From: Nocardioides panacis
GTDB taxonomy: Bacteria > Actinomycetota > Actinomycetes > Propionibacteriales > Nocardioidaceae
Length of the DNA stretch: 64,000 nt
Reading direction: 5' to 3'
Assembly (NCBI RefSeq): GCF_019039255.1
Contig: NZ_CP077062.1
Location: forward strand, 4,650,001 to 4,714,000
The notes under the pieces are model-generated. The model ran no database searches, had not been told where the DNA came from, and was given only the letters and a program-made list of their open reading frames with translations. Below, piece by piece: positions 1-64,000 of this stretch; position 1 is the stretch's first letter, and every line of letters begins with the position of its first letter. A program made the translations under genes and the position numbers.

Positions 1-1
1 G

Positions 2-274
2 GGCCTCGGCCACGCGTTCCTCGCGCTGGAGGACCGGACCGTGATCCAGTACCTCTGCTCGGCGCCCTACGCGCCCGGACGGGAGCACGGCGTGCACCCG
101 CTCGACCCGGCGCTCGGCATCGCCTGGCCGACCACGGACCGCGCCGGCCGGCCGCTCGAGCTGCTGCTGTCGGAGAAGGACGCCCAGGCGCCGACCCTCG
201 CCGAGGCGGAGCGGTCCGGGCTGCTGCCGTCGTACGACGAGGCCCTGGCCTACGTCGCCTCGCTGCGCTGCTGA
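2..274 (+). CDS. rfbC: dTDP-4-dehydrorhamnose 3,5-epimerase, C-terminal half (5' cut by window edge)
   Basis: RmlC epimerises C3 and C5 of dTDP-4-keto-6-deoxyglucose in the cytosol on the way to dTDP-L-rhamnose. Only the last 90 residues are visible, about half of a usual RmlC. The frame is open from base 2 through GLGHAFLALED, the cupin strand that precedes the conserved YxC..Y segment (here QYLCSAPYAPGREHG). It continues into HPLDPALGIAWP, which matches the family DPxLGIxWP signature. The extra tail ending SYDEALAYVASLRC is also usual for actinobacterial members. The start and any upstream rml operon lie outside the window. It is consistent with the glycan genes elsewhere in the window. Confidence 0.88.
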   Translation, partial: GLGHAFLALEDRTVIQYLCSAPYAPGREHGVHPLDPALGIAWPTTDRAGRPLELLLSEKDAQAPTLAEAERSGLLPSYDEALAYVASLRC

Positions 275-298
275 CCCGGCCGCTCGAGCCGCCCCGGC

Positions 299-319
299 TG
301 GTCGAGCCTGTCGAGACCA
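299..319. repeat. REP-like imperfect palindrome between convergent genes
   Basis: The 21 bases TGGTCGAG-CCTGT-CGAGACCA lie between the converging rfbC and exporter genes. The outer TGGTC/GACCA arms pair. This GGTCGAGC(C/T)TGTCGAGACC type of sequence is, from general knowledge, a scattered short intergenic palindrome in Nocardioides and relatives. It may act as a weak bidirectional terminator. No second copy was seen in this window. Confidence 0.4.
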
Positions 320-332
320 CTCCCGACGACGC

Positions 333-1319
333 CTACCGCGGCTCGGGCTGCTCCACGGCACCCGCGTCCGGCCGCGCCGGGACGCCGTCGGGGTCGTCGA
401 CCGGCCGCCAGGCCGCGGCGTTGTTGTCGAAGGCCGGCAGCCCGCGCGACTGCCGGACGAACCCCCAGACCAGCGGGCCGAGCAGCAGGAGTGCCGCACC
501 GATCAGGCCGACGATCTCCGGGGGGACCCCGAGCATGTTCAGCCCGGTCAGCGACAGCACGATCACGATGCCGCGCCGGATCACCGACTGGGAGACCCAG
601 TTCGCCAGCCGGGCGCCGAGGAAGGTGCCCGGTGAGCCGCCCAGGATCAGCGGGATCAGCACCGCCCACTCGACGCCGCTGACCAGCACGTGGCTGATCG
701 CCGCGGACAGCACCAGAGGGACCGCCTGGACCAGGTCGGTGCCGACCAGGCGCACCGCGGACAGCGTCGGGTAGAGCAGCAGCAGCGCCACCATGATCAG
801 CGAGCCGGAGCCGACGGACGTGATGCCGACGAGCAGGCCGCCGACCGCGCCGACGAGCAGGGTCAGGGCCGGCTTGAGCTTCGGATCGTCCTGCCGCAGC
901 GTGTTGCCGGCGGTGACGTACCGCAGCTGGATGTACATCCGCAGTGCGTAGGTGGACGCGGTGAACAGCAGCGCCACGCCCAGGGCCTGCTTCAGGAAGT
1001 CCTCCTGGGCCTCGACGTCGCCGATGGCGTTGACGATGAACGCGCCGGCGAAGGCGGTGGGCACCGAGGCGCACATCAGCAGCCCGGCCAGCTTGAGGTT
1101 GGGTCGGCCGACCTTCCAGTGCACGGCCGCGCCCACGGACTTGTTGACCGAGGCGGCGACCAGGTCGTTGGCCACCGCGACCGTCGGGTTGATGCCCAGG
1201 AAGATCAGCGCCGGGGTCATCAGGGCGCCGCCGCCCATCCCGGTCAGCCCGACGACGATCCCGACGCCGAAGCTGACCAGCAGCACCGACAGTGCGCTGG
1301 TGGTGAGGAGGTCCGTCAC
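333..1319 (-). CDS. TauE/SafE family sulfite/organosulfonate exporter-like membrane protein
   Basis: This 328-residue integral membrane protein has about eight hydrophobic segments. It carries the two family half-repeats with glycine-rich signatures, GLTGMGGGALMTP near the N-terminus and GITSVGSGSL in the middle. The hydrophilic C-terminus (about 30 residues, Pro/Asp-rich) should be cytosolic. The GTG start at 1319 overlaps the stop of the APS-kinase gene in a GTGA tetranucleotide, so the two are translationally coupled. A longer open frame to 1547 exists, but it only shadows the upstream gene. Family members export sulfite, sulfoacetate or related anions. The link to an APS kinase suggests a role in sulfur assimilation, but the substrate is inferred. 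Confidence 0.85.
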   Translation of the reverse strand: MTDLLTTSALSVLLVSFGVGIVVGLTGMGGGALMTPALIFLGINPTVAVANDLVAASVNKSVGAAVHWKVGRPNLKLAGLLMCASVPTAFAGAFIVNAIGDVEAQEDFLKQALGVALLFTASTYALRMYIQLRYVTAGNTLRQDDPKLKPALTLLVGAVGGLLVGITSVGSGSLIMVALLLLYPTLSAVRLVGTDLVQAVPLVLSAAISHVLVSGVEWAVLIPLILGGSPGTFLGARLANWVSQSVIRRGIVIVLSLTGLNMLGVPPEIVGLIGAALLLLGPLVWGFVRQSRGLPAFDNNAAAWRPVDDPDGVPARPDAGAVEQPEPR

Positions 1320-2614
1320 GATGCACCTTCCGTGGGGGTGGTCCCGGCCGCTACCGGAGCCAGGAAGCCGGCGTCGTACAGGTGGGTCAGCACGTCGTCG
1401 AGACAGTCCTCGATGGTCCGACCCGTGGTGTCCACGCGTACGGCGGCGTCGTCGGGCTCCTCGTAGGGCGAGGAGATGCCGGTGAACTCGGGGATCTCGC
1501 CGCGCCGCGCCTTGGCGTACAGGCCCTTGCGGTCGCGTCGCTCGCACTCCTCGAGCGGGGTGGCCACGTGCACCAGGACGAACGCGCCGCCGGCCTCGTC
1601 CACCATCGCCCGGACCTGCCGGCGGGTCTCGTCGAACGGCGCGATCGGGCTGCAGATCGCGATCCCGCCGTGCCGGCTGATCTCCGCCGCGACCCAGCCG
1701 ATCCGGCGGATGTTGGTCTCGCGGTCGGCCCTGGAGAAGGTCAGCCCGGCCGACAGGTTCCGCCGGACCACGTCCCCGTCGAGGCTGGTGACGGTGCGGT
1801 CGCCCCGCTCCAGGACGACGTCGTGCAGCGCCCGGGCCAAGGTCGACTTGCCGCTGCCGGACAGCCCGGTGAAGAACAGCACCAGGCCCTGCTCGTCGGG
1901 TCCCGGGCGGTCGGCGTCGACGACGTCCGCGACCACGTCGGGCAGCTCGCCCTCGCCCGGGACGCCGAGCACGTCGCCCGGTGCGTAGGCCGCCACGACC
2001 CGCTGACCGAGCCGGTGATCGGACTCCGCGTCATCACGGGAGGCGAGCGGGACGGCCACCACGGAGGCGTCGTCGAGCAGGTCGGCGGCGGCCAGCGTGG
2101 CGCGCAGCAGCCCCGGGGCCGAGAGCCCCTCGGGCGTGCCGGTGCCGGTCAGCGCGAGCAGCAGCACCGGTCGTCCGGCGGCGCTGTCCCGGATGGTGTC
2201 CAGGTCCGCGGCGGTCAGCGGTCCGGCGACCGGCACGGTCAGCGTCCCGGCGTCGTGGGTCTCGGCCACCTGGGCGGGGGAGAGGTACAGCCGGCGGAAC
2301 GCGCCGAACTGGTGGTGGGTGAGCGGGGTGACGGCTCCGCTGATCCCGGTGCGGTCGCCCGCGTCGTACGTCGACCCGACGGAGACCCGGGCGAGCGGCA
2401 GGCCCTCGGGGTCGACGAGCTCGAGCGCCCCCGCGTCCGCGGCCGCGGCGGCGACCACGGTCGGCACGGTGAGCGTGACGAGGCCGCCCGGCCCCTCGAA
2501 GCCGGCCAGCCCGAAGGCGCCGTGCGCCAGCAGCTCCAGGTCGTCGAGCTCGCGGGGGGTGGGGCAGTGCTGGGGTACGGCTGGCTGGTCGGGCACAGGG
2601 CAAGGATGCCGCAC
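1316..2614 (-). CDS. cysC: APS kinase with N-terminal ATP-sulfurylase-like domain
   Basis: Adenylylsulfate kinase phosphorylates APS to PAPS. The C-terminal ~180 residues are a full kinase: P-loop GLSGSGKST (about 250), then SLDGDVVRRNLSAGLTFS, the RETNIRR helix and the lid DRKGLYAKARRGEIPEFTG. The first ~240 residues look like the PUA-like and partial nucleotidyl-transfer fold of ATP sulfurylase (HHQFGAFRRLYLSP). They lack the QxRN and GRDH-type motifs, so sulfurylase activity is doubtful. GTG at 2614 is the longest start. GTG at 2596 (protein VPDQPAV..) is an alternative. It heads a two-gene operon with the exporter downstream. Confidence 0.85.
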   Translation of the reverse strand: MRHPCPVPDQPAVPQHCPTPRELDDLELLAHGAFGLAGFEGPGGLVTLTVPTVVAAAAADAGALELVDPEGLPLARVSVGSTYDAGDRTGISGAVTPLTHHQFGAFRRLYLSPAQVAETHDAGTLTVPVAGPLTAADLDTIRDSAAGRPVLLLALTGTGTPEGLSAPGLLRATLAAADLLDDASVVAVPLASRDDAESDHRLGQRVVAAYAPGDVLGVPGEGELPDVVADVVDADRPGPDEQGLVLFFTGLSGSGKSTLARALHDVVLERGDRTVTSLDGDVVRRNLSAGLTFSRADRETNIRRIGWVAAEISRHGGIAICSPIAPFDETRRQVRAMVDEAGGAFVLVHVATPLEECERRDRKGLYAKARRGEIPEFTGISSPYEEPDDAAVRVDTTGRTIEDCLDDVLTHLYDAGFLAPVAAGTTPTEGAS

Positions 2615-2708
2615 GCGTGCCGTGCGCCCGCGACAGGCTCGGCCCCGACCGGCACGGGGCCGGGTCGGGGTGACGGGAGGCCCGGGTCGACCTGGCGCCC
2701 GGCGTGGA

Positions 2709-2714
2709 TAGGGT
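2709..2714 (+). promoter_or_regulatory. -10 element for a probably leaderless asparaginase mRNA
   Basis: TAGGGT fits TANNNT and ends seven bases before the ATG at 2722, so transcription would start at or next to the start codon. No Shine-Dalgarno sequence precedes this ATG. The same geometry recurs at several other genes in the window. Confidence 0.45.
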
Positions 2715-2721
2715 CGGCGGC

Positions 2722-3681
2722 ATGCCGCAACCTGTCGTCGTCGCCGAGATCGTCCGCTCCGGGTTCGTGGAGGGGCACCACTACGGCTCCGTCGCCGCGC
2801 TGGAAGCGGACGGCCGGGTCGCCTGGTCGGTCGGGAACGTGGAGAGCGCGATCCTGCCGCGGTCGTGCAACAAGCCGCTGCAGGCCGTCGGCATGCTCCG
2901 GGCCGGCCTGGACCTCGACGGGGACCTGCTGGCGCTGGCGTCGGCCTCGCACTCCGGCGAGCCCTTCCACCTCGAGGGCGTGTGCCGGATCCTCGCCGGC
3001 GCCGGGCTCGACGAGACCGCCCTGCAGACCCCGCCGGACTACCCGATCGACGACCAGGCGCGCGAGGAGTACCTCCGGTCCGGCGCCGCGAGGTCCTCGA
3101 TCGCGATGAACTGCAGCGGCAAGCACGCCGCGATGCTGGCGACCTGCGTGGCCAACGGCTGGGACACCGCGACCTACCTCGACGCCGCGCACCCGCTGCA
3201 GGTGGCGATCGCCGAGGCGTTCGCGGACCTGACCGGCGAGAAGGTCGAGGTCGTCGCGGTCGACGGCTGCGGCGCCCCGCTGCTCTCGACCTCGCTGACC
3301 GGCCTGGCCCGGGCGTTCCGGGCGTTGTCCCTGGCCACCGAGGGGCCGGAGAAGCGGGTCGCCGACGCGATCCGCGCGTTCCCCGAGTTCACCTCCGGCA
3401 CCCGCCGGGACGAGGCCGCGCTGCTGCGGGCGATCCCGGGGTCGATCGGCAAGGCGGGCGCCGAGTCCTGCCACGTCGTCGCCCTCGCGGACGGCCGCGC
3501 GGTGGCACTCAAGACCGACGACGGTGCGGCCCGGGTCCGCCCGGTGCTGATGGCGGCCGCGCTCGAGCGGCTCGGCGTCACCGGGGAGTCCTGGGTCGAC
3601 GGCGCCGCGGTACGACGGACCGGCGTCGTGGAGCTGCTCGGCGGCGGTCGGCCGGTCGGCGAGATCCGCGCCACGTTCTAA
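2722..3681 (+). CDS. L-asparaginase, Rhizobium etli (class 3) type
   Basis: This 319-residue protein hydrolyses asparagine to aspartate and ammonia and is predicted cytosolic. It belongs to the serine-lysine type family typified by R. etli AnsA rather than the E. coli type. The two SxxK-like active-site pairs are present as SCNK (in PRSCNKPLQAVG) and CSGK (in NCSGKHAAM). The downstream cysteine of the metal site appears in VDGCGAPLLS. ATG at 2722 is preferred over an in-frame GTG at 2704 because of the -10 box directly upstream and because family homology starts there. It is transcribed divergently from the APS-kinase operon. Confidence 0.88.
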   Translation: MPQPVVVAEIVRSGFVEGHHYGSVAALEADGRVAWSVGNVESAILPRSCNKPLQAVGMLRAGLDLDGDLLALASASHSGEPFHLEGVCRILAGAGLDETALQTPPDYPIDDQAREEYLRSGAARSSIAMNCSGKHAAMLATCVANGWDTATYLDAAHPLQVAIAEAFADLTGEKVEVVAVDGCGAPLLSTSLTGLARAFRALSLATEGPEKRVADAIRAFPEFTSGTRRDEAALLRAIPGSIGKAGAESCHVVALADGRAVALKTDDGAARVRPVLMAAALERLGVTGESWVDGAAVRRTGVVELLGGGRPVGEIRATF

Positions 3682-4036
3682 CGCGCGCGGTCCGGAGGTA
3701 ACTAGGCGAATGCACCAATATGACTAGGTGCGCATAGCCCAGATGGGCCAACTAAATGGTCGGTCCGGTGCATTTGTCCGTTGCCTCTGGTAACGGGAGG
3801 TCTACGTTGATAGGATCATCTCGGATCAGTGGCCGGGGGGCCACAGCTGGCACGGTCCGGACAGCTTCAAGGGGTTCTGAGGTCGCTCCCGGTCACACCG
3901 GGAGGCGGCGGTTGCGGGGATGAGTCACCCCCGCGGGCCGACGGCTCGACCGACGGGTGATTGAGAAGGTCCGGTCTCGTGTCTGGGGGGTCCAGCACAG
4001 GCCGCACACCATTCCCAGACTCCGGGGGCTCCTTCC
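3682..4036 (+). other. 355-bp intergenic region with a highly structured leader, candidate ncRNA or cis-regulatory RNA
   Basis: No gene is visible here. The left part (3700-3830) is clearly more AT-rich than its surroundings. Several stem-loops can be drawn. AATGCACC (3709-3716) pairs with GGTGCATT (3767-3774) and encloses a GCCC-AGAT-GGGC hairpin (3737-3748). CCGTTGCC-TCT-GGTAACGG (3778-3796) has one G-U pair. CTCCCGGT-CAC-ACCGGGAG (3886-3904) is perfect, and GCGGGG/CCCCGC (3914-3934) is the last. They lie on the strand of the surface-protein gene that follows. No known riboswitch core was recognised. It could be a structured 5' UTR, a small RNA, or a terminator plus promoter region. Confidence 0.5.
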
Positions 4037-4651
4037 ATGCGCAACTCCACTCTCTCCAGGACGGTCACCGCCGGTTTCGTCGGCGCGCTGTTCACCCTTT
4101 CGCCCCTGGCGGTCACGAGCGCGAACGCCGCTCCGCCGGCCGACTGCCCGTCGTACCCTAACCAGGTCACGACGAGCGTCACCGTCACCGCGACGCCGGC
4201 GTCGCCCTCGGTGGGACAGACCTTCACCGCCACCGCCACCGTCGTCGCGGACAACGCGCCGGTGTCGTCCGGCACGGTGACCTTCGGCTACGCGGGCGAC
4301 TCCGCGACGCACGCGCTCTCCGGCGGCGTCGCGTCGACCACGTTCACCGCGCACCAGGGCAGGTTCCCCGTGTCCGCGAGCTACGGCGGCAGCTGCCAGT
4401 CTGGTGGCGTCGCGCTCGGCACCGGCGGTGGCCGGTTCCCGGTGGTCGCGGGCGTTTCCGGCATCGGCGGTGGCGACACCCCCAGCGGCTCGGAAGTCGC
4501 CGGTGTGTCCGGCACGCGGGCCTCGGGGGTCGCGGGTCTGGCCGGGACCGGCCTGAACGCGCAGACGGAGCTGTACGGCGTGCTGGGCCTCGGCCTGGTC
4601 GCCGTGGGTGGTCTCACCCTCCTGGTGCACCGCCGTCGGGTCCAGGCCTGA
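4037..4651 (+). CDS. Secreted Ig-like surface protein with LAXTG class E sortase signal
   Basis: This is a 204-residue cell-wall protein. Residues 1-32 form a Sec signal peptide (basic start, hydrophobic core, cleavage after NANA/A). Residues ~45-115 resemble a bacterial Ig-like beta domain (TVTATPASPSVGQTFTATA, then SGTVTFGY and a pair of cysteines). A Gly/Ser/Val-rich spacer follows. The C-terminus has LAGTG, a hydrophobic helix and the basic tail HRRRVQA. That is the three-part sorting signal, and LAXTG is the motif known for class E sortases of GC-rich actinobacteria. No sortase gene is present in the window. It sits behind the structured leader at 3682-4036 and 34 bp before the DUF4012 gene. 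Confidence 0.75.
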   Translation: MRNSTLSRTVTAGFVGALFTLSPLAVTSANAAPPADCPSYPNQVTTSVTVTATPASPSVGQTFTATATVVADNAPVSSGTVTFGYAGDSATHALSGGVASTTFTAHQGRFPVSASYGGSCQSGGVALGTGGGRFPVVAGVSGIGGGDTPSGSEVAGVSGTRASGVAGLAGTGLNAQTELYGVLGLGLVAVGGLTLLVHRRRVQA

Positions 4652-4685
4652 GCAGCTCTGCCCCTCCCTGTGACGTCTGCTCGAC

Positions 4686-6440
4686 GTGAGCGGACGTAGC
4701 AAGGTGCCTCGGCGGTTGCCGGCCCTCCTCGGTCTGCTGGTGCTGCTCCTGGTGGGCTTCACCGGCTGGCAGGCGCTCCAGGCCAAGACCGAGCTCGAGA
4801 AGGTCGCCGGGGACTTCGACGCCCTGGGCGGCCAGATCGCTTCCGGCGACCTCCCGGCCGCGCGGGCAACGTTGGCCGAGGCGCAGACGAACGCCCGCGC
4901 CTCGGTGCGGCACACCCGGGGCCCCGGGTGGTGGGTCGCCGCGAGGCTCCCGCAGCTGGGGCCCAACGTCGAGGCGATCCGCACGGTCGCCGGGACCACC
5001 CAGAGGCTCGCCGACGGGGTGCTGCCGGACGTGGTGTCCACCGCCGCGACGCTCAGCCCGGACAGCCTGCGCCCGGTCGACGGTCGGATCGACCTCGCTC
5101 CGATCGCGGCCAGCGAGCCGGCCGTGGTCCGCGCCGCCAGCCGGCTGGCGACCGAGTCCGACCGGGTCCAGCGGATCGACCCCACCCCGCTGGTGACCCA
5201 GATCGCGGCTCCCGTGGAGGAGCTGCAGACGCGGATCGCCGACGCCGCGGACCTCGCCGACCGCGCCTCGCGGGCCGTGCGGCTGCTGCCGCCGATGCTG
5301 GGCGGCGACGGCCGGCGGACCTACCTGTTCCTGTTCCAGAACAACGCGGAGGTCCGCGCCACCGGTGGCATCCCGGGAGCGTTCGCGACGATCACCGCGG
5401 ACCGCGGCAGGCTGACGCTCGGCCGGCAGGACGATGCGAGGACGATCGGCGAGTTCCGCCGGCCGCCGACACCGCTCACCGCCGAGGAGCGGGCCGTGTT
5501 CGGCCCCGGGCTCGGGCTGTTCCCCCAGGACGTGAACTTCACCCCGGACTTCCCGCGCTCCGCGCAGCTGGTGTCGGGGATGTACCGCGCGACCAACCGC
5601 CGCACGGTCGACGGGGTCGTCTCGGTCGATCCCGTCGCACTGTCGTACCTCCTGCGCGGCACCGGGCCGGTCCGCGCAAGTGGCCGCGAGCTCACCGCCG
5701 ACAACGCCGTGCAGCTGCTGCTCAGCCAGGTGTACGCCGACATCGCCGACCCGGACCGGCAGAACGTATTCTTCGACGCCGCGGCCCGCAGCGTCTTCGA
5801 CGCGGTCTCGTCGGGCACGGGCGACCCGCGGACGCTGCTCGAGGGCTTGGTCACCTCCGCCTCGGAGCGTCGGCTGCTGGTCTGGTCGGCCCATCCCGGA
5901 GAGCAGCGGCTGCTCGCCCCCACCGCGCTCGGCGGCGGCCTCGCCGCCCATGACCCGCACGCGCCGCAGGTCGGCGTCTACCTGAACGCCGCGCTGCCCT
6001 ACAAGCTCGACTACTACCTCGACCACGAGGTCGCGGTCCGGTCCGTCTCGTGCGTCGGGGACCGTCAGCAGCTCACCACCACGGTCACCCTGCGCTCGAC
6101 GGTGCCCAAGGACCTCTCCTCGCTGTCGGAGTACGTGGCCCCCCGCGCGGTGCCGCTCTTCGGCGCCGGCACCATCGCCACCACCGTCTACTTCTTCGCT
6201 CCCGAGGGCGGGTCGTTGCGCTGGCTGTCCGTCGACGGCGAGCGGGAGAAGGTCGTCCGCCAGTCGTTGGACGGCCGCACGGTCTTCGCCCGCACGATCA
6301 CGCTCAAGCGCGGCCAGCAGCGGTCCCTCACCGTCGACGTGCTGGCCGGCCCCGGGCAGACCGGCACCCCCGAGGTGCGGACCACGCCCGGCGTGCGGAG
6401 CACCGGGCTGGGCGCGATCCAGACGTCTGCCTGCTCCTAG
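4686..6440 (+). CDS. DUF4012 domain-containing membrane-anchored protein
   Basis: This 584-residue protein of unknown function has a single N-terminal membrane anchor (residues ~10-28, LPALLGLLVLLLVGFTGW). An alpha-helical, possibly coiled-coil stretch (to ~200) follows. The DUF4012 core is next, containing TYLFLFQNNAEVRATGGIPG and, later, VDGVVSVDPVALSYLLRGTG. Such proteins occur near exopolysaccharide and cell-envelope loci of actinobacteria, which matches the sugar transferase at 8009. The GTG start at 4686 follows the LAXTG gene after 34 bp, so co-transcription is plausible. The soluble part should lie outside the membrane. Confidence 0.8.
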   Translation: MSGRSKVPRRLPALLGLLVLLLVGFTGWQALQAKTELEKVAGDFDALGGQIASGDLPAARATLAEAQTNARASVRHTRGPGWWVAARLPQLGPNVEAIRTVAGTTQRLADGVLPDVVSTAATLSPDSLRPVDGRIDLAPIAASEPAVVRAASRLATESDRVQRIDPTPLVTQIAAPVEELQTRIADAADLADRASRAVRLLPPMLGGDGRRTYLFLFQNNAEVRATGGIPGAFATITADRGRLTLGRQDDARTIGEFRRPPTPLTAEERAVFGPGLGLFPQDVNFTPDFPRSAQLVSGMYRATNRRTVDGVVSVDPVALSYLLRGTGPVRASGRELTADNAVQLLLSQVYADIADPDRQNVFFDAAARSVFDAVSSGTGDPRTLLEGLVTSASERRLLVWSAHPGEQRLLAPTALGGGLAAHDPHAPQVGVYLNAALPYKLDYYLDHEVAVRSVSCVGDRQQLTTTVTLRSTVPKDLSSLSEYVAPRAVPLFGAGTIATTVYFFAPEGGSLRWLSVDGEREKVVRQSLDGRTVFARTITLKRGQQRSLTVDVLAGPGQTGTPEVRTTPGVRSTGLGAIQTSACS

Positions 6441-6516
6441 CGCGCACTCCTGACGCAGGTTTCGCCCAGGTAAACAAGCCAGTCTGTGGCCTCACTCACG
6501 CCCTCTCGGCTTGCAT

Positions 6517-6536
6517 GTGCTAGCAAGAGTTAGCAC
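6517..6536. promoter_or_regulatory. Inverted repeat GTGCTA-N8-TAGCAC immediately upstream of the XRE gene
   Basis: A perfect 6-bp inverted repeat with an 8-base spacer ends one base before the ATG at 6538. The position suits an operator, most simply for autoregulation by the adjacent XRE protein. The half-sites resemble those of CIRCE but in reversed order, so HrcA control is not supported. Confidence 0.45.
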
Positions 6537-6537
6537 T

Positions 6538-6933
6538 ATGGAGGGCATGGCCAAGTTCGGAGTCGGCAAGACCGTCGAGACACTCGGGGACTATCTCCGG
6601 GAACAACGTCTCGCGGCGTCGCTGTCCCTGCGGCAGCTCGCCGAGCAGACCGGCGTGTCGAACCCGTACCTCAGCCAGATCGAACGAGGGCTCCGCAAGC
6701 CCTCCGCCGAGGTGCTCCAACAGCTCGCCAAAGGGTTGCGCATCTCCGCGGAGACGCTCTACGTCCGCGCCGGGATCCTCAACCTCGACGACAGCGAAGT
6801 CCGCTCCGTCGAGCTGGCGATCCTCGCCGACAGCGGGCTGACCGAGCGACAGAAGCAGTCGCTGCTGGACGTGTACCAGTCGTTCCGGGCAGCGAACCCC
6901 CACCCGAGCAGCACCAGCACAGGAGGAAACTGA
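6538..6933 (+). CDS. XRE-family helix-turn-helix regulator, Rv0474-like
   Basis: This 131-residue DNA-binding protein has an N-terminal HTH_3 domain (residues ~17-70: YLREQRLAASLSLRQLAEQ, then GVSNPYLSQIERGLRKPS) and a short helical C-terminus. An upstream TTG at 6511 would also be in frame. ATG at 6538 is chosen because the inverted repeat lies directly before it and ATG 6547 has its GGAGGG only one base away. It ends one base before the HbhA-like gene. The order XRE, HbhA-like, DUF2516 is the order of Rv0474-Rv0476 in M. tuberculosis. Confidence 0.85.
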   Translation: MEGMAKFGVGKTVETLGDYLREQRLAASLSLRQLAEQTGVSNPYLSQIERGLRKPSAEVLQQLAKGLRISAETLYVRAGILNLDDSEVRSVELAILADSGLTERQKQSLLDVYQSFRAANPHPSSTSTGGN

Positions 6934-6934
6934 C

Positions 6935-7447
6935 ATGGCGAAGACCATCAGCACCACCAAGGCCAACCCGATCCGTCCGTTCTACGCCGCCGTGGGTGGT
7001 GTCGACGTCGCCGTCGCGTTCGCGCGCACCGGCCTCTCCGACGTGCAGACCCGCCTCGCCAAGGTCGAGCTCGAGCCCAAGGCGCTCGTCGGCCAGGTGC
7101 AGGCCGAGGCCAAGGCCGTGCCGTCCCGCGTCGAGGCGCGCATCAACGAGCTCGTCGCCGAGCTCAACGGCACCGTGGACGACCTGAACAAGCAGTACGT
7201 CGACCTCGCCTTGCGCGGCAAGAACCTCGTCGGCCGGATCCGTCGCCAGCAGGCCACCCAGGACCTGAAGGCCGAGACCCGGAAGACCACCACCAAGGCG
7301 AAGACCACCACCACGCAGGCCAAGAAGGCCACGTCCACGGTGAAGTCCTCGGCCAAGGCCACCGGCACCACGGCGAAGAAGACCACCACCGCCGCGAAGA
7401 AGGCCACCACCGCTGCTGCCGCCAAGACCGGCACGACCGGCGTCTGA
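6935..7447 (+). CDS. Heparin-binding hemagglutinin (HbhA)-like protein
   Basis: This 170-residue protein has a helical, coiled-coil-like N-terminal part (to ~100; SDVQTRLAKVELEPKALVGQ). Its tail of about 65 residues is made almost entirely of K, T and A, with repeated KKAT/KTTT units. This is the HbhA layout, in which the lysine-rich tail binds sulfated glycans or DNA. The mycobacterial tail is K/A/P-rich and methylated, while this one is K/T-rich. No signal peptide is present, as in HbhA. A strong AGGAGG lies nine bases before the ATG, within the end of the regulator gene. Function in a non-pathogen is unknown; cell-surface adhesion or a nucleoid or lipid-body role are possibilities. Confidence 0.75.
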   Translation: MAKTISTTKANPIRPFYAAVGGVDVAVAFARTGLSDVQTRLAKVELEPKALVGQVQAEAKAVPSRVEARINELVAELNGTVDDLNKQYVDLALRGKNLVGRIRRQQATQDLKAETRKTTTKAKTTTTQAKKATSTVKSSAKATGTTAKKTTTAAKKATTAAAAKTGTTGV

Positions 7448-7546
7448 AGGACTGCGGGCGGTCCTAGCCGGCTCGTCGCACCCGGCGAGCACGACGAGGG
7501 CCAGCCGACGCTCTTCTGAGCGCCTCGGCCCCGCACCCGCAGCATC

Positions 7547-7582
7547 CCGACGGGCCCCGACCACACGGTCGGGGCCCGTCGG
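7547..7582 (+). terminator. Strong stem-loop after the HbhA-like gene
   Basis: A perfect 16-bp GC-rich stem with an ACAC loop lies ~100 bp after the HbhA-like stop and 24 bp before the next gene. It has no U-tract, which is common for actinobacterial terminators. It separates the XRE-hbhA pair from the DUF2516 gene. Confidence 0.75.
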
Positions 7583-7594
7583 CGCGTGCCGGGC

Positions 7595-7600
7595 TATCCT
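7595..7600 (+). promoter_or_regulatory. -10 box (TATCCT) for a leaderless DUF2516 mRNA
   Basis: TATCCT ends six bases before the GTG at 7607, and there is no Shine-Dalgarno sequence. The terminator just upstream means the gene needs its own promoter. Confidence 0.5.
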
Positions 7601-7606
7601 GGTGAC

Positions 7607-7897
7607 GTGCTCGCCGTCTTCCAGATCCAGAACGCCTTCGTGCTGGCCATCTCGCTGGTGGTCTTCCTCCTGCAGGCCTGGGCGTTCGTGGACGCGGTGT
7701 CCCATCGGGCGGAGGCCTTCGTCGCCGCCGACAAGCTCACCAAGCCGACCTGGCTGATCATCTTGGGCGTCGCCCTCGGCGCGCACATGCTGATCTGGAG
7801 CCCGTTCAGCTTCCTGAACCTCATCGGGGCGGTGGCCGGCATCGTGTACATCGTGGACGCCCGGCCCGCCCTGCGCGCCGTCACCGGCCGACACTGA
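7607..7897 (+). CDS. DUF2516 family small membrane protein, Rv0476-like
   Basis: This 96-residue protein of unknown function has about three hydrophobic segments (FVLAISLVVFLLQAWAFVDA; WLIILGVALGAHMLIW; LIGAVAGIVYIVDARPAL). The terminal DARPAL motif is typical of DUF2516. The GTG at 7607 is chosen over an in-frame GTG at 7586 because of the -10 element just upstream. It is the third member of the block conserved with Rv0474-Rv0476 but appears to be transcribed from its own promoter. Confidence 0.8.
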   Translation: MLAVFQIQNAFVLAISLVVFLLQAWAFVDAVSHRAEAFVAADKLTKPTWLIILGVALGAHMLIWSPFSFLNLIGAVAGIVYIVDARPALRAVTGRH

Positions 7898-7940
7898 GGT
7901 CGTGGGGCGGGTCTTCCCTCGACGGCTCACTCGGGTTACT

Positions 7941-7994
7941 CCCACACATATCAGGCATTTCGTTTATCCTTGAACCATTCACGAAGCGTGTGGG
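7941..7994 (+). promoter_or_regulatory. Promoter region of the sugar transferase, flanked by an inverted repeat
   Basis: This AT-rich stretch precedes the gene at 8009. TATCCT at 7975-7980 is a candidate -10. CCCACAC (7941-7947) and GTGTGGG (7988-7994) form a 7-bp inverted repeat that brackets it, which could be an operator or a long-range hairpin. An AGGGGGG ribosome-binding sequence follows. Confidence 0.4.
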
Positions 7995-8008
7995 CGTAGG
8001 GGGGTCGC

Positions 8009-9481
8009 GTGGCAGTCTCGGACGACCCGCGGGTCGCGCTGCCCCGTGCGTTCGACCGTGAGCGGACCCGGGGCGACATCCGGCTGGTGCTCGCCATCAC
8101 CGCGATCCTCGACGTCATGGTCATCGTGCTGGCGATCATCCTCGCCTGGGACCTGCGGGTCGCCTTCGACGTGTTCGCCACCGAGCTGGTTGGCGCCGAC
8201 GACCTGATCGTGCAGGCGACCCCCTGGGTCATCAGCGCCTGGTTCCTGATGCTGATCGCGCAGGGCGCCTACTCCGCGCGGCACTTCGGGGCGGGTGCGG
8301 CGGAGTACCGCTCCGTGGCGCTCGCCTCGCTGTTCGCCGCCGCGCTCGTGAGCACCGCCTGCTACCTCCTGCAGGTGCCGCTCTCCCGCGGATTCCTCCT
8401 GCTCTCGTTCCTCCTGGGCGGCCCGCTGCTGCTCGTCGAGCGGTTCGCGCTGCGCAAGGTCGTGCACCGGATGCGGAGGAGCGGCCGGCTGCTGCACCGC
8501 GTCATCGCGGTCGGCGGGCCCTCCGGCATCGGCGAGGTCGTCGACTCGCTGCGCCGGGCGCAGTACGTCGGCTACGAGGTCGTCGGGGCCTGCGTCCCCG
8601 AGGGCATGACCGTCGAGGAGGACCGTTTCCCGGTGCCGGTGCTGGGCACCGTCGGCGACACCCGCCGGCTCTGCAACGAGTGGGGCGCCGACACGGTCCT
8701 GGTCGCACGGGGTGGCTACGGAACCTCGCACGACCTGCGCCGCATCGCCTGGGACCTGGAGGGCTCCAGCATCGACCTCGTCGTGGTGCCCAGCCTCACC
8801 GACGTGGCCGGCCCGCGCATCCACATGCGCCCGGTGGCCGGCCTCCCGCTGCTGCACCTCGAGCAGCCGCAGGCGGGCGAGGCCGGCGGCATCTCCAAGC
8901 GGGCCTTCGACGTCCTGTTCGCCGGGCTGGCGCTGCTGCTCCTGGCCCCGCTGCTCGCGGTCGTCGCGGTCCTGGTCAAGGCGCAGGACGGCGGGCCGGT
9001 GCTGTTCCGCCAGTCCCGGGTCGGGCGAGGTGGCCAACCCTTCGGGATGCTGAAGTTCCGCTCGATGGTGGTCGACGCCGAGCAGAGGCTGGGCGAGCTG
9101 TACGAGCAGAACGAGGGCGACGGCCTGCTGTTCAAGATCAAGGCCGACCCGCGGATCACCCCGCTGGGCAGGTTCCTGCGCCGCTACTCGGTCGACGAGA
9201 TCCCGCAGCTGGTCAACGTGCTGCGCGGCGAGATGAGCCTCGTCGGGCCGCGACCCCCGCTGTCCTCCGAGGTGGACCGGTACGCGATCGACGTACACCG
9301 GAGGCTGCTGGTGCGGCCCGGCCTGACCGGGCTGTGGCAGGTCTCCGGCCGGTCCGGGTTGAGCTGGGACGAGTCGGTGCGGCTCGACCTGTACTACGTG
9401 GACAACTGGTCGATGACCACCGACCTGGTGATCATCGCGAAGACCGTGCGCGCCGTGATCCGGTCCACCGGCGCGTACTGA
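8009..9481 (+). CDS. Polyprenyl-phosphate sugar-1-phosphate transferase (WcaJ/WbaP type)
   Basis: This 490-residue membrane enzyme transfers a sugar-1-phosphate from a nucleotide sugar to undecaprenyl phosphate, the first step of an exopolysaccharide or surface glycan. Four to five N-terminal membrane helices are followed by a CoA_binding_3 Rossmann-like region (HRVIAVGGPSGIGEVV). The catalytic bacterial-transferase domain starts at KRAFDVLFAGLALLLLAPLL. It continues with VLFRQSRVGRGGQPFGMLKF, the RYSVDEIPQLVNVLRGEMSL segment, VGPRPP and RPGLTGLWQVSGR. Length and order are normal for the family. GTG at 8009 is preceded by AGGGGGG. No other glycan gene adjoins it; the glycan cluster is at 31-37 kb. 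Confidence 0.9.
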   Translation: MAVSDDPRVALPRAFDRERTRGDIRLVLAITAILDVMVIVLAIILAWDLRVAFDVFATELVGADDLIVQATPWVISAWFLMLIAQGAYSARHFGAGAAEYRSVALASLFAAALVSTACYLLQVPLSRGFLLLSFLLGGPLLLVERFALRKVVHRMRRSGRLLHRVIAVGGPSGIGEVVDSLRRAQYVGYEVVGACVPEGMTVEEDRFPVPVLGTVGDTRRLCNEWGADTVLVARGGYGTSHDLRRIAWDLEGSSIDLVVVPSLTDVAGPRIHMRPVAGLPLLHLEQPQAGEAGGISKRAFDVLFAGLALLLLAPLLAVVAVLVKAQDGGPVLFRQSRVGRGGQPFGMLKFRSMVVDAEQRLGELYEQNEGDGLLFKIKADPRITPLGRFLRRYSVDEIPQLVNVLRGEMSLVGPRPPLSSEVDRYAIDVHRRLLVRPGLTGLWQVSGRSGLSWDESVRLDLYYVDNWSMTTDLVIIAKTVRAVIRSTGAY

Positions 9482-9535
9482 GCCGGCCCGGGGACGAGCA
9501 CCGTTTGGGGCGGGACCGCGCGGGAACCTCCTGCC

Positions 9536-10540
9536 ATGGTCCGCCTCCGCACCGTCACCCCCGGCACCCGGGGGTGGACGCGCCGCCGCGTCGGCAAGAA
9601 CTTCTCCTACGTCGACCACACCGGCGCCCGGCTGCCGGCCGAGGACGTCGCCCGGATCAAGGCGCTGGTGATCCCGCCCGCGTGGGAGGACGTCTGGATC
9701 TGCCCCGTCCCGAACGGCCACATCCAGGCGGTCGGCGTCGACGCCGCGGGCCGCAAGCAGTACCTCTACCACCCGGACTGGCGCACCCGGCGCGACCAGC
9801 TCAAGTTCGAGCGCGTGACCGAGGTGGCCCGTCGGCTCTCCACGACCCGCGCCGCCGTCCTGGAGCATCTCGCGCTCGACGGGATGCCCCTGGAGCGGGC
9901 CGCCGCGACCGCCGTACGCCTGCTGGACCTGGGCTACTTCCGGATCGGCTCGGACGTCTACGCCGGGGACAACGGCAGCTTCGGGCTCACCACCCTCGAG
10001 CGCCGGCACGTCACCCGCGCGCGGGACAAGCTGGTGTTCTGCTTCGTCGGCAAGTCGGGGGTCGAGCACTGCATCGAGATCGACGACCCGCTGTCGGTCG
10101 CGGCCGTGGAGACGATGCGCCGGCGGCGGAGCAAGGACGCCCGGCTGCTCGCCTACAAGGAGGACCGCAGCTGGCTGGTGCTGGACGCCGCGCGGGTCAA
10201 CGAGTACCTCGCCACCTCGACGGGCGGCGAGATGACCGCCAAGGACTTCCGGACCTGGCACGCGACCGTGCTGGCCGCGGCCGCCCTGGCGTCGAGCGAG
10301 GAGCCCGGGGACACCCAGGCCTCCCGCAAGCGGGCGGTGCGGCAGGCGATGGTCGAGGTGTCGGAGTACCTCGGCAACACCCCGGCGATCGCCAGGTCGT
10401 CCTACGTCGACCCGCGCGTGGTGGACCTCTACGAGGGCGGTACGACGATCGCGTCGACCGTGCGGGCGCGGCACAAGACCCCCGAGCTGCGGCAGGCTGC
10501 GATGGAGCGCGCGGTGCTGAGGATGCTGGAGAAGGCCTGA
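9536..10540 (+). CDS. DNA topoisomerase IB
   Basis: This 334-residue protein is of the poxvirus/Deinococcus-type TopIB family, which relaxes supercoils through a 3'-phosphotyrosyl intermediate. The N-terminal domain has KNFSYVDHTG and ALVIPPAWEDVWICP. The catalytic domain has LGYFRIGSDVYA, then TAKDFRTWHATVLAA, and the active-site tyrosine in SSYVDPRVVDLY near the C-terminus. The length fits bacterial members. It stands alone, 55 bp after the sugar transferase, with its own ATG at 9536. Confidence 0.92.
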   Translation: MVRLRTVTPGTRGWTRRRVGKNFSYVDHTGARLPAEDVARIKALVIPPAWEDVWICPVPNGHIQAVGVDAAGRKQYLYHPDWRTRRDQLKFERVTEVARRLSTTRAAVLEHLALDGMPLERAAATAVRLLDLGYFRIGSDVYAGDNGSFGLTTLERRHVTRARDKLVFCFVGKSGVEHCIEIDDPLSVAAVETMRRRRSKDARLLAYKEDRSWLVLDAARVNEYLATSTGGEMTAKDFRTWHATVLAAAALASSEEPGDTQASRKRAVRQAMVEVSEYLGNTPAIARSSYVDPRVVDLYEGGTTIASTVRARHKTPELRQAAMERAVLRMLEKA

Positions 10541-10634
10541 CCCGATGAGTTCGGGACGGCGACCTGGTCTGCCCTGGCGTGAACACTTCCGCTGAACCTC
10601 CCTCACTGTCGGTGCCGTGTGATGGAGTGCTCCC

Positions 10635-11624
10635 GTGAGCACGCAGCTGGCCGTCGAGGCCGTCGATCTCGTCAAGAAGTTCGGTGACACCGTCGCGGTC
10701 GACGGGGTGAGCTTCGTGGTGCCCGAGGGCACGGTGCTCGGCCTGCTCGGCCCGAACGGCGCCGGCAAGACCACCACCGTGCGGATGCTGACCACGCTCA
10801 GCGTCCCGACCAGCGGCACGGGCCGGGTCGCCGGGCACGACATCCTCACCGCGCCCGACCAGGTGCGCCGGTCCATGGGCCTCACCGGCCAGGCCGCCAC
10901 CGTCGACGAGCTGCTCACCGCCCGGGAGAACCTCTGGCTGATCGGCCGGCTCGCCGGCCTGCCCCGACGCTCGATCCGCCCGATCGGCGACGACCTGCTG
11001 GAGCGGTTCTCCCTCACCGAGGCAGCGGACCGGACCGTGAAGACCTACTCCGGCGGCATGCGGCGGCGGCTGGACCTCGCGGTCAGCCTGATCGCGGCGC
11101 CCCCGGTGCTGTTCCTCGACGAGCCCACCACCGGGCTCGACCCGCGCTCGCGCAACGACCTGTGGGACGTGCTGCGCGGCCTGGTGGCCGAGGGCACCAC
11201 GCTGCTGCTGACCACCCAGTACCTCGAGGAGGCCGACCAGCTCTGCGACGACATCGTGGTCATCGACAAGGGCCGGGTCATCGCGGCCGGGACGCCGACC
11301 CAGCTCAAGGACCAGGCCGGCCGGGCGAGCGTGGTGCTCACGCTGACCGACGCCGGTGACCTCGCGCGCGCCGAGGGGCTGCTGCGGTCGGAGATCGGGG
11401 ACGTGTACGTCGAGCCCGGCCCGCGCCGCATCACCGCGCCGGCGAACGGTCTCGACGACATGACCCGGATCGGCCGGCTGCTCGGCGACCACGGCCTGGC
11501 CGTCGACGACCTGGGCCTCAAGCGCCCCAGCCTCGACGACGTCTTCCTGCACCTCACCGGCCACCGCGCCGAGTCCGAGGACCCGGACGACTCCACCTCC
11601 GACCCCGAGAGCGTTCTGCGATGA
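10635..11624 (+). CDS. ABC transporter ATP-binding protein, DrrA family
   Basis: This 329-residue ATPase of a two-gene exporter has Walker A GPNGAGKTT, a Q-loop at LTGQAATVDE, the signature YSGGMRRR, Walker B VLFLDEPTTGLDPRSR and an H-loop following LLTTQYLEEAD. The C-terminal extension (LKRPSLDDVFLHLTG) is diagnostic of the daunorubicin-resistance DrrA group. Such pairs export drugs, lipids or siderophore-like compounds. The substrate here cannot be told. The stop overlaps the permease start in ATGA. Confidence 0.92.
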   Translation: MSTQLAVEAVDLVKKFGDTVAVDGVSFVVPEGTVLGLLGPNGAGKTTTVRMLTTLSVPTSGTGRVAGHDILTAPDQVRRSMGLTGQAATVDELLTARENLWLIGRLAGLPRRSIRPIGDDLLERFSLTEAADRTVKTYSGGMRRRLDLAVSLIAAPPVLFLDEPTTGLDPRSRNDLWDVLRGLVAEGTTLLLTTQYLEEADQLCDDIVVIDKGRVIAAGTPTQLKDQAGRASVVLTLTDAGDLARAEGLLRSEIGDVYVEPGPRRITAPANGLDDMTRIGRLLGDHGLAVDDLGLKRPSLDDVFLHLTGHRAESEDPDDSTSDPESVLR

Positions 11625-12466
11625 CCACCACCCTCACGTCCCGAACCACCGGCAGCACGCGGCCGGTGCTGACCCCGCCGTCCCTGGCCGTGTCGGCCGC
11701 CATCGTGGTGCGCCGCAACCTGATCCACATCAAGCGGATGCCCGAGCTGCTCCTGGACGTGACGATCCAGCCGGTGATGTTCGTGCTGCTGTTCGCGTTC
11801 GTGTTCGGCAGCTCGATCGCGGTGCCCGGCAGCAACTACCGCGAGTTCCTGGTGCCCGGGATCATGGCGCAGACCATCGTGTTCTCCTCGTTCATCGTCG
11901 CCATCGGGCTGACCAACGACCTGGAGAAGGGCATCGTGGACCGGCTCCGGTCGCTGCCGATCTCCGGGTCCGCGCTGCTGGTGGGCCGGTCCGTGTCCAG
12001 CCTGATCCACTCCAGCATCGGCATCACGGTGATGGCGCTGACCGGGCTGCTGATCGGGTGGCGGATCCGCGACGGCTTCCTGCACGGGGTCGCCGCCTTC
12101 GCCCTGATCCTGCTGTTCGGCTTCGCGATGATCTGGATCGGCATCTGGGTCGGCTCGATGCTGCGCTCGGTGGAGGCCGTCAACGGGTTCATGTTCACCG
12201 TGATGTTCCCGCTGACCTTCATCGCCAACACCTTCGCGCCCACCGCCCAGATGCCCACCTGGCTCCGGTTCCTCGCCGAGTGGAACCCGGTCTCGGCGCT
12301 CACCCAGGCGACCCGCGAGCTGTGGGGCAACGGGCCGCCCGCGCCGGCGAGCGCCTCCTGGGCGCTGCAGCACGCCCCGCTCGTGACCGTCGTGTGGGCG
12401 GTGCTGATCACGGCCGTCTTCGCACCCCTCGCGCTGGCCGCCTTCCGGCGCCGGGCGCGCGACTGA
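11621..12466 (+). CDS. ABC transporter permease, DrrB family
   Basis: This 281-residue ABC-2 type permease has six predicted helices and the family segment FLVPGIMAQTIVFSSFIVAI, followed by DLEKGIVDRLRSLPISGSAL. It is the membrane partner of the ATPase that overlaps its start by 4 bp. Together they form a complete Drr-type exporter. The gene ends 12 bp before the converging SDR gene. Confidence 0.92.
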   Translation: MTTTLTSRTTGSTRPVLTPPSLAVSAAIVVRRNLIHIKRMPELLLDVTIQPVMFVLLFAFVFGSSIAVPGSNYREFLVPGIMAQTIVFSSFIVAIGLTNDLEKGIVDRLRSLPISGSALLVGRSVSSLIHSSIGITVMALTGLLIGWRIRDGFLHGVAAFALILLFGFAMIWIGIWVGSMLRSVEAVNGFMFTVMFPLTFIANTFAPTAQMPTWLRFLAEWNPVSALTQATRELWGNGPPAPASASWALQHAPLVTVVWAVLITAVFAPLALAAFRRRARD

Positions 12467-12478
12467 GGCGGCGATCCG

Positions 12479-13234
12479 TCAGCGGGGCGCCATCCGCAGG
12501 GCGCCGTCCATCCGGATGACCTCGCCGTTGAGGTAGTCGTGGTCGATGACCATCAGCGCGAGGGAGGCGTACTCCTCGGGGCGCGCGAGCCGCTGCGGGA
12601 ACGGAACGCCGGCCGCGAGGCCGGCGCGGAACTCGTCGGAGACGGTCGCCAGCATCGGCGTCTCGACGATGCCCGGGGCGATCGTGCAGACCCGGATGCC
12701 GTACTGCGCCAGGTCCCGCGCGGCCGGCAGCGTGAGGCCGACGATGCCGCCCTTGGACGAGGCGTAGGCAGCCTGGCCGACCTGACCGTCGTACGCGGCG
12801 ATCGAGGCGGTGTTGACGATCACGCCGCGCTGGCCCTGCGCGTCCGGCTCGGTCCGGGCGATCTGCTCCGAGGCCAGCGCGAGCACGTTGAAGGTGCCGA
12901 CCAGGTTCACCGAGACGACGGCGGCGAAGAGCGCGAGGTCGTGCACGCCCTTCTTGCCGAGGATCCGGGCGGACGGGCCGATGCCGGCGCAGTTCACGAC
13001 CGTGCGCAGCGGTCCGGCGGCCGCGGCCTGCTCGACGGCGACCCGGACCTGCTCGGGGTCGGTGACGTCGGTGGCGACGTAGGTGACGCCGGCGACGTCC
13101 GGCGCCCGGTCGATGCCGGACTGCAGGTCGAGGGCGAAGACCCGGGCGCCCCGGGCGGCGAGGGCCGCGGCGGTGGCCGCGCCGAGCCCGGAGGCGCCGC
13201 CCGTGACGAGGGCGGAGGTGTCGTCGAGCTGCAT
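12479..13234 (-). CDS. SDR family 3-hydroxyacyl-CoA dehydrogenase-like (HSD17B10 type)
   Basis: This 251-residue short-chain dehydrogenase has cofactor loop TGGASGLGAATA, NAG in VVNCAGIG, and catalytic Ser/Tyr/Lys in NTASIAAYDGQVGQAAYASSK (tyrosine and lysine in the last five residues). Aspartate after beta-2 (FALDLQ) indicates NAD(H). The insertion near KKGVHDLALFA resembles type-2 3-hydroxyacyl-CoA dehydrogenases. Its start codon shares one base with the stop of the acyl-CoA dehydrogenase (TGATG), so the two form a beta-oxidation-like operon under the divergent TetR gene. Confidence 0.88.
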   Translation of the reverse strand: MQLDDTSALVTGGASGLGAATAAALAARGARVFALDLQSGIDRAPDVAGVTYVATDVTDPEQVRVAVEQAAAAGPLRTVVNCAGIGPSARILGKKGVHDLALFAAVVSVNLVGTFNVLALASEQIARTEPDAQGQRGVIVNTASIAAYDGQVGQAAYASSKGGIVGLTLPAARDLAQYGIRVCTIAPGIVETPMLATVSDEFRAGLAAGVPFPQRLARPEEYASLALMVIDHDYLNGEVIRMDGALRMAPR

Positions 13235-14418
13235 CAGTTCTCCTTGCCGTGGGGGGCGGTCGTGATCGGCGCGCTCGAGGGCTGGGCCAGGGCGCGGCCG
13301 ATCACCATCCGCTGGATCTGGTTGGTGCCTTCGAAGATCTGCATGACCTTGGCCTCGCGCATGTAGCGCTCGACCGGGAAGTCGCGGGTGTAGCCGTAGC
13401 CGCCGTGCACCTGCACCGCGTCGGTGGTGACCTTCATGGCGTTGTCGGTCGCGACCATCTTCGCGACCGACGCCTCGGTGCTGAACGGCAGGCCCTGGTC
13501 CTTGAGGCGCGCCGCGGCGAGGTACGTCGCCCGGGCCGACCCGACCGCGGCGGCCATGTCGGCGAGCAGGAACGCGAGGCCCTGGTGGTCGATGATCTTC
13601 TTGCCGAAGGTCTCACGGGTCTTGGCGTAGGCCACCGCGTCGTCCAGGGCTCCCTGGGCCAGGCCGGTCGCGACCGCCGCGATGCCGAGCCGGCCCGAGT
13701 CGAGGCCGGCGAGCGCGATCTTGAGGCCGTCGCCCTCGGCGCCGAGCAGCCGGTCGGCGGGGACGCGGGCGCCCTCGAACCGGACGGTCGCGGTGACCGA
13801 GCCGGTCAGCCCCATCTTGTGCTCCGGCGGGTCGGCCAGCACGCCCTCGGTGTCGGCCGGGACCAGGAAGCAGGAGATGCCGTTGCGCTCGTCGGAGGTC
13901 CGCGCCATCACCTTGTAGAAGTCCGCGACGCCGCCGTGGGTGACCCACGCCTTGGTGCCGTCGAGCACGTAGTCGTCGCCGTCGCGACGGGCACGGGTGC
14001 GCATCGCGGCCGGGTCGGAGCCGGCGTGCGCCTCGGAGAGGCAGTAGGCCCCCAGCTGCTCCCCGCCGAGCATCTCGGGCAGCAGCTTGTTCTTCTGCTC
14101 CTCGCTGCCGCGGGTGACCAGGCCGAAGCAGCTCAGCGCGTGCACGGAGACGCCGACCGCGACGCTGGCCCAGACCCGGGCGATCTCCTCGACGACCTGC
14201 AGGTAGACCTCGTAGGGCTGACCGCCGCCGCCGTACTCCTCGGCGTAGGGCAGCCCGAGCACGCCGACCCGGCCGAGCATCGTGAAGATGTCGCGCGGGA
14301 AGGTCTCGCTGGCCTCGTCGCCGGCGACGCGCGGGTGCAGCTCGCGGTCGGCGAGCTCGCGCACCAGCCGCACCAGGTCGGCGGCCTCGTCGGTCGGCAG
14401 GACACGGGATGCGGGCAC
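13234..14418 (-). CDS. Acyl-CoA dehydrogenase
   Basis: This 394-residue FAD enzyme introduces the alpha,beta double bond of an acyl-CoA. FAD/substrate motifs are present: AYCLSEAHAGSDPAAM, then WVTHGGVADFY, and the C-terminal signature QVHGGYGYTRDFPVERYMRE with IFEGTNQIQR. The catalytic glutamate is the one in FEGTNQ. The frame runs open far upstream, but GTG 14418 is supported by AAGGAGT seven bases before it and by the start of homology. It is followed directly by the SDR gene and faces the TetR gene across an operator. Confidence 0.92.
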   Translation of the reverse strand: MPASRVLPTDEAADLVRLVRELADRELHPRVAGDEASETFPRDIFTMLGRVGVLGLPYAEEYGGGGQPYEVYLQVVEEIARVWASVAVGVSVHALSCFGLVTRGSEEQKNKLLPEMLGGEQLGAYCLSEAHAGSDPAAMRTRARRDGDDYVLDGTKAWVTHGGVADFYKVMARTSDERNGISCFLVPADTEGVLADPPEHKMGLTGSVTATVRFEGARVPADRLLGAEGDGLKIALAGLDSGRLGIAAVATGLAQGALDDAVAYAKTRETFGKKIIDHQGLAFLLADMAAAVGSARATYLAAARLKDQGLPFSTEASVAKMVATDNAMKVTTDAVQVHGGYGYTRDFPVERYMREAKVMQIFEGTNQIQRMVIGRALAQPSSAPITTAPHGKEN

Positions 14419-14440
14419 GGGGACTCCTTGGTGACGCGAA

Positions 14441-14472
14441 AATGATACTGACAAGCAGGCTACAGTATCATT
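14441..14472. promoter_or_regulatory. Operator: AATGATACTG-N12-CAGTATCATT between acdH-type operon and tetR
   Basis: A perfect 10-bp inverted repeat with a 12-base spacer sits in the 78-bp divergent intergenic region. It contains TATCAT -10-like hexamers on both strands, so one bound TetR dimer pair could block both promoters. It is AT-rich against a GC-rich background. The most likely ligand of the adjacent regulator is an acyl-CoA. Confidence 0.75.
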
Positions 14473-14496
14473 CCAGCCGTCACCGGAGGAGGCCGC

Positions 14497-15072
14497 ATGG
14501 CCCGCACGCAGCGCACCCGCCGCCAGCTCGACCTGCTCGACCGGCTCGTGCACCTGATGGCGGCCGAGGGCTTCGCCCGGTTCACGCTGGACGACCTCGC
14601 GCTGCGGATGCGCTGCTCGAAGACCACGCTCTACGCGCTGGCCGACAGCAAGCAGGGACTCGTCGTCGAGGTGGTCAAGCAGTACTTCCGCACCGCGGTC
14701 GACCGGGTCGAGGAGCGGGTCGCCGCCCGGGAGGAGCCGGCCGAGCGGATCGCGGCGTACCTCTCCGCCGTCGCCGACCAGCTCCAGCCCCTGTCGCGGG
14801 CGTTCATGGACGACCTGACCGCGCTGCCGGCGGCGGCGGCGGTCTACCGGCAGAACACCGCGGCCGCGGCGGACCGGATCCGCGCGCTGGTCGCCGCCGG
14901 GGTCCGCGAGGGAGCCTTCCGGCCGGTGCACGCCGCGTTCGTGGGGGAGATGGTGGCCGCGACGATGTTCGAGATCCAGCGCGGCGAGCTGTTCGAGCGC
15001 CTCGAGCTGACCGACAGCGAGGCCTACGCCGAGCTCCTGACCCTGGTAACCGACCTCCTGACCGGCAGCTGA
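14497..15072 (+). CDS. TetR family transcriptional regulator (divergent from acyl-CoA dehydrogenase)
   Basis: This 191-residue protein has an N-terminal helix-turn-helix (residues ~24-50: FTLDDLALRMRCSKTTLYAL) and a helical C-terminal ligand and dimerisation domain. The HTH recognition helix CSKTTLYAL is TetR-like, although the segment AEGFARFT deviates a little. ATG 14497 has GGAGGAGG upstream. It lies divergent from the acyl-CoA dehydrogenase/SDR operon across the 10-bp inverted repeat, so it probably represses that operon and itself. Confidence 0.85.
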   Translation: MARTQRTRRQLDLLDRLVHLMAAEGFARFTLDDLALRMRCSKTTLYALADSKQGLVVEVVKQYFRTAVDRVEERVAAREEPAERIAAYLSAVADQLQPLSRAFMDDLTALPAAAAVYRQNTAAAADRIRALVAAGVREGAFRPVHAAFVGEMVAATMFEIQRGELFERLELTDSEAYAELLTLVTDLLTGS

Positions 15073-15092
15073 CCCGCAGCTGACCCCCCAGC

Positions 15093-15162
15093 TGTAACGC
15101 GGGGTTATGGACGCTCCACCCACGGCACACCTCGGGTCCAGCGTCCATAACCCCGCGTTACA
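15093..15162. repeat. 23-bp perfect inverted repeat, 24-bp spacer
   Basis: The arms at 15093-15115 (starting TGTAACGCGGGG, ending TATGGACGCT) and 15140-15162 are exact reverse complements. The spacer is ccacccacgg...cgggtcc. It lies between the tetR stop and lutA, in the forward direction. It could be a large bidirectional terminator stem, a REP/MITE-like mobile palindrome or a double regulator site. The remaining bases to 15261 hold no gene. Confidence 0.7.
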
Positions 15163-15261
15163 AGGGGCGCGGCCGCGGGCCCGGCTGTGCGTCGGGAGGC
15201 CGGGGGGGCTACGTTGCTGGGACGACGTCAGCGCCTGACAGGTCGGCGGGAGGGAGTCCGG

Positions 15262-15990
15262 ATGAAGGTCGCACTGATGGTCACGTGCGTGAACGACGCG
15301 ATGTTCCCCGAGACCGGCAAGGCGGTCGTCCGGCTGCTGCGCCGGCTCGGCGTCGACGTCGAGTTCCCCGCCGCGCAGACCTGCTGCGCGCAGCCGATGG
15401 TGAACACCGGCTACCTCGACGAGGCGGTGCCCGTCGTCCGCACCTTCACCGAGGCGTTCGCGGGGTACGACGCGGTGGTCACGCCGAGCGGCTCGTGCGC
15501 CGGGTCGGCCCGGCACCAGCACGCGCTCGTCGCGCGGCGCTCAGGCGACCCGGCCCTGCAGGCCGCGGTGGCCGCGACGTCGCCGACGGTCTACGAGCTC
15601 TCGGAGTTCCTCGTCGACGTGCTCGGGGTCGAGGACGTCGGCGCGTACTACCCGCACACCGTGACCTACCACCCGACCTGCCACTCGCTGCGGATGCTCG
15701 GCGTCGGCGACCGGCCCACCCGGCTGCTCAGGGCGGTCCGGGGGCTGCGGCTCGTCGAGCTGCCCGGGGCCGACCAGTGCTGCGGCTTCGGCGGCACGTT
15801 CGCGGTCAAGAACTCCGACACGTCGGTGGCGATGGGCTCCGACAAGGCCCGGCACGTCCGGGAGACCGGCGCCGAGGTGCTGGTCGCCGGGGACAACTCC
15901 TGCCTGATGCACGTCGGCGGGCTGCTCTCCCGGCAGCAGAGCGGGGTCCGGGTCGTGCACCTGGCCGAGATCCTGGCGGCGACGTCATGA
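15262..15990 (+). CDS. lutA: L-lactate utilization protein LutA ((Fe-S)-binding)
   Basis: This 242-residue subunit of the LutABC iron-sulfur L-lactate oxidase complex has two CCG-type cysteine domains. The first holds AQTCCAQPMVNTGY plus the distal PSGSCAG. The second holds HPTCHSLRMLG and ADQCCGFGGTFAVKN. ATG 15262 has GGGAGGGAG upstream; the open frame extends earlier to 15187 without homology. The stop overlaps lutB in ATGA. Confidence 0.92.
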   Translation: MKVALMVTCVNDAMFPETGKAVVRLLRRLGVDVEFPAAQTCCAQPMVNTGYLDEAVPVVRTFTEAFAGYDAVVTPSGSCAGSARHQHALVARRSGDPALQAAVAATSPTVYELSEFLVDVLGVEDVGAYYPHTVTYHPTCHSLRMLGVGDRPTRLLRAVRGLRLVELPGADQCCGFGGTFAVKNSDTSVAMGSDKARHVRETGAEVLVAGDNSCLMHVGGLLSRQQSGVRVVHLAEILAATS

Positions 15991-17498
15991 GCGGGCCCGA
16001 CCGAGCGGCGGCGACGTTCGTGGGGATGCCGGCCTTCCCGGAGGCGGCCCGGGCCGCGCTGGCCGACACCCAGCTGCGCAGCAACCTCGCGCACGCCACC
16101 TCGACGATCCGCGCCAAGCGCGCCAAGGTGGTCGCCGAGCTCGACGACTGGGAGCAGCTGCGGCTGGCCGGTGCGGCGATCAAGGACAACACCCTGCTGC
16201 ACCTCGACGAGCACCTGCTCCGGCTCGAGGCGTCGCTGACCGCCGCGGGCGCCACCGTGCACTGGGCCCGGGACGCGGCCGAGGCTTGCGACGTCGTCGC
16301 CGCGGTCGCCGAGTCGCACGGGGTCGACGAGGTGGTCAAGGTCAAGTCGATGGCCACCGCGGAGATCGACCTCAACGAGCACCTCGCCGCACGCGGCATC
16401 GCGGCCTGGGAGACCGACCTGGCCGAGCTGATCGTGCAGCTCGGCGATGACCTGCCCAGCCACATCCTGGTGCCTGCCATCCACCGCAACCGGGCCGAGA
16501 TCCGGGAGATCTTCCTCGAGAACATGGCGGCCGCCGGCCGGCCCGCACCGGCCGACCTCTCCGACGAGCCGGCCAAGCTGGCCGAGGCGGCCCGGCTGCA
16601 CCTGCGCGAGAAGTTCCTGCGCGCGAAGGTCGGCGTCTCCGGCGCGAACTTCGCGGTCGCCGACTCCGGCACGCTGGTCGTCGTGGAGTCCGAGGGCAAC
16701 GGCCGGATGTGCCTGACGCTGCCCGAGGTGCTCGTCTCGGTCGTCGGCATCGAGAAGGTGCTGCCCACCTGGGCGGACCTCGACGTGTTCCTGCAGCTGC
16801 TGCCGCGGTCCTCGACCGGCGAGCGGATGAACCCCTACACCTCGACCTGGTCCGGGGTCACGCCCGGCGACGGGCCGCAGGAGGTGCACGTGGTGCTCCT
16901 CGACAACGGCCGCACCCGCGCGCTCGCCGACGAGGTCGGCCGGCAGGCGCTGCGCTGCATCCGCTGCTCGGCGTGCCTGAACGTCTGCCCGGTCTACGAG
17001 CGCACCGGCGGGCACGCCTACGGCTCGGTCTACCCGGGCCCGATCGGCGCGATCCTCAACCCGCTGCTCAAGGGCGTCGGCGTCGACGCGCAGACCGACT
17101 CGCTGCCCTACGCCTCCTCGCTGTGCGGCGCCTGCTTCGAGGTCTGCCCGGTCCGCATCGACATCCCCTCGGTGCTGGTGGACCTGCGGGCCCAGGTCGT
17201 CGACGCCCACCGCGGCGGGGTGCCCAAGCCCGAGGCGCTGGCCATGAAGGCGGCCGCGCTCACGTTCGGCTCGGGCGCCCGGCTTGGTGCGGCGGAGAAG
17301 GCGTCCGGGCTGGTCGGCCGGCTGCTCGGCGGTGCGGGACGCCGGGCGGGTCGACGTACCCTGCCGGGCGGACGCGGGATGCTGGGGCGGCTGCCCGGAC
17401 CGGGCGCCGCCTGGACGAACGCCCGCGACCTGCCGCTGCCGCCGGCCGAGTCGTTCCGGGCCTGGTGGCGGCGCACGTCGGGAGGACGCGATGACTGA
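15987..17498 (+). CDS. lutB: L-lactate utilization protein LutB (LUD domain, ferredoxin-type)
   Basis: This 503-residue subunit has an N-terminal LUD domain (to ~300; includes KVKSMATAEIDLNEHL and GVSGANFAVADSGTLV). Two 4Fe-4S motifs follow, CIRCSACLNVCPVY and CGACFEVCPV, and then a C-terminal DUF3390-like region ending SFRAWWRR. It passes electrons from lactate oxidation within LutABC. It overlaps lutA by 4 bp and lutC by 8 bp, indicating tight coupling. Confidence 0.93.
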   Translation: MSGPDRAAATFVGMPAFPEAARAALADTQLRSNLAHATSTIRAKRAKVVAELDDWEQLRLAGAAIKDNTLLHLDEHLLRLEASLTAAGATVHWARDAAEACDVVAAVAESHGVDEVVKVKSMATAEIDLNEHLAARGIAAWETDLAELIVQLGDDLPSHILVPAIHRNRAEIREIFLENMAAAGRPAPADLSDEPAKLAEAARLHLREKFLRAKVGVSGANFAVADSGTLVVVESEGNGRMCLTLPEVLVSVVGIEKVLPTWADLDVFLQLLPRSSTGERMNPYTSTWSGVTPGDGPQEVHVVLLDNGRTRALADEVGRQALRCIRCSACLNVCPVYERTGGHAYGSVYPGPIGAILNPLLKGVGVDAQTDSLPYASSLCGACFEVCPVRIDIPSVLVDLRAQVVDAHRGGVPKPEALAMKAAALTFGSGARLGAAEKASGLVGRLLGGAGRRAGRRTLPGGRGMLGRLPGPGAAWTNARDLPLPPAESFRAWWRRTSGGRDD

Positions 17499-18102
17499 GG
17501 CCCGCGAGGCGGTCCTCGCGAACGTACGACGCGCGCTGGCCGCCGCGGACACCTCACCGGTGACCGTCCCGCGCAGCTACCGGGACGCGGGCACGCCCGA
17601 CCCCGCGGCGATGCTGGACCTGTTCGTGGAGCGGGTCGCGGACTACCGGGCCACGGTCGTGCGCTGCGCGGCGGGCGACGTCGAGGCCCGGATCGCCGCG
17701 GCGCTCCCCGACGGGGCCCGGGTGCTGGTGCCGGACGGCCTGCCCTGGCAGGTCCCGGGGGCGGTCGCCGACAGCGGCCCGACGGGGCTGTCCTCGGCGG
17801 AGCTCGACGGGCTCGACGCGGTGGTCACCGCCGCCACGGTGGGGATCGCGACGACCGGCACGATCGTGCTGTCGCACGGGCCGGCCGAGGGCCGCCGGGC
17901 GGTCAGCCTGGTGCCCGACCTGCACGTGTGCGTCGTCCGCGCCGACCAGGTCGTCGCCGACGTGCCCGAGGCCGTCGCGCTGCTGGACCCGGGCCGGCCG
18001 ACCACCTGGATCAGCGGACCGTCGGCGACCAGCGACATCGAGCTGGACCGGGTCGAGGGCGTGCACGGCCCGCGCACCCTGCACGTGCTCGTGGTGTCCT
18101 AG
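17491..18102 (+). CDS. lutC: L-lactate utilization protein LutC (LUD domain)
   Basis: This 203-residue LUD-domain subunit completes the lactate oxidase. The conserved core runs from ALPDGARVLVPDGLPW to AVVTAATVGIATTGTIVL, with the end motif SATSDIELDRVEGVHGPR typical of LutC. It starts inside the lutB end. No lactate permease or LutR-type regulator adjoins; the 23-bp inverted repeat upstream of lutA is the only candidate control element. Confidence 0.92.
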   Translation: MTEAREAVLANVRRALAAADTSPVTVPRSYRDAGTPDPAAMLDLFVERVADYRATVVRCAAGDVEARIAAALPDGARVLVPDGLPWQVPGAVADSGPTGLSSAELDGLDAVVTAATVGIATTGTIVLSHGPAEGRRAVSLVPDLHVCVVRADQVVADVPEAVALLDPGRPTTWISGPSATSDIELDRVEGVHGPRTLHVLVVS

Positions 18103-18111
18103 CCTGGCCCG

Positions 18112-18504
18112 ATGCGCTCAGGGATCGTGCTGGTCACGCTGGTGGTCGACGACTACGACGAGGCGATCGGGTGGTTCACCGGCGCGCTCGGGTTCGAGCT
18201 CGTCGAGGACAGCCCCCGGGGGCCGGGCAAGCGCTGGGTCGTGGTGGCGCCGCCCGGTGCCGAGGGGGCCGCGCTGCTGCTGGCCCGAGGGGACGGGGAG
18301 CAGCAGCGCGACCGGATCGGCGACCAGACCGGCGGACGGGTCGGTTTCTTCCTGCACACCGCGGACTTCGCGGCCGCCCTGGAGCGGATGCGGGGAGCCG
18401 GGGTGCGCTTCCTGGAGGAGCCGCGGCACGAGGCCTACGGGAGCGTGGTGGTCTTCGAGGACCTCTACGGCAACCGCTGGGACCTCATGCAGCCGTCCGC
18501 CTGA
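18112..18504 (+). CDS. VOC (glyoxalase/bleomycin-resistance) family protein
   Basis: This 130-residue protein is a single vicinal-oxygen-chelate unit with two beta-alpha-beta-beta-beta modules (VTLVVDDYDEAIGWFTGALG ... VGFFLHTADFAAALERMRGA ... VVFEDLYGNRWDLMQ). It is similar to the glyoxalase-like family common in actinobacteria; the substrate is unknown. A -10-like TAGCCT (18100-18105) overlaps the lutC stop and ends six bases before the ATG, so it may be transcribed separately and leaderless. Confidence 0.85.
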   Translation: MRSGIVLVTLVVDDYDEAIGWFTGALGFELVEDSPRGPGKRWVVVAPPGAEGAALLLARGDGEQQRDRIGDQTGGRVGFFLHTADFAAALERMRGAGVRFLEEPRHEAYGSVVVFEDLYGNRWDLMQPSA

Positions 18505-18516
18505 CCGGTCAGGCGG
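18497..18516. terminator. Perfect 20-bp palindrome spanning both stop codons of convergent genes
   Basis: CCGCCTGACC followed by its exact reverse complement covers the TGA of the VOC gene (18502-18504) and the TGA of the converging PepSY-like gene (18509-18511). As RNA it gives an 8-bp stem with a four-base loop on either strand, so it may end transcription in both directions. Confidence 0.5.
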
Positions 18517-18946
18517 CCGGCGGGGTCCCGGGCGCGCCCGGGCCGTCGCCGTCGTGGTCCCCGCCGCCGTGGCCGCCGTGACCGGACCGGGTGCCGGTGA
18601 CTGCGTAGCCCTTGCCGACCTGGACGATCACCTCGTCGCCCGCCTTGGTCACCACGTGCGCCTCGTAGACGCCGTCCGAGTCGGTCTCGACCCGCTGGAT
18701 CGTCGCGCCGGGGTACTTCGCGAGCGCCGCCGCCCTCACCTTGGCGGCCGTGGTGCCGGTGAGCAGCTTCTCGTCCGAGCGCATGCTCCGGCTCGGGTCG
18801 GGGGTGCCGCCCGCGCGACCGTAGGTCCCGGTGGACGTGTCGGCGCTGGCGGAGCCGCTGGCGCCGAGGGCGACCCCGGCCCCGAGCCCGGCGAGCAGCA
18901 GCGCCCCCGCGGCGACGGCCTTGGTGGTGCGGTTGGTCTTGTTCAC
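18509..18946 (-). CDS. Secreted PepSY-like protein
   Basis: This 145-residue protein has a signal peptide (residues ~1-35, AVAAGALLLAGLGAGVALG, cleavage near ASA/D). A PepSY-like unit follows (TGTTAAKVRAAALAKYPGAT, then VETDSDGVYEAHVVTKAGDE). The tail is rich in Gly, His and Asp (SGHGGHGGGDHDGDG) and could bind metal. PepSY domains are often regulatory or inhibitory in secreted proteins; the role here is unknown. It is convergent with the VOC gene. Confidence 0.75.
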   Translation of the reverse strand: MNKTNRTTKAVAAGALLLAGLGAGVALGASGSASADTSTGTYGRAGGTPDPSRSMRSDEKLLTGTTAAKVRAAALAKYPGATIQRVETDSDGVYEAHVVTKAGDEVIVQVGKGYAVTGTRSGHGGHGGGDHDGDGPGAPGTPPAA

Positions 18947-19059
18947 GTGGTCTCTCCCTGGTCGGCGCTCCGGCCGAGCGCGGTCCGCTCACGGTCCGCC
19001 GGCCCTCTGGCGAAGGACTGTCGTCACCCTGTCGTGACGCTGTGAGCGGCGCCGACCGG

Positions 19060-19644
19060 TCAGGCGCCGACCATCCGCAGCGCCAGCGCCGCGTAGTGCT
19101 CGCCGACCTCCTCGTGCGTCAGCGCCCCGTCGTCGTCGTACCAGCGGGAGACGTCGATCCCCAGCGACAGCAAGGCGAGCGTGGTCATCCGGGGATCGGG
19201 CACGTCGAACACGCCGGCCCGCACCCCGTCCTCGACGAGCGCGCGCACCTCGGCCTCGATCGTCCGTCGTACGGCGGCCACCTCGGCGCGGTGCGGCTCG
19301 CTCAGCGCGGCGAGCTCGTAGTTCACGATCCGCGCGGTGGTGTGGTGGCGGGCGTGGTGCGCCGCGAACGTCCGGGCGAACGCCGCGAGCCGGTCCACCG
19401 GCCCGTCGACGGCGGCGACCGTGTCCCGGACCAGGCGCAGGGTCCGCTCGTGGCCGCGGCTGGAGATCAGGTGCAGCAGGTCCTCCTTGGACCGGTGGTG
19501 CACGTAGACCGCGGCCGGGCTCAGGCCGGCGGCGGCCGCGATGTCGCGGGTCGTGGTGCCGTGGAAGCCGCGCGCGGCGAACGACGCGACCGCCGCGTCC
19601 AGCAGCCGGGCCTGGGTGGGGGAGTCGGCTGTGACCTGGCTCAT
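19060..19644 (-). CDS. TetR family regulator (divergent from hydrolase/acyl-CoA ligase operon)
   Basis: This 194-residue protein has a clear TetR_N domain (TQARLLDAAVASFAARGFHG, then TTTRDIAAAAGLSPAAVYVH, and HRSKEDLL). The C-terminal ligand domain contains VNYELAALSEPHRAEV, as in regulators of lipid or steroid catabolism such as KstR2. ATG 19644 is chosen on homology; the frame extends to 19749 without support. It faces the hydrolase/ligase/oxidoreductase operon across a candidate operator. Confidence 0.88.
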   Translation of the reverse strand: MSQVTADSPTQARLLDAAVASFAARGFHGTTTRDIAAAAGLSPAAVYVHHRSKEDLLHLISSRGHERTLRLVRDTVAAVDGPVDRLAAFARTFAAHHARHHTTARIVNYELAALSEPHRAEVAAVRRTIEAEVRALVEDGVRAGVFDVPDPRMTTLALLSLGIDVSRWYDDDGALTHEEVGEHYAALALRMVGA

Positions 19645-19713
19645 ACGCGCCTCCGGCGGATCGGTGTTGACGCGGGCACTTCTGGGGAGAAACCTAAGAC
19701 CGACCGCCCGAGG

Positions 19714-19727
19714 TAAGCAAGCGCTTA
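19714..19727. promoter_or_regulatory. Candidate TetR operator TAAGC-AAGC-GCTTA
   Basis: A 5-bp inverted repeat with a 4-base spacer is embedded in AGGTAAGCAAGCGCTTAGTG between the divergent tetR and hydrolase genes. It resembles the AAGCAAG/CTTGCTT-type sites of actinobacterial TetR regulators of acyl-CoA catabolism such as KstR2. Assignment to the adjacent TetR is inferred. Confidence 0.55.
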
Positions 19728-19769
19728 GTGGCAGCGCCCCGATCCCCACCCCGACCCGAGGAGAACCCC

Positions 19770-20686
19770 TTGCCCGTCGACCCCGAGATCGCCGGAGTCC
19801 TGCAGCTGCTCGCTGCGGTGGACCAGCCGGTGCACGAGATGACCCCGCGGCAGGCCCGCGACTCGTTCGCCGCGCTCGTGGTGGGCGGTCGTCAGCCCGC
19901 GCACGTCGTCCCGGTGCGGTCGGTCGAGGACGTCACCGTGACCGGCGGGGCCGGCGACCTGGCGGCCCGCGTCTACCGGCCTGAGGAGACCGGCCCGCTG
20001 CCCACGGTCGTGCTGTTCCACGGCGGCGGGTGGGTGATCGGCGACCTCGAGACCCACGACAACATGGCCCGCACGATCGCCCGCGACTCCCGCGCGGTCG
20101 TCGTGTCGGTGGACTACCGGCTCGCCCCCGAGGCGCCGTTCCCGGCCGCCGTCGAGGACGCGCTGGCCGCGACCCGCTGGGCGGCCGCGCACCTCGACGA
20201 GCTCGGCGGCTCCTCCGTCCTGGCCGTCGCCGGCGACAGTGCCGGCGGCAACCTGGCGGCGGTGGTCGCCCAGGAGCTGCGCACCGAGGTCGCCGCGCAG
20301 CTGCTCGTCTACCCGGCCACGGACATGCTCGGCGCGCACCCCTCGCGCACCGAGAACGGCACCGGCTACTTCCTCGAGACGGCCACGATGGAGTGGTTCT
20401 TCGGGCACTACGCCGGCCACGTCACCGACGTCGACGCCCGGCTGTCCCCGGCGCTGGCCGAGGACCTGTCCGGGCTGCCCCCGGCCGTCGTGGTCACCGC
20501 CGAGTTCGACCCGCTGCGCGACGAGGGCGAGGCGTACGCCGCCGCGCTGGTGGCCGCGGGCACCCGCGTCGAGGCCCGCCGCTACGACGGGATGGTCCAC
20601 GGCTTCTTCGACATGGGCCCGGCCTCGGCGGCCGCCCGCGCCGCCGTCGCGGAGACCTGCGCGCTGTTCGGGAAGGTGCTGCACGC

Positions 20687-20690
<4 letters not shown>
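19770..20690 (+). CDS. Alpha/beta hydrolase, hormone-sensitive lipase family
   Basis: This 306-residue esterase/lipase has the oxyanion motif VLFHGGGWVIGD, nucleophile elbow GDSAGG, an aspartate in EFDPLRDEG and the catalytic histidine in MVHGFFDM. The start is a TTG at 19770 with GAGGAG seven bases upstream. The longer frame from 19728 lacks a Shine-Dalgarno sequence and homology. It overlaps the ligase gene in ATGA. Context suggests it releases an acid that is then activated by the CoA ligase. Confidence 0.88.
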
Positions 20691-22185
<1,495 letters not shown>

Positions 22186-22189
<4 letters not shown>

Positions 22190-23209
22190 CCACCGCCACC
22201 CAGATCCGCCTCGCCCGTCGCCCCGAGGGCGAGCCGGACGACGCGACGTACGCGATCACCCACGACGAGGTGCCCACGCCGGGCCCCGGCGAGCTGCTGC
22301 TCCGCGTGGTCTACCTCTCGCTGGACCCCTACATGCGCGGCCGGATGAGCGCCGCGAAGTCCTACGCCGCGCCGGTCGAGGTCGGCGACGTGCTGGTCGG
22401 CGGGACGGTGTGCCAGGTGGAGACCTCGAACCACCCGGACTACGCCGCCGGCGACTACGTGCTGTCCTACTCCGGCTGGCAGACCCACGCGGTCAGCGAC
22501 GGCTCCGGGCTGCGCAGGCTCGACCCGTCCGTCGCCCCCCCTGTCGACGGCGCTCGGCGTGCTGGGCATGCCCGGCTTCACGGCGTACGCCGGCCTGCTG
22601 GAGATCGGCAAGCCGCAGGCCGGTGAGACCGTCGTGGTCGCGGCCGCCACCGGGCCGGTCGGGTCGGCCGTCGGCCAGATCGCCCGGATCAAGGGCGCGC
22701 GGGCGGTGGGCATCGCCGGCGGCCCGGACAAGTGCCGGGCGCTGACCGAGGAGTTCGGCTTCGACGTCGCGGTCGACCACCGGTCCCCGACGTTCGCCGC
22801 CGACCTGAAGGCAGCGGTGCCGGACGGCATCGACGTGTACTTCGAGAACGTCGGAGGGCACGTCGCCACCGAGGTGTTCAAGCGGATGAACCTCTACGGG
22901 CGGGTCCCGGTCTGCGGGCTGGTCGCGAGCTACAACGCGACGTCCGCCCCCGAGGGCCCGGACCGGCTGCCCGGCTTCATGGGCCTGGTGCTGCGGCAGA
23001 GCCTGACCGTGCGCGGGTTCATCCAGGGCGAGTTCACGAAGTCGCACGGCCGCGACTTCGTGCGCGAGATGTCCGGCTGGGTGGCCGACGGGTCGGTGCG
23101 GTACCGCGAGGACGTCGTGCGCGGGCTGGAGAACGCGCCCGAGGCGTTCCGCGGCCTGCTCACCGGCCGCAACTTCGGCAAGCTCGTGATCCAGGTCAGC
23201 GACGAGTAG
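22186..23209 (+). CDS. MDR family NADP-dependent oxidoreductase, frameshifted at a C7 run
   Basis: This zinc-free medium-chain reductase is like prostaglandin/curcumin reductase (CurA). The first frame encodes the GroES-like part (VVYLSLDPYMRGRMSAAKSY, ending SGLRRLDPSVAPP). The second frame resumes at LGVLGMPGFTAYAGLLEIGK and the NADP site VVAAATGPVGSAVGQIARIK, and runs to a normal end. The switch is in seven C residues at 22535-22541. Six would give VAPLSTALGVLGMPG and an uninterrupted 340-residue protein. The insertion is probably a sequencing error. It would reduce an enone or aldehyde in the pathway of the two genes upstream. Confidence 0.85.
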
Positions 23210-23220
23210 CCACGCGGACG

Positions 23221-23734
23221 TGCACTCGAGTGCATCCGTCCGCCGGCCGGCCGCTCGCGCGCGGCACCGCCACCCTGCTGCGGTCGACGTCGCGGTCCGG
23301 GCTGCGTCGTGCCGTGCGCCGGGATGGGTGGTGCGCGAAGCCCGGGGTCGCTACGCCCTGCCGGGTGCCGAGCTCCTCCGCCGCGCCGAGGCGATGCCCG
23401 GCAGGTACCGCACCCGCTGTCTCCGGGTCGCCGGCCTGGCGGACGGTGCTGCCGCCAACCCGTTCGAGTCCGTGCTCCGCGCTGTCGCCTGGAGGTTCCC
23501 GGCCTCGCGGTGACCCCGCAGGTGTGGGTCGACCCGATCAGCCGCCCCGACCTCGTCGACGGGGCGTCGGGAGTCGTCCTCGAGGCGGACTGCTTCGAGC
23601 TCCACGGGCGGGTGCTGCGCTTCTCCTGGGAGCACGTCATGTTCGAGCCGCAGTAGGTGCGGCAGGTCCTGCTCGCCGCCGTGGAACCGGTGGGACGGGC
23701 ACATGAGGACACCGTCCGGAGCCGCAGAGGTTGA
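23221..23734 (+). pseudogene. Decayed AbiEi/DUF559-like gene
   Basis: Fragments of one protein family lie in different frames. LLRSTSRSGLRRAVRRDG is followed in another frame by VVREARGRYALPGAELLRR and RVAGLADGAAANPFESVLRA. The end of the protein, VTPQVWVDP...GVVLEADCFELHG, then RVLRFSWEHVMF, is in a third frame. The usual sequence between FELHG and RVLRFSWE is missing, and a TAG (23654-23656) interrupts before VRQVLLAAVEP. Several lesions show real decay, unlike the single-base homopolymer shifts elsewhere. Intact relatives have a DUF559-type endonuclease-fold C-terminus. A relative starts at 63527. Confidence 0.65.
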
Positions 23735-23774
23735 GCCCCACCTATGGGCCCGGCAGGTGCCCGTCGCACGGGTG

Positions 23775-25205
23775 TCAGATGCCGATGCCGAGCCGGTTCA
23801 GCGGGCCGACGAGCTGGGCCTCCTCGTAGGCCAGGTGCCCCAGCAGCACGTCGGACAGGGTGCCCACCGCCCGCCGGACGCCGTCGACCCCGCCGCCGGT
23901 CGCGACCAGGTCGACCAGCGCCCGGTCCACGTCCTCGAGCACCGCCGCGACGTCGTGGTGCTCGCGCTCCAGACGCTCCACGACCGGCGCCAGGGCCGGG
24001 TCGGCGTGCACCAGCCGCGGGAACATCGTGGTGTCCTCGATGGTGTGGTGGGTGGTCACCACCCGGCAGTAGCTCTCGCAGTAGGTGCCGAGAGTCCAGC
24101 TGTTCTGCCGCATCGTCATCGTGTTGATCATCGACCGGGCCGCGCCGACGTCGACGTGCCCGCGCGCCACCTGCTCCACGAGGTCCTGGACCTGCGCGAG
24201 CTCGGCGCGCAGGTGGTCGTGGATCGCGACGAGGTGGTCGCCGTCGCCACCGGAGGGCGCCGCCACCTCGACCCGCTCGGGGATCTCGGGGGCGGGCGGC
24301 GCGGGGGCCGCGGCCGCAGCGGGCGCGAGCCGCTCGGCCTCCACCAGCTCCCGGACCGCCGGCGCGACCTCCTCGGCGAACCGGTGCAGGTCGGTGCGGT
24401 CCTCGACGTCGGCCATCAGCACGAACCCGCTGATGCCCTCGTCGAGCGCCAGGCCGGCGAGCTGCTCGACCCACACCGAGGGCGGCCCCTGCAGGAAGCC
24501 GGAGCCGGTGAACGACCCCTGCACGTTGAACATCCGCCGCACGTCCTGCGGTGAGCGGCCGGCGTCGAGCGCCGCCCGGTCGATCCGCTCGTTCATGCCG
24601 GCCAGCTCCTCGGGGGCGGCGTACCCCAGGCTGGGCAGCCAGCCGTCGGCGAGCCGTCCGGTGAGCTCGAGCATCCGCGGCTTGTAGGCGCCGAGCCACA
24701 GCCCGATCGGGTGCACCGGGAGCGGCCCCGGCCTGGCGCCGTCCAGCCGGTAGTGCTCCCCCTCGAGCCGCGGCGTGCGCCCCGGGGCCCACAGCGCCCG
24801 GATCACGCCGATCGCCTCCTCGAGCGCGTCCACGGCCTGCCGCGGGGTACGACGGACGCCGCCCATCGCCACGATCCCGTCCCAGAAGGCGCCGGCCCCG
24901 AGGCCGAGCTCGACGCGGCCGCCGCTGAGCACGTCGAGGGACGCGGCGCTGCGGGCCAGCACCGCCGGCGGCCGCAGCGGCAGGTTCGCGACGTTCGGGA
25001 AGACCGTCACCCGCTCGGTGCGAGCCGCGACGTGGGTCAGCAGCGTCCACGCGTCCAGGTGGGCCGGCTGGTAGGGGTGGTCCTGCACGCTGACCGAGTC
25101 CAGCCCGAGGAGGTCGGCCTCCAGCGCGGCGGTGACCACGAGGTCGGCCCGGCCGGCGAGCGGCGGGAGGAAGACGCCGAAGTGCAGCTCGTGCCCGTAG
25201 TCCAT
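23775..25205 (-). CDS. Luciferase-like (LLM/F420-type) oxidoreductase fused to a hemerythrin domain
   Basis: This 476-residue fusion begins with a bacterial-luciferase-like TIM barrel in residues ~1-300 (FGVFLPPLAGRADLVVTAAL, SVQDHPYQPAHLDAW, LGLGAGAFWDGIVAMGG). That domain uses F420 or FMN. An Ala/Pro-rich linker (APAAAAAPAPPAPEIPERV) follows. The C-terminal ~150 residues form a four-helix hemerythrin HHE domain with the di-iron ligands in HDHLRAEL, TTHHTIEDTTMFP, EREHHD and HLAYEEAQL. Both domains look complete. Hemerythrin may sense O2, NO or peroxide or supply O2/iron chemistry to the flavin domain. The substrate is unknown. ATG 25205 is chosen on homology. Confidence 0.88.
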   Translation of the reverse strand: MDYGHELHFGVFLPPLAGRADLVVTAALEADLLGLDSVSVQDHPYQPAHLDAWTLLTHVAARTERVTVFPNVANLPLRPPAVLARSAASLDVLSGGRVELGLGAGAFWDGIVAMGGVRRTPRQAVDALEEAIGVIRALWAPGRTPRLEGEHYRLDGARPGPLPVHPIGLWLGAYKPRMLELTGRLADGWLPSLGYAAPEELAGMNERIDRAALDAGRSPQDVRRMFNVQGSFTGSGFLQGPPSVWVEQLAGLALDEGISGFVLMADVEDRTDLHRFAEEVAPAVRELVEAERLAPAAAAAPAPPAPEIPERVEVAAPSGGDGDHLVAIHDHLRAELAQVQDLVEQVARGHVDVGAARSMINTMTMRQNSWTLGTYCESYCRVVTTHHTIEDTTMFPRLVHADPALAPVVERLEREHHDVAAVLEDVDRALVDLVATGGGVDGVRRAVGTLSDVLLGHLAYEEAQLVGPLNRLGIGI

Positions 25206-25308
25206 GACGTCATCCTGCCGTCCGTCCGGGAGACGGACCCGCCGGTCCCGGTTTCGCGGCCGTCCAGGTGGGCAGGTGTGAGCCACCTCTCACTCGGTAG
25301 GAGCCCCC

Positions 25309-26604
25309 ATGACCAGCGCCACGACACCGGAGCAGACCAAGCACAAGCTCCCCGTCCGCACCCTCATCGCTGCCAGCGTCGGCAACGCCGTCGAGTGGTA
25401 CGACTGGACCGTCTTCGCGACGTTCTCGATCTACTTCGCCACCCAGATCTTCTCCGACGCCAACGAGTCGGCCGCGTTCGTCGGCACCTTCGCGACGTAC
25501 GCCGTGGCGTTCTTCTTCCGGCCGCTCGGCGGGATGCTGCTCGGCCGGTACGCCGACCTGCGCGGCCGCAAGCAGGCGATGCTGCTGACGATCGCGCTGA
25601 TGGCCGGCGGGTCGTTCGTGATCGCGATCCTGCCGACCTTCGACCAGGTCGGCTGGCTCGCGCCGATCCTGCTGCTCGCGGCGCGCATCGCCCAGGGCAT
25701 GTCGCTCGGCGGTGAGGTCTCGAACGCCTCGGCCTACCTCGCGGAGATCGCGCCCGCCGAGCGTCGCGGCCGGTACTCCTCGTTCTTCTACACCTCCACC
25801 GGTACGGCGGTCCTCCTCGCGTCGCTGCTCGGCGCCCTGCTGGCCAGCAACCTCAGCGACGACCAGCTCGCGAGCTGGGGCTGGCGCGTGCCGTTCTTCG
25901 TCGGCGGCCTGCTCGGGCTCGTCGGGGTCTGGCTGCGGCGCGACATGGCCGAGACCGAGCAGTTCGAGGAGAACAAGGCCAAGGCGGAGGCGATCAAGAA
26001 CCCGCTGATGATGACGCTGCGCGAGCACCCCCGCGCGGTGGCGCAGCTGATGGGCTTCACGCTGCTCTCCACGCTCTGCTACTACACGTTCTTCTCGGCG
26101 CTGACGCCCTTCGCGGTCAAGCAGCAGAAGCTCGACGACGGGATGGTCTTCTGGGCGCTGTCGATCGCGACCGCGCTGTTCGTGGTGCTGCAGTACCCCT
26201 TTGGCTGGACCGCCGACCGCTTCGGCCGCAAGCCGCAGATGCTCATCTGGTCCGGCCTGATCGCGGTCGGCATCGTCCCGATGTCGCACCTCATCGTGCC
26301 CGGCGCGAGCTTCGGGTCGGTGCTGCTGGTGTTCTGCTTCGGCCTCGGGCTCTACGCGATCTTCGCCTCCATCGCCCCCGCGATCATGAGCGAGCTGTTC
26401 CCCACCGAGCTGCGCGGGCTGGGCATCGGCGCCTGGTACAACCTCACCGTCGCGGTCTTCGGCGGCACCGCGCCGCTGGTGATCCAGTGGCTCGGCGGGG
26501 CCGGGCACAGCAACTGGTTCTTCTGGTACGTCGCCGCGGGCGCCGTGGTCGCGTTCCTCGCGATCCTCACGCTGCCGGAGACGAAGGGATCGGTCCTGAA
26601 GTGA
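25309..26604 (+). CDS. MFS transporter, metabolite:H+ symporter (MHS) family
   Basis: This 431-residue permease has 12 helices. The MHS signature is at the N-terminus (GNAVEWYDWTVFATFSIYFA), with GGMLLGRYADLRGRKQAM after helix 2 and RIAQGMSLGGEV in helix 4. Relatives carry alpha-ketoglutarate, proline/betaine, citrate or shikimate with protons. TAGGAG precedes the ATG. It overlaps the M20 peptidase gene in GTGA, so the pair may take up and hydrolyse an N-acylated amino acid or similar compound (inference). Confidence 0.9.
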   Translation: MTSATTPEQTKHKLPVRTLIAASVGNAVEWYDWTVFATFSIYFATQIFSDANESAAFVGTFATYAVAFFFRPLGGMLLGRYADLRGRKQAMLLTIALMAGGSFVIAILPTFDQVGWLAPILLLAARIAQGMSLGGEVSNASAYLAEIAPAERRGRYSSFFYTSTGTAVLLASLLGALLASNLSDDQLASWGWRVPFFVGGLLGLVGVWLRRDMAETEQFEENKAKAEAIKNPLMMTLREHPRAVAQLMGFTLLSTLCYYTFFSALTPFAVKQQKLDDGMVFWALSIATALFVVLQYPFGWTADRFGRKPQMLIWSGLIAVGIVPMSHLIVPGASFGSVLLVFCFGLGLYAIFASIAPAIMSELFPTELRGLGIGAWYNLTVAVFGGTAPLVIQWLGGAGHSNWFFWYVAAGAVVAFLAILTLPETKGSVLK

Positions 26605-27710
26605 GCCGGGCCACCGAGCTGCTCGTCGAGCTGGTCCGCCAGGACACGGTGGCCGCGGGGGAGGAGCTGCTCGCGCGACGGTGCGCGGGTCTTCTCGAGG
26701 AGGCCGGCCTGCCCGGCACCCTGCTCGAGGTCGGACCCGGCCGCGCCCAGTACGTCGGCCGGGCGGGCTCCGACGCGCCGTTGACGTTCACGGGCCACCT
26801 CGACACCGTCCCGGCGACGCCGTCGGACTGGAGCGTGGACCCCTGGTCCGCCTCCGCCGACGGCGACCGGCTCGTGGGACGCGGGACCAGCGACATGAAG
26901 TCCGGCGTCGCCGCCCTCGTCGTCGCGGTGGCCGACCACGTCCGTCGTACGCATGCGTGCCGGGGGGTGCAGGTGGTGCTGACGTCGGGGGAGGAGACCG
27001 GGTGCGAGGGTGCGGTGCGGATCCCCGCCTCGGCGCTCGCCGCCGGCGGACCGCTCGTGGTCGCCGAGCCGACCGCCAACCGCCTCGTGCCGGCCCACAA
27101 GGGCGCGCACTGGATGCGGCTCACCGCCAAGGGCCGGGCCGCCCACGGGTCCGCCCCGGAGCTCGGCGACAACGCGGTGGTCCGGCTGGCCCGCGCCGCC
27201 GTCGCGCTGCACGACTTCGACGACTGGCCGAGCCAGGACGGGTTCGGCCGGGTGACCGCCAACGTCGGGCTGCTGCGCGGCGGCGTGCAGCCCAACGTGG
27301 TCCCCGACTCGGCCGAGCTGCTGCTGGACGTCCGCACCGTGCCGTCGGCCTCCGGCGACGTCGTCCGCGACCTGGTGCGGTCCCTGGCAGGCGAGGGTGT
27401 CGAGGTGGCCGACCACGTGGTGCTGCCGCCGGTGGACACCGCGCTGGACGACGGCTTCGTCGCACTGGTGGGCGAGGCGCTGGCTGCCACGGGTCTGGAC
27501 GGCGGGCCGGCCGAGCCCGCGCGCTACTTCACCGACGCCTCCGCGCTCATCCCGCTGCTGACCCACGAGGGTGCGCGGCCGGCGCCGACGGTGATCCTGG
27601 GCCCGGGGGAGCCCGACCAGTGCCACGTAGCCGACGAGTGGTGCTCGCTGGCGCAGGTCGACCGAGCCGTCGAGGTGTACGCCGAGCTGCTGCACCGGTG
27701 GTGCCGCTGA
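26601..27710 (+). CDS. dapE: M20 family metallopeptidase, succinyl-diaminopimelate desuccinylase-like
   Basis: This 369-residue di-zinc amidohydrolase has its metal ligands in FTGHLDTVPATP, GRGTSDMKSGV, TSGEETGCEGA, VVAEPTANRL and the distal GPGEPDQCHVADEW. The bacterial-exopeptidase dimerisation domain lies between (KGRAAHGSAPELGD...GGVQPNVVPDSAELLLDVR). Actinobacterial DapE proteins have this length. M20 deacylases with other substrates look alike, and coupling to an MHS transporter rather than to lysine genes leaves the DapE name open. Confidence 0.75.
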   Translation: MSRATELLVELVRQDTVAAGEELLARRCAGLLEEAGLPGTLLEVGPGRAQYVGRAGSDAPLTFTGHLDTVPATPSDWSVDPWSASADGDRLVGRGTSDMKSGVAALVVAVADHVRRTHACRGVQVVLTSGEETGCEGAVRIPASALAAGGPLVVAEPTANRLVPAHKGAHWMRLTAKGRAAHGSAPELGDNAVVRLARAAVALHDFDDWPSQDGFGRVTANVGLLRGGVQPNVVPDSAELLLDVRTVPSASGDVVRDLVRSLAGEGVEVADHVVLPPVDTALDDGFVALVGEALAATGLDGGPAEPARYFTDASALIPLLTHEGARPAPTVILGPGEPDQCHVADEWCSLAQVDRAVEVYAELLHRWCR

Positions 27711-27955
27711 GCCTCGCCTCGTGGGGCGGAAATGAGACGCCTGTTCGAAAACCCTCAGGAAGGGTCGGGCGACGCCGAAGGAGCAGGCATCGGGGTCGTG
27801 ATGCTCTGCGACCGCCGGTGCCGTGCGCGGCGTACGGGGGATGTAAGCGGTCTCGGGTCCCTGGTGCTGCGCGCGGTCGCACCCACCGCGGGCACCTGCC
27901 CGCGGTCCCCGCAGCAGCGGACGCACCTGGCGGCGCTGCCTTCTCGAGGAGACCC
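27711..27955 (+). other. Intergenic leader upstream of the secreted FN3 protein
   Basis: This 245-bp region has no convincing gene. It contains AAATGAGACGCC and GCCGAAGGAGCA at 27774-27785, which recalls the glycine-riboswitch core. A GCATC/GATGC hairpin lies just downstream. The partner CTCTCAGGC segment is absent, so a glycine aptamer is not claimed. CGAGGAGACCC at its end is the ribosome-binding sequence that fixes the ATG at 27956. Confidence 0.35.
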
Positions 27956-29861
27956 ATGCCCGACTCCCCCCGTCGAGCGCCGTCGCGTGACGCGCGCACT
28001 GTCCACCGCCCTCGCGGTGACCCTGACCTCCAGCATCTGCGCCTTCGGCGCGATGTCCCCGGCCTCGGCCGTCGAAGAGGTCCCCACGCCGCACCCGTTC
28101 GGCCTCTCGGTCGTCGCCGACCAGACGGGACCGAGCTACAAGCTGGTCGCCCGCTGGGAGGACGAGGACCCGAAGCCGGACGTCACCGCCGACGACTACG
28201 ACGTCACGGTGACCGCGTACGATGAGGCCGCGGGAGCCCCCGTGGACCTGAACGGCGCAGAGGACGGCGAAGCGCTGGACACCACGGTGCCCGACGCCGA
28301 CGGCACCCAGCGCTACGGCATCCCGGACGCCGACCCGGCGTACAGCTACCAGGTCAGCGTCCGCCTGGACGGGGACGCGCCCCAGTCCGACCACGCGTCG
28401 TCCGACCCGCTTCCCGGCGCCCCGACCGAGGTGACCGCCGCTGCGAACCGTTCGACGGTGCACGTCGAGTGGCAGGGCAACTACGACCTCGGGTTCCCCG
28501 ACTTCTTCGACGTCACCCTGGTGACGCAGGGCGGGACCGAGGTCGAAACCAAGCAGGTCGGTGCCGACGTGGACGAGTCCGTCGACTTCACCGGTGTGGG
28601 CGAGGGCATGTACACGGTCCACGTCAGCGAGCGGAACGCCACCGGCCACTCGCAGGACGACGCGACCGGGACCGTCGTCGTGGACGGCAAGGGTTCTCCC
28701 TCGGTCCCGCGCAACGTCGTCACCACGGACTACGCCAACAACGCCGTCCGGGTCACCTGGGACGCGCCTGAGGACGAGGGCGGCCTGCCCGCCACCTGGT
28801 ACGTCGCGACCCTGCGGGACGTCGACCCGGTGACCGGCGAGTTCACCGATCCCGAGACCGGCGTCTACATGGAGCGGGACTCGGACCCCGCCGAGTACGA
28901 CCGGTCCTGGACCTTCTACGGCGAGGACGAGTACCCGATCCCCGCCGGCAGCTACAAGGTGCAGGTGTACGAGGAGAACGAGCGCGGCCGCAGCCCGGTG
29001 TACACCAGCCCGGTGTTCACCAAGGTGGCCAGCACGATCTCCTCGGCGCCCCGCAACGTCACGGCCACCAGCAGCGCCGCCAACCAGGTCTCCGTGGCCT
29101 GGGACGCGCCGGAGACCGACGGCGGCAACGCCGTCACCGACTACTACGCGGTGGTCGAGGACGGCAGCAACGATGGCTACGGCGTCTGGGCGGACTTCCC
29201 CGGCGGCGCCCGTGGCGGGACGATCACCGGCGTGAAGGCCGGCACCTGGCCGGTCAAGGTCTGGGCCTACAACAACAACGGCGAGTCCCCGGTCGGCACG
29301 GCCCAGGTCACGGTCGGCAACCCGACCCCGCCTGCGCCGCCCGCTCCGCCGGCCCCGCCGGCGCCCCCGGCCCCGCCGGTCATCGCTCCGGTCACGGTTC
29401 CGGCCGCCCCGGCCGTGCCCAAGACCACCCCGGTCAAGGACGGCGGCGCGACCACCATCACCTGGAAGGCCCCCAAGGCCGTCCCCGGTGCGCCGGTGAT
29501 CCGCTACGTCGTCACCGTCGACGGTCGGGTGTTCTCCACCAAGGGCACGACCCTGAAGGTCTCCGGCCTGCGCGCCGGCCCCGCCAAGGTCGTCGTCCAG
29601 GCGGTCAACAAGAAGGGCACCTCCAAGGCTGCCGCCCTGACCATCAAGGTCAACAAGTCGGTCGCCCAGGCGCCGAAGCCGACCCTGCGTCCGGGCCAGT
29701 CCGGCGCGGCGGTCAAGAAGATGCAGAAGGCCCTCGGCGTCAAGGCCTCCGGCTCGTTCACCAAGTCGACCAAGACGGCGCTCGTCCGCTGGCAGAAGGC
29801 GCACCACGTCGCCGCCACCGGTGTGGCGAACGACCGGGTCCGCTACCTGCTGAACATCTGA
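27956..29861 (+). CDS. Secreted fibronectin type III and peptidoglycan-binding protein (frameshifted near its start)
   Basis: This extracellular protein has several FN3 modules (e.g. SVPRNVVTTDYANNAVRVTW, then SAPRNVTATSSAANQVSVAW), a Pro/Ala linker of PAPPAP units and another FN3-like module. A C-terminal PG_binding_1 domain (LRPGQSGAAVKKMQKALGVK, ending VANDRVRYLLNI) completes it. ATG 27956 has an ideal GAGGAG but is out of frame because of six C residues at 27966-27971. Five would give MPDSPVERRRVTRALSTALA and a good signal peptide ending ASA/VEE, for 634 residues. In the sequence as given, GTG 27987 would start the signal peptide directly. It probably binds the cell wall. Confidence 0.82.
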
Positions 29862-29871
29862 TCCGCTCCTG

Positions 29872-29909
29872 ACCTGTGGCGCGTACCCTCCGGGGTGCGC
29901 GCCACAGGT
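29872..29909 (+). terminator. Stem-loop after the FN3 gene
   Basis: ACCTGTGGCGCG pairs perfectly with CGCGCCACAGGT, and the inner TACCC/GGGGTG can extend the stem. It lies 10 bp after the FN3 stop and upstream of the MFS gene, without a U-tract. Confidence 0.75.
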
Positions 29910-29953
29910 GCGCCCGGGGAATTCCTGCTCCCGGCCGGTGGTTGGAGTCCGCA

Positions 29954-31294
29954 ATGCCTGCCTCCAGCACCGCCTCCGACGCTCGTCGCGTGTCCACCCT
30001 CGTCGGTCTGCTCTTCGGCCTCGCTGGCATGGGCAGCTCCTCGGCGGCGATCGCGCTGCCGGTCCTGGCCCGCGACCTCGACGTGAGCACCGGGGTGAGC
30101 GCGTGGGCGATCAGCCTGTACGCGCTGATGCTCGCAGTCGCCACGGCGGTCTACGGCCGCGTGTCCGACCTCGTCGGCATCCGGCTGCCGCTGCTCGTCG
30201 GCGTCGGCCTGATGACCACCGGCGCGCTGGTGGGCGCGCTGGCGCCCAGCTTCGGGGTGCTCCTGGCGGCCCGGATCTTCCAGGGTGCCGGCGCGGCCGC
30301 CGTACCCACGCTGGGGGTGGCGATCATCAGCTCGCGCTTCCACGGCACGGACCGCTCGTCCGCCCTCGGCCGGGTGGCCGGCGTAGCCGCCGCGGTCAGC
30401 TGCCTCGGCCCGCTGGCCGGCGGCAGCGTCGAGGGCCTGCTGGGCTGGCGGGTGGTGATCGCCCTGCCGATGCTGGGCGTCCAGCTCCTACCGGTGCTGT
30501 GGCGCTCGCTGCCCACCGACGGCAGCGGCGCCCGCCTGGACCTCCTCGGCGCGGTGCTGGTCGCCGGTACGGCGGCCGGCGTGGTGCTGCTGGTGCAGTC
30601 GCCGTCGACCGGCCCCCTGGTCGCCGCCGTCGGCGCGGGACTGATCGTGCTGGGCACCCCTGCGGTCGCGTTCTGGGTGCGTCGGCGTCCGCACGGCTTC
30701 CTGCCGATGTCGGTGATCCGCAACCCGGCCGTGGTCCGCAGCGCGCTGGCCGCCGCCGCCGTCCCGGCCGCCTGGTTCGCCCTGCTGATCGCCGTGCCCG
30801 CGGTGCTCGTCGGCCAGGGCTGGCAGCCGTGGCTGGTCGGCGTCGCCCTGCTCCCGAGTGCGGTCACGGGCCTGCTCGCGCCCCGGGTCGCCGGCCCGCT
30901 GCTCTCGCGCGTCGGGCCGGCGCCGTCCCTCGCGCTGGCGGCCGTGATCGCCGCAGTCGCCCTGGGCGTCGCCGCCCTGGGGGCCACGCTGACCTCGGCG
31001 GTGCTGCTGGTGGTCGCCGTGGTGGCGGTGACGCTGGCGTTCGGGCTGGGTCAGCCGGCGCTGATGGCGGCCGTCGGCGACGCGGTGGAGGACGACGTCC
31101 GGGGGGTCGCGCTGGGGATCGCCACGCTGTTCTTCCTGGTGGGCGGTGGTGTCGGCTCGGCCGTGGTGGGCGGGCTCAGCGGACCGCTCACGATGCCGGG
31201 GGCGCTGCTCCTGCTCGCCGGGCTGCCGGTCCTGGGGCTGCTCGCGCTGGCGGCCAACCTGCGGCGCGAGCCGGGGCCCGACCTCGCCGACTGA
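29954..31294 (+). CDS. MFS transporter (drug:H+ antiporter-like, DHA2 type)
   Basis: This 446-residue protein is almost wholly hydrophobic, with 12-14 predicted helices. It has motif A-like YGRVSDLVGIRLPLL and motif C-like VSCLGPLAGGSVEGLLGWRV in the N-terminal half, as in DHA2 efflux pumps. The substrate is unknown. ATG 29954 is used; the open frame from 29876 runs through the terminator. The stop is three bases from that of the converging methyltransferase gene. Confidence 0.85.
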   Translation: MPASSTASDARRVSTLVGLLFGLAGMGSSSAAIALPVLARDLDVSTGVSAWAISLYALMLAVATAVYGRVSDLVGIRLPLLVGVGLMTTGALVGALAPSFGVLLAARIFQGAGAAAVPTLGVAIISSRFHGTDRSSALGRVAGVAAAVSCLGPLAGGSVEGLLGWRVVIALPMLGVQLLPVLWRSLPTDGSGARLDLLGAVLVAGTAAGVVLLVQSPSTGPLVAAVGAGLIVLGTPAVAFWVRRRPHGFLPMSVIRNPAVVRSALAAAAVPAAWFALLIAVPAVLVGQGWQPWLVGVALLPSAVTGLLAPRVAGPLLSRVGPAPSLALAAVIAAVALGVAALGATLTSAVLLVVAVVAVTLAFGLGQPALMAAVGDAVEDDVRGVALGIATLFFLVGGGVGSAVVGGLSGPLTMPGALLLLAGLPVLGLLALAANLRREPGPDLAD

Positions 31295-31297
31295 GCC

Positions 31298-31996
31298 TCA
31301 GGCCCCGGGCGCCGGCCGGGGCTCCACCAGCCAGATCGTCCGGTAGGTCTTCCCGCGGTCCAGGAAGGCTGCGGTGGGCCGGGTGCGCAGGCGCCGCTCG
31401 TAGCGGGTCGTCAGCCGGCTGAGCACGGGCGTCCACTCGAGGATCACGATCAGGCCCTGCCACCACACGTTGCCGGACCTCTTGTCGGCCGTGATCTGCC
31501 AGGTGTCCGGAATCGCGTTCTCCACCAGTGACCGGTCCGGGTACGCGGACTGGTCGAGGTGCTCGGCCAGCCAGGGTGGCGTGCGGGCCGCGCCGCGGAC
31601 CTTCCAGTACGCCGCCAGCACCCGGTCGAGGCGCTGCGCCGGCAGCCCGTCGGGATAACCGACGATGACCGCACGTCGCGCGACGCGACACAGCTCGGAG
31701 AGCGCGTCGTTCCGGATCGCCTCGGGGAGGTGCTCGACGAGGTCGAGGGAGATCACCACGTCGAACGCGTCGTCCTTGAAGGGCAGCGCCTCGGCCCTGG
31801 CCGCGACGAACTCCGCCTCGCCGACGCGGGCGGACTCGCGATGGTCCGCGGGGAACACGAGGTCCGTCTGGACGACCTTGCGCGGTGAGTACCAGCTGAG
31901 ACCGTGGGTGCCGCTCCCGACATCGAGGATGTCAGTCGCGTCGAGCTCGTCGATCATGTCCATGACCGGCTGGTAACGAAGCAACCAGTTGAGCAT
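31298..31996 (-). CDS. Class I SAM-dependent methyltransferase
   Basis: This 232-residue protein has SAM motif I in ILDVGSGTHGLSWY, the DAFDVVISLDLVEHLPEAIR segment (motif II-III) and a following VARRAVIVGYPDG strand. It is of the Methyltransf_11 type. The acceptor is unknown; its place as the last gene of a glycan operon suggests a sugar or glycolipid. ATG 31996 follows the glycosyltransferase stop after 41 bp. Confidence 0.85.
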   Translation of the reverse strand: MLNWLLRYQPVMDMIDELDATDILDVGSGTHGLSWYSPRKVVQTDLVFPADHRESARVGEAEFVAARAEALPFKDDAFDVVISLDLVEHLPEAIRNDALSELCRVARRAVIVGYPDGLPAQRLDRVLAAYWKVRGAARTPPWLAEHLDQSAYPDRSLVENAIPDTWQITADKRSGNVWWQGLIVILEWTPVLSRLTTRYERRLRTRPTAAFLDRGKTYRTIWLVEPRPAPGA

Positions 31997-32037
31997 GCAT
32001 CCCCCGCTTTCGCTTCGCTCCGCACCTCGGTGCCGAC

Positions 32038-32850
32038 TCAGAAGTAGTGATAGTAGGTGAGCTGGGGGCAGTAGCTGATCTGGACCCCCGCCTTCGACAT
32101 GCGCCGCCAGAGGTTCCAGTCCGCCGGCTCGTCGAGCAGGTAGCTGCGCCGGTTGAGGTCGATGAAGGCGATGTCGGACCGGAACAGCACGGAGCCGTGG
32201 CTGATCCTCCCGAGAGCGAGCGGCGGACCACCGGTCGTCGTCCACGTCCCGTCCTCGGCCTGCATCGCCGCATCGCTCCACACCATCTCCGCGTCGTGCG
32301 TGCGGGCCCAGGCGAGCAGCGTGGACACGTGGTCGGGAGTCAAGGTGTCGTCGTCGTCGCACGGCGCGATCCAGGAGCCTGCGGCCATCAGGGCCCCGAT
32401 GTTCATCGGGGTGACTCCCGCCACCTGCCACAGCGACATGCGGTCGCTCGGGTACTGACCCCGTCGTCCGAGGTTGACGAAGCGGACCCCCCGGTCGGCG
32501 TAGTCCAGTGCCACCCGCGCCGTCGCGTCGTCGCAGCAGTCTCCGACCACGACGATCTCGACGCGCGGGTAGTCCTGGGCGAGGCACGACTCGATCGTGC
32601 GTCGGAGGCGTTCGCCCGCGGAGTAGGTGGCGATCCTGATGGTCACGAGAGGGTCGCCCTCGTCGGGCTCGCGCTCGCGACGTACGCGGCTCAGCTCTGC
32701 GGCGTCGAGCCTGACCTCCGTCCACTCCCGCGCCCTCTCCGTGAGGCTCTGGCGGGTGAGCGCCTTGCGGGTGCGGACGAGACGCGCGAGAGCCACCTGT
32801 CGCAGGCCCTCGTCGCGAGCCAGGCTCCACCGCTCCGCGAAGTCGCTCAC
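32038..32850 (-). CDS. Family 2 glycosyltransferase
   Basis: This 270-residue GT-A enzyme starts with VTIRIATYSAGERLRRTIES and has EIVVVGDCCDDATAR. The metal-binding DxD region is IAPCDDDDTLTPDH, and WSDAAMQ plus HGSVLFRSDIAF follow. It is a soluble inverting transferase. The GTG at 32850 overlaps the aminotransferase stop in GTGA. The open frame continues upstream only as a shadow of the neighbour. Donor and acceptor are unknown. Confidence 0.85.
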   Translation of the reverse strand: MSDFAERWSLARDEGLRQVALARLVRTRKALTRQSLTERAREWTEVRLDAAELSRVRREREPDEGDPLVTIRIATYSAGERLRRTIESCLAQDYPRVEIVVVGDCCDDATARVALDYADRGVRFVNLGRRGQYPSDRMSLWQVAGVTPMNIGALMAAGSWIAPCDDDDTLTPDHVSTLLAWARTHDAEMVWSDAAMQAEDGTWTTTGGPPLALGRISHGSVLFRSDIAFIDLNRRSYLLDEPADWNLWRRMSKAGVQISYCPQLTYYHYF

Positions 32851-33986
32851 GATGCGGGCGTCTCCGGGGTGCACACGGCGATGAGCCGCTGGAGCGTCGA
32901 GTCCGTCATCGTGTTGTAGATCGGCAGGCACACGACCCTGCCGGCCACGTCGTCGGTCACGGGCAGCGGCATGCGGGGCGAGCTGCCGAACGCCGGCATC
33001 TGGTGCAACGGGTCGCCGAAGTAGGCACGCAGCTCGATGTTCTGCTCGGCGGCGCGGGCGATGAGCGCGTCGCGCTCCTCCCGGGAGGAGCAGAGCATCG
33101 GGAGGAACTGGAACGCGCTCGAGTGGTTGCCCGTCTGGAAGGAGAAGTGCTGCTCCTCGAGGGCGAGCCGCAAGACCTCCGCGTAGCCGCGCCGTCGCTC
33201 CAGGATCCCCTCGAGCTGGTCCAGCACGCACAGGGCAAGTGCCGCGTGCAGCTCGTCCATCTTGCCGTTCAGCCCGATGGCCCCGTCCACGACGCGGGCA
33301 CTGCTGAAGCCGAAGTTGGCCAGCCGGCGCAGGCGGGCCGCGGTCTCCGACGACTTCGTCATGACGACGCCGCCCTCGCCGATGGCGAACGGCTTCGTGG
33401 CATGGAAGGAGAAGACCTCGGCGTCCCCTGCCGTCCCGATGGGCCGTCCGTCCTCGTCGCGCGACCCGAACCCGGCGGCCGAGTCGACGACCAGCGGGAC
33501 GGAGTGCTCCGCGCAGAGCCGCTCCCACTCGGCGACCACGGTGCGCGGCGGCGCGGTCCCGTACGTCGAGCAGAGGACCGCGGCCGCCACCTCGTCGGGA
33601 TGTGCGCGGAGCGCGTCGGCCAGGCCACCGGGATCGACGTGCCAGTGCTCGGGGTCGATGTCCACGAACAGCGGTTCGAAGCCGGCCCAGTGCACGATGG
33701 CGGCGGTGGCGGCGAACGTGTAGCTCGGGACGACCACGAGCTTGCGGACGCCCGGCTCGGCCACCGCACGCAGGGCGATCAGCAGTCCGGCCGTGGCGCT
33801 GGAGACGGGAACCGCCTCGACGCTCTCGCCGACGTAGTCGGCCAGCCGGACCTCGAGGGCCTTGAGGCACGGGCCGCCGTTCGAGAACCACTGGGACTGC
33901 TCGGAGGCCGACCAGTACTTCTGCGCGTCGTCCAGCGTAGGAAGCTGCGGCGCCTGGAACCTGATCTGGTCCACGTCATCCTCCAT
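32847..33986 (-). CDS. DegT/DnrJ/EryC1/StrS sugar aminotransferase
   Basis: This 379-residue PLP enzyme makes an amino sugar from a nucleotide keto sugar. Family features are VPVSSATAGLLIALRA (cofactor phosphate loop), PSYTFAATAAIVHWAG, the aspartate in VVDSAAGFGSR, and the PLP lysine in FSFHATKPFAIGEGG. The N-terminal ATG 33986 lies within the acetyltransferase end (11-bp overlap). With the NeuD-type acetyltransferase it could make an N-acylated amino sugar, as in related O-antigen pathways. Confidence 0.9.
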   Translation of the reverse strand: MEDDVDQIRFQAPQLPTLDDAQKYWSASEQSQWFSNGGPCLKALEVRLADYVGESVEAVPVSSATAGLLIALRAVAEPGVRKLVVVPSYTFAATAAIVHWAGFEPLFVDIDPEHWHVDPGGLADALRAHPDEVAAAVLCSTYGTAPPRTVVAEWERLCAEHSVPLVVDSAAGFGSRDEDGRPIGTAGDAEVFSFHATKPFAIGEGGVVMTKSSETAARLRRLANFGFSSARVVDGAIGLNGKMDELHAALALCVLDQLEGILERRRGYAEVLRLALEEQHFSFQTGNHSSAFQFLPMLCSSREERDALIARAAEQNIELRAYFGDPLHQMPAFGSSPRMPLPVTDDVAGRVVCLPIYNTMTDSTLQRLIAVCTPETPAS

Positions 33987-34629
33987 GAATAAGTTGGCGC
34001 GCGGGAATTCCGACCACCGTGATGCCGGGGGACTCGATGTCCCGGGACACGACGGCGCCCGCGCCGATCGTGACGTCGGCGGCGATCCTGCGCCGCTCGA
34101 GCACCGTGGCATTGGCGCCGACCGTACTACGGTCTCCCAGCGTCACGTTGCCGCTCACCACCGCGTTCGGGTTCAGGGAGCAGCCGGCTCCGAGGACGGC
34201 GTCGTGCCCGATCGTCGCGCCCACGTTGATGTGCGTCTGACGCCCCACCTGCACGTTCACGCTGACCCGGGCGCCCGGAAAGACCACGGTCCCCGGCTCC
34301 AGCGAGGAGCCCGCGGCCACCGTCGCCGACGGATGGACGAGCGGGGGGTTCTCCGTCCACCCCCGGTCCACGAACCTCGCGCCCACCTGCGCGCGTGCGG
34401 GGCCGCTCCCGATGCCGACCACGAACCGGCCGGGCGGGAGATCGGCGAGCACGTCGTCGACGGTGCCGAGCAGCGGGCACCCGAAGTGGGCCTGCCAGAA
34501 CTCCTCCTCGTACCCCCAGTCCGCGGCGATCCCGGCGAGCCGGAGGGGAGCGGCACCGAGGCGCAGATCGAGGAGGATTCCCGCGATCTCGCGGGCGTGG
34601 CCGCCTGCGCCCACGAGTACCAGATCCAT
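33976..34629 (-). CDS. NeuD/PglD-type sugar acetyltransferase (left-handed beta-helix)
   Basis: This 217-residue enzyme has an N-terminal nucleotide-sugar-binding Rossmann piece (LVLVGAGGHAREIAGIL). Hexapeptide repeats follow (VHPSATVAAGSSLEPGTVVF, then GRQTHINVGATIGHDAVLG), ending in SRDIESPGITVVGIPA. The catalytic histidine is expected in TIGHDA. It acetylates an amino sugar using acetyl-CoA, most likely the product of the aminotransferase it overlaps. Confidence 0.9.
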   Translation of the reverse strand: MDLVLVGAGGHAREIAGILLDLRLGAAPLRLAGIAADWGYEEEFWQAHFGCPLLGTVDDVLADLPPGRFVVGIGSGPARAQVGARFVDRGWTENPPLVHPSATVAAGSSLEPGTVVFPGARVSVNVQVGRQTHINVGATIGHDAVLGAGCSLNPNAVVSGNVTLGDRSTVGANATVLERRRIAADVTIGAGAVVSRDIESPGITVVGIPARQLIHGG

Positions 34630-34690
34630 GCGGCAAGCCTATCGGGGCGTTTTGCGGTCCCGAGGGCGGGTTGTTCGTGCTGTCCGGCTG

Positions 34691-36085
34691 CTACCACGCC
34701 GCGGAGCGGCGCAGCTTCCACAGCGCCCAGCCGCTGATCAGCACCGCGCCGACCGGCGGGCCCCACCGTGCGCCCTCGGGCCAGAGGGTCAGGGCGTAGA
34801 CGGCGAAGAGTCCGCTGAGTGCCACCAGCATCAGGCGGCGGGTGTCCGCATCCAGCCGGAACCGGGTCTGGGCGACCGTGATCAACAGGTAGACGACGTA
34901 CGCCGCCGCATAGGCCACGCCGACGAACTCGAGCCCGTGGCGGGCCAGGAGAGCGACCAACCCGACGAACGTCAGGTTCCAGCTGAGCTCTCCGGCGAAG
35001 TAGCGGGTCTTGGACTCGCGGGCCAGCAGGATGAAGGCGAGGGTCCAGCCGAGCACCTTGAAGACGTCCCCGAGCAGCTGCACCCTCAGGAGGCCGGCGG
35101 CCTGGGCGAAGTCCCGGGTGTAGAGCAGCTGGAGCAGCCAGGGGGCGACCACCAGGAGCCACGCGATGATCGGTGCCGCGAGCAGGATCAGGAGCCTCAC
35201 CTGCTCCCGGGCCGCCTCCGACGTCGCGAGCGGGTCGAGGCGCAGCTTGGACAGGCGGGGGAGGTACTCCGCGGTCAGGGCGCTGAGCAGGAAGACGAGG
35301 TACAGGTTGGCGATCGACCAGGAGGCCTGGAACAGGCCCGCACTGTCGATACCCAGCGTCCGCGTGACCCACGAGGTGGCGAACAGCTGGCTGGCACTGA
35401 CCATGATGACCGAGGAGCTGACCGTCACCCCGAGCTTGATCATCGATCGCAGCTCTGGTCTCCACGTCCCACCACGCCCGCCCGGCGTCCGGGCGAACAC
35501 GCGTGAGGCCAGGGCGGTCACCGCGGCGAGTGCGACCGGCGGTGCGGCGACCGCGGCCGCGAGCATCGTCCGGTCCGAGGAGGGGATGCTCGCGGCGACG
35601 ACCAGCGTGGCGAGAGCGGCGCCGACCACGTTGGCGGCGGACAGCTCACGCACCTTGCCGAAGCCGCTGAGGAGTGCCGAGTACCGGGCGGTCAGGATGG
35701 TGGCGAAGACGGCGACGCCGAGCCACGGCGCCAGGAAGCCCAGCGGCTCGCCGGTGAAGTCGTCCCCCCACCAGAACCACGCGGCGCACGAGACGAGTCC
35801 CGCCGTCGGCGCGAGGACCCAGGTGCCGCGTCGAAGCGCCTCGCGGGCACTGCCGGCCCGGTCTCCGCTGTCCAGACCGACGGCGATGGCCCCGATCGCA
35901 CTCACCCCGAGGCCGCAGCCGAAGGTCGTGGCCAAGGTGCTCACCGCGGCCATCAGGATCCCCAGGCTGCCGATGCCCGATGCCCCGAGATCCACCGCGA
36001 CGATCTTCATCCGCACCGCACCGAGACCCAGTGCGAGCGCCGACGAGACGGCCATGAGGGCAACCGCCTCCAAGGACTTCCTCAT
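34691..36085 (-). CDS. Polysaccharide flippase/oligosaccharide transporter (Wzx-like, MVF superfamily)
   Basis: This 464-residue protein has about 12-14 membrane helices and the amphipathic N-terminal segment MRKSLEAVALMAVSSALALG. It has the WzxB-type glycine and charge pattern (AGSAREALRRGTWVLAP) and a central MIKLGVTVSSSVIMVSASQL. It would flip lipid-linked glycan across the membrane. It is first in a five-gene minus-strand operon and divergent from a glycosyltransferase gene. ATG 36085 is chosen because hydrophobic homology begins there. Confidence 0.82.
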   Translation of the reverse strand: MRKSLEAVALMAVSSALALGLGAVRMKIVAVDLGASGIGSLGILMAAVSTLATTFGCGLGVSAIGAIAVGLDSGDRAGSAREALRRGTWVLAPTAGLVSCAAWFWWGDDFTGEPLGFLAPWLGVAVFATILTARYSALLSGFGKVRELSAANVVGAALATLVVAASIPSSDRTMLAAAVAAPPVALAAVTALASRVFARTPGGRGGTWRPELRSMIKLGVTVSSSVIMVSASQLFATSWVTRTLGIDSAGLFQASWSIANLYLVFLLSALTAEYLPRLSKLRLDPLATSEAAREQVRLLILLAAPIIAWLLVVAPWLLQLLYTRDFAQAAGLLRVQLLGDVFKVLGWTLAFILLARESKTRYFAGELSWNLTFVGLVALLARHGLEFVGVAYAAAYVVYLLITVAQTRFRLDADTRRLMLVALSGLFAVYALTLWPEGARWGPPVGAVLISGWALWKLRRSAAW

Positions 36086-36253
36086 CTGCACAGCCGCGCA
36101 GAGCACTCGGGGTCGGGACACCAGCGATGCATGTGGGGTGACGTTATCCGACAAGTTGCCGGTCGCAGCGACGCGGTCCCCGTCGCCCCTGAGTAGGGTG
36201 GCCGGGTTCCGTGCCCTTCCGGCGCCCGAGGGGTTCATCGACGAGAGGATCTC

Positions 36254-37132
36254 GTGGCCGATCTCGACCCTTCCCCTGACGAGTCCGACCTCGGTTCCGC
36301 CGGGCGCTACTGCGTGGTCCTCCTCTACTACCGGTACGGCGAACGGGTGCTCGACACCATCGCGGCCGTCCGCGCGCAGACGTCGGGCCCGGTGGGCCTC
36401 TACCTGGTGGACAACTGCTCCTCGGACGGCGTCGTCGACCGGCTGGAGCAGCGCGGCGACCTCGACGGGGTGCGCATCGTGCGGACCGAGGAGAACCTCG
36501 GGTACGCGGGCGGCATGAATGTCGGCGCCCGTGCCGCGAGCGCCGACGGGTGCGAGTTCCTGATGTTCCTGACGCACGAGCTCCGGATGGAGGCGCGGTG
36601 CGCCGAGGAGCTCCTCGCTGCCGCCGGCTCCCGGGACGCCGTCGCGGCCGGCCCCTCGCTGCGGTTGCCCGACGGCTCCCTGTGGGCCAACGGGGGCACC
36701 TTGGACTGGCGTGGCCGCGCCCGGCACCTGCGCGACGACCCCGGAGCGAGCCCCCGGGGAGCGCAGTGGCTCGACGGCGCGTGCCTGCTCGTGCGGTCCG
36801 ACGCCTTCGCAGCCGTCGGAGGGTTCGACGAGTCCTACTTCCTGTACTGGGAGGACGTCGCCTTCTCGTTGGCCCTGCGTGAGGTGGGGACGGTGCTGCT
36901 CGTTCCCGGCGCCGTGGCCGTGCAGTCGCCCTCGACGTCCTCGGGGTCGGCGTACTACGCGACCCGCAACCGGCTCGTGACCTGGCGTCGGCAGGGTCAG
37001 CCGCTGAAGGTTCTCCTCAGCCTGCCGGAGCTGCTGGCGTGGGGGGTCAAACGTGCGCTGACGGGCGGCGGCCGGGCCGACCTGGTCGCGGTCCTGCGAG
37101 GTTGCCGCGACGGCCTGCGGCACCGCCCCTAG
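36254..37132 (+). CDS. Family 2 glycosyltransferase, rhamnosyltransferase-like
   Basis: This 292-residue GT2 enzyme has YCVVLLYYRYGERVLDTIAA, then LYLVDNCSSDGVVDRL, the NLGYAGGMNVGARAA segment and WLDGACLLVRSDAFAAVGGF with DESYFLYWEDVAFSLAL. That is the WxxGAxxxxRxxxFxxxGGFDExFFxYxEDxD pattern of rhamnosyl- and related transferases. GTG 36254 has GAGAGG upstream. It is divergent from the flippase operon and could use dTDP-rhamnose, the product made through rfbC. Confidence 0.88.
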   Translation: MADLDPSPDESDLGSAGRYCVVLLYYRYGERVLDTIAAVRAQTSGPVGLYLVDNCSSDGVVDRLEQRGDLDGVRIVRTEENLGYAGGMNVGARAASADGCEFLMFLTHELRMEARCAEELLAAAGSRDAVAAGPSLRLPDGSLWANGGTLDWRGRARHLRDDPGASPRGAQWLDGACLLVRSDAFAAVGGFDESYFLYWEDVAFSLALREVGTVLLVPGAVAVQSPSTSSGSAYYATRNRLVTWRRQGQPLKVLLSLPELLAWGVKRALTGGGRADLVAVLRGCRDGLRHRP

Positions 37133-37161
37133 GGGTCGGTGCGTGCCGGAGGAGACCTGAA

Positions 37162-37195
37162 GGGGTTCGCGGCGGCCGGGACCGCCGCGAACCCC
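37162..37195. terminator. Bidirectional stem-loop between convergent glycosyltransferase and typA
   Basis: GGGGTTCGCGGCGG pairs perfectly over 14 bp with CCGCCGCGAACCCC around a six-base loop. It is placed 30 bp after one stop and 8 bp before the other. Confidence 0.85.
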
Positions 37196-37202
37196 CGGGC
37201 GA

Positions 37203-39104
37203 TCAGTTGCGGCGGGCCCGCGCCGCGGAGCGGCCGCGGTCGCCGGCGTCCAGGACGACCTTGCGGATGCGGACGTCGTCGGGGGTGACCTCGACGCACT
37301 CGTCCTCGCGGCAGAACTCGAGGCTCTGCTCGAGGGACAGCTTCCTCGGCGGGATCAGCTTCTCGAAGTTGTCCGAGCTCGAAGCCCGGACGTTCGTCTG
37401 CTTCTTCTCCTTGGTGATGTTGACGTCCATGTCGTCGTCACGGGAGTTCTCGCCGACGATCATGCCCTCGTAGACCTCGGTGGTCGGCTCCACGAACATG
37501 ATCCCGCGCTCCTGCAGGTTGGTCATGGCGTACGCCGTGGCGGCACCCGACCGGTCGGCCACGAGCGAGCCGTTGTTGCGGGAGCGGATCTCGCCGGCCC
37601 AGGGCTCGTAGCCCTCGAACACGTGGTGCGCGATGCCGGTGCCGCGGGTGTCGGTGAGGAACTCCGTGCGGAAGCCGATCAGGCCGCGCGCCGGGACCAG
37701 GAACTCCATGCGCACCCAGCCGGTGCCGTGGTTGGTCATCTGCTCCATGCGGCCCTTGCGGACCGCCAGCAGCTGGGTGATCGTGCCGAGGTACTCCTCG
37801 GGGGCGTCGATGGTCAGGCGCTCCACGGGCTCGTGCACCTTGCCGTTGACGTCCTTGGTGACCACCTGCGGCTTGCCGACCGTGAGCTCGTAGCCCTCGC
37901 GGCGCATCTGCTCGACGAGGATCGCCAGCGCCAGCTCGCCACGGCCCTGCACCTCCCAGGTGTCGGGACGCTCGGTGTTCAGCACGTTGATGGAGACGTT
38001 GCCGACCAGCTCGGCGTCCAGCCGGTCCTTGACCAGGCGGGCGGTGACCTTGGTGTTCTTGGTCTGGCCGCGGCCGGCGAGCGGGGAGCTGTTCGTGCCG
38101 ATCGTCATGGAGATCGCGGGCTCGTCGACGGTGATCAGCGGCAGGGCGACGGGGTTCTCCACGTCGGCCAGCGTCTCGCCGATCATGATGTCGGCCATGC
38201 CGGCGATCGCGACGATGTCACCGGGGCCGGCCTCCAGGCCGGGCTTGCGCTCGAGGCCCTCGGTGACCAGCAGCTCGGTGATCTTGACGTTGGAGACCGA
38301 GCCGTCGCGCTTCATCCACGCGACCTGCTGGCCCTTCTTGAGGTGGCCCTCCTTGACCCGGACCAGCGCGAGGCGACCGAGGAAGGGGGAGGAGTCGAGG
38401 TTCGTGACGTGCGCCTGCAGCGGGGCGTCGGCGTGGTACTTCGGCGCCGGGATCGTGTCGACGATCGTCTGGAACAGCGGCTCGAGGTTCTCGCTGTCCG
38501 GCAGCCCGCCGTTCTCCGGCATGTTGATGCTCGCCCGACCGTTCTTGGCCGAGGCGTAGACCACCGGGAAGTCCAGGGCGTCCTGGCTGTGGCTGTCGTC
38601 GAGCAGGTCCATGAACAGCTCGTAGGTCTCGTCGACGACCTCGGCGATGCGGGCGTCGGACCGGTCGACCTTGTTCACCACGAGCACCACGGGCATGTCG
38701 GCGTTGAGCGCCTTGCGGAGCACGAACCGGGTCTGCGGGAGCGGGCCCTCGGAGGCGTCCACGAGCAGCACGATGCCGTCCACCATGGACAGCCCGCGCT
38801 CGACCTCGCCACCGAAGTCGGCGTGGCCCGGGGTGTCGATGATGTTGATCGTCATCGCACCGCCCTCGACGGCCTGGGCGGCGGCGCCGGTGTAGCGGAT
38901 CGCGGTGTTCTTCGCGAGGATCGTGATGCCCTTCTCGCGCTCGAGGTCACCGGAGTCCATCGCGCGCTCGTCGACGTGCTGGTGCTCGCCGAAGGCGCCG
39001 CCCTGCCAGAGCATCGCGTCCACGAGGGTGGTCTTGCCGTGGTCGACGTGCGCCACGATCGCGACGTTGCGGAGGTCGGTGCGCTTCAAGGTGTTCTCGG
39101 GCAT
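37203..39104 (-). CDS. typA: Translational GTPase TypA/BipA
   Basis: This 633-residue ribosome-associated GTPase has G1 AHVDHGKTT, switch I through [16 protein letters not shown]3 [11 protein letters not shown]4 NKVD and G5 [11 protein letters not shown]-like domains III and V and the TypA-specific C-terminal domain ([18 protein letters not shown], ending near [16 protein letters not shown]) follow. The longer frame to 39155 is ignored because homology begins at [16 protein letters not shown]. It acts in 50S assembly and stress or cold adaptation. Confidence 0.96.
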
Positions 39105-39249
39105 GGCGGGGCAGTCGTCGCTTTCGAGTCGGGATTCCCACGAGGGGGGCCGCACGTCACACGGGGTGGTCGGCGGGGCGACCGGGGCGGATGACGTGCA
39201 CAGGGAGCAGGTCGAGTCTACCGGCAGGAGGGGTCCTGGCCCGAATCGC

Positions 39250-39277
39250 TACCGTCGGGGGTGTGAGCGCACCATGA
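39250..39277 (+). promoter_or_regulatory. Promoter with possible leaderless 4-codon uORF before the sirtuin
   Basis: TACCGT (39250-39255) is a -10 candidate. GTG at 39263, eight bases after it, would start a leaderless reading frame of four sense codons whose TGA (39275-39277) overlaps the sirtuin ATG (39274) as ATGA. The sirtuin ATG itself has no Shine-Dalgarno sequence, so coupling through this mini-frame is conceivable. Confidence 0.35.
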
Positions 39278-40059
39278 GCACGCCGGCACCCGCCCTGGGC
39301 GACCTCCTCGCCGATGCCACCCGGGTGGTCGCCTTCACCGGCGCCGGCATCTCCACCGAGTCGGGCATCCCGGACTTCCGGTCCCCGGACGGCGTGTGGA
39401 CCCGCTACGACCCCACCGACTTCACCTTCGGCCGGTACGTCGAGTCGGCCGAGGTCCGCGAACGGTCCTGGCGGATGCGGCGCGAGTTCCTCGCCGCGGG
39501 CCACCACCCCAACGCGGGGCACCTGGCGCTGGCCCGCCTCGAGCAGGCCGGCCGCTCGCCCGGCGTGGTCACCCAGAACATCGACGGCCTGCACCAGGAC
39601 GCCGGCTCCCGGCGGGTGGTCGAGGTGCACGGCACCGCGCGCGAGGTGATGTGCATCGGGCACCGGCCGCGCGGCGGGGTGCCCGAGGGCTGCGGCTTCA
39701 CCGCCCCGGTGAGCTGGGCGCTCGACCTGGTCGACGCCGGCGACCCGGACCCGCTCTGCCCGCTGTGCGGCGGGCTGGTGAAGTCCTCGACGGTGTCCTT
39801 CGAGCAGGTGCTGCTCCCGCACGTGGTGAGGGACGCGCTGGCCCTGGTCGCGCAGGCCGACCTGCTGCTGGCGGTGGGGTCCTCGCTGGCGGTCTACCCG
39901 GCCGCGGACCTGCCGGTGGTCGCGGTGCGCAACGGCGCCCGGCTGGTGATCGTGAACGACGAGCCCACGCCGTACGACGACCTGGCCGACCTCGTGGTCC
40001 GCGGCCGTGCCGGCGAGGTGCTCGCCACCGCCGTGGACGCCGTGCTCACCCCCGGATGA
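39274..40059 (+). CDS. cobB: NAD-dependent protein deacylase, Sir2 family
   Basis: This 261-residue sirtuin has NAD-binding [20 protein letters not shown], then [20 protein letters not shown] with the catalytic histidine following in HGTAREV. Zinc cysteines are in [13 protein letters not shown] and [21 protein letters not shown] completes the NAD site. The cysteine spacing in the first pair is larger than usual. It removes acyl groups from lysines, for example of acyl-CoA synthetases. Confidence 0.92.
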
Positions 40060-40089
40060 TCGACCGACCCGCTCACGAGGCGGGGTGGG

Positions 40090-40782
40090 TCACTCCGCCA
40101 GCGCGCGGTCGAGGGCTGCCTCGACGTGCAGCGTGGTGGAGGGGAGGACCAGCGGCTCGCAGTCGGCCTGCTTGACCAGCAGCTCGAGCTCGGTGCAGCC
40201 GAGGATCACGCCCTGGGCGCCGGCGTCCCACAGCTCGTCGATCACGCCGACCACGGTCGCCCGCGAGGCGTCGAGGACCTTGCCGTGCACCAGCTCGCCG
40301 TAGATGATCCGGTCGATCGCCTCGTGCCGCTCCGGGTCGGGGACGACGACCTGCAGGCCGTGCGAGGCGAGCCGGTCGACGAAGAACGGCTGCTCCATGC
40401 TGTACGACGTCCCGACCAGCCCCACGCTGGTGAGGCCGCGGGCCGTGCACGCCTGGGCGACGACGTCGGCCAGGTGCAGGAACGGGATGCCGACGGCGGC
40501 CTCGACCTGGTCCGCGACGGTGTGGAACGCGGTGGTGCACATCAGCAGCAGGTCGGCACCGGCCGCCTCGACGCCCCGCGCGGCCTCGGCCAGGACGGCG
40601 GCGACGTCGTCCCAGCGTCCGGCGCGCTGCAGCTCGGTGAGCTCGTGGAACTCGACGCTGGACATCACCGTGCGGGCCGAGTGCAGGCCGCCGAGGCGCT
40701 GCTCCACGCCGAGGTTGAGCAGCTTGTAGTACACCAGGCTGCTCTCCCAGCTCATCCCGCCGACGAGTCCGATGCTCAACAC
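40090..40782 (-). CDS. Aspartate/glutamate racemase family protein
   Basis: This 230-residue cofactor-independent racemase opens with IGLVGGMSWESSLVYYKLLN. The two catalytic cysteines are in LLMCTTAFHTVAD and ILGCTELELL. The usual first motif reads MCTNTMH, so TTAF is a mild variant. It is convergent with the sirtuin gene; a weak CCCGC/GCGGG stem at 40068-40084 lies between. The substrate may be aspartate or another amino acid. GTG start at 40782. Confidence 0.88.
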   Translation of the reverse strand: MLSIGLVGGMSWESSLVYYKLLNLGVEQRLGGLHSARTVMSSVEFHELTELQRAGRWDDVAAVLAEAARGVEAAGADLLLMCTTAFHTVADQVEAAVGIPFLHLADVVAQACTARGLTSVGLVGTSYSMEQPFFVDRLASHGLQVVVPDPERHEAIDRIIYGELVHGKVLDASRATVVGVIDELWDAGAQGVILGCTELELLVKQADCEPLVLPSTTLHVEAALDRALAE

Positions 40783-40841
40783 GAGCCCGAGTCTGTCACA
40801 GCGCTCTGTACGTTGTCGGCGGCCCGGGATAGACCTGTCCC

Positions 40842-42155
40842 ATGACTCGGTGCCTGTTCATCCCGCCCTACCTCCTCGAGAAGATCGCGACCTCCCACCC
40901 GGACCCCGGGGCGAGCCGTTGCGGTGCGCAGACCCTGCGGATCGACGCCTCCCTGCGGGTCGCCCGCGCCACCGCCTCGCCCGGCGCGCGGCCCGCCGCC
41001 GGTGCCACGGCCGGGCGACCGTTCTCGGTGCACACCGCTCGCCACGGCACCGACCTGCCGGGCGACCTGGTCCGCGCCCCCGGCGACCCGGCCTCCGGCG
41101 ACCCCGCGGTCGACGAGGCGTACGCCGGGGTGGAGGCGTCCCTCGCGCTGTTCTCCGAGGTGTTCGGCCGCGACTCCTACGACGACCGGGGCGCCGAGGT
41201 GGTCGCCACCGTGCACTACGAGCAGGACTACGACAACGCGTTCTGGGACGGCACCCAGCTGGTCTTCGGCGACGGCGACGGCACGGTGTTCGGCCGGTTC
41301 ACCAAGCCGGTCGACGTTCTGGGGCACGAGCTGAGCCACGCGGTCACCCAGTTCACCGCCGACCTGACCTACGAGGGCCAGTCGGGAGCGCTCAACGAGT
41401 CGGTGTCGGACGTGTTCGGCTCCTGCCTCAAGCAGCGGCTGCTCGGCCAGACCGCCGACGAGGCGGACTGGTTGATCGGCGAGGGCATCTTCCTGCCGTC
41501 GGTGCAGGGCCGGGCGCTGCGCTCGATGGCGGAGCCCGGCACGGCCTACGACGACCCGGTGCTCGGCAAGGACCCGCAGGTGGCATCGATGGACGACTAC
41601 GTCGACACCCAGGACGACAACGGCGGCGTGCACACCAACTCCGGTATCCCCAACAAGGCGTTCCACCTCGCGGCGACCGCGATCGGCGGCAAGGCCTGGG
41701 AGGGCGCGGGGAGGATCTGGTACGCCGCGCTGACCTCCGGGATCGCCGCGGACACCGACTTCGCCGGGTTCGCCGACGCCACCGTGACCGCCGCCGGGGC
41801 GGTGTCGCCCGCGGTCGCCGAGCAGGTGCGGGCGGCCTGGACGGCCGTCGGCGTGACGGGGGCCGCCGGGACGTCGGCGCCGCCGGTCCCGGCCGGCGAG
41901 CGTCGGGTCGCGGTGGTCCGCTCCGGAGGCTTCGCCGGCGTCCGGCAGGCGGGTGAGCTGACGCTGGGCGACGACCCGCGCACCCCGGAGGTCGAGTCCC
42001 TGCTCGGCCGGATCGACCTGCAGGGGCTGGCACCGCACCGGCCGCAGCCCGACCGGTTCGTCTACAGCTTCGAGGTCGACGGCGAGCGGGTCGTCGTCGG
42101 CGAGCAGGACCTCACGCCCGACCTGGACCAGCTGGCCCGGATCCTGCTCGGCTAG
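40842..42155 (+). CDS. Protealysin-like M4 metalloprotease with C-terminal emfourin-like inhibitor domain
   Basis: This 437-residue zinc protease lacks a signal peptide. The N-terminus carries the protealysin-type propeptide motif FIPPYLLEKIA. The catalytic domain has HELSHAVTQFTADLTYEGQS (zinc ligands HExxH) and GALNESVSDVFGS with the third ligand, then NGGVHTNSGIPNKAF. From ~345 a second domain (ERRVAVVRSGGFAGVRQAG, ending LDQLARILLG) resembles emfourin, the protealysin inhibitor. The protein is probably intracellular or exported by a non-Sec route, with built-in inhibition. Its stop interlocks with that of the converging SDR gene in one CTAG. Confidence 0.88.
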   Translation: MTRCLFIPPYLLEKIATSHPDPGASRCGAQTLRIDASLRVARATASPGARPAAGATAGRPFSVHTARHGTDLPGDLVRAPGDPASGDPAVDEAYAGVEASLALFSEVFGRDSYDDRGAEVVATVHYEQDYDNAFWDGTQLVFGDGDGTVFGRFTKPVDVLGHELSHAVTQFTADLTYEGQSGALNESVSDVFGSCLKQRLLGQTADEADWLIGEGIFLPSVQGRALRSMAEPGTAYDDPVLGKDPQVASMDDYVDTQDDNGGVHTNSGIPNKAFHLAATAIGGKAWEGAGRIWYAALTSGIAADTDFAGFADATVTAAGAVSPAVAEQVRAAWTAVGVTGAAGTSAPPVPAGERRVAVVRSGGFAGVRQAGELTLGDDPRTPEVESLLGRIDLQGLAPHRPQPDRFVYSFEVDGERVVVGEQDLTPDLDQLARILLG

Positions 42156-42904
42156 CCGTCCTGCTTGACGCGGTGCACCTTGTGCTGCGCGGCCTGCGCG
42201 CGGGGACGGATGACCAGCTCGTCGATGTTCACGTGCGCGGGGCGGGTCACCATCCAGGTGATCGCGTCGGCGACGTCGTCGGCGGTGAGCGGCTCGGCCA
42301 CCCCGTCGTACACCGCGTCGGCCTTGGCCTGGTCGCCGTCGAAGCGGATCAGCGCGAACTCGTCGGTCCGCACCATGCCGGGGGCGATCTCGCACACCCG
42401 GACGGGCTGGTCGAACAGCTCGAGCCGCAGCGTCTCGGAGACCACCTGGGTGCCGTGCTTCGCGGCGGTGTAGCCGGCGCCGCCCTCGTAGGCGACCCGG
42501 CCGGCGGTCGAGCCGACGTTGAGGATCACCCCGGCTCCGCTGGCGATCAGCGCCGGCACGAGCGCCTTCGTGACCAGCATCAGCCCGATCACGTTGACCT
42601 CGTACATCCGCCGCCAGTCGTCGGCGTCCGCGGACGTGACCGGGGAGGCCCCGAAGGCGCCGCCGGCGTTGTTGACGAGCACGTCGAGGCGCGGGCCGAC
42701 CCGGGCGGCGAGGGCGTCGACGTCCGCGGCCGAGGTGACGTCGCAGCGGACCGCCGTCCCCCCGATCTCGGCGGCGAGCTCGGCGACCCGGTCCTCGCGG
42801 CGGGCGGCGCAGAAGACGTGGAAGCCCTCCGCGGCGAGGTGGCGAGCGGTGGCGGCGCCGATCCCGCTGCTGGCTCCGGTGACGACGGCGGTCCTGGTAG
42901 GCAT
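42152..42904 (-). CDS. SDR family oxidoreductase, Rv0484c-like
   Basis: This 250-residue short-chain dehydrogenase has TGASSGIGAATA, FCAARREDR (Arg after beta-2, favouring NADPH), NNAG, catalytic serine in NVGSTAGRV, and YTAAK. It resembles the YdfG-type oxidoreductase Rv0484c, which lies next to mshA in M. tuberculosis as it nearly does here. The substrate is unknown. The longer frame to 43138 overlaps the next promoter and is rejected. Confidence 0.88.
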   Translation of the reverse strand: MPTRTAVVTGASSGIGAATARHLAAEGFHVFCAARREDRVAELAAEIGGTAVRCDVTSAADVDALAARVGPRLDVLVNNAGGAFGASPVTSADADDWRRMYEVNVIGLMLVTKALVPALIASGAGVILNVGSTAGRVAYEGGAGYTAAKHGTQVVSETLRLELFDQPVRVCEIAPGMVRTDEFALIRFDGDQAKADAVYDGVAEPLTADDVADAITWMVTRPAHVNIDELVIRPRAQAAQHKVHRVKQDG

Positions 42905-43004
42905 GCCCCGATCATGCCCGGTGGGCGGTGGTGGCGCGCTGCGGGCCCGGCCGCGTTTCGGACACCAGGTGCCAAATCGTGGCCGACCCGGCACACTCGG
43001 GCGC

Positions 43005-43382
43005 ATGAACCTGACCCGTGCGGCCGCAGGCGCCGCGGTGCTCGGTGGCCTCGTCTGGGCGGTGGCGGCGGCGGTCGCCTGGGGCGGGGACGTGAACCCG
43101 GTCGCCGACGCGCTGGGAGCGGTCCTCTTCCTGCTCACGTTCGGCGCGATCGGCTACTCGCTGGTGGACCGGGCGCCGGTCTGGCTGCGCGCGGTGGTCT
43201 GCGTGGCCACCCCCGCGCTCGCCTACGCCGTGTGGCTCACCGTCGAGGCGGCGTTCCCGGCCGACCACCTGCCGGTGCTGGTCGCCGGCCTGGCCCTGCT
43301 GGGCGGCGGCGGCCTGGTGCTGGCCCGCACCCGCTCCGAGCCGGTCGAGGTGCCGGTGCGCGGCCGGCGGGCCGCCCGCTGA
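43005..43382 (+). CDS. Small hypothetical membrane protein
   Basis: This 125-residue protein has four hydrophobic segments ([78 protein letters not shown]) and a basic C-terminus. I do not recognise the family. It starts 100 bp from the divergent SDR gene and is 70 bp upstream of mshA on the same strand. Confidence 0.7.
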
Positions 43383-43452
43383 GGTACCGCACCCCGGCCG
43401 GACGGCCGCGCGGAATACGTGTGACGGTGGCCGGGTTTGGGGACATGGAGGT

Positions 43453-44775
43453 ATGCCCGACGTGAGTCCCGAACTGCACTCCCCGACCCCGCATCCCGCG
43501 CCGCGTGCCGGCAACGGGCACGGGCGGGTGGCGATGATCAGCGTCCACACGTCCCCGCTGGACCAGCCGGGGACCGGGGACGCGGGCGGCATGAACGTGT
43601 ACGTCGTCGAGCTGGCCCGCCGGCTCGCCGCCCGGGACGTCGCCGTCGAGATCTACACCCGGGCCACCTCCTCCGCGCTGCCGCCGACCGTCGAGGCGTT
43701 CCCCGGCGTCACCGTGCACCACGTGCACGCGGGTCCGTTCGAGGGCCTGACGAAGGGCGAGCTGCCCGGTCAGCTGTGCGTGTTCGCCCGCGAGGTGCTG
43801 CGGGCCGAGGCCCGGCACGACCAGGGCTGGTACGACGTCGTGCACTCGCACTACTGGCTCTCCGGCCAGGTCGGTGCCCTGGTGCGCGACCGGTGGAGCG
43901 TGCCGCTGGTGCACTCCATGCACACGATGGCCAAGGTGAAGAACGCCTCGCTGGCCGCCGGGGACAGCCCCGAGCCGGCCGCCCGGGTGATCGGCGAGGA
44001 GCAGGTGGTCGAGGCCGCCGACATGCTGATCGCGAACACCGACATCGAGGCCAAGCAGCTGCTCGAGCTCTACGACGCCGACCCCGCCCGCGTCGAGGTG
44101 GTGCACCCCGGGGTGGACCTCGACGTGTTCCGGCCGTCCTCGTCGGCCCGCTCGCGGCTCGGACTGCCCCAGGACGCCGTGGTGCTGATGTTCGCCGGGC
44201 GCATCCAGCCCCTCAAGGCCCCGGACGTGCTGCTGCACGCCGTGCGTGCCCTGCTCGACCGCGACCCGTCGCTGCGGTCCCGGCTCGTCGTACCCGTGGT
44301 CGGCGGGCCCTCGGGCTCCGGCCTCGAGCACCCCGAGTCGCTGGCCCAGCTCGCCGACTCGCTCGGCGTCGCCGACGTGGTGCGCTTCGTGCCGCCGGTC
44401 GCCCAGACCGTGCTGGCCGACTGGTACGCCGCGGCCACCCTGGTCTGCGTGCCGTCCTACAACGAGTCCTTCGGGCTGGTCGCCGTCGAGGCCCAGGCCG
44501 CCGGCACCCCCGTCGTGGCCGCCGCCGTGGGCGGGCTGACCACCGTGGTGCGCGACGGCGTCTCCGGCCTGCTCGTCGAGGGCCACGACCCGGCCGACTA
44601 CGCCCGGGCCATGGAGCGGATCGTCGCCGCGCCCGACCTGCGCGCGGTGCTCTCCCGCGGGGCGGTGGCACAGGCCGCGAGCTTCGCCTGGGAGCGGACC
44701 GCCGACCGCACCCTGGAGGTCTACCGGGCCGCCGCCCGCTCGATGCGCGACGACCTGGCCGGCGGCCGCGTGTGA
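43453..44775 (+). CDS. mshA: D-inositol-3-phosphate glycosyltransferase MshA
   Basis: This 440-residue GT4 enzyme catalyses the first step of mycothiol synthesis, joining UDP-GlcNAc and 1L-inositol-1-phosphate. Signatures are [66 protein letters not shown] and the GT-B donor motif [23 protein letters not shown] 43453 has GGAGGT directly abutting it (zero spacing). GTG 43462 (VSPELHS...) lies nine bases from that element and is the better-spaced start. It overlaps the YbjN gene in GTGA. Confidence 0.95.
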
Positions 44776-45311
44776 GGCAGCAGGCGCTGGAGACCCTGCG
44801 GGCGACGCTGGCGGACTCCGACCTGACCTGGAAGGAGGTCTCCGACGGGGTCTTCACCGTCGAGCTGCCCGGCGAGAAGAAGCTGTCCACGCCGTGCCGC
44901 CTCGACGTCGGGGAGCACGCGTTCGGGGTGCACGCCTTCGTGGCCCGCCAGCCCGACGAGAACCACGAGCGGGTCTACCGCTGGCTGCTGGAGCGGAACC
45001 TGAAGATGTTCGGGGTCTCGTTCGCCGTGGACGCGATCGGCGACATCTACCTCGACGGCCGGCTGCCGCTGAGCGCGGTCACCCCCGACGAGGTCGACCG
45101 GCTGCTCGGCGCGGTGCTGACCTACGCCGACGAGTCCTTCAACACCATCCTCGAGCTCGGCTTCGCCACCTCGATCCGCAAGGAGTGGGAGTGGCGCAAG
45201 AGCCGCGGTGAGTCCACCCGCAACCTCGAGGCGTTCCGCGGCTGGCTCGAGAAGGGCGACCGCGACCGCGCCGCGCAGGCCGCCCGCTCCGACCACGGCG
45301 ACCGGACCTGA
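44772..45311 (+). CDS. YbjN domain-containing protein, Rv0487-like
   Basis: This 179-residue soluble protein has the YbjN/T3SS-chaperone-like fold pattern ([20 protein letters not shown], then [20 protein letters not shown], and [20 protein letters not shown]). The function is unknown. It is coupled to mshA by a 4-bp overlap, and the same pair (Rv0486-Rv0487) occurs in mycobacteria, which suggests a link to mycothiol or envelope metabolism. Confidence 0.88.
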
Positions 45312-45343
45312 CCCAGGGTCCCTGACACGCGTCCGACGTCGGG

Positions 45344-46234
45344 TCAGGCGGGGACGCGGGACCGCGGCCGGCGCCGGGCCAGCGCGACCCCGACCAGGGC
45401 GAGCACCCCACCGACGTACGCCATCGCCGGCGGCGCCTCGGACAGCAGCAGCCAGCTGAGCAGCACGGTGATCGGCGGGACCAGGTACGTCGTCACGCTG
45501 AGGTTGCCGGCGCTCATGTGGGAGAGCGCGAAGGCGTACGTCGAGAACGCGATCGCCGTGGGGAAGACGCCGAGGAACACCACCCAGCCCAGGTCGGCGG
45601 CGCTCGCGGCGCCGGCGTCGCGCACCAGGTCCCCGGCGAACGGCAGGCAGGCGACCGCCCCCACCGTGCACGCGACCCAGGTGACCTCGATGGCCGGCAG
45701 CCGCGCGACCAGCGGCTTCTGCAGGATCAGGCTCACGGCGTACGCCGCGGCGGAGACCAGGCACAGCAGCACGCCGACCGGGTCCCGGTGCCCGTCCCCG
45801 CCCGTCGAGGTGGCGATCAGCACGACCCCGGCGAACGCCACCAGCAGCCCGACGCCGAGCGCCGGGGTGGCCCGCTCCTTCAGGAACACCGCGGCGAGCA
45901 CGGCGACCAGGACGGGCGAGAGCTGGATGAGCATCGCCGCGGTGCCGGCGTCCACGCGGCGTTCGCCGGCGTTCAGCGCGACGTTGTAGAGACCGAACCA
46001 CAGCACCCCGATCGCGACCAGGCGCGGCCACTCGTGCCGGTTCGGCGTGGTCCAGCCCCGCGTGGTGAGCACCACCCCGAGGGCCACCGAGCCGACCAGC
46101 AGCCGGCCCAGGGACAGCGCGCCGGGCGAGAAGGTCGCGCCCAGGTGCCGGATCGCCACGAACGCCGAGGACCACAGCACCAGCGTGATGCCGACGGCGA
46201 CGAGGGGGAGCGTGCTGGTGCGTGGCGCGGTCAT
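45344..46234 (-). CDS. EamA/DMT family transporter
   Basis: This 296-residue protein has ten predicted helices in two EamA halves (LVLWSSAFVAIRHLGATFSP in the first; YAVSLILQKPLVARLPAIEV opening the second). The proline/serine-rich YLVPPITVLLSWLLLSEAPP segment near the end is typical of drug/metabolite exporters. The substrate is unknown. It is transcribed toward the YbjN gene and 44 bp downstream of regX3 on the same strand. Confidence 0.88.
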   Translation of the reverse strand: MTAPRTSTLPLVAVGITLVLWSSAFVAIRHLGATFSPGALSLGRLLVGSVALGVVLTTRGWTTPNRHEWPRLVAIGVLWFGLYNVALNAGERRVDAGTAAMLIQLSPVLVAVLAAVFLKERATPALGVGLLVAFAGVVLIATSTGGDGHRDPVGVLLCLVSAAAYAVSLILQKPLVARLPAIEVTWVACTVGAVACLPFAGDLVRDAGAASAADLGWVVFLGVFPTAIAFSTYAFALSHMSAGNLSVTTYLVPPITVLLSWLLLSEAPPAMAYVGGVLALVGVALARRRPRSRVPA

Positions 46235-46278
46235 GGCGCCCACGCTAGTGCCGGGCGCCGACGCTCCCGACCACCCCG

Positions 46279-46956
46279 TCAGGCCTCGAGCTTGTAGCCG
46301 AGGCCGCGCACGGTGACGAGGTAGCTCGGCGTCGCCGGGTCGGGCTCGATCTTGGCGCGCAGCCGCTTGACGTGCACGTCGAGGGTCTTGGTGTCCCCGA
46401 CGTAGTCCGAGCCCCACACCCGGTCGATCAGCTGGCCGCGGGTGAGCACCCGGCCGGGGTTGCGCAGGAACATCTCGAGCAGCTCGAACTCCTTGAGCGG
46501 CAGCTTGGTGTCGCCGCCGTTCACCGTCACCACGTGCCGCTCCACGTCCATCCGGACCGGGCCGGCCTCGAGGGTGGCCGGCGTCAGCTCGACCTCGTTG
46601 CCGCGGCGCAGCACCGCCCGGATCCGGGCGACCAGCTCGCGGGGGGAGTACGGCTTGGTGACGTAGTCGTCGGCGCCGAGCTCGAGGCCGACGACCTTGT
46701 CCACCTCCGCGTCCTTGGCGCTGACCATGATGATCGGCACGGTCGAGGTCAGCCGGATCTGCCGGCAGACCTCGGTGCCGGGCAGGCCCGGGAGCATCAG
46801 GTCGAGGAGCACGATGTCGGCGCCGGTCTTGTCGAACTCCACGAGGGCGTCCGGGCCGGTGTTGGCCACCGAGACGTCGAACCCTTCCTTGCGGAGCATG
46901 TAGGCGAGCGCGTCGCTGTAGCTCTCCTCGTCCTCGACGACGAGTACACGGGTCAC
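46279..46956 (-). CDS. regX3: Response regulator RegX3/PhoB-like
   Basis: This 225-residue OmpR-family regulator has an N-terminal receiver (VLVVEDEESYSDALAYML, phospho-acceptor in DIVLLDLMLPGLPG, lysine in VTKPYSPRELVARI). The C-terminal winged helix contains LTRGQLIDRVWGSDYVGDTK. It is activated by SenX3 in phosphate limitation. GTG 46956 overlaps the senX3 stop in GTGA and has AGGAGG upstream. A PHO box lies before phoU on the far side of senX3. Confidence 0.94.
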   Translation of the reverse strand: MTRVLVVEDEESYSDALAYMLRKEGFDVSVANTGPDALVEFDKTGADIVLLDLMLPGLPGTEVCRQIRLTSTVPIIMVSAKDAEVDKVVGLELGADDYVTKPYSPRELVARIRAVLRRGNEVELTPATLEAGPVRMDVERHVVTVNGGDTKLPLKEFELLEMFLRNPGRVLTRGQLIDRVWGSDYVGDTKTLDVHVKRLRAKIEPDPATPSYLVTVRGLGYKLEA

Positions 46957-48138
46957 GGCGTTGCCTCCTGGGGGCTGGCGGTCGACGACGGGGTGGTCGA
47001 CGTACCCGGCGCGGGCTCGGACGCCCGGCGGGGAAGGGAGAGGGTGAAGGTGGAGCCCTGGCCCTCGACGGACCAGACGCGCACCTCGCCGCCGTGCGAG
47101 GCGGCGACGTGCTTGACGATGGACAGGCCCAGGCCGGTGCCACCGGTGGAACGGTGCCGGGCCGGGTCGACGCGGTAGAACCGCTCGAAGATCCGGTCGA
47201 TCTCCGAGGCCGGGATGCCGATGCCCTGGTCGGTGACGGAGAGGTCGACCATCATCTCGTCGGTGCGGGCCGACACCACCACCCGGCTGCTCCCGGGGGG
47301 AGTAGGCCACCGCGTTGGCGACCAGGTTGCCGAGCGCCAGCGCGATCTCGTCGCCGTTGCCGAGGATCTGCAGGCCACGCTCGCCGTCCCGCGTCACCGA
47401 GATCCGCTTCGACTGGGCGTCGATGATGCTCTGGTCGATCGACCGGTTCACCACCGCGTCCACGTCGACGACCTGCGGCTCGAGGAGCGGGTCGTCGCCC
47501 TGCAGCCGGGACAGCTCGATGATCTGCTGGACCAGCCGGGTCAGCCGGGCGCTCTCGGTCTGCATCCGCCCGGAGAACCGGATCACCGCCTCCGGGTCGT
47601 CGGCGGCCTCCTGCACCGCCTCGGCGAGCAGGTTCAGCGCACCGACCGGGGTCTTGAGCTCGTGGGAGACGTTGGCGACGAAGTCCCGGCGGATCGCCTC
47701 GACGCGCCGCTCGCGGGTCCGGTCCTCGACGAGCGCCAGCACCAGCCGGCTGCTCAGCGGCGCCACCCGGGCGGTCACGTGCAGCGGGGCGACCGCGCGG
47801 CCGCGGGACATCACCAGCTCGGTCTCGCGGATCTGCCCGTCGCGGCGCACCTGCCGGACCAGGTCGGCGAGCTCCTCCACCGCGACCTCGGTGCCGCGCA
47901 CCAGGCCGAGCGCGTACGCCGGCGCGGAGGCCTTGAGCACCTCGTCCTTCTCGTCGACGACCAGGGCGCTGGAGCGGAGCACCGACAGCACGGTGGCGAT
48001 GCCCGGGGGTACGACGGGCTCCTCGGCCTGCGTGCGCTCGTGCATCTGCACCTCGCTCACCCGCCAGGCGAGGACCACGCCGGCGCCGAGGATCGCGCCG
48101 AGCAGCGCGAAGAGCAGCGCCTGCGTCGTCTGGTCCAC
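46953..48138 (-). CDS. senX3: Sensor histidine kinase SenX3/PhoR-like, frameshifted at a G6 run
   Basis: This phosphate-sensing kinase has an N-terminal helix (LLFALLGAILGAGVVLAW), a PAS-like region, the H-box DFVANVSHELKTPVGALNLL, the N-box in ALALGNLVANAVAYSP, and G-boxes TDQGIGIP and GGTGLGLSIVKHVA. The frame breaks after AYSP at six G residues (47295-47300). Five would give AYSPPGSSRVVVSAR and an intact 394-residue kinase. Because this kinase governs phoU and regX3, a sequencing error is likelier than loss. The start is GTG 48138, with -10 TACGAT six bases before it. Confidence 0.88.
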
Positions 48139-48144
48139 GCCACG

Positions 48145-48150
48145 ATCGTA
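48145..48150 (-). promoter_or_regulatory. -10 box (TACGAT) for leaderless senX3 mRNA
   Basis: Read on the minus strand, TACGAT is followed by six bases and then the GTG at 48138. No Shine-Dalgarno sequence is present. Confidence 0.45.
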
Positions 48151-48210
48151 CGGCCCCCGTCGCCGGGCGTTCGTCGAGGAGAGGGTCCCTGACCTGCGCT
48201 TTCTCCGACT

Positions 48211-48275
48211 GTTCACCTGGCGTTCACGCCTCGTCGTGTCCGGGTCGCCCGGGCTTCACCTGCGTCTTCTACCGT
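48211..48275 (+). promoter_or_regulatory. PHO box and promoter of phoU
   Basis: GTTCACCTGGC (48211-48221) and GTTCACGCCTC (48222-48232) are two exact 11-base direct-repeat units of the actinobacterial PhoP-type PHO box. More CTTCACC/GTTCACG half-sites lie at 48254 and 48274. TACCGT (48270-48275) is a -10 element seven bases before the phoU ATG. The adjacent RegX3 is the obvious binder, acting on phoU and possibly on divergent senX3-regX3. Confidence 0.75.
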
Positions 48276-48282
48276 TCACGTC

Positions 48283-48942
48283 ATGCGCAATGCCTACTTC
48301 GACCAGCTCGACTCCATCGTCGACGAGCTCGTCGACATGACCCACGTGGTGAAGGTCGCCGTGTCGCTGGCCACCCAGGCCCTGCTGACCGCGGACGCCG
48401 AGATCGCCGAGAAGGTCATCTCCGACGACGCCGCGATCGACGCCGCCCGCGAGCGGGTCGAGGAACGCTCCTTCGAGCTCCTCGCCCTCCAGCAGCCGGT
48501 CGCCAGCGACCTGCGCATGCTGGTCGCGGCGCTGCGGATGGTCGCCGACCTCGAGCGGATGGGTGACCTCTCGGTGCACGTCGCCAAGGTCGCCCGGCTG
48601 CGGGTGCCCCAGGTGGCCGTGCCCGCCGAGATCGTGCCCACCATCGAGCGGATGGCCACGGTCGCGGAGAAGATGGTCGACACGGTCGCCGGCATCATCG
48701 CCGAGCGCGACGTCGAGGGCGCCCGCCAGCTCGAGGAGGACGACGAGGAGATGGACCAGCTGCGTCGCTCCTCGTTCCGGCTGATGCTCGACGACTCCTG
48801 GCCGCACGGCGTGGAGCCGGCCGTCGACATCGCCCTGCTCGGCCGCTACTACGAGCGGATCGCCGACCACGCCGTGTCCCTGGCCCGGCGGGTGGTCTAC
48901 CTGGTCACCGGCGAGACCGTCACCACCGTCGACCACCTCTAG
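48283..48942 (+). CDS. phoU: Phosphate signalling regulator PhoU
   Basis: This 219-residue protein has two PhoU three-helix repeats, each with the E/DxxxD metal motif (ISDDAAIDAARERVEERSFE; VASDLRMLVAALRMVADLER; and the second-half GRYYERIADHAVSLARRVVY). It restrains SenX3/PstSCAB signalling in high phosphate. No pst genes are nearby. It is divergent from senX3 with the PHO box between, and the mRNA is probably leaderless. Confidence 0.94.
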   Translation: MRNAYFDQLDSIVDELVDMTHVVKVAVSLATQALLTADAEIAEKVISDDAAIDAARERVEERSFELLALQQPVASDLRMLVAALRMVADLERMGDLSVHVAKVARLRVPQVAVPAEIVPTIERMATVAEKMVDTVAGIIAERDVEGARQLEEDDEEMDQLRRSSFRLMLDDSWPHGVEPAVDIALLGRYYERIADHAVSLARRVVYLVTGETVTTVDHL

Positions 48943-48997
48943 GCCGCTCCGGCGGGAACGCCCGCGCGGGCGCGGGTGGCGGTGCCATGATGGCGAC

Positions 48998-49838
48998 GTG
49001 AACGCGGCCGTCCGGCTGTCGACCACGGTCGACTTCACCGAGGAGTACGCCGCGGCCGCCGAGCGTCTCGCGGTGGCCGTGGCCTGGTCCGACCTGCGCG
49101 CGCCCGTCCCGGGCTGCCCCGGCTGGTCGGTGCTCGACCTCGTGGTGCACGTCGGCAACGTGCACGCCTGGGCGGCCACCATCGTGGAGACCGGCCGCGC
49201 GGCCGCCGAGCAGAACGACCGGCCGTCCTCGTCGCGCCCCCCGCGCGGTGAGCAGCTGGTACGCCGGCAAGGCCGAGGACCTCTACGAGGTGCTGCGCGG
49301 CGCGGACCCGGACGCCCCGTGCTGGAACTTCGCGTTCGGCAGCGGCACGAAGCGGTTCTGGCCGCGGCGCCAGCTGCACGAGACGACCGTCCACCAGGTC
49401 GACCTGGACCGGACGCTGCACCGGGAGACCGAGATCGAGCCGGCCGTCGGACGCGACGGCGTCGACGAGGTGCTCGGGGTGTTCCTGCACCGCATGCACC
49501 AGCGCGGCCGGCCCGCCGCGCTCGACCGTCCGCTGGCGGTCACCGCGACCGACACCGGGGACAGCTGGGTGGTCGCGCCGCACCCCCGGCCGGCCGCGAC
49601 GCCGCTGGTGCCCGCCCAGGCTGTGGGGACGACGAGCGAGGTGGTGCCGTCGCTCCCGCCGACGGTCGAGCACCGGCGCTCCTCCCACCCGCCGGCCGTC
49701 GAGGACCGGGTCGAGGGCACCGCCGCGGTGCTCTACCGGCTGCTGTGGGGCCGCGTCGACGTGGACACGGCCGACGTCCTGCTGGCCGGCGACGAGCGGC
49801 GGGTGCGCCGCTTCCTCGCCTCCCGCCTGGTGCCCTGA
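48998..49838 (+). CDS. Maleylpyruvate isomerase family mycothiol-dependent enzyme, frameshifted at a C6 run
   Basis: This MDMPI-type protein has an N-terminal DinB-like metal-binding helical domain (PVPGCPGWSVLDLVVHVGNV) and a C-terminal MDMPI domain. The first frame ends its homology at RPSSSRPP. The second frame starts at AVSSWYAGKAEDLYEVLRGA and includes HETTVHQVDLDRTL and LYRLLWGRVDVDTADVLL. The switch is in six C residues at 49237-49242; five would restore 279 residues. The window also encodes mycothiol synthesis (mshA). The substrate is unknown. Confidence 0.82.
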
Positions 49839-49851
49839 CCGGGCCGGACGG

Positions 49852-50607
49852 TCAGCGGCCCTGGTTGGCGACCGCGGCGATGGCGTCCGCGGCGGCGGCG
49901 GGGTCGAGGTACTCCCCGCCGCGCACCGTCGGGCGCAGGTGCTCGTCGAGCCGGTAGACCAGCGGGATCCCGGTCGGGATGTTCAGCCCGACGACGGCCT
50001 CCTCGGACATCCCGTCGAGGTGCTTGACCAGCGCCCGCAGCGAGTTGCCGTGCGCGGCGACGCAGACGGTCCGGCCGGTGCGCAGGTCGGGCACGATCGC
50101 GTCGTACCAGTAGGGCAGCATCCGGGTCACCACGTCGGCCAGGCACTCGGTGCGCGGCAGCACCTCGTCGGCGAGCTCGGCGTAGGCCGGCGCACCCGTC
50201 TGGGCCCACGGGTCGTCGTCGGCGATCGCCGGCGGCGGGGTGTCGTAGGAGCGGCGCCAGAGCATGAACTGCTCCTCGCCGTACTCCGCGAGGGTGGCCT
50301 TCTTGTCCTTGCCCTGCAGGGCGCCGTAGTGCCGCTCGTTGAGCCGCCACGAGCGACGGACCGGGATCCAGTGCCGGTCGCAGGCGTCCAGCGCGAGGTG
50401 CGCGGTGGTGATCGCGCGCCGCAGGACCGAGGTGTGCAGCACGTCGGGCAGCACGTCCGCGTCGGCGATCAGCCGGCCGCCGTGGGCGGCCTCCTCGCGT
50501 CCCTTGTCGCTGAGCGCCACGTCCACCCAGCCGGTGAACAGGTTCTTGGCGTTCCACTCGCTCTCGCCGTGGCGGAGCAGGACCAGGGTGTACGGCGCAC
50601 TCGTCAT
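49852..50607 (-). CDS. gpmA: 2,3-bisphosphoglycerate-dependent phosphoglycerate mutase
   Basis: This 251-residue enzyme interconverts 3- and 2-phosphoglycerate. The phosphohistidine motif is [20 protein letters not shown], and [14 protein letters not shown] and the second histidine in [14 protein letters not shown] follow. The length is standard for dPGM. Its proximity to senX3-regX3 and mshA mirrors Rv0486-Rv0491 (gpm1 is Rv0489). Confidence 0.95.
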
Positions 50608-50651
50608 GGCGGCCACCCTAGTGCGAGGCGCACGGCCGCGAGAACGTACGG

Positions 50652-50683
50652 CGGGTGCCGGACCTCGCGAGGTCCGGCACCCG
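50652..50683. terminator. Perfect long hairpin between a secreted-protein gene and gpmA
   Basis: CGGGTGCCGGACCTC and its reverse complement surround a two-base GC centre, forming a nearly loopless 32-bp palindrome. It lies just after the stop of the minus-strand gene at 50711 and upstream of gpmA. It probably ends the upstream transcript. Confidence 0.8.
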
Positions 50684-50710
50684 TCGTCGTGGGTCGTGCA
50701 GCCCAGCAGG

Positions 50711-51340
50711 TCAGGCCTTGAGCACGGCCAGGATCTGGTTGAGCAGGTCGGAGACCTGGGCGAGGACACCGACACCGTCGAGCAGGCCGGCGACGGCGCA
50801 GAGCAGGTTGCCGAGCAGCGCGCCGGCACCGGCGACCGCGACGACGTCGAGGACGACCTGCTTGAGGTGCACCTCGAGGCCGAGCAGGTTCAGGTCCAGC
50901 GGGCCGAGCACCAGGTTCAGCACGTCGCACGAGCCGAGAGCGGCGGTCCGGGCGGCACCCGGGGCCTTGGCGCCGGAGCCGAAGGTGCCGGTCTGCGCGA
51001 CGCTGGCCTTCTTGAGGTACATCGTGACGCCGGACTTCACGCGGTGCAGGTCCTTGCCCGGGCCGCGGGTGACCACGTCGAGCTTGCCGACCGCGGCGAG
51101 CTTGCCGTTCTTCTGCACGAACTTCGACGGCGTGAACGAGCCGACGACCGTGCGGCCGTGCGAAGCGGTGCCGGTGACGTAGGACTTCATGCTGCCGGCG
51201 GCGCTCTTGGCGACGGTGTGCGAGGGGGTGCGGACGGCGGCGTTCGCCGCGACCGGGGTGCCGAGCGCCAGGGTCAGGGACAGCAGGGCGACGACCAGGG
51301 TGAGAGGACGACCGATGCGTCCCCCGAGAGCTCTCTTCAT
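50711..51340 (-). CDS. Hypothetical secreted protein
   Basis: This 209-residue protein has a signal peptide (residues ~1-35, [20 protein letters not shown], cleavage near ANA/A). A beta-rich middle ([20 protein letters not shown]) is followed by a hydrophobic helical C-terminus rich in Leu/Val ([20 protein letters not shown]) with two cysteines. I do not recognise a named family. Proteins of this pattern occur singly in actinobacteria and may be surface-exposed. It is followed by the strong hairpin at 50652-50683. Confidence 0.7.
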
Positions 51341-51469
51341 GTGCGGTGGTTCCCTCCGTTGCGGCGCCGACCCGTCGCCGGCGACCATGTTCGGAGTGCC
51401 CGCACCAGATGGGGCGAAACGGGGTGAACCGTAAGAACGTGGGATACCTCGGGTATGCCCCAGCCCGGA

Positions 51470-51961
51470 TCAGGAGGCGGGCGGGACCTTGACGCCGGCG
51501 TAGTCCGGGTTGGAGGCGCTGACCACCGGGACGCCGAGGGTGATCGCCTCGGCGCGGTCGAAGGAGAACGTGAGCGTGACGAAGTTGCCGGGCACGACAC
51601 GCTTGCCTCTGATGGAGATGCCGCTGCCGTCGGCCAGGTTGAGCACCCCGCCGGCGGGGATCGTGGTGTCGCCGGTGACCTTGACGGTGGCGGACGCGTC
51701 GGCGCCCGCACCGGCCACGCCCTTGAGGGTGTCGGCGTTCTGCTGGTCGTTGTCGACCAGCGTGGCGACGACCGTGCCGCTGCCGTTCGTGCCCGAGACG
51801 ATCAGCGCGTTCAGCACGTCCACGTCGCCGCTGCGGTCGTCGACGCCGACCGACGGGTTGTAGACCTGGTCGGTCTGGGCGCCGAAGCTGACCCCGCAGG
51901 AGGAGAGGGCGGGCACCGCGAGGACCACGACTGCGGCGGCGATGCTGCGACGAACGTTCAC
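51470..51961 (-). CDS. LpqE-like lipoprotein
   Basis: This 163-residue exported protein has a lipobox (VPALSSCGVSFG; cysteine at ~22) that anchors it to the outer face of the membrane. The mature part (DVDVLNALIVSG, VVATLVDNDQQNADTLKGVA, PGNFVTLTFSFDRAEAITLG) has the layout of LpqE, whose gene adjoins carD in M. tuberculosis (Rv3584/Rv3583c). GTG 51961 has GAGAGGAAA upstream and is preferred over ATG 51979. The function is unknown; the beta-sandwich fold resembles copper-chaperone-like proteins. Confidence 0.75.
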   Translation of the reverse strand: MNVRRSIAAAVVVLAVPALSSCGVSFGAQTDQVYNPSVGVDDRSGDVDVLNALIVSGTNGSGTVVATLVDNDQQNADTLKGVAGAGADASATVKVTGDTTIPAGGVLNLADGSGISIRGKRVVPGNFVTLTFSFDRAEAITLGVPVVSASNPDYAGVKVPPAS

Positions 51962-52007
51962 GGATCGGTTTCCTCTCACGGCTGCACGACGTCGCAGAGT
52001 CTAGTGC

Positions 52008-52724
52008 TCACCGACGCAGCCCGACGGTCAGGGCCGCGATCACGATCGCGACCGCCACCACGGCGGTGTACGCGGTCGAGATCCACAGCAGCCGCGGCGC
52101 CCCGGTGCGCAGCGCGATCCGCAGCGGGAGGTTCCGCACCCCGGTCTCGTTGTCCTCCACGAGGTCCGGCAGCGCGGCGAGGAAGTGCAGGCCGACGCCG
52201 AGGAGCGCGGCGAGCGCGGTCATCGTCAGCGTCGGCGGTGCGCCGTGCAGGCCGCCGCCGAGACCGCCGTACGACAAGAAGGCGGGGACCAGCCCGAAGC
52301 CGACCGCGAACGGCAGCCAGGAGAGCACGGTCTGCTTGAGGTAGAGGTCGTACAGCCAGGCGGCGAGCACCGCGGCGAGGTGCGCGAGGCCGGCGGCGGT
52401 GCCGTTGGACAGCGAGAGCGGGATGACCAGCAGGACCGCCACGGCCACCGCGAAGGTCACCGTGCCCGGCTCGACCCACCCCAGGGCGACCGGCTTGTCG
52501 GGGCGGCCCACGCGGCGGTCGCGCTCCCGGTCGACGACGTCGTTGATCCAGCCGATCGTGAGCTGGCCGGTGAGCACCGCGGCGGCCACCAGGAGGCACT
52601 CGGGGCCGCTGCGGCCGGACAGCGCGGCGGCGCCCGTCACCGCGACCGTCATCGCGGCCGTGGGGACGGGGTGGCATGCCAGCGCGAGCGAGAGCGCGGG
52701 GCCTCGCTGCTTGCGGAACCTCAT
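52008..52724 (-). CDS. UbiA family prenyltransferase
   Basis: This 238-residue membrane enzyme has about eight helices. The first aspartate-rich motif is [20 protein letters not shown] and the second [16 protein letters not shown]. Both bind prenyl diphosphate through magnesium. The acceptor is unknown (quinone, heme or lipid possibilities). Homology starts at ATG 52724. It is divergent from carD. Confidence 0.88.
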
Positions 52725-52891
52725 GGGTCGCAGTATCGACCAGGAACCCCACGCACCGGCGGATTTCCACCCGGCGAGGGGTGCCGGAGCCGCTTCACCG
52801 GCCCCCGGACGCATATGAATCTGCGATCTGTCAAGCCCGGATTTGGCCTCTGACCTGCGCAAACGCGAGTTCGGTCGGGAGGAGGACGTGT

Positions 52892-52910
52892 TATCCTAGT
52901 CACCTAGGAA
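52892..52910 (+). promoter_or_regulatory. carD promoter -10 and adjacent inverted repeat
   Basis: TATCCT (52892-52897) is a good -10 element. TCCTAG-TCAC-CTAGGA (52895-52910) is a perfect 6-bp inverted repeat straddling the predicted transcription start, so a repressor site or a short 5' hairpin is possible. Confidence 0.55.
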
Positions 52911-52924
52911 GGGGTACTTGGCAC

Positions 52925-53410
52925 ATGACATTTACCGTCGGCGAAACGGTTGTTTACCCAAATCACGGCGCTGCGATCATCGAGGACATCGAGACGCGAC
53001 AGATCAAGGGTGAGGACAGGGAGTACCTCGTACTCCGCATCGTCGCCCAGCAGGATCTGGTCGTTCGAGTCCCCGCCTGCAACCTGGACCTGGTCGGGGT
53101 CCGCGACGTGGTGGACAAGGAGGGTCTGGATCGGGTCTTCGACGTGCTGCGCGCAGCGCACACCGAGGAGCCCACGAACTGGTCCCGCCGGTACAAGGCG
53201 AACCTCGAGAAGCTGCACTCCGGTGACGTGATGAAGGTGGCCGAGGTCGTGCGCGACCTGTGGCGCCGCGAGCGTGACCGTGGCCTCTCTGCCGGTGAGA
53301 AGCGGATGCTGGCGAAGGCGCGCCAGATCCTCGTCTCCGAGCTGGCACTCGCCGAGCACACCAACGAGGACAAGGCCGAGGCCCTCCTCGACGACGTGCT
53401 CGCGTCCTGA
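52925..53410 (+). CDS. carD: RNA polymerase-binding transcription factor CarD
   Basis: This 161-residue essential-type factor stabilises open complexes, notably at rRNA promoters. The N-terminal RNAP-interacting Tudor-like domain ([20 protein letters not shown]) is followed by a helical DNA-binding domain with [20 protein letters not shown] and the conserved tryptophan in [15 protein letters not shown]. The length is normal. Confidence 0.96.
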
Positions 53411-53428
53411 CACACCTGCACCACCCGG

Positions 53429-53456
53429 AAGCCCCCAGCGCTCGCGCTGGGGGCTT
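53429..53456 (+). terminator. Rho-independent terminator after carD
   Basis: AAGCCCCCAGCGC and GCGCTGGGGGCTT form a 12-13-bp stem with a TC-centred tight loop. A T-rich tail (CTGCTTGTCTT) follows, unusual for this genome and typical of an intrinsic terminator. Confidence 0.9.
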
Positions 53457-53472
53457 CTGCTTGTCTTGACCC

Positions 53473-54040
53473 ATGTGGGACGACGAGGACGAGGAGCGGG
53501 CGGCGGCCGGCTGGGTGCCGGTCGAGGGGCGCGGGTCACTGCCCTACGCGCTGCTGCACGGTGAGTCGCTGGTCGCGGTGGCCACCTGGTCCCTGGACGA
53601 GGCCGGCGTCGAGATGCTGGACTTCACCGCCACCTGGGCCGACGTGGAAGGAGCGGGCGACCGCGCTGGTGCTGCACGACCCGCTCTGCCCCGGCACCCC
53701 CGCGGCGTTCATCGCCCGGGCCGTCGAGGTGGCGACCGACGGCGACACCGTGGTCGCCGGGTCCCGCCCGGTCACCGACACGGTCAAGCGGCTCGAGGGC
53801 GACCTGCTCGGCGAGACCGTCGACCGGGCCGGGCTGCTCGCGGTCACCTCACCCGTGGTGCTGCCCGCCTCCGTGGTCGCGGCCCTCGAGGCGCTGCCGG
53901 CCGCCGACGACCTCGCGGACCTGGTCGCGGCCCTGCGCGCGGACCACGAGGTGCTGCTGCTGGAGGCACCCCCCGAGGGCCGCCGGGTCAGCGACGAGTC
54001 CGACCTGCGGCTCGTGGAGGCACTGGCCGATAGTCCGTGA
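53473..54040 (+). CDS. Degenerate IspD-like cytidylyltransferase paralogue (frameshifted)
   Basis: Correcting one base near 53640-53655 gives a 188-residue protein. Its second half parallels IspD: LVLHDPLCPGTPAAFIARAV (cf. HDAARP..TP), TVVAGSRPVTDTVKRLEG, LGETVDRAGLLAVTSPVVLP and VSDESDLRLVEALA. The N-terminal CTP-binding loop (AAGxGxRxG) is absent; the start reads WVPVEGRGSLPYALLHGE. Catalysis as a cytidylyltransferase is therefore unlikely. It converges on true ispD, sharing an inverted repeat at the stops. It could be a non-catalytic partner of IspD, a relic, or an enzyme of new function. Confidence 0.6.
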
Positions 54041-54093
54041 CGTTCTTGCTGCCCGAGGGCCTCCGTGACGACAAGTGCGTCACGGACTATCGG
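54027..54093. terminator. 16-bp inverted repeat spanning the ends of both convergent genes, with a competing internal hairpin
   Basis: CCGATAGTCCGTGACG (54027-54042) is exactly reverse-complementary to 54078-54093. A second direct copy of TCCGTGACG (54062-54070) can instead pair with 54078-54086 around ACAAGTG. The repeat contains the stop of the IspD-like gene (TGA 54038-54040) and of ispD (TAG, 54087-54089). A bidirectional terminator is the simplest reading. Confidence 0.7.
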
Positions 54094-54782
54094 AGGAGGC
54101 GCTCGGCCAGGGCCAGGTCCTCGGCGAAGGTCACCTTCAGGTTGGTGGCCGTCCCGGGCACCGCGCGCACCGGCAGGTCGGTGTACGTCGCGACGCAGGA
54201 CGCCGTGTCCGTGCCGGTGAAGCCGTCGTCCTCCGCTCGCCGGTAGGCCTCGAGCAGCGGCCCGGCGCGGAACGCCTGCGGGGTCTGCACGCCGACGAGC
54301 CCGGTCACGTGGCGGCGGCCGTCCGCGGTCACCAGGCCCGGCTGCGGCCGCACCGGGAGGGCGCCGCCGTGCTCGTGCGCCGCCCGGCAGACCGCCCCGA
54401 ACAGCTCCGCGTCCGCCAGCGGCCGGGCCCCGTCGTGCACCGCGACGACGTCGACGTCACCGGCCTCGATCCGGGGCCGCAGGACCGAGAGCCCGCGCCA
54501 CTCCGACGCGTGCCGGGTCGGGCCGCCGGTGACCACGGCCGCCTCCCGGCCCACCGGCAGGTGCCGCTCCACGAGGGCGTGCACCGCGGCCAGGTCGGCC
54601 TCCCTGGCCACGACGACGACCTGGTCGACGTACTCCAGGGAGGCGGCGGTGCGCAGCGACCAGGCCAGCACCGGCACGCCGAGCAGCGGCAGGAGCACCT
54701 TGTTGGTGCCTCCGCCGACCCGGCTTCCGGAGCCGGCGGCGACGAGGACGACCGCGACGCGCGGTGCCGGAGGTGCGGACAT
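54087..54782 (-). CDS. ispD: 2-C-methyl-D-erythritol 4-phosphate cytidylyltransferase
   Basis: This 231-residue MEP-pathway enzyme couples CTP to MEP. The CTP loop is VLVAAGSGSRVGGGTNKVLL, with VAVHDGARPLADAELF, VQTPQAFRAGPLLEAYRRAE, TGTDTASCVATYTDLPVRAV and NLKVTFAEDLALAERLL. All are family signatures. In M. tuberculosis the order is carD-ispD-ispF-cysS. Here the order is kept, but other genes lie between and ispD/ispF run opposite to carD and cysS. Confidence 0.94.
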   Translation of the reverse strand: MSAPPAPRVAVVLVAAGSGSRVGGGTNKVLLPLLGVPVLAWSLRTAASLEYVDQVVVVAREADLAAVHALVERHLPVGREAAVVTGGPTRHASEWRGLSVLRPRIEAGDVDVVAVHDGARPLADAELFGAVCRAAHEHGGALPVRPQPGLVTADGRRHVTGLVGVQTPQAFRAGPLLEAYRRAEDDGFTGTDTASCVATYTDLPVRAVPGTATNLKVTFAEDLALAERLLR

Positions 54783-54928
54783 GGGCCCGAGCCTGCCAGA
54801 CCGGGTGACCCGAGGTTTTCACGGCCGTAACAACGGCCACACGCGGCGACAACATCCGGTCCGTACGTTCGGAGCCTTCGGGAAGGACGGCGGATGGGCA
54901 GAGCAGGGCACGACGGGCCGGGCACGCC

Positions 54929-55283
54929 ATGAGCGCGCCCACCGCGGGGGACGTGTGGACGCCGATCTGCGAGGTCGACAAGCTGCCCCTGGACCGGGGC
55001 GTCACCGCGCTGGTGCGCGGGCACGCGATCGCGGTGTTCGCCACCCCCGAGGGGGGACGTCTACGCGATCGGCAACCACGACCCGTACACCCGGCTGAGC
55101 ACGCTCGGCCGGGGCATCCGCGGCACGCGAGGGGACGTCCCGTTCGTCGCCTCGACCACCGCCCGGCAGGCGTTCGACCTGCGCACGGGACGCTGCCTCG
55201 ACGACGCGTCGGTCAGCGTCCCGTCGTACGCCGTGCGGGTCGTCGACGGGGTCGTGCACGTCGGCCCGCGGACCAGCCCGTGA
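54929..55283 (+). CDS. nirD: Nitrite reductase small subunit NirD-like (frameshifted at a G6 run)
   Basis: This NirD-type Rieske-fold subunit has PICEVDKLPLDRGVTALVRG, then IAVFATPEG in the first frame. In the second frame come DVYAIGNHDPYTRLSTLGRG, FDLRTGRCLDD and VSVPSYAVRVVDGVVHVGP. The switch is in six G residues at 55051-55056; five would give 117 residues ending at TGA 55281-55283. As in NirD, the Rieske Cys/His ligands are replaced. No nirB is near. In the sequence as given, the first frame runs on into cbiX, which would be an artefact fusion. Confidence 0.78.
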
Positions 55284-55969
55284 CGACCCCGCTCGTCGCG
55301 CTCGCGCACGGCACCCGTCATCCCGCCGGCGCGCGGACGCTCGAGGCGCTCGTCGCACGGGTGCGCTACCGGCTGCCGGACGTCCCGGTGCGCACCGCGT
55401 ACGTCGAGGTGCAGCGGCCCTCGCTGGGCGAGGTGCTCGCCGGCGTGCAGGGCTCCGCGGTCGTGGTGCCGCTGCTGCTGGCGCACGGGCCGACGGCCCG
55501 CCCGGACGCGACCAACGGGTGCCTGGTCGCCGAGCCGCTCGGCCCGGACCGGCTGCTCGCGGAGGTGCTCGGCGTGCGGCTGGTGGCCGCCGGGGCCCGG
55601 CCCGGACAGCCGGTGGTGCTGGTCGCGGCCGGCTCGCCGGACCCCTGCGCGCAGGGCGACACCGCGCGCGCCGCCCGGCTGCTCGAGGAGATCTGGCGGG
55701 GCCCGGTCCGCGCGGCGCACCTGACCGGGCGGGGCGAGCGGATGTCGGAGGTGGTCGACGCCTTCGGCCGGCTCGGCGTCGCGCCGCCGGCCGTGGCGCC
55801 GTACCTGATCGGGCCGGGCGAGCTGCACGGCAGGGCCCGCGAGGACGCCCGCTCGCTGGGGCTGACCACGGTCGCCGACGTGCTCGGGGACCACCCGATG
55901 GTCGCGGAGGCGATCGCCCGGCGGTACCGCGCGACCGTCGCGCACCGCTTCGCGCTCTCCCTCGCCTGA
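55280..55969 (+). CDS. Sirohydrochlorin chelatase-like (CbiX)
   Basis: This 229-residue protein has two CbiX half-domains. The first opens with PLVALAHGTRHPAGARTLEA and has VPLLLAHGPTARPD. The second has VVLVAAGSPDPCAQGDTARA and VAPYLIGPGELHGRAREDAR. Histidines in AHGTRH are the usual metal ligands. It inserts Fe or Co into sirohydrochlorin. Siroheme is the cofactor of nitrite reductase, which explains its GTGA overlap with nirD. Confidence 0.88.
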   Translation: MTTPLVALAHGTRHPAGARTLEALVARVRYRLPDVPVRTAYVEVQRPSLGEVLAGVQGSAVVVPLLLAHGPTARPDATNGCLVAEPLGPDRLLAEVLGVRLVAAGARPGQPVVLVAAGSPDPCAQGDTARAARLLEEIWRGPVRAAHLTGRGERMSEVVDAFGRLGVAPPAVAPYLIGPGELHGRAREDARSLGLTTVADVLGDHPMVAEAIARRYRATVAHRFALSLA

Positions 55970-55998
55970 CCCGCCCCGCCGACAGCGCCCGCCGACGG

Positions 55999-56506
55999 CT
56001 AGCCGGGGTCGCGGGAGCCCGGGGGGTGCGGGAGCGGGACGACGAGGGCGGTGGCGATGGCGGCGACGCCCTCGCCGCGACCGGTCAGGCCCAGGCCGTC
56101 GGTGGTGGTCGCGGTGACCGTCACCGGGGCGCCGGCGGCCTCCGACAGCGCGGCCTGCGCCTCGGCCCGACGGGGACCGATCTTCGGGCGGTCGCCGATC
56201 ACCTGGACCGCGACGTTGCCGATCTCGAAACCGGCCTCGCGGACCCGGCGGGCCGCCTCGGCGAGCAGGCGTACGCCGCTGGCACCGGCCCACGCCGGCT
56301 CCGAGGTGCCGAAGTTGCTGCCCAGGTCGCCGAGCCCCGCGGCGGAGAACAGCGCGTCGCAGCAGGCGTGCGCCGCGACATCGCCGTCCGAGTGGCCCGC
56401 GAGACCCCGGGGCTCGTCGGGGAAGTGCAGGCCGGCCACGTGCAGCGGCACGCCGTCGGCCAGGGCGTGCACGTCGGTGCCGATGCCGGTGCGGGGGGAG
56501 GCTCAC
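55999..56506 (-). CDS. ispF: 2-C-methyl-D-erythritol 2,4-cyclodiphosphate synthase (frameshifted at a G6 run near the start)
   Basis: This MEP-pathway zinc enzyme has DVHAL and [20 protein letters not shown] (zinc His/Asp), [37 protein letters not shown] and [20 protein letters not shown]. The N-terminal RTGIGTDV precedes in another frame; six G residues at 56493-56498 (five expected) break it. With five, GTG 56506 gives 168 residues. Because the MEP pathway is essential, a sequence error is likely. In the sequence as given the open frame starts only at [14 protein letters not shown]. Confidence 0.9.
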
Positions 56507-56581
56507 CCGGCGATCATGCCGCAACCGGTCCGCCGGGTGCCGCCGCCCATCCGTTCAGGGTCCGTGGGCGAACATGGAGAC

Positions 56582-58090
56582 ATGACCTCCGCACCCCGCC
56601 TCCGGCTCGCGCTCGCCGGCGCGGTGACCGGACTCGCCGGCGTCGCGGCGAGCCAGGTGGTCACCCACCTGCTCAACGGCCGGGCCACACCGGTCGAGGT
56701 GGTAGCCGAGGTGGTGATCGCCAAGACCCCGGGCCCGGTCGTGGAGTCGCTGATCTCGGTCGTCGGCCGCAACGACAAGCCGATCCTGGTGGCCGGGGTG
56801 ACGATCGCGATCGTGCTGCTCGGCGCGGTCGCCGGCCTGCTGACCGCGCGCCGCAACCTCTACGGGCACCTGGTCTTCTGGGCGATGGCCGCGGTCTCGC
56901 TGGCCGCCGCGATGAGCCGTCCGGACTTCACCCCGCTCAGCCTGCTGCCGCTCGCGGTCGGGGTGCTGGTGTGGGCGGTGCTCCTGGACTACCTGACCGG
57001 CGCCGCCACCCCGCACCCCACCGTGGAGGCCTCCCGCCGCAAGTTCCTGCTCGCCGCGGGCGGGGTCGCCGTCGCCGCGGTGGTGGTCGGCGTCGGCGGC
57101 CGGGTGGTCGGCCAGGGCCGCCGGGCCGTCGAGACCTCGCGCCGGCTGCTCCGGCTGCCGGTCACCGCCGGGACCGTCCCGGCGGGCGCCGAGACCGGTG
57201 CACCGAAGGGCCTGACGCCCTGGCGGGTGCCGAACGACGACTTCTACCGGATCGACACCGCGCTGGTCGTGCCCGCCGTCGACCCCGACGGGTGGAAGCT
57301 CCGGATCCACGGTCTCGTCGACCGGGAGATCGAGCTCACCTACGCCCAGCTCGTCGCCCGGCAGATGACCCAGGACTGGGTGACGATCTGCTGCGTGTCC
57401 AACCCGGTCGGCGGCGAGCTGATCGGCAACGCCTGGTGGAGCGGCGTGCGGATCGCGGACCTGCTCCGGGAGGCCGGCGTGCAGCCCGGCGCCGACGCGG
57501 TCAAGCAGACCTCCCAGGACGGCTGGACCTGCGGCACGCCGGTCGAGGCGCTCACCGACGACCGCAACGCCCTGCTCGCGGTGGCCATGAACGGCGAGCC
57601 GCTGCCGGTCGAGCACGGCTTCCCGGTCCGGATGATCGTGCCCGGGCTGTACGGCTACGTGTCCGCGACCAAGTGGCTGGTGGACCTCGAGGTCACCCGG
57701 TTCGCCGACTTCACGGCCTACTGGACCGACCGCGGCTGGTCCGAGAAGGGCCCGGTGAAGACCGAGTCCCGCGTCGAGGTGCCCCGCGACGGCGCCTCGG
57801 TGCCCTCCGGGTCGGTCGGCGTCGGTGGGCACGCCTGGGCGCAGCACACCGGCATCGAGAAGGTGGAGTTCCGCCTGGACGGCTCCGCGTGGCAGGAGGC
57901 CGAGCTGGGCCGGGTCCCCGGGAACGACACCTGGGTGCAGTGGTCCGGCACGGTCGACGTACCGCAGGGGCAGCACACGCTCGCGGTGCGGGCCACCGAC
58001 CGGTCCGGCTACACCCAGACCGCGGCCCGCGCCGACGTGGTCCCGAACGGCGCGACCGGCTGGCACAGCGTGAAGTTCTCGGCCGGCTAG
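56582..58090 (+). CDS. Membrane-anchored molybdopterin-dependent oxidoreductase (sulfite oxidase family)
   Basis: This 502-residue protein has four membrane helices in residues ~1-145. A twin-arginine-like segment ASRRKFLLAAGGVAVAAVVV follows, then a large extracytoplasmic molybdopterin domain (WRVPNDDFYRIDTALVVPAV; LTYAQLVARQMTQDWVTICC with the Mo-ligand cysteine; VRMIVPGLYGYVSATKWLVD). It ends in the Ig-like Mo-co dimerisation domain (HAWAQHTGIEKVEFRLDGSA; WVQWSGTVDVPQGQHTLAVR). It resembles actinobacterial SUOX/YedY-like enzymes with an N-terminal membrane domain. The substrate is unknown. Confidence 0.9.
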   Translation: MTSAPRLRLALAGAVTGLAGVAASQVVTHLLNGRATPVEVVAEVVIAKTPGPVVESLISVVGRNDKPILVAGVTIAIVLLGAVAGLLTARRNLYGHLVFWAMAAVSLAAAMSRPDFTPLSLLPLAVGVLVWAVLLDYLTGAATPHPTVEASRRKFLLAAGGVAVAAVVVGVGGRVVGQGRRAVETSRRLLRLPVTAGTVPAGAETGAPKGLTPWRVPNDDFYRIDTALVVPAVDPDGWKLRIHGLVDREIELTYAQLVARQMTQDWVTICCVSNPVGGELIGNAWWSGVRIADLLREAGVQPGADAVKQTSQDGWTCGTPVEALTDDRNALLAVAMNGEPLPVEHGFPVRMIVPGLYGYVSATKWLVDLEVTRFADFTAYWTDRGWSEKGPVKTESRVEVPRDGASVPSGSVGVGGHAWAQHTGIEKVEFRLDGSAWQEAELGRVPGNDTWVQWSGTVDVPQGQHTLAVRATDRSGYTQTAARADVVPNGATGWHSVKFSAG

Positions 58091-58094
58091 GCCC

Positions 58095-59315
58095 TCACCA
58101 GTTGGGCTCGGCCGGGTCCGCCGGCGCAGGCAGGGGTACGGCGTCCGTGTGCACGACGTACACCACCCCGCCGGACGAGCCCAGCCAGGCGCGTTCGAAG
58201 CGGCCCCGGTCGAAGACCACCCGGACCTCGTCGTTGCTGGGGAGGATGTGCGACGCCGGGTCGTTGCAGATCACGTCGCCGACCTCGTCGAAGCCGATGA
58301 TCGTCAGCAGGTGCCCCTCGGTGGCGTACCCGGCGCAGGGCAGCGTCTCGCGGGTGAACGACACGGTGGCGGCCAGCGGCACCCCGGCGGCGATGAACCT
58401 CTCGGCCTCGGTGAGCGAGCGCAGCCGGGTGACGAAGGCGTCGGCGCCGTGCCGGCCGGCGTAGGCGGTGTTGAACGACCAGTTGCCGGCGCCCTCGTAG
58501 GCGTAGTCGAACACGTGCCGGGCGGCCTGCACGACGAACGGGTCCGGGATCAGCGGCTCGACCCAGGCGTAGTCGCTGGGCTCGGGCAGCCGGTCGTGGA
58601 AGGCCAGCAGCATCGACATCGAGGTCGGCGAGCACCAGCTCTGGCCGCCGCGGTCCCAGTGGAGGTACTCGCCGCGGTGCAGCTGCTGGGAGTACGGCGG
58701 CACCGGCAGCTCCACGCCCCACGCCAGGCCGCCGGGGGAGACGTCCTCGGGGGCGTCCTCGGGCACCCGGGAGGCCATCGCGCCGACCATCCGGACGGTG
58801 GGCCGGGCCGTGCTGCCGGGCCGGCGGGCCAGCGAGACCCGCAGCTGGAAGGCGGTGAACCCGTCGGCGGCCAGCACGTCGGTCTCCACGCGGGCGGCCT
58901 CCTCGGCCTGGCCAGGCACGGAGGTGGGGTGGATCTCGCGGTCGGAGTCGGCCCACAGCGCCAGGCTGAACCAGCGGGTCCAGCGGCGCCCGGCGGCGTC
59001 GTGGCCGGTGGCCGTGCGGGCCTCGACCAGCAGCCAGGAGTCCCCGGGCGTCTCCGCGTTCCAGGACGGCACCAGCTCGGTCGCCCCGAAGTCGCACTCG
59101 ACCTCCGGGGACACCCAGGCGGCCCACTCGTAGCCGACCGGGGCGGGCGGCTCGGCGCCGTAGGGGTCGGCGTAGGTGAAGGTCCCGGCCGCGGCGCCCC
59201 AGGCCAGCCGGCCGTCCTCGACGACCGTGCCGAGGTGGCTGCCCGCGGCCAGGCCGGCGGGCCCGCGCCAGGCGGTGAACGTGACGTGCCGGGCGGCCAC
59301 GGCGGTCAGCGTCAC
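58095..59315 (-). CDS. C39 family peptidase, no signal peptide (paralogue 2)
   Basis: This 406-residue protein has an N-terminal beta-rich domain (FGATELVPSWNAETPGDSWL, then VETDVLAADGFTAFQLRVSL). The C-terminal C39-type papain-like domain has the catalytic cysteine in RGGQSWCSPTSMSMLLAFHD and the histidine in TEGHLLTIIGFDEVG with NDPAS. It lacks an export signal, unlike its neighbour, with which it overlaps in GTGA. The two are clear duplicates. Such proteins are often annotated as peptidase C39-like or putative cell-wall hydrolases. Confidence 0.85.
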   Translation of the reverse strand: MTLTAVAARHVTFTAWRGPAGLAAGSHLGTVVEDGRLAWGAAAGTFTYADPYGAEPPAPVGYEWAAWVSPEVECDFGATELVPSWNAETPGDSWLLVEARTATGHDAAGRRWTRWFSLALWADSDREIHPTSVPGQAEEAARVETDVLAADGFTAFQLRVSLARRPGSTARPTVRMVGAMASRVPEDAPEDVSPGGLAWGVELPVPPYSQQLHRGEYLHWDRGGQSWCSPTSMSMLLAFHDRLPEPSDYAWVEPLIPDPFVVQAARHVFDYAYEGAGNWSFNTAYAGRHGADAFVTRLRSLTEAERFIAAGVPLAATVSFTRETLPCAGYATEGHLLTIIGFDEVGDVICNDPASHILPSNDEVRVVFDRGRFERAWLGSSGGVVYVVHTDAVPLPAPADPAEPNW

Positions 59316-60610
59316 CAGGGCGCCCCGGCGGTGCGGGCCGGCAGCGGGTGGGCGGCGTCCCGGATCACGTAGGCCAGGCCACCCGAGCCGCGCATCCCGC
59401 CGCCGCTCGGGTAGCGCTGCAGCCAGGCGTTCTCGAACTGGCCGCGGTCGTAGGTGCGGCGCACCCCGCTGCGGGTCCGCGACGCCGGGTCGTTGACCAC
59501 CACGTCGCCGCCGCTGGTGAAGCCGACGACCACCACGAGGTGGCCGTTGCTGGCGCTGATCGGAGCCCCGGAGAGCGCCCCGCGCCCGAAGGTGATCGAG
59601 GTGACGACCGGGATCCCGGCCTTGACCATCTGCTCGACCCCGCGCAGGGACGCGAACCGGGTCACGAACGCGTGCCCGGTGCGGCTCGCGGCGTAGGCGG
59701 TGTTGAACGGCCAGTTGCCGGTGCCGTCGTAGCCGTGGTCGAACGTCATCCGCGCCGCGTGGTCGACCGCCCGGTCGACGTACGACGTCCGCACCCAGGC
59801 GTACGACGCGGCGGCCGGCAGCCTGCGGTAGTAGGCCAGCACCATCGAGGTGGAGGTCGGCGAGCACCAGGCCTCGCCGCCGCCGCCGTACTGCGGGTAC
59901 TCCCCGGCGTGCACCATCTGCGAGAAGCGCGGCACGTCGAGCACGACCCCGCGGGCGACCCCCGGGGCCGAGGTGCTGACCCGGTCGACGTGCGGAAGGT
60001 CCGAGACGACCGCGCCGACGGTGCCGACCAGCGGGCTCAGCACGGTGCCGGCCCTGCGGAGCAGCCGGACCCGCAGCTGCCAGGACCGGAAGCCGCCGTA
60101 GGTCGCGATCCAGGTGTCGGTGCTGACCCGGGCGAGGTCGTCGGTCTGCGCGCCCAGGCTGGTGCGCCGGAACGACGCGTCCCCGCTCGCCCAGCGGCCC
60201 AGGGTGTCCCAGCTGCTGCGGGTGCCGGCCTCGCTGACGCCGCGCACGTCGACCTGCACGAGGGTGCCCTCGGGGGTCGTCGCCGTCCACGACGGCACCA
60301 GCTCGGTGAGCGCGAACCCGGGGCTGACCGCCGGGGAGGTCCAGCTGCCCACGTCGTACGACGTCCGGCCGATCCGCGTGGTCGCCCGGGGGGTGGCCAG
60401 CCGCAGCTTCCCGGCGCGCGACGTGGCACCGGAGAACGTCCCGGTCGCCAGCTCCGCGGCGGTGTCCCACTGCCGGTAGGCGACCGGGCGCGGGGCGTCG
60501 GCCCTGGCGGGGCGGGCCGGCGCCGGGGCGGTGCCGGCGACCAGGAGGGCGGGAGCCATCAGGGCCGTCGCGACGGTGAGGACGAGCGGGCGGAGGGGGA
60601 AGGTGGCCAC
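59312..60610 (-). CDS. Secreted C39 family peptidase (paralogue 1)
   Basis: This 432-residue protein has a signal peptide ([20 protein letters not shown], cleavage near AQ/ARADA region ~35). A beta-rich domain ([40 protein letters not shown]) is followed by the C39-like catalytic domain with [20 protein letters not shown] and [20 protein letters not shown]. It is the upstream gene of a duplicated pair. It is probably extracellular, with the partner intracellular or exported by other means. Confidence 0.87.
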
Positions 60611-60756
60611 CCCGGCACGATACCGGGACGAATCACTCCCTGAACATCCTGCACATCGATCCCACCCGTCACCAGTTCGGCTCGGCGCCGCGGCAGCCGG
60701 AGCCGCACCGACTCCGGCCCCCGCGGCGGGTGGGAAACCCGGGTGCCGTGCGCCGA

Positions 60757-60762
60757 TACGAT
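60757..60762 (+). promoter_or_regulatory. -10 box (TACGAT) for leaderless cysS mRNA
   Basis: TACGAT is followed by six G/T-rich bases and the GTG at 60769. The G run itself is not a normal-spaced Shine-Dalgarno sequence. It matches the pattern seen for senX3 and phoU. Confidence 0.5.
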
Positions 60763-60768
60763 GGGGGG

Positions 60769-62184
60769 GTGACTTTCCGGCTCTACGACACCGCGACCCG
60801 CGCCACCCGCGACTTCGCCCCCCGCGAGGCGGGCCGGGCCGGGATCTACCTGTGCGGTCTCACGGTGCAGTCCGAGCCGCACGTCGGGCACGTCCGCTCG
60901 GCGGTCAACTTCGACGTCCTGCAGCGCTGGCTGACCGCCCGCGGCTACGACGTGACGATGATCCGCAACATCACCGACATCGACGACAAGATCCTCACCA
61001 AGGCCGCGGAGCAGGGCCGGCCCTGGTACAACCTCGCCTACGCGATGCGGCACGAGCTCGACGCGGCCTACGACGCGCTCAACGTCGCGCTGCCGACCTA
61101 CGAGCCGGCCGCCACCGGGCACGTCCCGGAGATGCTCGAGCTGATCGAGCGGCTGATCTCCCGCGGGCACGCCTACGCCGCCGAGGACGGGTCCGGCGAC
61201 GTGTACTTCGACGTGCGGTCCTGGCCGGACTACGGCTCGCTCACCGGCCAGCGGATCGACGACATGGAGGCCGCCGGCGACGCCGACCCGCGCGGCAAGC
61301 GCGACCCGCGCGACTTCGCGCTCTGGAAGGGCTGGAAGCAGGACTCCGAGCCCGCGACCGCCGCCTGGCCCTCGCCGTGGGGCCGCGGCCGGCCCGGCTG
61401 GCACATCGAGTGCTCCGCGATGGCGCTGAAGTACCTCGGCGGCGGCTTCGACATCCACGGCGGCGGCGTCGACCTGCGCTTCCCGCACCACGAGAACGAG
61501 CAGGCCCAGTCCCGCGCGGCCGGGTTCGAGTTCGCGTCGTACTGGATGCACAACGCGTGGATCACCACCGCCGGGGAGAAGATGAGCAAGTCGCTCGGCA
61601 ACTCCCTGGTGGTCGCCTCGGTGCTCGAGCGGGTGCGGGCCATCGACCTGCGCTACTACATCGTCGCCGCGCACTACCGCTCGCACGTCGAGTTCAGCTT
61701 CGAGGCGCTCGACGAGGCGGCCGCCGGCTTCGCGCGGATCGAGAACTTCCTGACCCGGGCCGCCGACGTGCTCGGCGAGCCGGTCGGGCTCGGCACCCGG
61801 TGCGCCGACTTCGAGCAGGCGATGGACGACGACCTGGGCACGCCGGCCGCGGTCGCCTGCATCTACGACGTGGTCCGCGAGGGCAACAAGCTGCTCACCG
61901 GCGGCGACACCGCGGCGCTGCGCGGGGCCGCCTCGTCGGTGCGCGCGATGCTCGCGGTGCTCGGTCTCGACCCGCTCGACCCGCACTGGGCCGCGGCCGG
62001 CTCCTCGAAGACCGAGGACCGGCTGACCGCCGCGGTCGACGCGCTGGTCGGCACCCTGCTCGAGCAGCGGGCCACCGCGCGGGCCGCCAAGGACTTCGCG
62101 ACCGCCGACGCGATCCGCGACCAGCTCAAGTCGGCCGGCATCGAGCTCGAGGACACCCCGACGGGCCCGACGTGGTCCCTCTGA
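60769..62184 (+). CDS. cysS: Cysteine--tRNA ligase
   Basis: This 471-residue class I synthetase has the HIGH-type motif in [17 protein letters not shown], zinc ligands in [14 protein letters not shown] and [11 protein letters not shown], and KMSKS in [13 protein letters not shown]-terminal DALR-type helical domain follows. It is CysS rather than MshC, the mycothiol ligase paralogue, because it has the complete anticodon-binding part (MshC is shorter). Its order before rlmB matches Rv3580c-Rv3579c. Confidence 0.95.
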
Positions 62185-62271
62185 CGCCCACCCGTCCCTG
62201 ATGCAGCACTTTTCGCGGTGCGTCGCAGCAGTTGTGACGGGTCACCAACGAATCTCAACCGAAGGAAACTG

Positions 62272-63219
62272 ATGGCAGGCAACTCCTCGCGACGCGGGTC
62301 GATCAAGAAGACCGGCAAGGGCAACCCCACCGCGGGCTCCGGCGGCCGGGTCAAGCGCGGCCTGGTGGGTCGGGGGCCGACCCCGAAGGCGAAGGACCGC
62401 GAGGGCCACATCGCCTACAAGACCCGCAAGAACGCCGAGAAGAAGGCCGCGCCGCGCCGCAAGAGCGTCAAGAAGGCCGGCGACACCGAGTGGATCGCCG
62501 GGCGCAACTCCGTCGTGGAGGCGCTGCGCGCGAACATGCCGGTCAGCGCGGTGTACGTCGCCGAGGGCGCCGAGCGCGACGGCCGGCTGCGCGAGACGTT
62601 CCGCATCGTCGCGGACCGCGGCATCTCGCTGCTGGAGATCGGCCGGGTCGAGCTGGACCGGCTGACCGACGGTGCCGTGCACCAGGGGCTCGCCGCGCGG
62701 GTCCCGGCCTACGAGTACGCCCACCCCGACGACCTGCTCGAGCGGGCCGCGCTGGCCGGCGAGAAGCCGCTGATCGTCGCGCTCGACTCGGTGACCGACC
62801 CCCGCAACCTCGGCGCCGTCGTCCGGTCGGCCGCGGGCTTCGGCGCGCACGGCGTGCTGATCCCCGAGCGTCGCTCCGCGGGCATGACCGCCTCGGCGTG
62901 GAAGACGTCGGCCGGTGCGGCCGCACGGCTCCCCGTCGCGCAGGCCACCAACCTGACCCGGCAGCTGAAGGCCTACCAGGAGGCCGGCTGCATGGTGATC
63001 GGCCTCGCCGCGGACGGCGACGTCGGGCTCGAGGACCTCGACCTCGCGACCGGCCCGCTCGTCGTGGTGGTCGGCTCCGAGGGCGACGGCCTGTCCCGGC
63101 TGGTGGCCGAGACCTGCGACCAGCTGGTGAGCATCCCGATGGTCAACGACGTGGAGTCCCTGAACGCCGGGGTCGCCGCCGGCGTCACGCTCTACGCCAT
63201 CTCGCGCCTCCGGGCCTGA
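62272..63219 (+). CDS. rlmB: 23S rRNA (guanosine(2251)-2'-O)-methyltransferase RlmB (SpoU/TrmH family)
   Basis: This 315-residue enzyme has a basic, probably disordered N-terminal extension of ~70 residues (KKTGKGNP, KTRKNAEKKAAPRRKSVKKA). An L30e-like substrate domain starts at EWIAGRNSVVEALRANMPVS. The SPOUT knot has LDSVTDPRNLGAVVRSAAGF, VVGSEGDGLSRLV and IPMVNDVESLNAGVAAGVTL (motifs 1-3). GAAGGAAA lies before the ATG at 62272. Confidence 0.94.
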   Translation: MAGNSSRRGSIKKTGKGNPTAGSGGRVKRGLVGRGPTPKAKDREGHIAYKTRKNAEKKAAPRRKSVKKAGDTEWIAGRNSVVEALRANMPVSAVYVAEGAERDGRLRETFRIVADRGISLLEIGRVELDRLTDGAVHQGLAARVPAYEYAHPDDLLERAALAGEKPLIVALDSVTDPRNLGAVVRSAAGFGAHGVLIPERRSAGMTASAWKTSAGAAARLPVAQATNLTRQLKAYQEAGCMVIGLAADGDVGLEDLDLATGPLVVVVGSEGDGLSRLVAETCDQLVSIPMVNDVESLNAGVAAGVTLYAISRLRA

Positions 63220-63526
63220 GACCCGGCCGGGGGGAACGGTCGACCCGGGCCTGGAGTGAGGCCGACCCGGGTCCGGTGTGAGGCCGAGCCGGGTCCGGTG
63301 TGAGGCCGAGCCGGGTCCGGTGTGAGGCCGACCCGGGTCCGGTGTGATGCCGAGCCGGGTCCGGTGTGATGCCGAGCCGGGTCCGGTGTGAGGCCGAGCC
63401 GGGGCTTGGTCCACGCCGAGCCGGGCCCGGCGCCGGATCTGGTCCCCAGCGCCCGGCCGGGGCGTGTCGTGCACAGCCCCTCGACCGGCGCTGACGGCGT
63501 GCGCCGAGCCGACCGATCCTCGGCGG
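63220..63526. repeat. 22-bp minisatellite (about seven copies) in a 307-bp intergenic region
   Basis: Tandem 22-bp units of the form GTGAGGCCGAGCCGGGTCCG+GT run from 63256 to about 63409. Units 1-6 (63256, 63278, 63300, 63322, 63344, 63366) are 22 bp, and unit 7 is degenerate. Variation is limited to G/C at one position and GAGG/GATG at another. Degenerate partial units flank it. No protein is predicted and no direct-repeat/spacer pattern fits CRISPR. The rest to 63526 shows no gene. Confidence 0.85.
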
Positions 63527-64000
63527 ATGACGCAGATCTCCCTCCTCCCCGCCGGTCCGTTCACCCGCGCCGACGCTCGCGACCTCGGCCTGTCCTCCTT
63601 CCAGATCGCCGAGCTGCTGCGGTGCAGACGGATCCGCCGGGTGCTCCGCAACGTGTACGTCGCCTGCGACGTACCGGACGCGGTGGAGGTGCGGGCCGCC
63701 GCCGCGGCACTCGCGGTCGTGCCGGGGGCGGTGTTCGTCGACCGGACCGCGGCCTGGCTGCACGGCGTGGACGTCCTCGACTACCGCGAGCTCGAGGTGC
63801 TGCCGCCGGTGGAGTGCGTGGTGCTCCGCGACCGGTCGCGCATCGAGCGGCCCGAATGCCGGAGCGGCGAGCGCGACCTCGCGCCGACGGACGTGATGCG
63901 GGTGCGCGGGCTGCGCGTGACGACGCCGTTGAGGACCGCGCTCGACCTCGGGTGCTCCCTGTCGCGACCGGACGCGCTGGCAGCGCTGGACATGTTCGCT
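63527..64000 (+). CDS. AbiEi/DUF559-like protein, N-terminal part (cut by window end)
   Basis: 158 residues are visible. The N-terminal winged-helix-like segment (FTRADARDLGLSSFQIAELL, then RRIRRVLRNVYVACDVPDAV) and the central TAAWLHGVDVLDYRELEVLP and VRGLRVTTPLRTALDLGCSL are typical of the actinobacterial AbiEi-antitoxin-like/DUF559 group. Its members usually end with a nuclease-fold domain, which here would lie beyond base 64000. It may be regulatory or a relic of a type IV toxin-antitoxin module; no toxin partner is visible. The decayed copy at 23221-23734 is related. Confidence 0.7.
   Translation, partial: MTQISLLPAGPFTRADARDLGLSSFQIAELLRCRRIRRVLRNVYVACDVPDAVEVRAAAAALAVVPGAVFVDRTAAWLHGVDVLDYRELEVLPPVECVVLRDRSRIERPECRSGERDLAPTDVMRVRGLRVTTPLRTALDLGCSLSRPDALAALDMFA

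What the first reader, a model, noticed from the sequence alone, without database searches (positions are those of the whole stretch)
23775..25205. Luciferase-like oxidoreductase fused to a hemerythrin domain
Both domains appear complete, with flavin/F420 barrel motifs and all His/Glu/Asp di-iron ligands, joined by an Ala/Pro linker. A di-iron O2/NO-binding domain in the same chain as an F420- or FMN-dependent enzyme suggests redox sensing, or oxygen supply or removal, at the flavin site. I know of no described function for such a fusion.
Basis: partly seen in the sequence, partly recalled or inferred. Interest (0 to 1): 0.6.

Follow-up and report, generated by a model that had tools for sequence, protein, structure and literature searches.

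The report
F420-type enzyme with di-iron tail
Many actinobacteria carry an enzyme of the F420-using luciferase-like family that is naturally joined to an iron-binding hemerythrin-type domain; the fusion is real, old and maintained, but what the iron domain does for the enzyme has not been tested.

Summary
Window 23775-25205 (-) is one intact 476-aa gene: a luciferase-like barrel (to about residue 293), a short Ala/Pro-rich linker and a hemerythrin-type (HHE) domain (321-476). It is no lost stop codon: I found 59 distinct fused proteins under at least 11 family labels of the class, plus one outside it. The barrel ranks closest to F420 enzymes; 137 of 140 sampled genomes with a match carry the F420 gene cofD, against 185 of 254 others. 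One correction: this protein has the four-His/two-Glu ligand set of YtfE/ScdA-type proteins, but Ala where oxygen-carrying hemerythrins have a fifth His (37 of 59 fused proteins have His there). The HHE subfamily has an invariant Cys-x3-Cys. The same barrel family also occurs without it, and fused or adjacent to an FAD-linked oxidase, so the C-terminal module is exchangeable. Best reading: a tethered, bifunctional enzyme, the F420 barrel doing hydride chemistry and the di-iron module a linked oxygen, peroxide or NO step. Function is inferred, not shown. Ten searches of an open-access library found no description of the fusion; one paper lists separate HHE and F420-oxidase genes in one Streptomyces cluster.

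The parts
23775..25205 (-). LLM-hemerythrin fusion gene, 476 aa, ATG start at 25205, stop 23775-23777
24327..25205 (-). Luciferase-like (F420 LLHT-type) barrel, residues 1-293
   Evidence: Pfam Bac_luciferase 161 bits; nearest solved structures by sequence Mer and FGD1, by fold FGD1, FGD2, Mer and Adf
25077..25082 (-). Asp42-His43, aligned to an Asp-His pair of FGD1 (the catalytic role of that His in FGD1 is recalled); both invariant in the 19-sequence alignment A1
24246..24326 (-). Ala/Pro-rich linker, residues 294-320; dN/dS about 1 in one pair of genes (27 codons); lacks the WDExxRP-type block that a pattern finds in 47 of 59 fused linkers
23778..24245 (-). Hemerythrin/HHE domain, residues 321-476; ligands H329, H386, E390, H416, H457, E461; Ala420 at the place of the fifth His
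24066..24080 (-). Cys376-x3-Cys380 just before the HxxxE motif of the HHE domain, invariant (59 of 59 fused, 7 of 7 others in the set)
25309..26604 (+). Divergent MFS transporter, 103-bp gap; an MFS gene is also the divergent neighbour in L035. Context, not shown to be functionally linked

Best explanation
It is a bifunctional, tethered oxidoreductase. The N-terminal barrel is an F420-dependent luciferase-like hydride transferase acting on a small organic substrate. The C-terminal HHE domain binds two irons with four His and two Glu, in the manner of YtfE/ScdA, and carries out an O2-, peroxide- or NO-dependent redox step linked to the same reaction or substrate. The flexible linker keeps the two sites together without a fixed docking geometry. 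Shown: the fusion, its wide distribution, co-inheritance, purifying selection on both domains (in one pair of genes), the conserved ligand and Cys sets, and related barrels that carry an FAD-linked oxidase in place of the HHE module. Inferred: F420 as cofactor, two irons bound, and that the second module catalyses a step rather than sensing or protecting.
For: F420: the best NCBIfam hits are F420 LLM groups, though all 25 shown are below their cut-offs; the closest solved structures are F420 enzymes by sequence and by fold; cofD in 137 of 140 genomes with a P0001 match (HHE-only matches included) against 185 of 254 others, the 3 exceptions being 84, 82 and 75% complete. Maintained fusion: 59 distinct fused proteins, one more outside the class; 58 rows on a tree with a 56-row group at 100/100, 50 of them HHE fusions; domain identities correlate, r = 0.76, highest of 2000 permutations 0.23; dN/dS 0.26 (barrel) and 0.31 (HHE) against 1.03 (linker, 27 codons) between the window gene and L035. 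Iron site: ligands in 59 of 59 fused, in the HxxxE...H...HxxxE pattern of the four-His/two-Glu set given for ScdA and YtfE in PMC12412097 (passages). Exchangeable module: related barrels fused to an FAD_binding_4 oxidase (11 distinct rows; Pfam for 3 of them) or next to such a gene (12 rows).
Against: The barrel also occurs without either partner in the same reading frame or an FAD-type frame within 400 bases (16 of 97 rows, an upper bound since several loci are short), so the HHE module is dispensable in relatives. Only 5 barrel positions look fusion-specific. Linker length varies from 17 to 107. [quoted passage not shown] The HHE models are poor over residues 365-393 and 369-392, exactly the Cys/HxxxE stretch, so site geometry is untested. 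FMN enzymes are interleaved among the fold matches from rank 14. The cofD association is not corrected for phylogeny.
Confidence: 0.4

Rival explanations
1. The HHE domain is a sensor or gate: it binds O2, NO or iron and changes the activity or stability of the F420 barrel, as the hemerythrin domain of FBXL5 does for its own protein (FBXL5 role recalled).
For: Hemerythrin domains occur in other signalling proteins, e.g. a chemotaxis protein (PMC4919030, passages). The invariant Cys-x3-Cys beside the ligand motif could be redox-responsive.
Against: In related barrels the same position is taken by an FAD-linked oxidase domain, an enzyme rather than a sensor. Few barrel positions are fusion-specific. 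The linker is long and variable.
Confidence: 0.22
2. The HHE domain is a local scavenger: it removes O2, H2O2 or NO, or holds iron, near the barrel and protects the enzyme or its intermediate, without a step in catalysis.
For: The barrel occurs without it in relatives, and members of the HHE subfamily occur unfused; a flexible tether fits mere co-localisation.
Against: Cys pair and ligands are invariant in 66 of 66 domains and the fusion has persisted in many families, which is a lot for general protection. F420H2 is not readily oxidised by air.
Confidence: 0.22
3. The barrel uses FMN and works as a true monooxygenase, with the di-iron domain feeding O2 to reduced flavin.
For: Same superfamily as FMN luciferases; FMN LLM families and structures also match, more weakly.
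Against: F420 families and structures rank first; cofD co-occurrence; Ala at the fifth-His position in this protein, which an O2-carrying hemerythrin would be expected to keep.
Confidence: 0.1
4. Ordinary domain shuffling: two independent proteins made from one gene, with no linked function.
For: HHE domain and barrel each occur apart; the linker looks neutral in one pair.
Against: Co-inheritance (Mantel r 0.76), long persistence, and the same position taken by another redox module.
Confidence: 0.06

Closest known systems
F420-dependent luciferase-like hydride transferases (LLHT: FGD, Mer, Adf; TIGR03619 and TIGR03560 groups)
   Same: Barrel fold, closest by sequence and by fold; Asp-His aligned to that of FGD1; host carries cofD.
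   Different: Scores are below the cut-offs of the 25 NCBIfam models shown; carries a C-terminal HHE domain; substrate unknown.
RIC/HHE di-iron proteins (YtfE, ScdA); structure NMB1532 (2p0n)
   Same: Four-His/two-Glu pattern HxxxE...H...HxxxE; 2p0n is the top structural match, Z 13.5. That 2p0n is an HHE protein is recalled, in line with its alignment.
   Different: No ScdA-type N-terminal domain found; fused to a barrel; invariant Cys-x3-Cys; 37 of 59 fused proteins have a fifth His.
Oxygen-carrying hemerythrin (e.g. DcrH-Hr, 2avk)
   Same: Predicted four-helix bundle (Z 11.0 with 2avk); 37 of 59 fused proteins have His at 420.
   Different: This protein has Ala at 420.
F420H2 oxidase FprA (di-iron flavoprotein of methanogens, named so in a reference title in PMC8498797)
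   Same: Pairs F420 with a di-iron site.
   Different: Other domains: flavodiiron proteins have beta-lactamase-like and flavodoxin domains (start of the abstract of PMC6033852, listing); that FprA is one of them is recalled.
HHE gene and F420-dependent oxidase gene in a Streptomyces kebangsaanensis phenazine cluster (PMC5712208, passages)
   Same: HHE protein and LLM F420-type protein encoded close together.
   Different: Separate genes (3283 and 3288), no test of function; not compared with this protein by sequence here.

Membership tests
F420-dependent LLHT | Luciferase-like barrel | tested here: met
F420-dependent LLHT | Passes a curated F420 LLM family cut-off of NCBIfam | tested here: not met
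   best is TIGR03619 with 118 bits, cut-off 166.9; all 25 models shown of 32 are below theirs
F420-dependent LLHT | Host carries the F420 gene cofD | tested here: met
   own genome 8.8e-120, over the cut-off; other F420 genes not sought
F420-dependent LLHT | Binds and turns over F420, not FMN | not testable with these tools
   needs protein
HHE/RIC-type di-iron domain | Pfam Hemerythrin domain | tested here: met
   62.4 bits against 25.3
HHE/RIC-type di-iron domain | Four His and two Glu ligands in the order H...HxxxE...H...HxxxE | tested here: met
   59 of 59 fused; pattern from PMC12412097 (passages)
HHE/RIC-type di-iron domain | Two irons bound | not testable with these tools
   needs protein
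RIC protein proper (YtfE/ScdA) | N-terminal ScdA-type domain | tested here: not met
   only two Pfam families at E 0.001 or better
O2-carrying hemerythrin | Fifth His, four residues after H416 | tested here: not met
   Ala420 in the window protein; His in 37 of 59 fused
Hemerythrin fold | Predicted four-helix bundle like solved hemerythrins | tested here: inconclusive
   best match 2p0n, Z 13.5, 2.9 A over 141 residues, but Foldseek gives no match at E 0.001, other helical bundles reach Z 12.5, and residues 369-392 are poorly modelled
F420H2 oxidase FprA | Flavodiiron domains (beta-lactamase-like plus flavodoxin) | tested here: not met
   Pfam finds Bac_luciferase and Hemerythrin only

The most novel reading that the evidence does not exclude
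A self-contained F420-linked di-iron enzyme in aerobic actinobacteria: hydride taken from or given to F420 on the barrel is coupled, within one chain or dimer, to reduction of O2, peroxide or NO at an HHE di-iron site, with the invariant Cys pair as relay. It would be a functional counterpart of FprA built from unrelated parts, and one of at least two solutions, the other using an FAD-linked oxidase on the same kind of barrel.
Probability: 0.12. Interest if true: 0.8.

Novelty: new variant of a known kind. Interest (0 to 1): 0.5.

Why it matters
Many F420-dependent barrels of actinobacteria have no known function (PMC8498797, passages). A widespread, old fusion of one subfamily to a di-iron domain, and of its relatives to an FAD oxidase, gives a direct handle: it suggests that this barrel works with an oxidative partner, supplies natural variants (with and without the fifth His, with and without the module), and lets the partner's role be tested by domain removal.

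Tried and rejected
Fusion by a lost stop codon or assembly error: rejected. A gene neighbourhood conserved across families as a clue to substrate: not seen in the 33 fused loci mapped; shared neighbours were found among few genomes each (genes called by my own codon-score script, not a standard gene finder). Seven of these 33 have a divergent MarR gene (Pfam for L096, L099, L103, L112; L089, L097, L111 by cluster); others have other neighbours, e.g. a Lrp/AsnC-type gene upstream in L101. Fusion-specific residues in the barrel: 5 positions, none striking. Viral contigs: 4 stretches matched a pattern, none a relative. Sigma-70 promoters and terminators in 23600-25400: none found, hardly informative at this G+C.

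Structure: the full-length model (19 sequences, mean pLDDT 75.4, pTM 0.62) is good for most of the barrel and poor for 365-393; the HHE-only model (5 sequences, mean pLDDT 71.5) is poor for 369-392. No claim is made about domain docking. A profile of 36 HHE domains found no solved structure at E under 0.05; NMB1532 (2p0n) came second at 0.095 after a designed protein at 0.064. The single HHE domain found nothing credible.

Single origin of the fusion: not decided. The tree needs at least 5 changes of the HHE label, 3 of them forced by strong branches, which may be one gain with losses or several gains; 26 of 94 inner branches are open and long branches meet in the FAD group.

Beyond the class: of 296 genomes drawn from the phylum 43 had a match at 1e-50. 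I looked closely at three loci labelled outside the class: G547 has the fusion (L160), G513 has an FAD-fused barrel followed by a second barrel frame (L162), G603 has a barrel only (L161). Other phyla were not surveyed; one Chloroflexota locus (L052) has the barrel alone as far as its 6 kb show.

Rows dropped before counts: HHE hits that did not cover nearly the whole domain, and identical domains; barrel hits covering under 230 positions, and identical ones; L048 left out of alignment A1 because its barrel frame is short; 36 of 66 HHE domains were put into A3. Of the 7 domains without a full barrel, L107 is preceded by a barrel remnant and L139 lies at a locus edge, so 5 are unfused genes. 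The fused-length count of 39 of 47 genomes is mine, by eye from the frame lengths, not a domain check. 'Solo' is an upper bound: several loci are short, L080 has an FAD-type frame overlapping it, and L033 lies next to an FAD fusion when more flank is read (L114).

Full report
What is there. The stated coordinates hold one intact gene on the minus strand, 23775-25205, ATG at 25205, 476 residues. Pfam finds a luciferase-like domain (residues 11-228, 161 bits) and a hemerythrin/HHE domain (323-466, 62.4 bits, cut-off 25.3). The AlphaFold model continues the barrel to about residue 293. Residues 294-320 are an Ala/Pro-rich linker.

Real and not local. Of 98 related genomes 51 had a match at E 1e-20 or better, and of 394 genomes across the class 140 at 1e-35; these counts include matches to one domain only. 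By direct analysis of reading frames in fetched loci I found 59 distinct fused proteins and 7 HHE domains without a full barrel, later one more fusion in a genome labelled outside the class (G547, L160). The 58 fused rows on the tree come under 13 family labels, of which the two named ones may coincide with unnamed ones, so at least 11. The HHE subfamily alone was sought in the same 394 genomes: 73 matched at 1e-12, 47 of them strongly (3e-36 or better, then a gap to 5e-22); in 39 of the 47 the frame is long enough for the fusion, by length only. Between the window gene and L035 (79% identical) dN/dS is 0.26 for the barrel, 0.31 for the HHE domain and 1.03 for the 27-codon linker. Domain identities among the 59 proteins rise and fall together (Mantel r 0.76; highest of 2000 permutations 0.23). 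So the fusion looks selected and co-inherited.

The barrel. NCBIfam's best hits are F420 LLM groups (TIGR03619 118 bits, TIGR03560 107.5); all 25 models shown, of 32, are below their cut-offs. By sequence the nearest solved proteins are F420-dependent Mer and FGD1; by fold FGD1, FGD2, Mer and Adf lead, with FMN enzymes such as SfnG interleaved from rank 14. Asp42-His43 aligns with an Asp-His pair of FGD1; the catalytic role of that His in FGD1 is recalled. The F420 gene cofD is present in 137 of the 140 genomes with a match and in 185 of the other 254 (Fisher p 9e-12, phylogeny not corrected); the three without it are only 84, 82 and 75% complete. For the 47 genomes with the HHE subfamily the figures are 45 of 47 against 277 of 347 (p 0.005). 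In 42 genomes that I chose earlier, 41 had cofD. I favour F420, without proof.

The iron domain. H329, H386, E390, H416, H457 and E461 are present in 59 of 59 fused and 7 of 7 other domains. This is the order and, for HxxxE, the spacing of the four-His/two-Glu set reported for ScdA and YtfE (PMC12412097, passages; [quoted passage not shown] The fifth His of oxygen-carrying hemerythrins would be at 420 (recalled pattern HxxxH). The window has Ala; of the 59 fused proteins 37 have His, 20 Ala and 2 Ser, with at least 5 changes between His and not-His on the tree. Also invariant are Cys376, Cys380, His387, Asp391, Arg333 and Arg366; two other HHE proteins of the same genome, a small control, lack both Cys. 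The model of the domain alone matches NMB1532 best (2p0n, Z 13.5, 2.9 A over 141 residues), but other helical bundles reach Z 12.5 and Foldseek gave nothing at E 0.001.

An unexpected motif. A pattern for a block around W-D-E-S-x-R-P, some 30 residues before the first HHE helix, is found in 47 of 59 fused proteins and in 4 of the 7 others; some of the rest show looser forms of it. The window protein and its closest relative lack it and have the two shortest linkers of the 59. Its role is unknown; as unfused HHE proteins carry it too, it seems to belong to the HHE module.

An exchangeable C-terminal module. Of 97 distinct barrel rows, 58 are fused to HHE, 11 to an FAD_binding_4 oxidase domain (Pfam for L039, L051 and L118), 12 stand next to an FAD-type frame and 16 appear alone, the last an upper bound. 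On the tree a 56-row group at 100/100 is mostly HHE fusions with 6 solo rows, and further HHE fusions sit among FAD-type and solo rows. A divergent HxlR gene is near the barrel in 12 of the 20 loci mapped that have a barrel without HHE (one cluster; Pfam for L039 and L116), and an aldehyde dehydrogenase cluster occurs in 9 of them, all Streptomyces or Kitasatospora (Pfam for L039); 7 of 33 mapped HHE fusions have a divergent MarR gene. That HxlR and MarR regulators often respond to reactive or aromatic compounds is recalled. In the window itself the divergent neighbour is an MFS transporter.

How it most likely works. Barrels of one family pair with either of two different redox modules. The simplest account is that the barrel catalyses F420-linked hydride transfer on an organic substrate, and that the partner does a connected oxidative or reactive-species step. 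The variable linker argues for tethering rather than a fixed electron path, and F420's obligate hydride chemistry (PMC8498797, passages) argues against direct one-electron transfer to iron. Sensor and scavenger readings remain close rivals, since relatives of the barrel occur without the domain and few residues are fusion-specific.

Literature. Ten full-text searches of the open-access library gave no description of this fusion; the search listings held few papers and I opened passages of five. PMC5712208 lists an HHE gene (3283) and a putative F420-dependent oxidase gene (3288) in one Streptomyces phenazine cluster, as separate genes of untested function. The F420 review PMC8498797 contains the word hemerythrin 0 times. 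The hemerythrin survey PMC4919030 contains luciferase 0 times in its main text; it covers the O2-binding type and reports a negligible number of those in Actinobacteria. PMC5591006 mentions both words in unrelated places. Subscription papers and InterPro were not available, and domain-architecture tables may well list this combination without comment.

Noticed in passing
window 22186-23209 (+): The convergent neighbour is a zinc-type dehydrogenase-family (MDR) oxidoreductase gene read in two frames that meet near 22538; L035 has it as one 342-aa frame. Broken gene or sequencing error.
   Followed up: partly
L116:4485-6878, L117:4386-6632, L118:5932-8181, L039:2752-4998, L162:597-2918: LLM barrels fused to an FAD_binding_4-type oxidase. 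L039-type loci pair such a fusion, whose barrel is diverged, with a second barrel gene that overlaps it by 4 bases.
   Followed up: partly
fused linkers, e.g. L009, L062, L067; unfused L105, L106, L120: Conserved W-D-E-S-x-R-P block before the HHE domain, found by pattern in 47 of 59 fused proteins and absent from the window protein.
   Followed up: partly
window 23946-23948 (residue 420): The fifth-His position is His, Ala or Ser among relatives, with at least 5 changes on the tree: a natural experiment on di-iron coordination.
   Followed up: partly
L084:7296-7655, L087:7545-7946, L094:7312-7701, L098:5819-6208: Small genes directly upstream of the fusion on the same strand in two families; Pfam finds TPR repeats in L084 and L094, the other two are in the same clusters.
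   Followed up: no
L105, L106, L108, L120, L151: Unfused members of the same Cys-containing HHE subfamily, about 186-208 aa.
   Followed up: partly
L160:1488-3071 (G547): The fusion in a genome labelled same phylum but outside the class: barrel 9-288 and HHE 368-519 of a 528-aa frame.
   Followed up: partly
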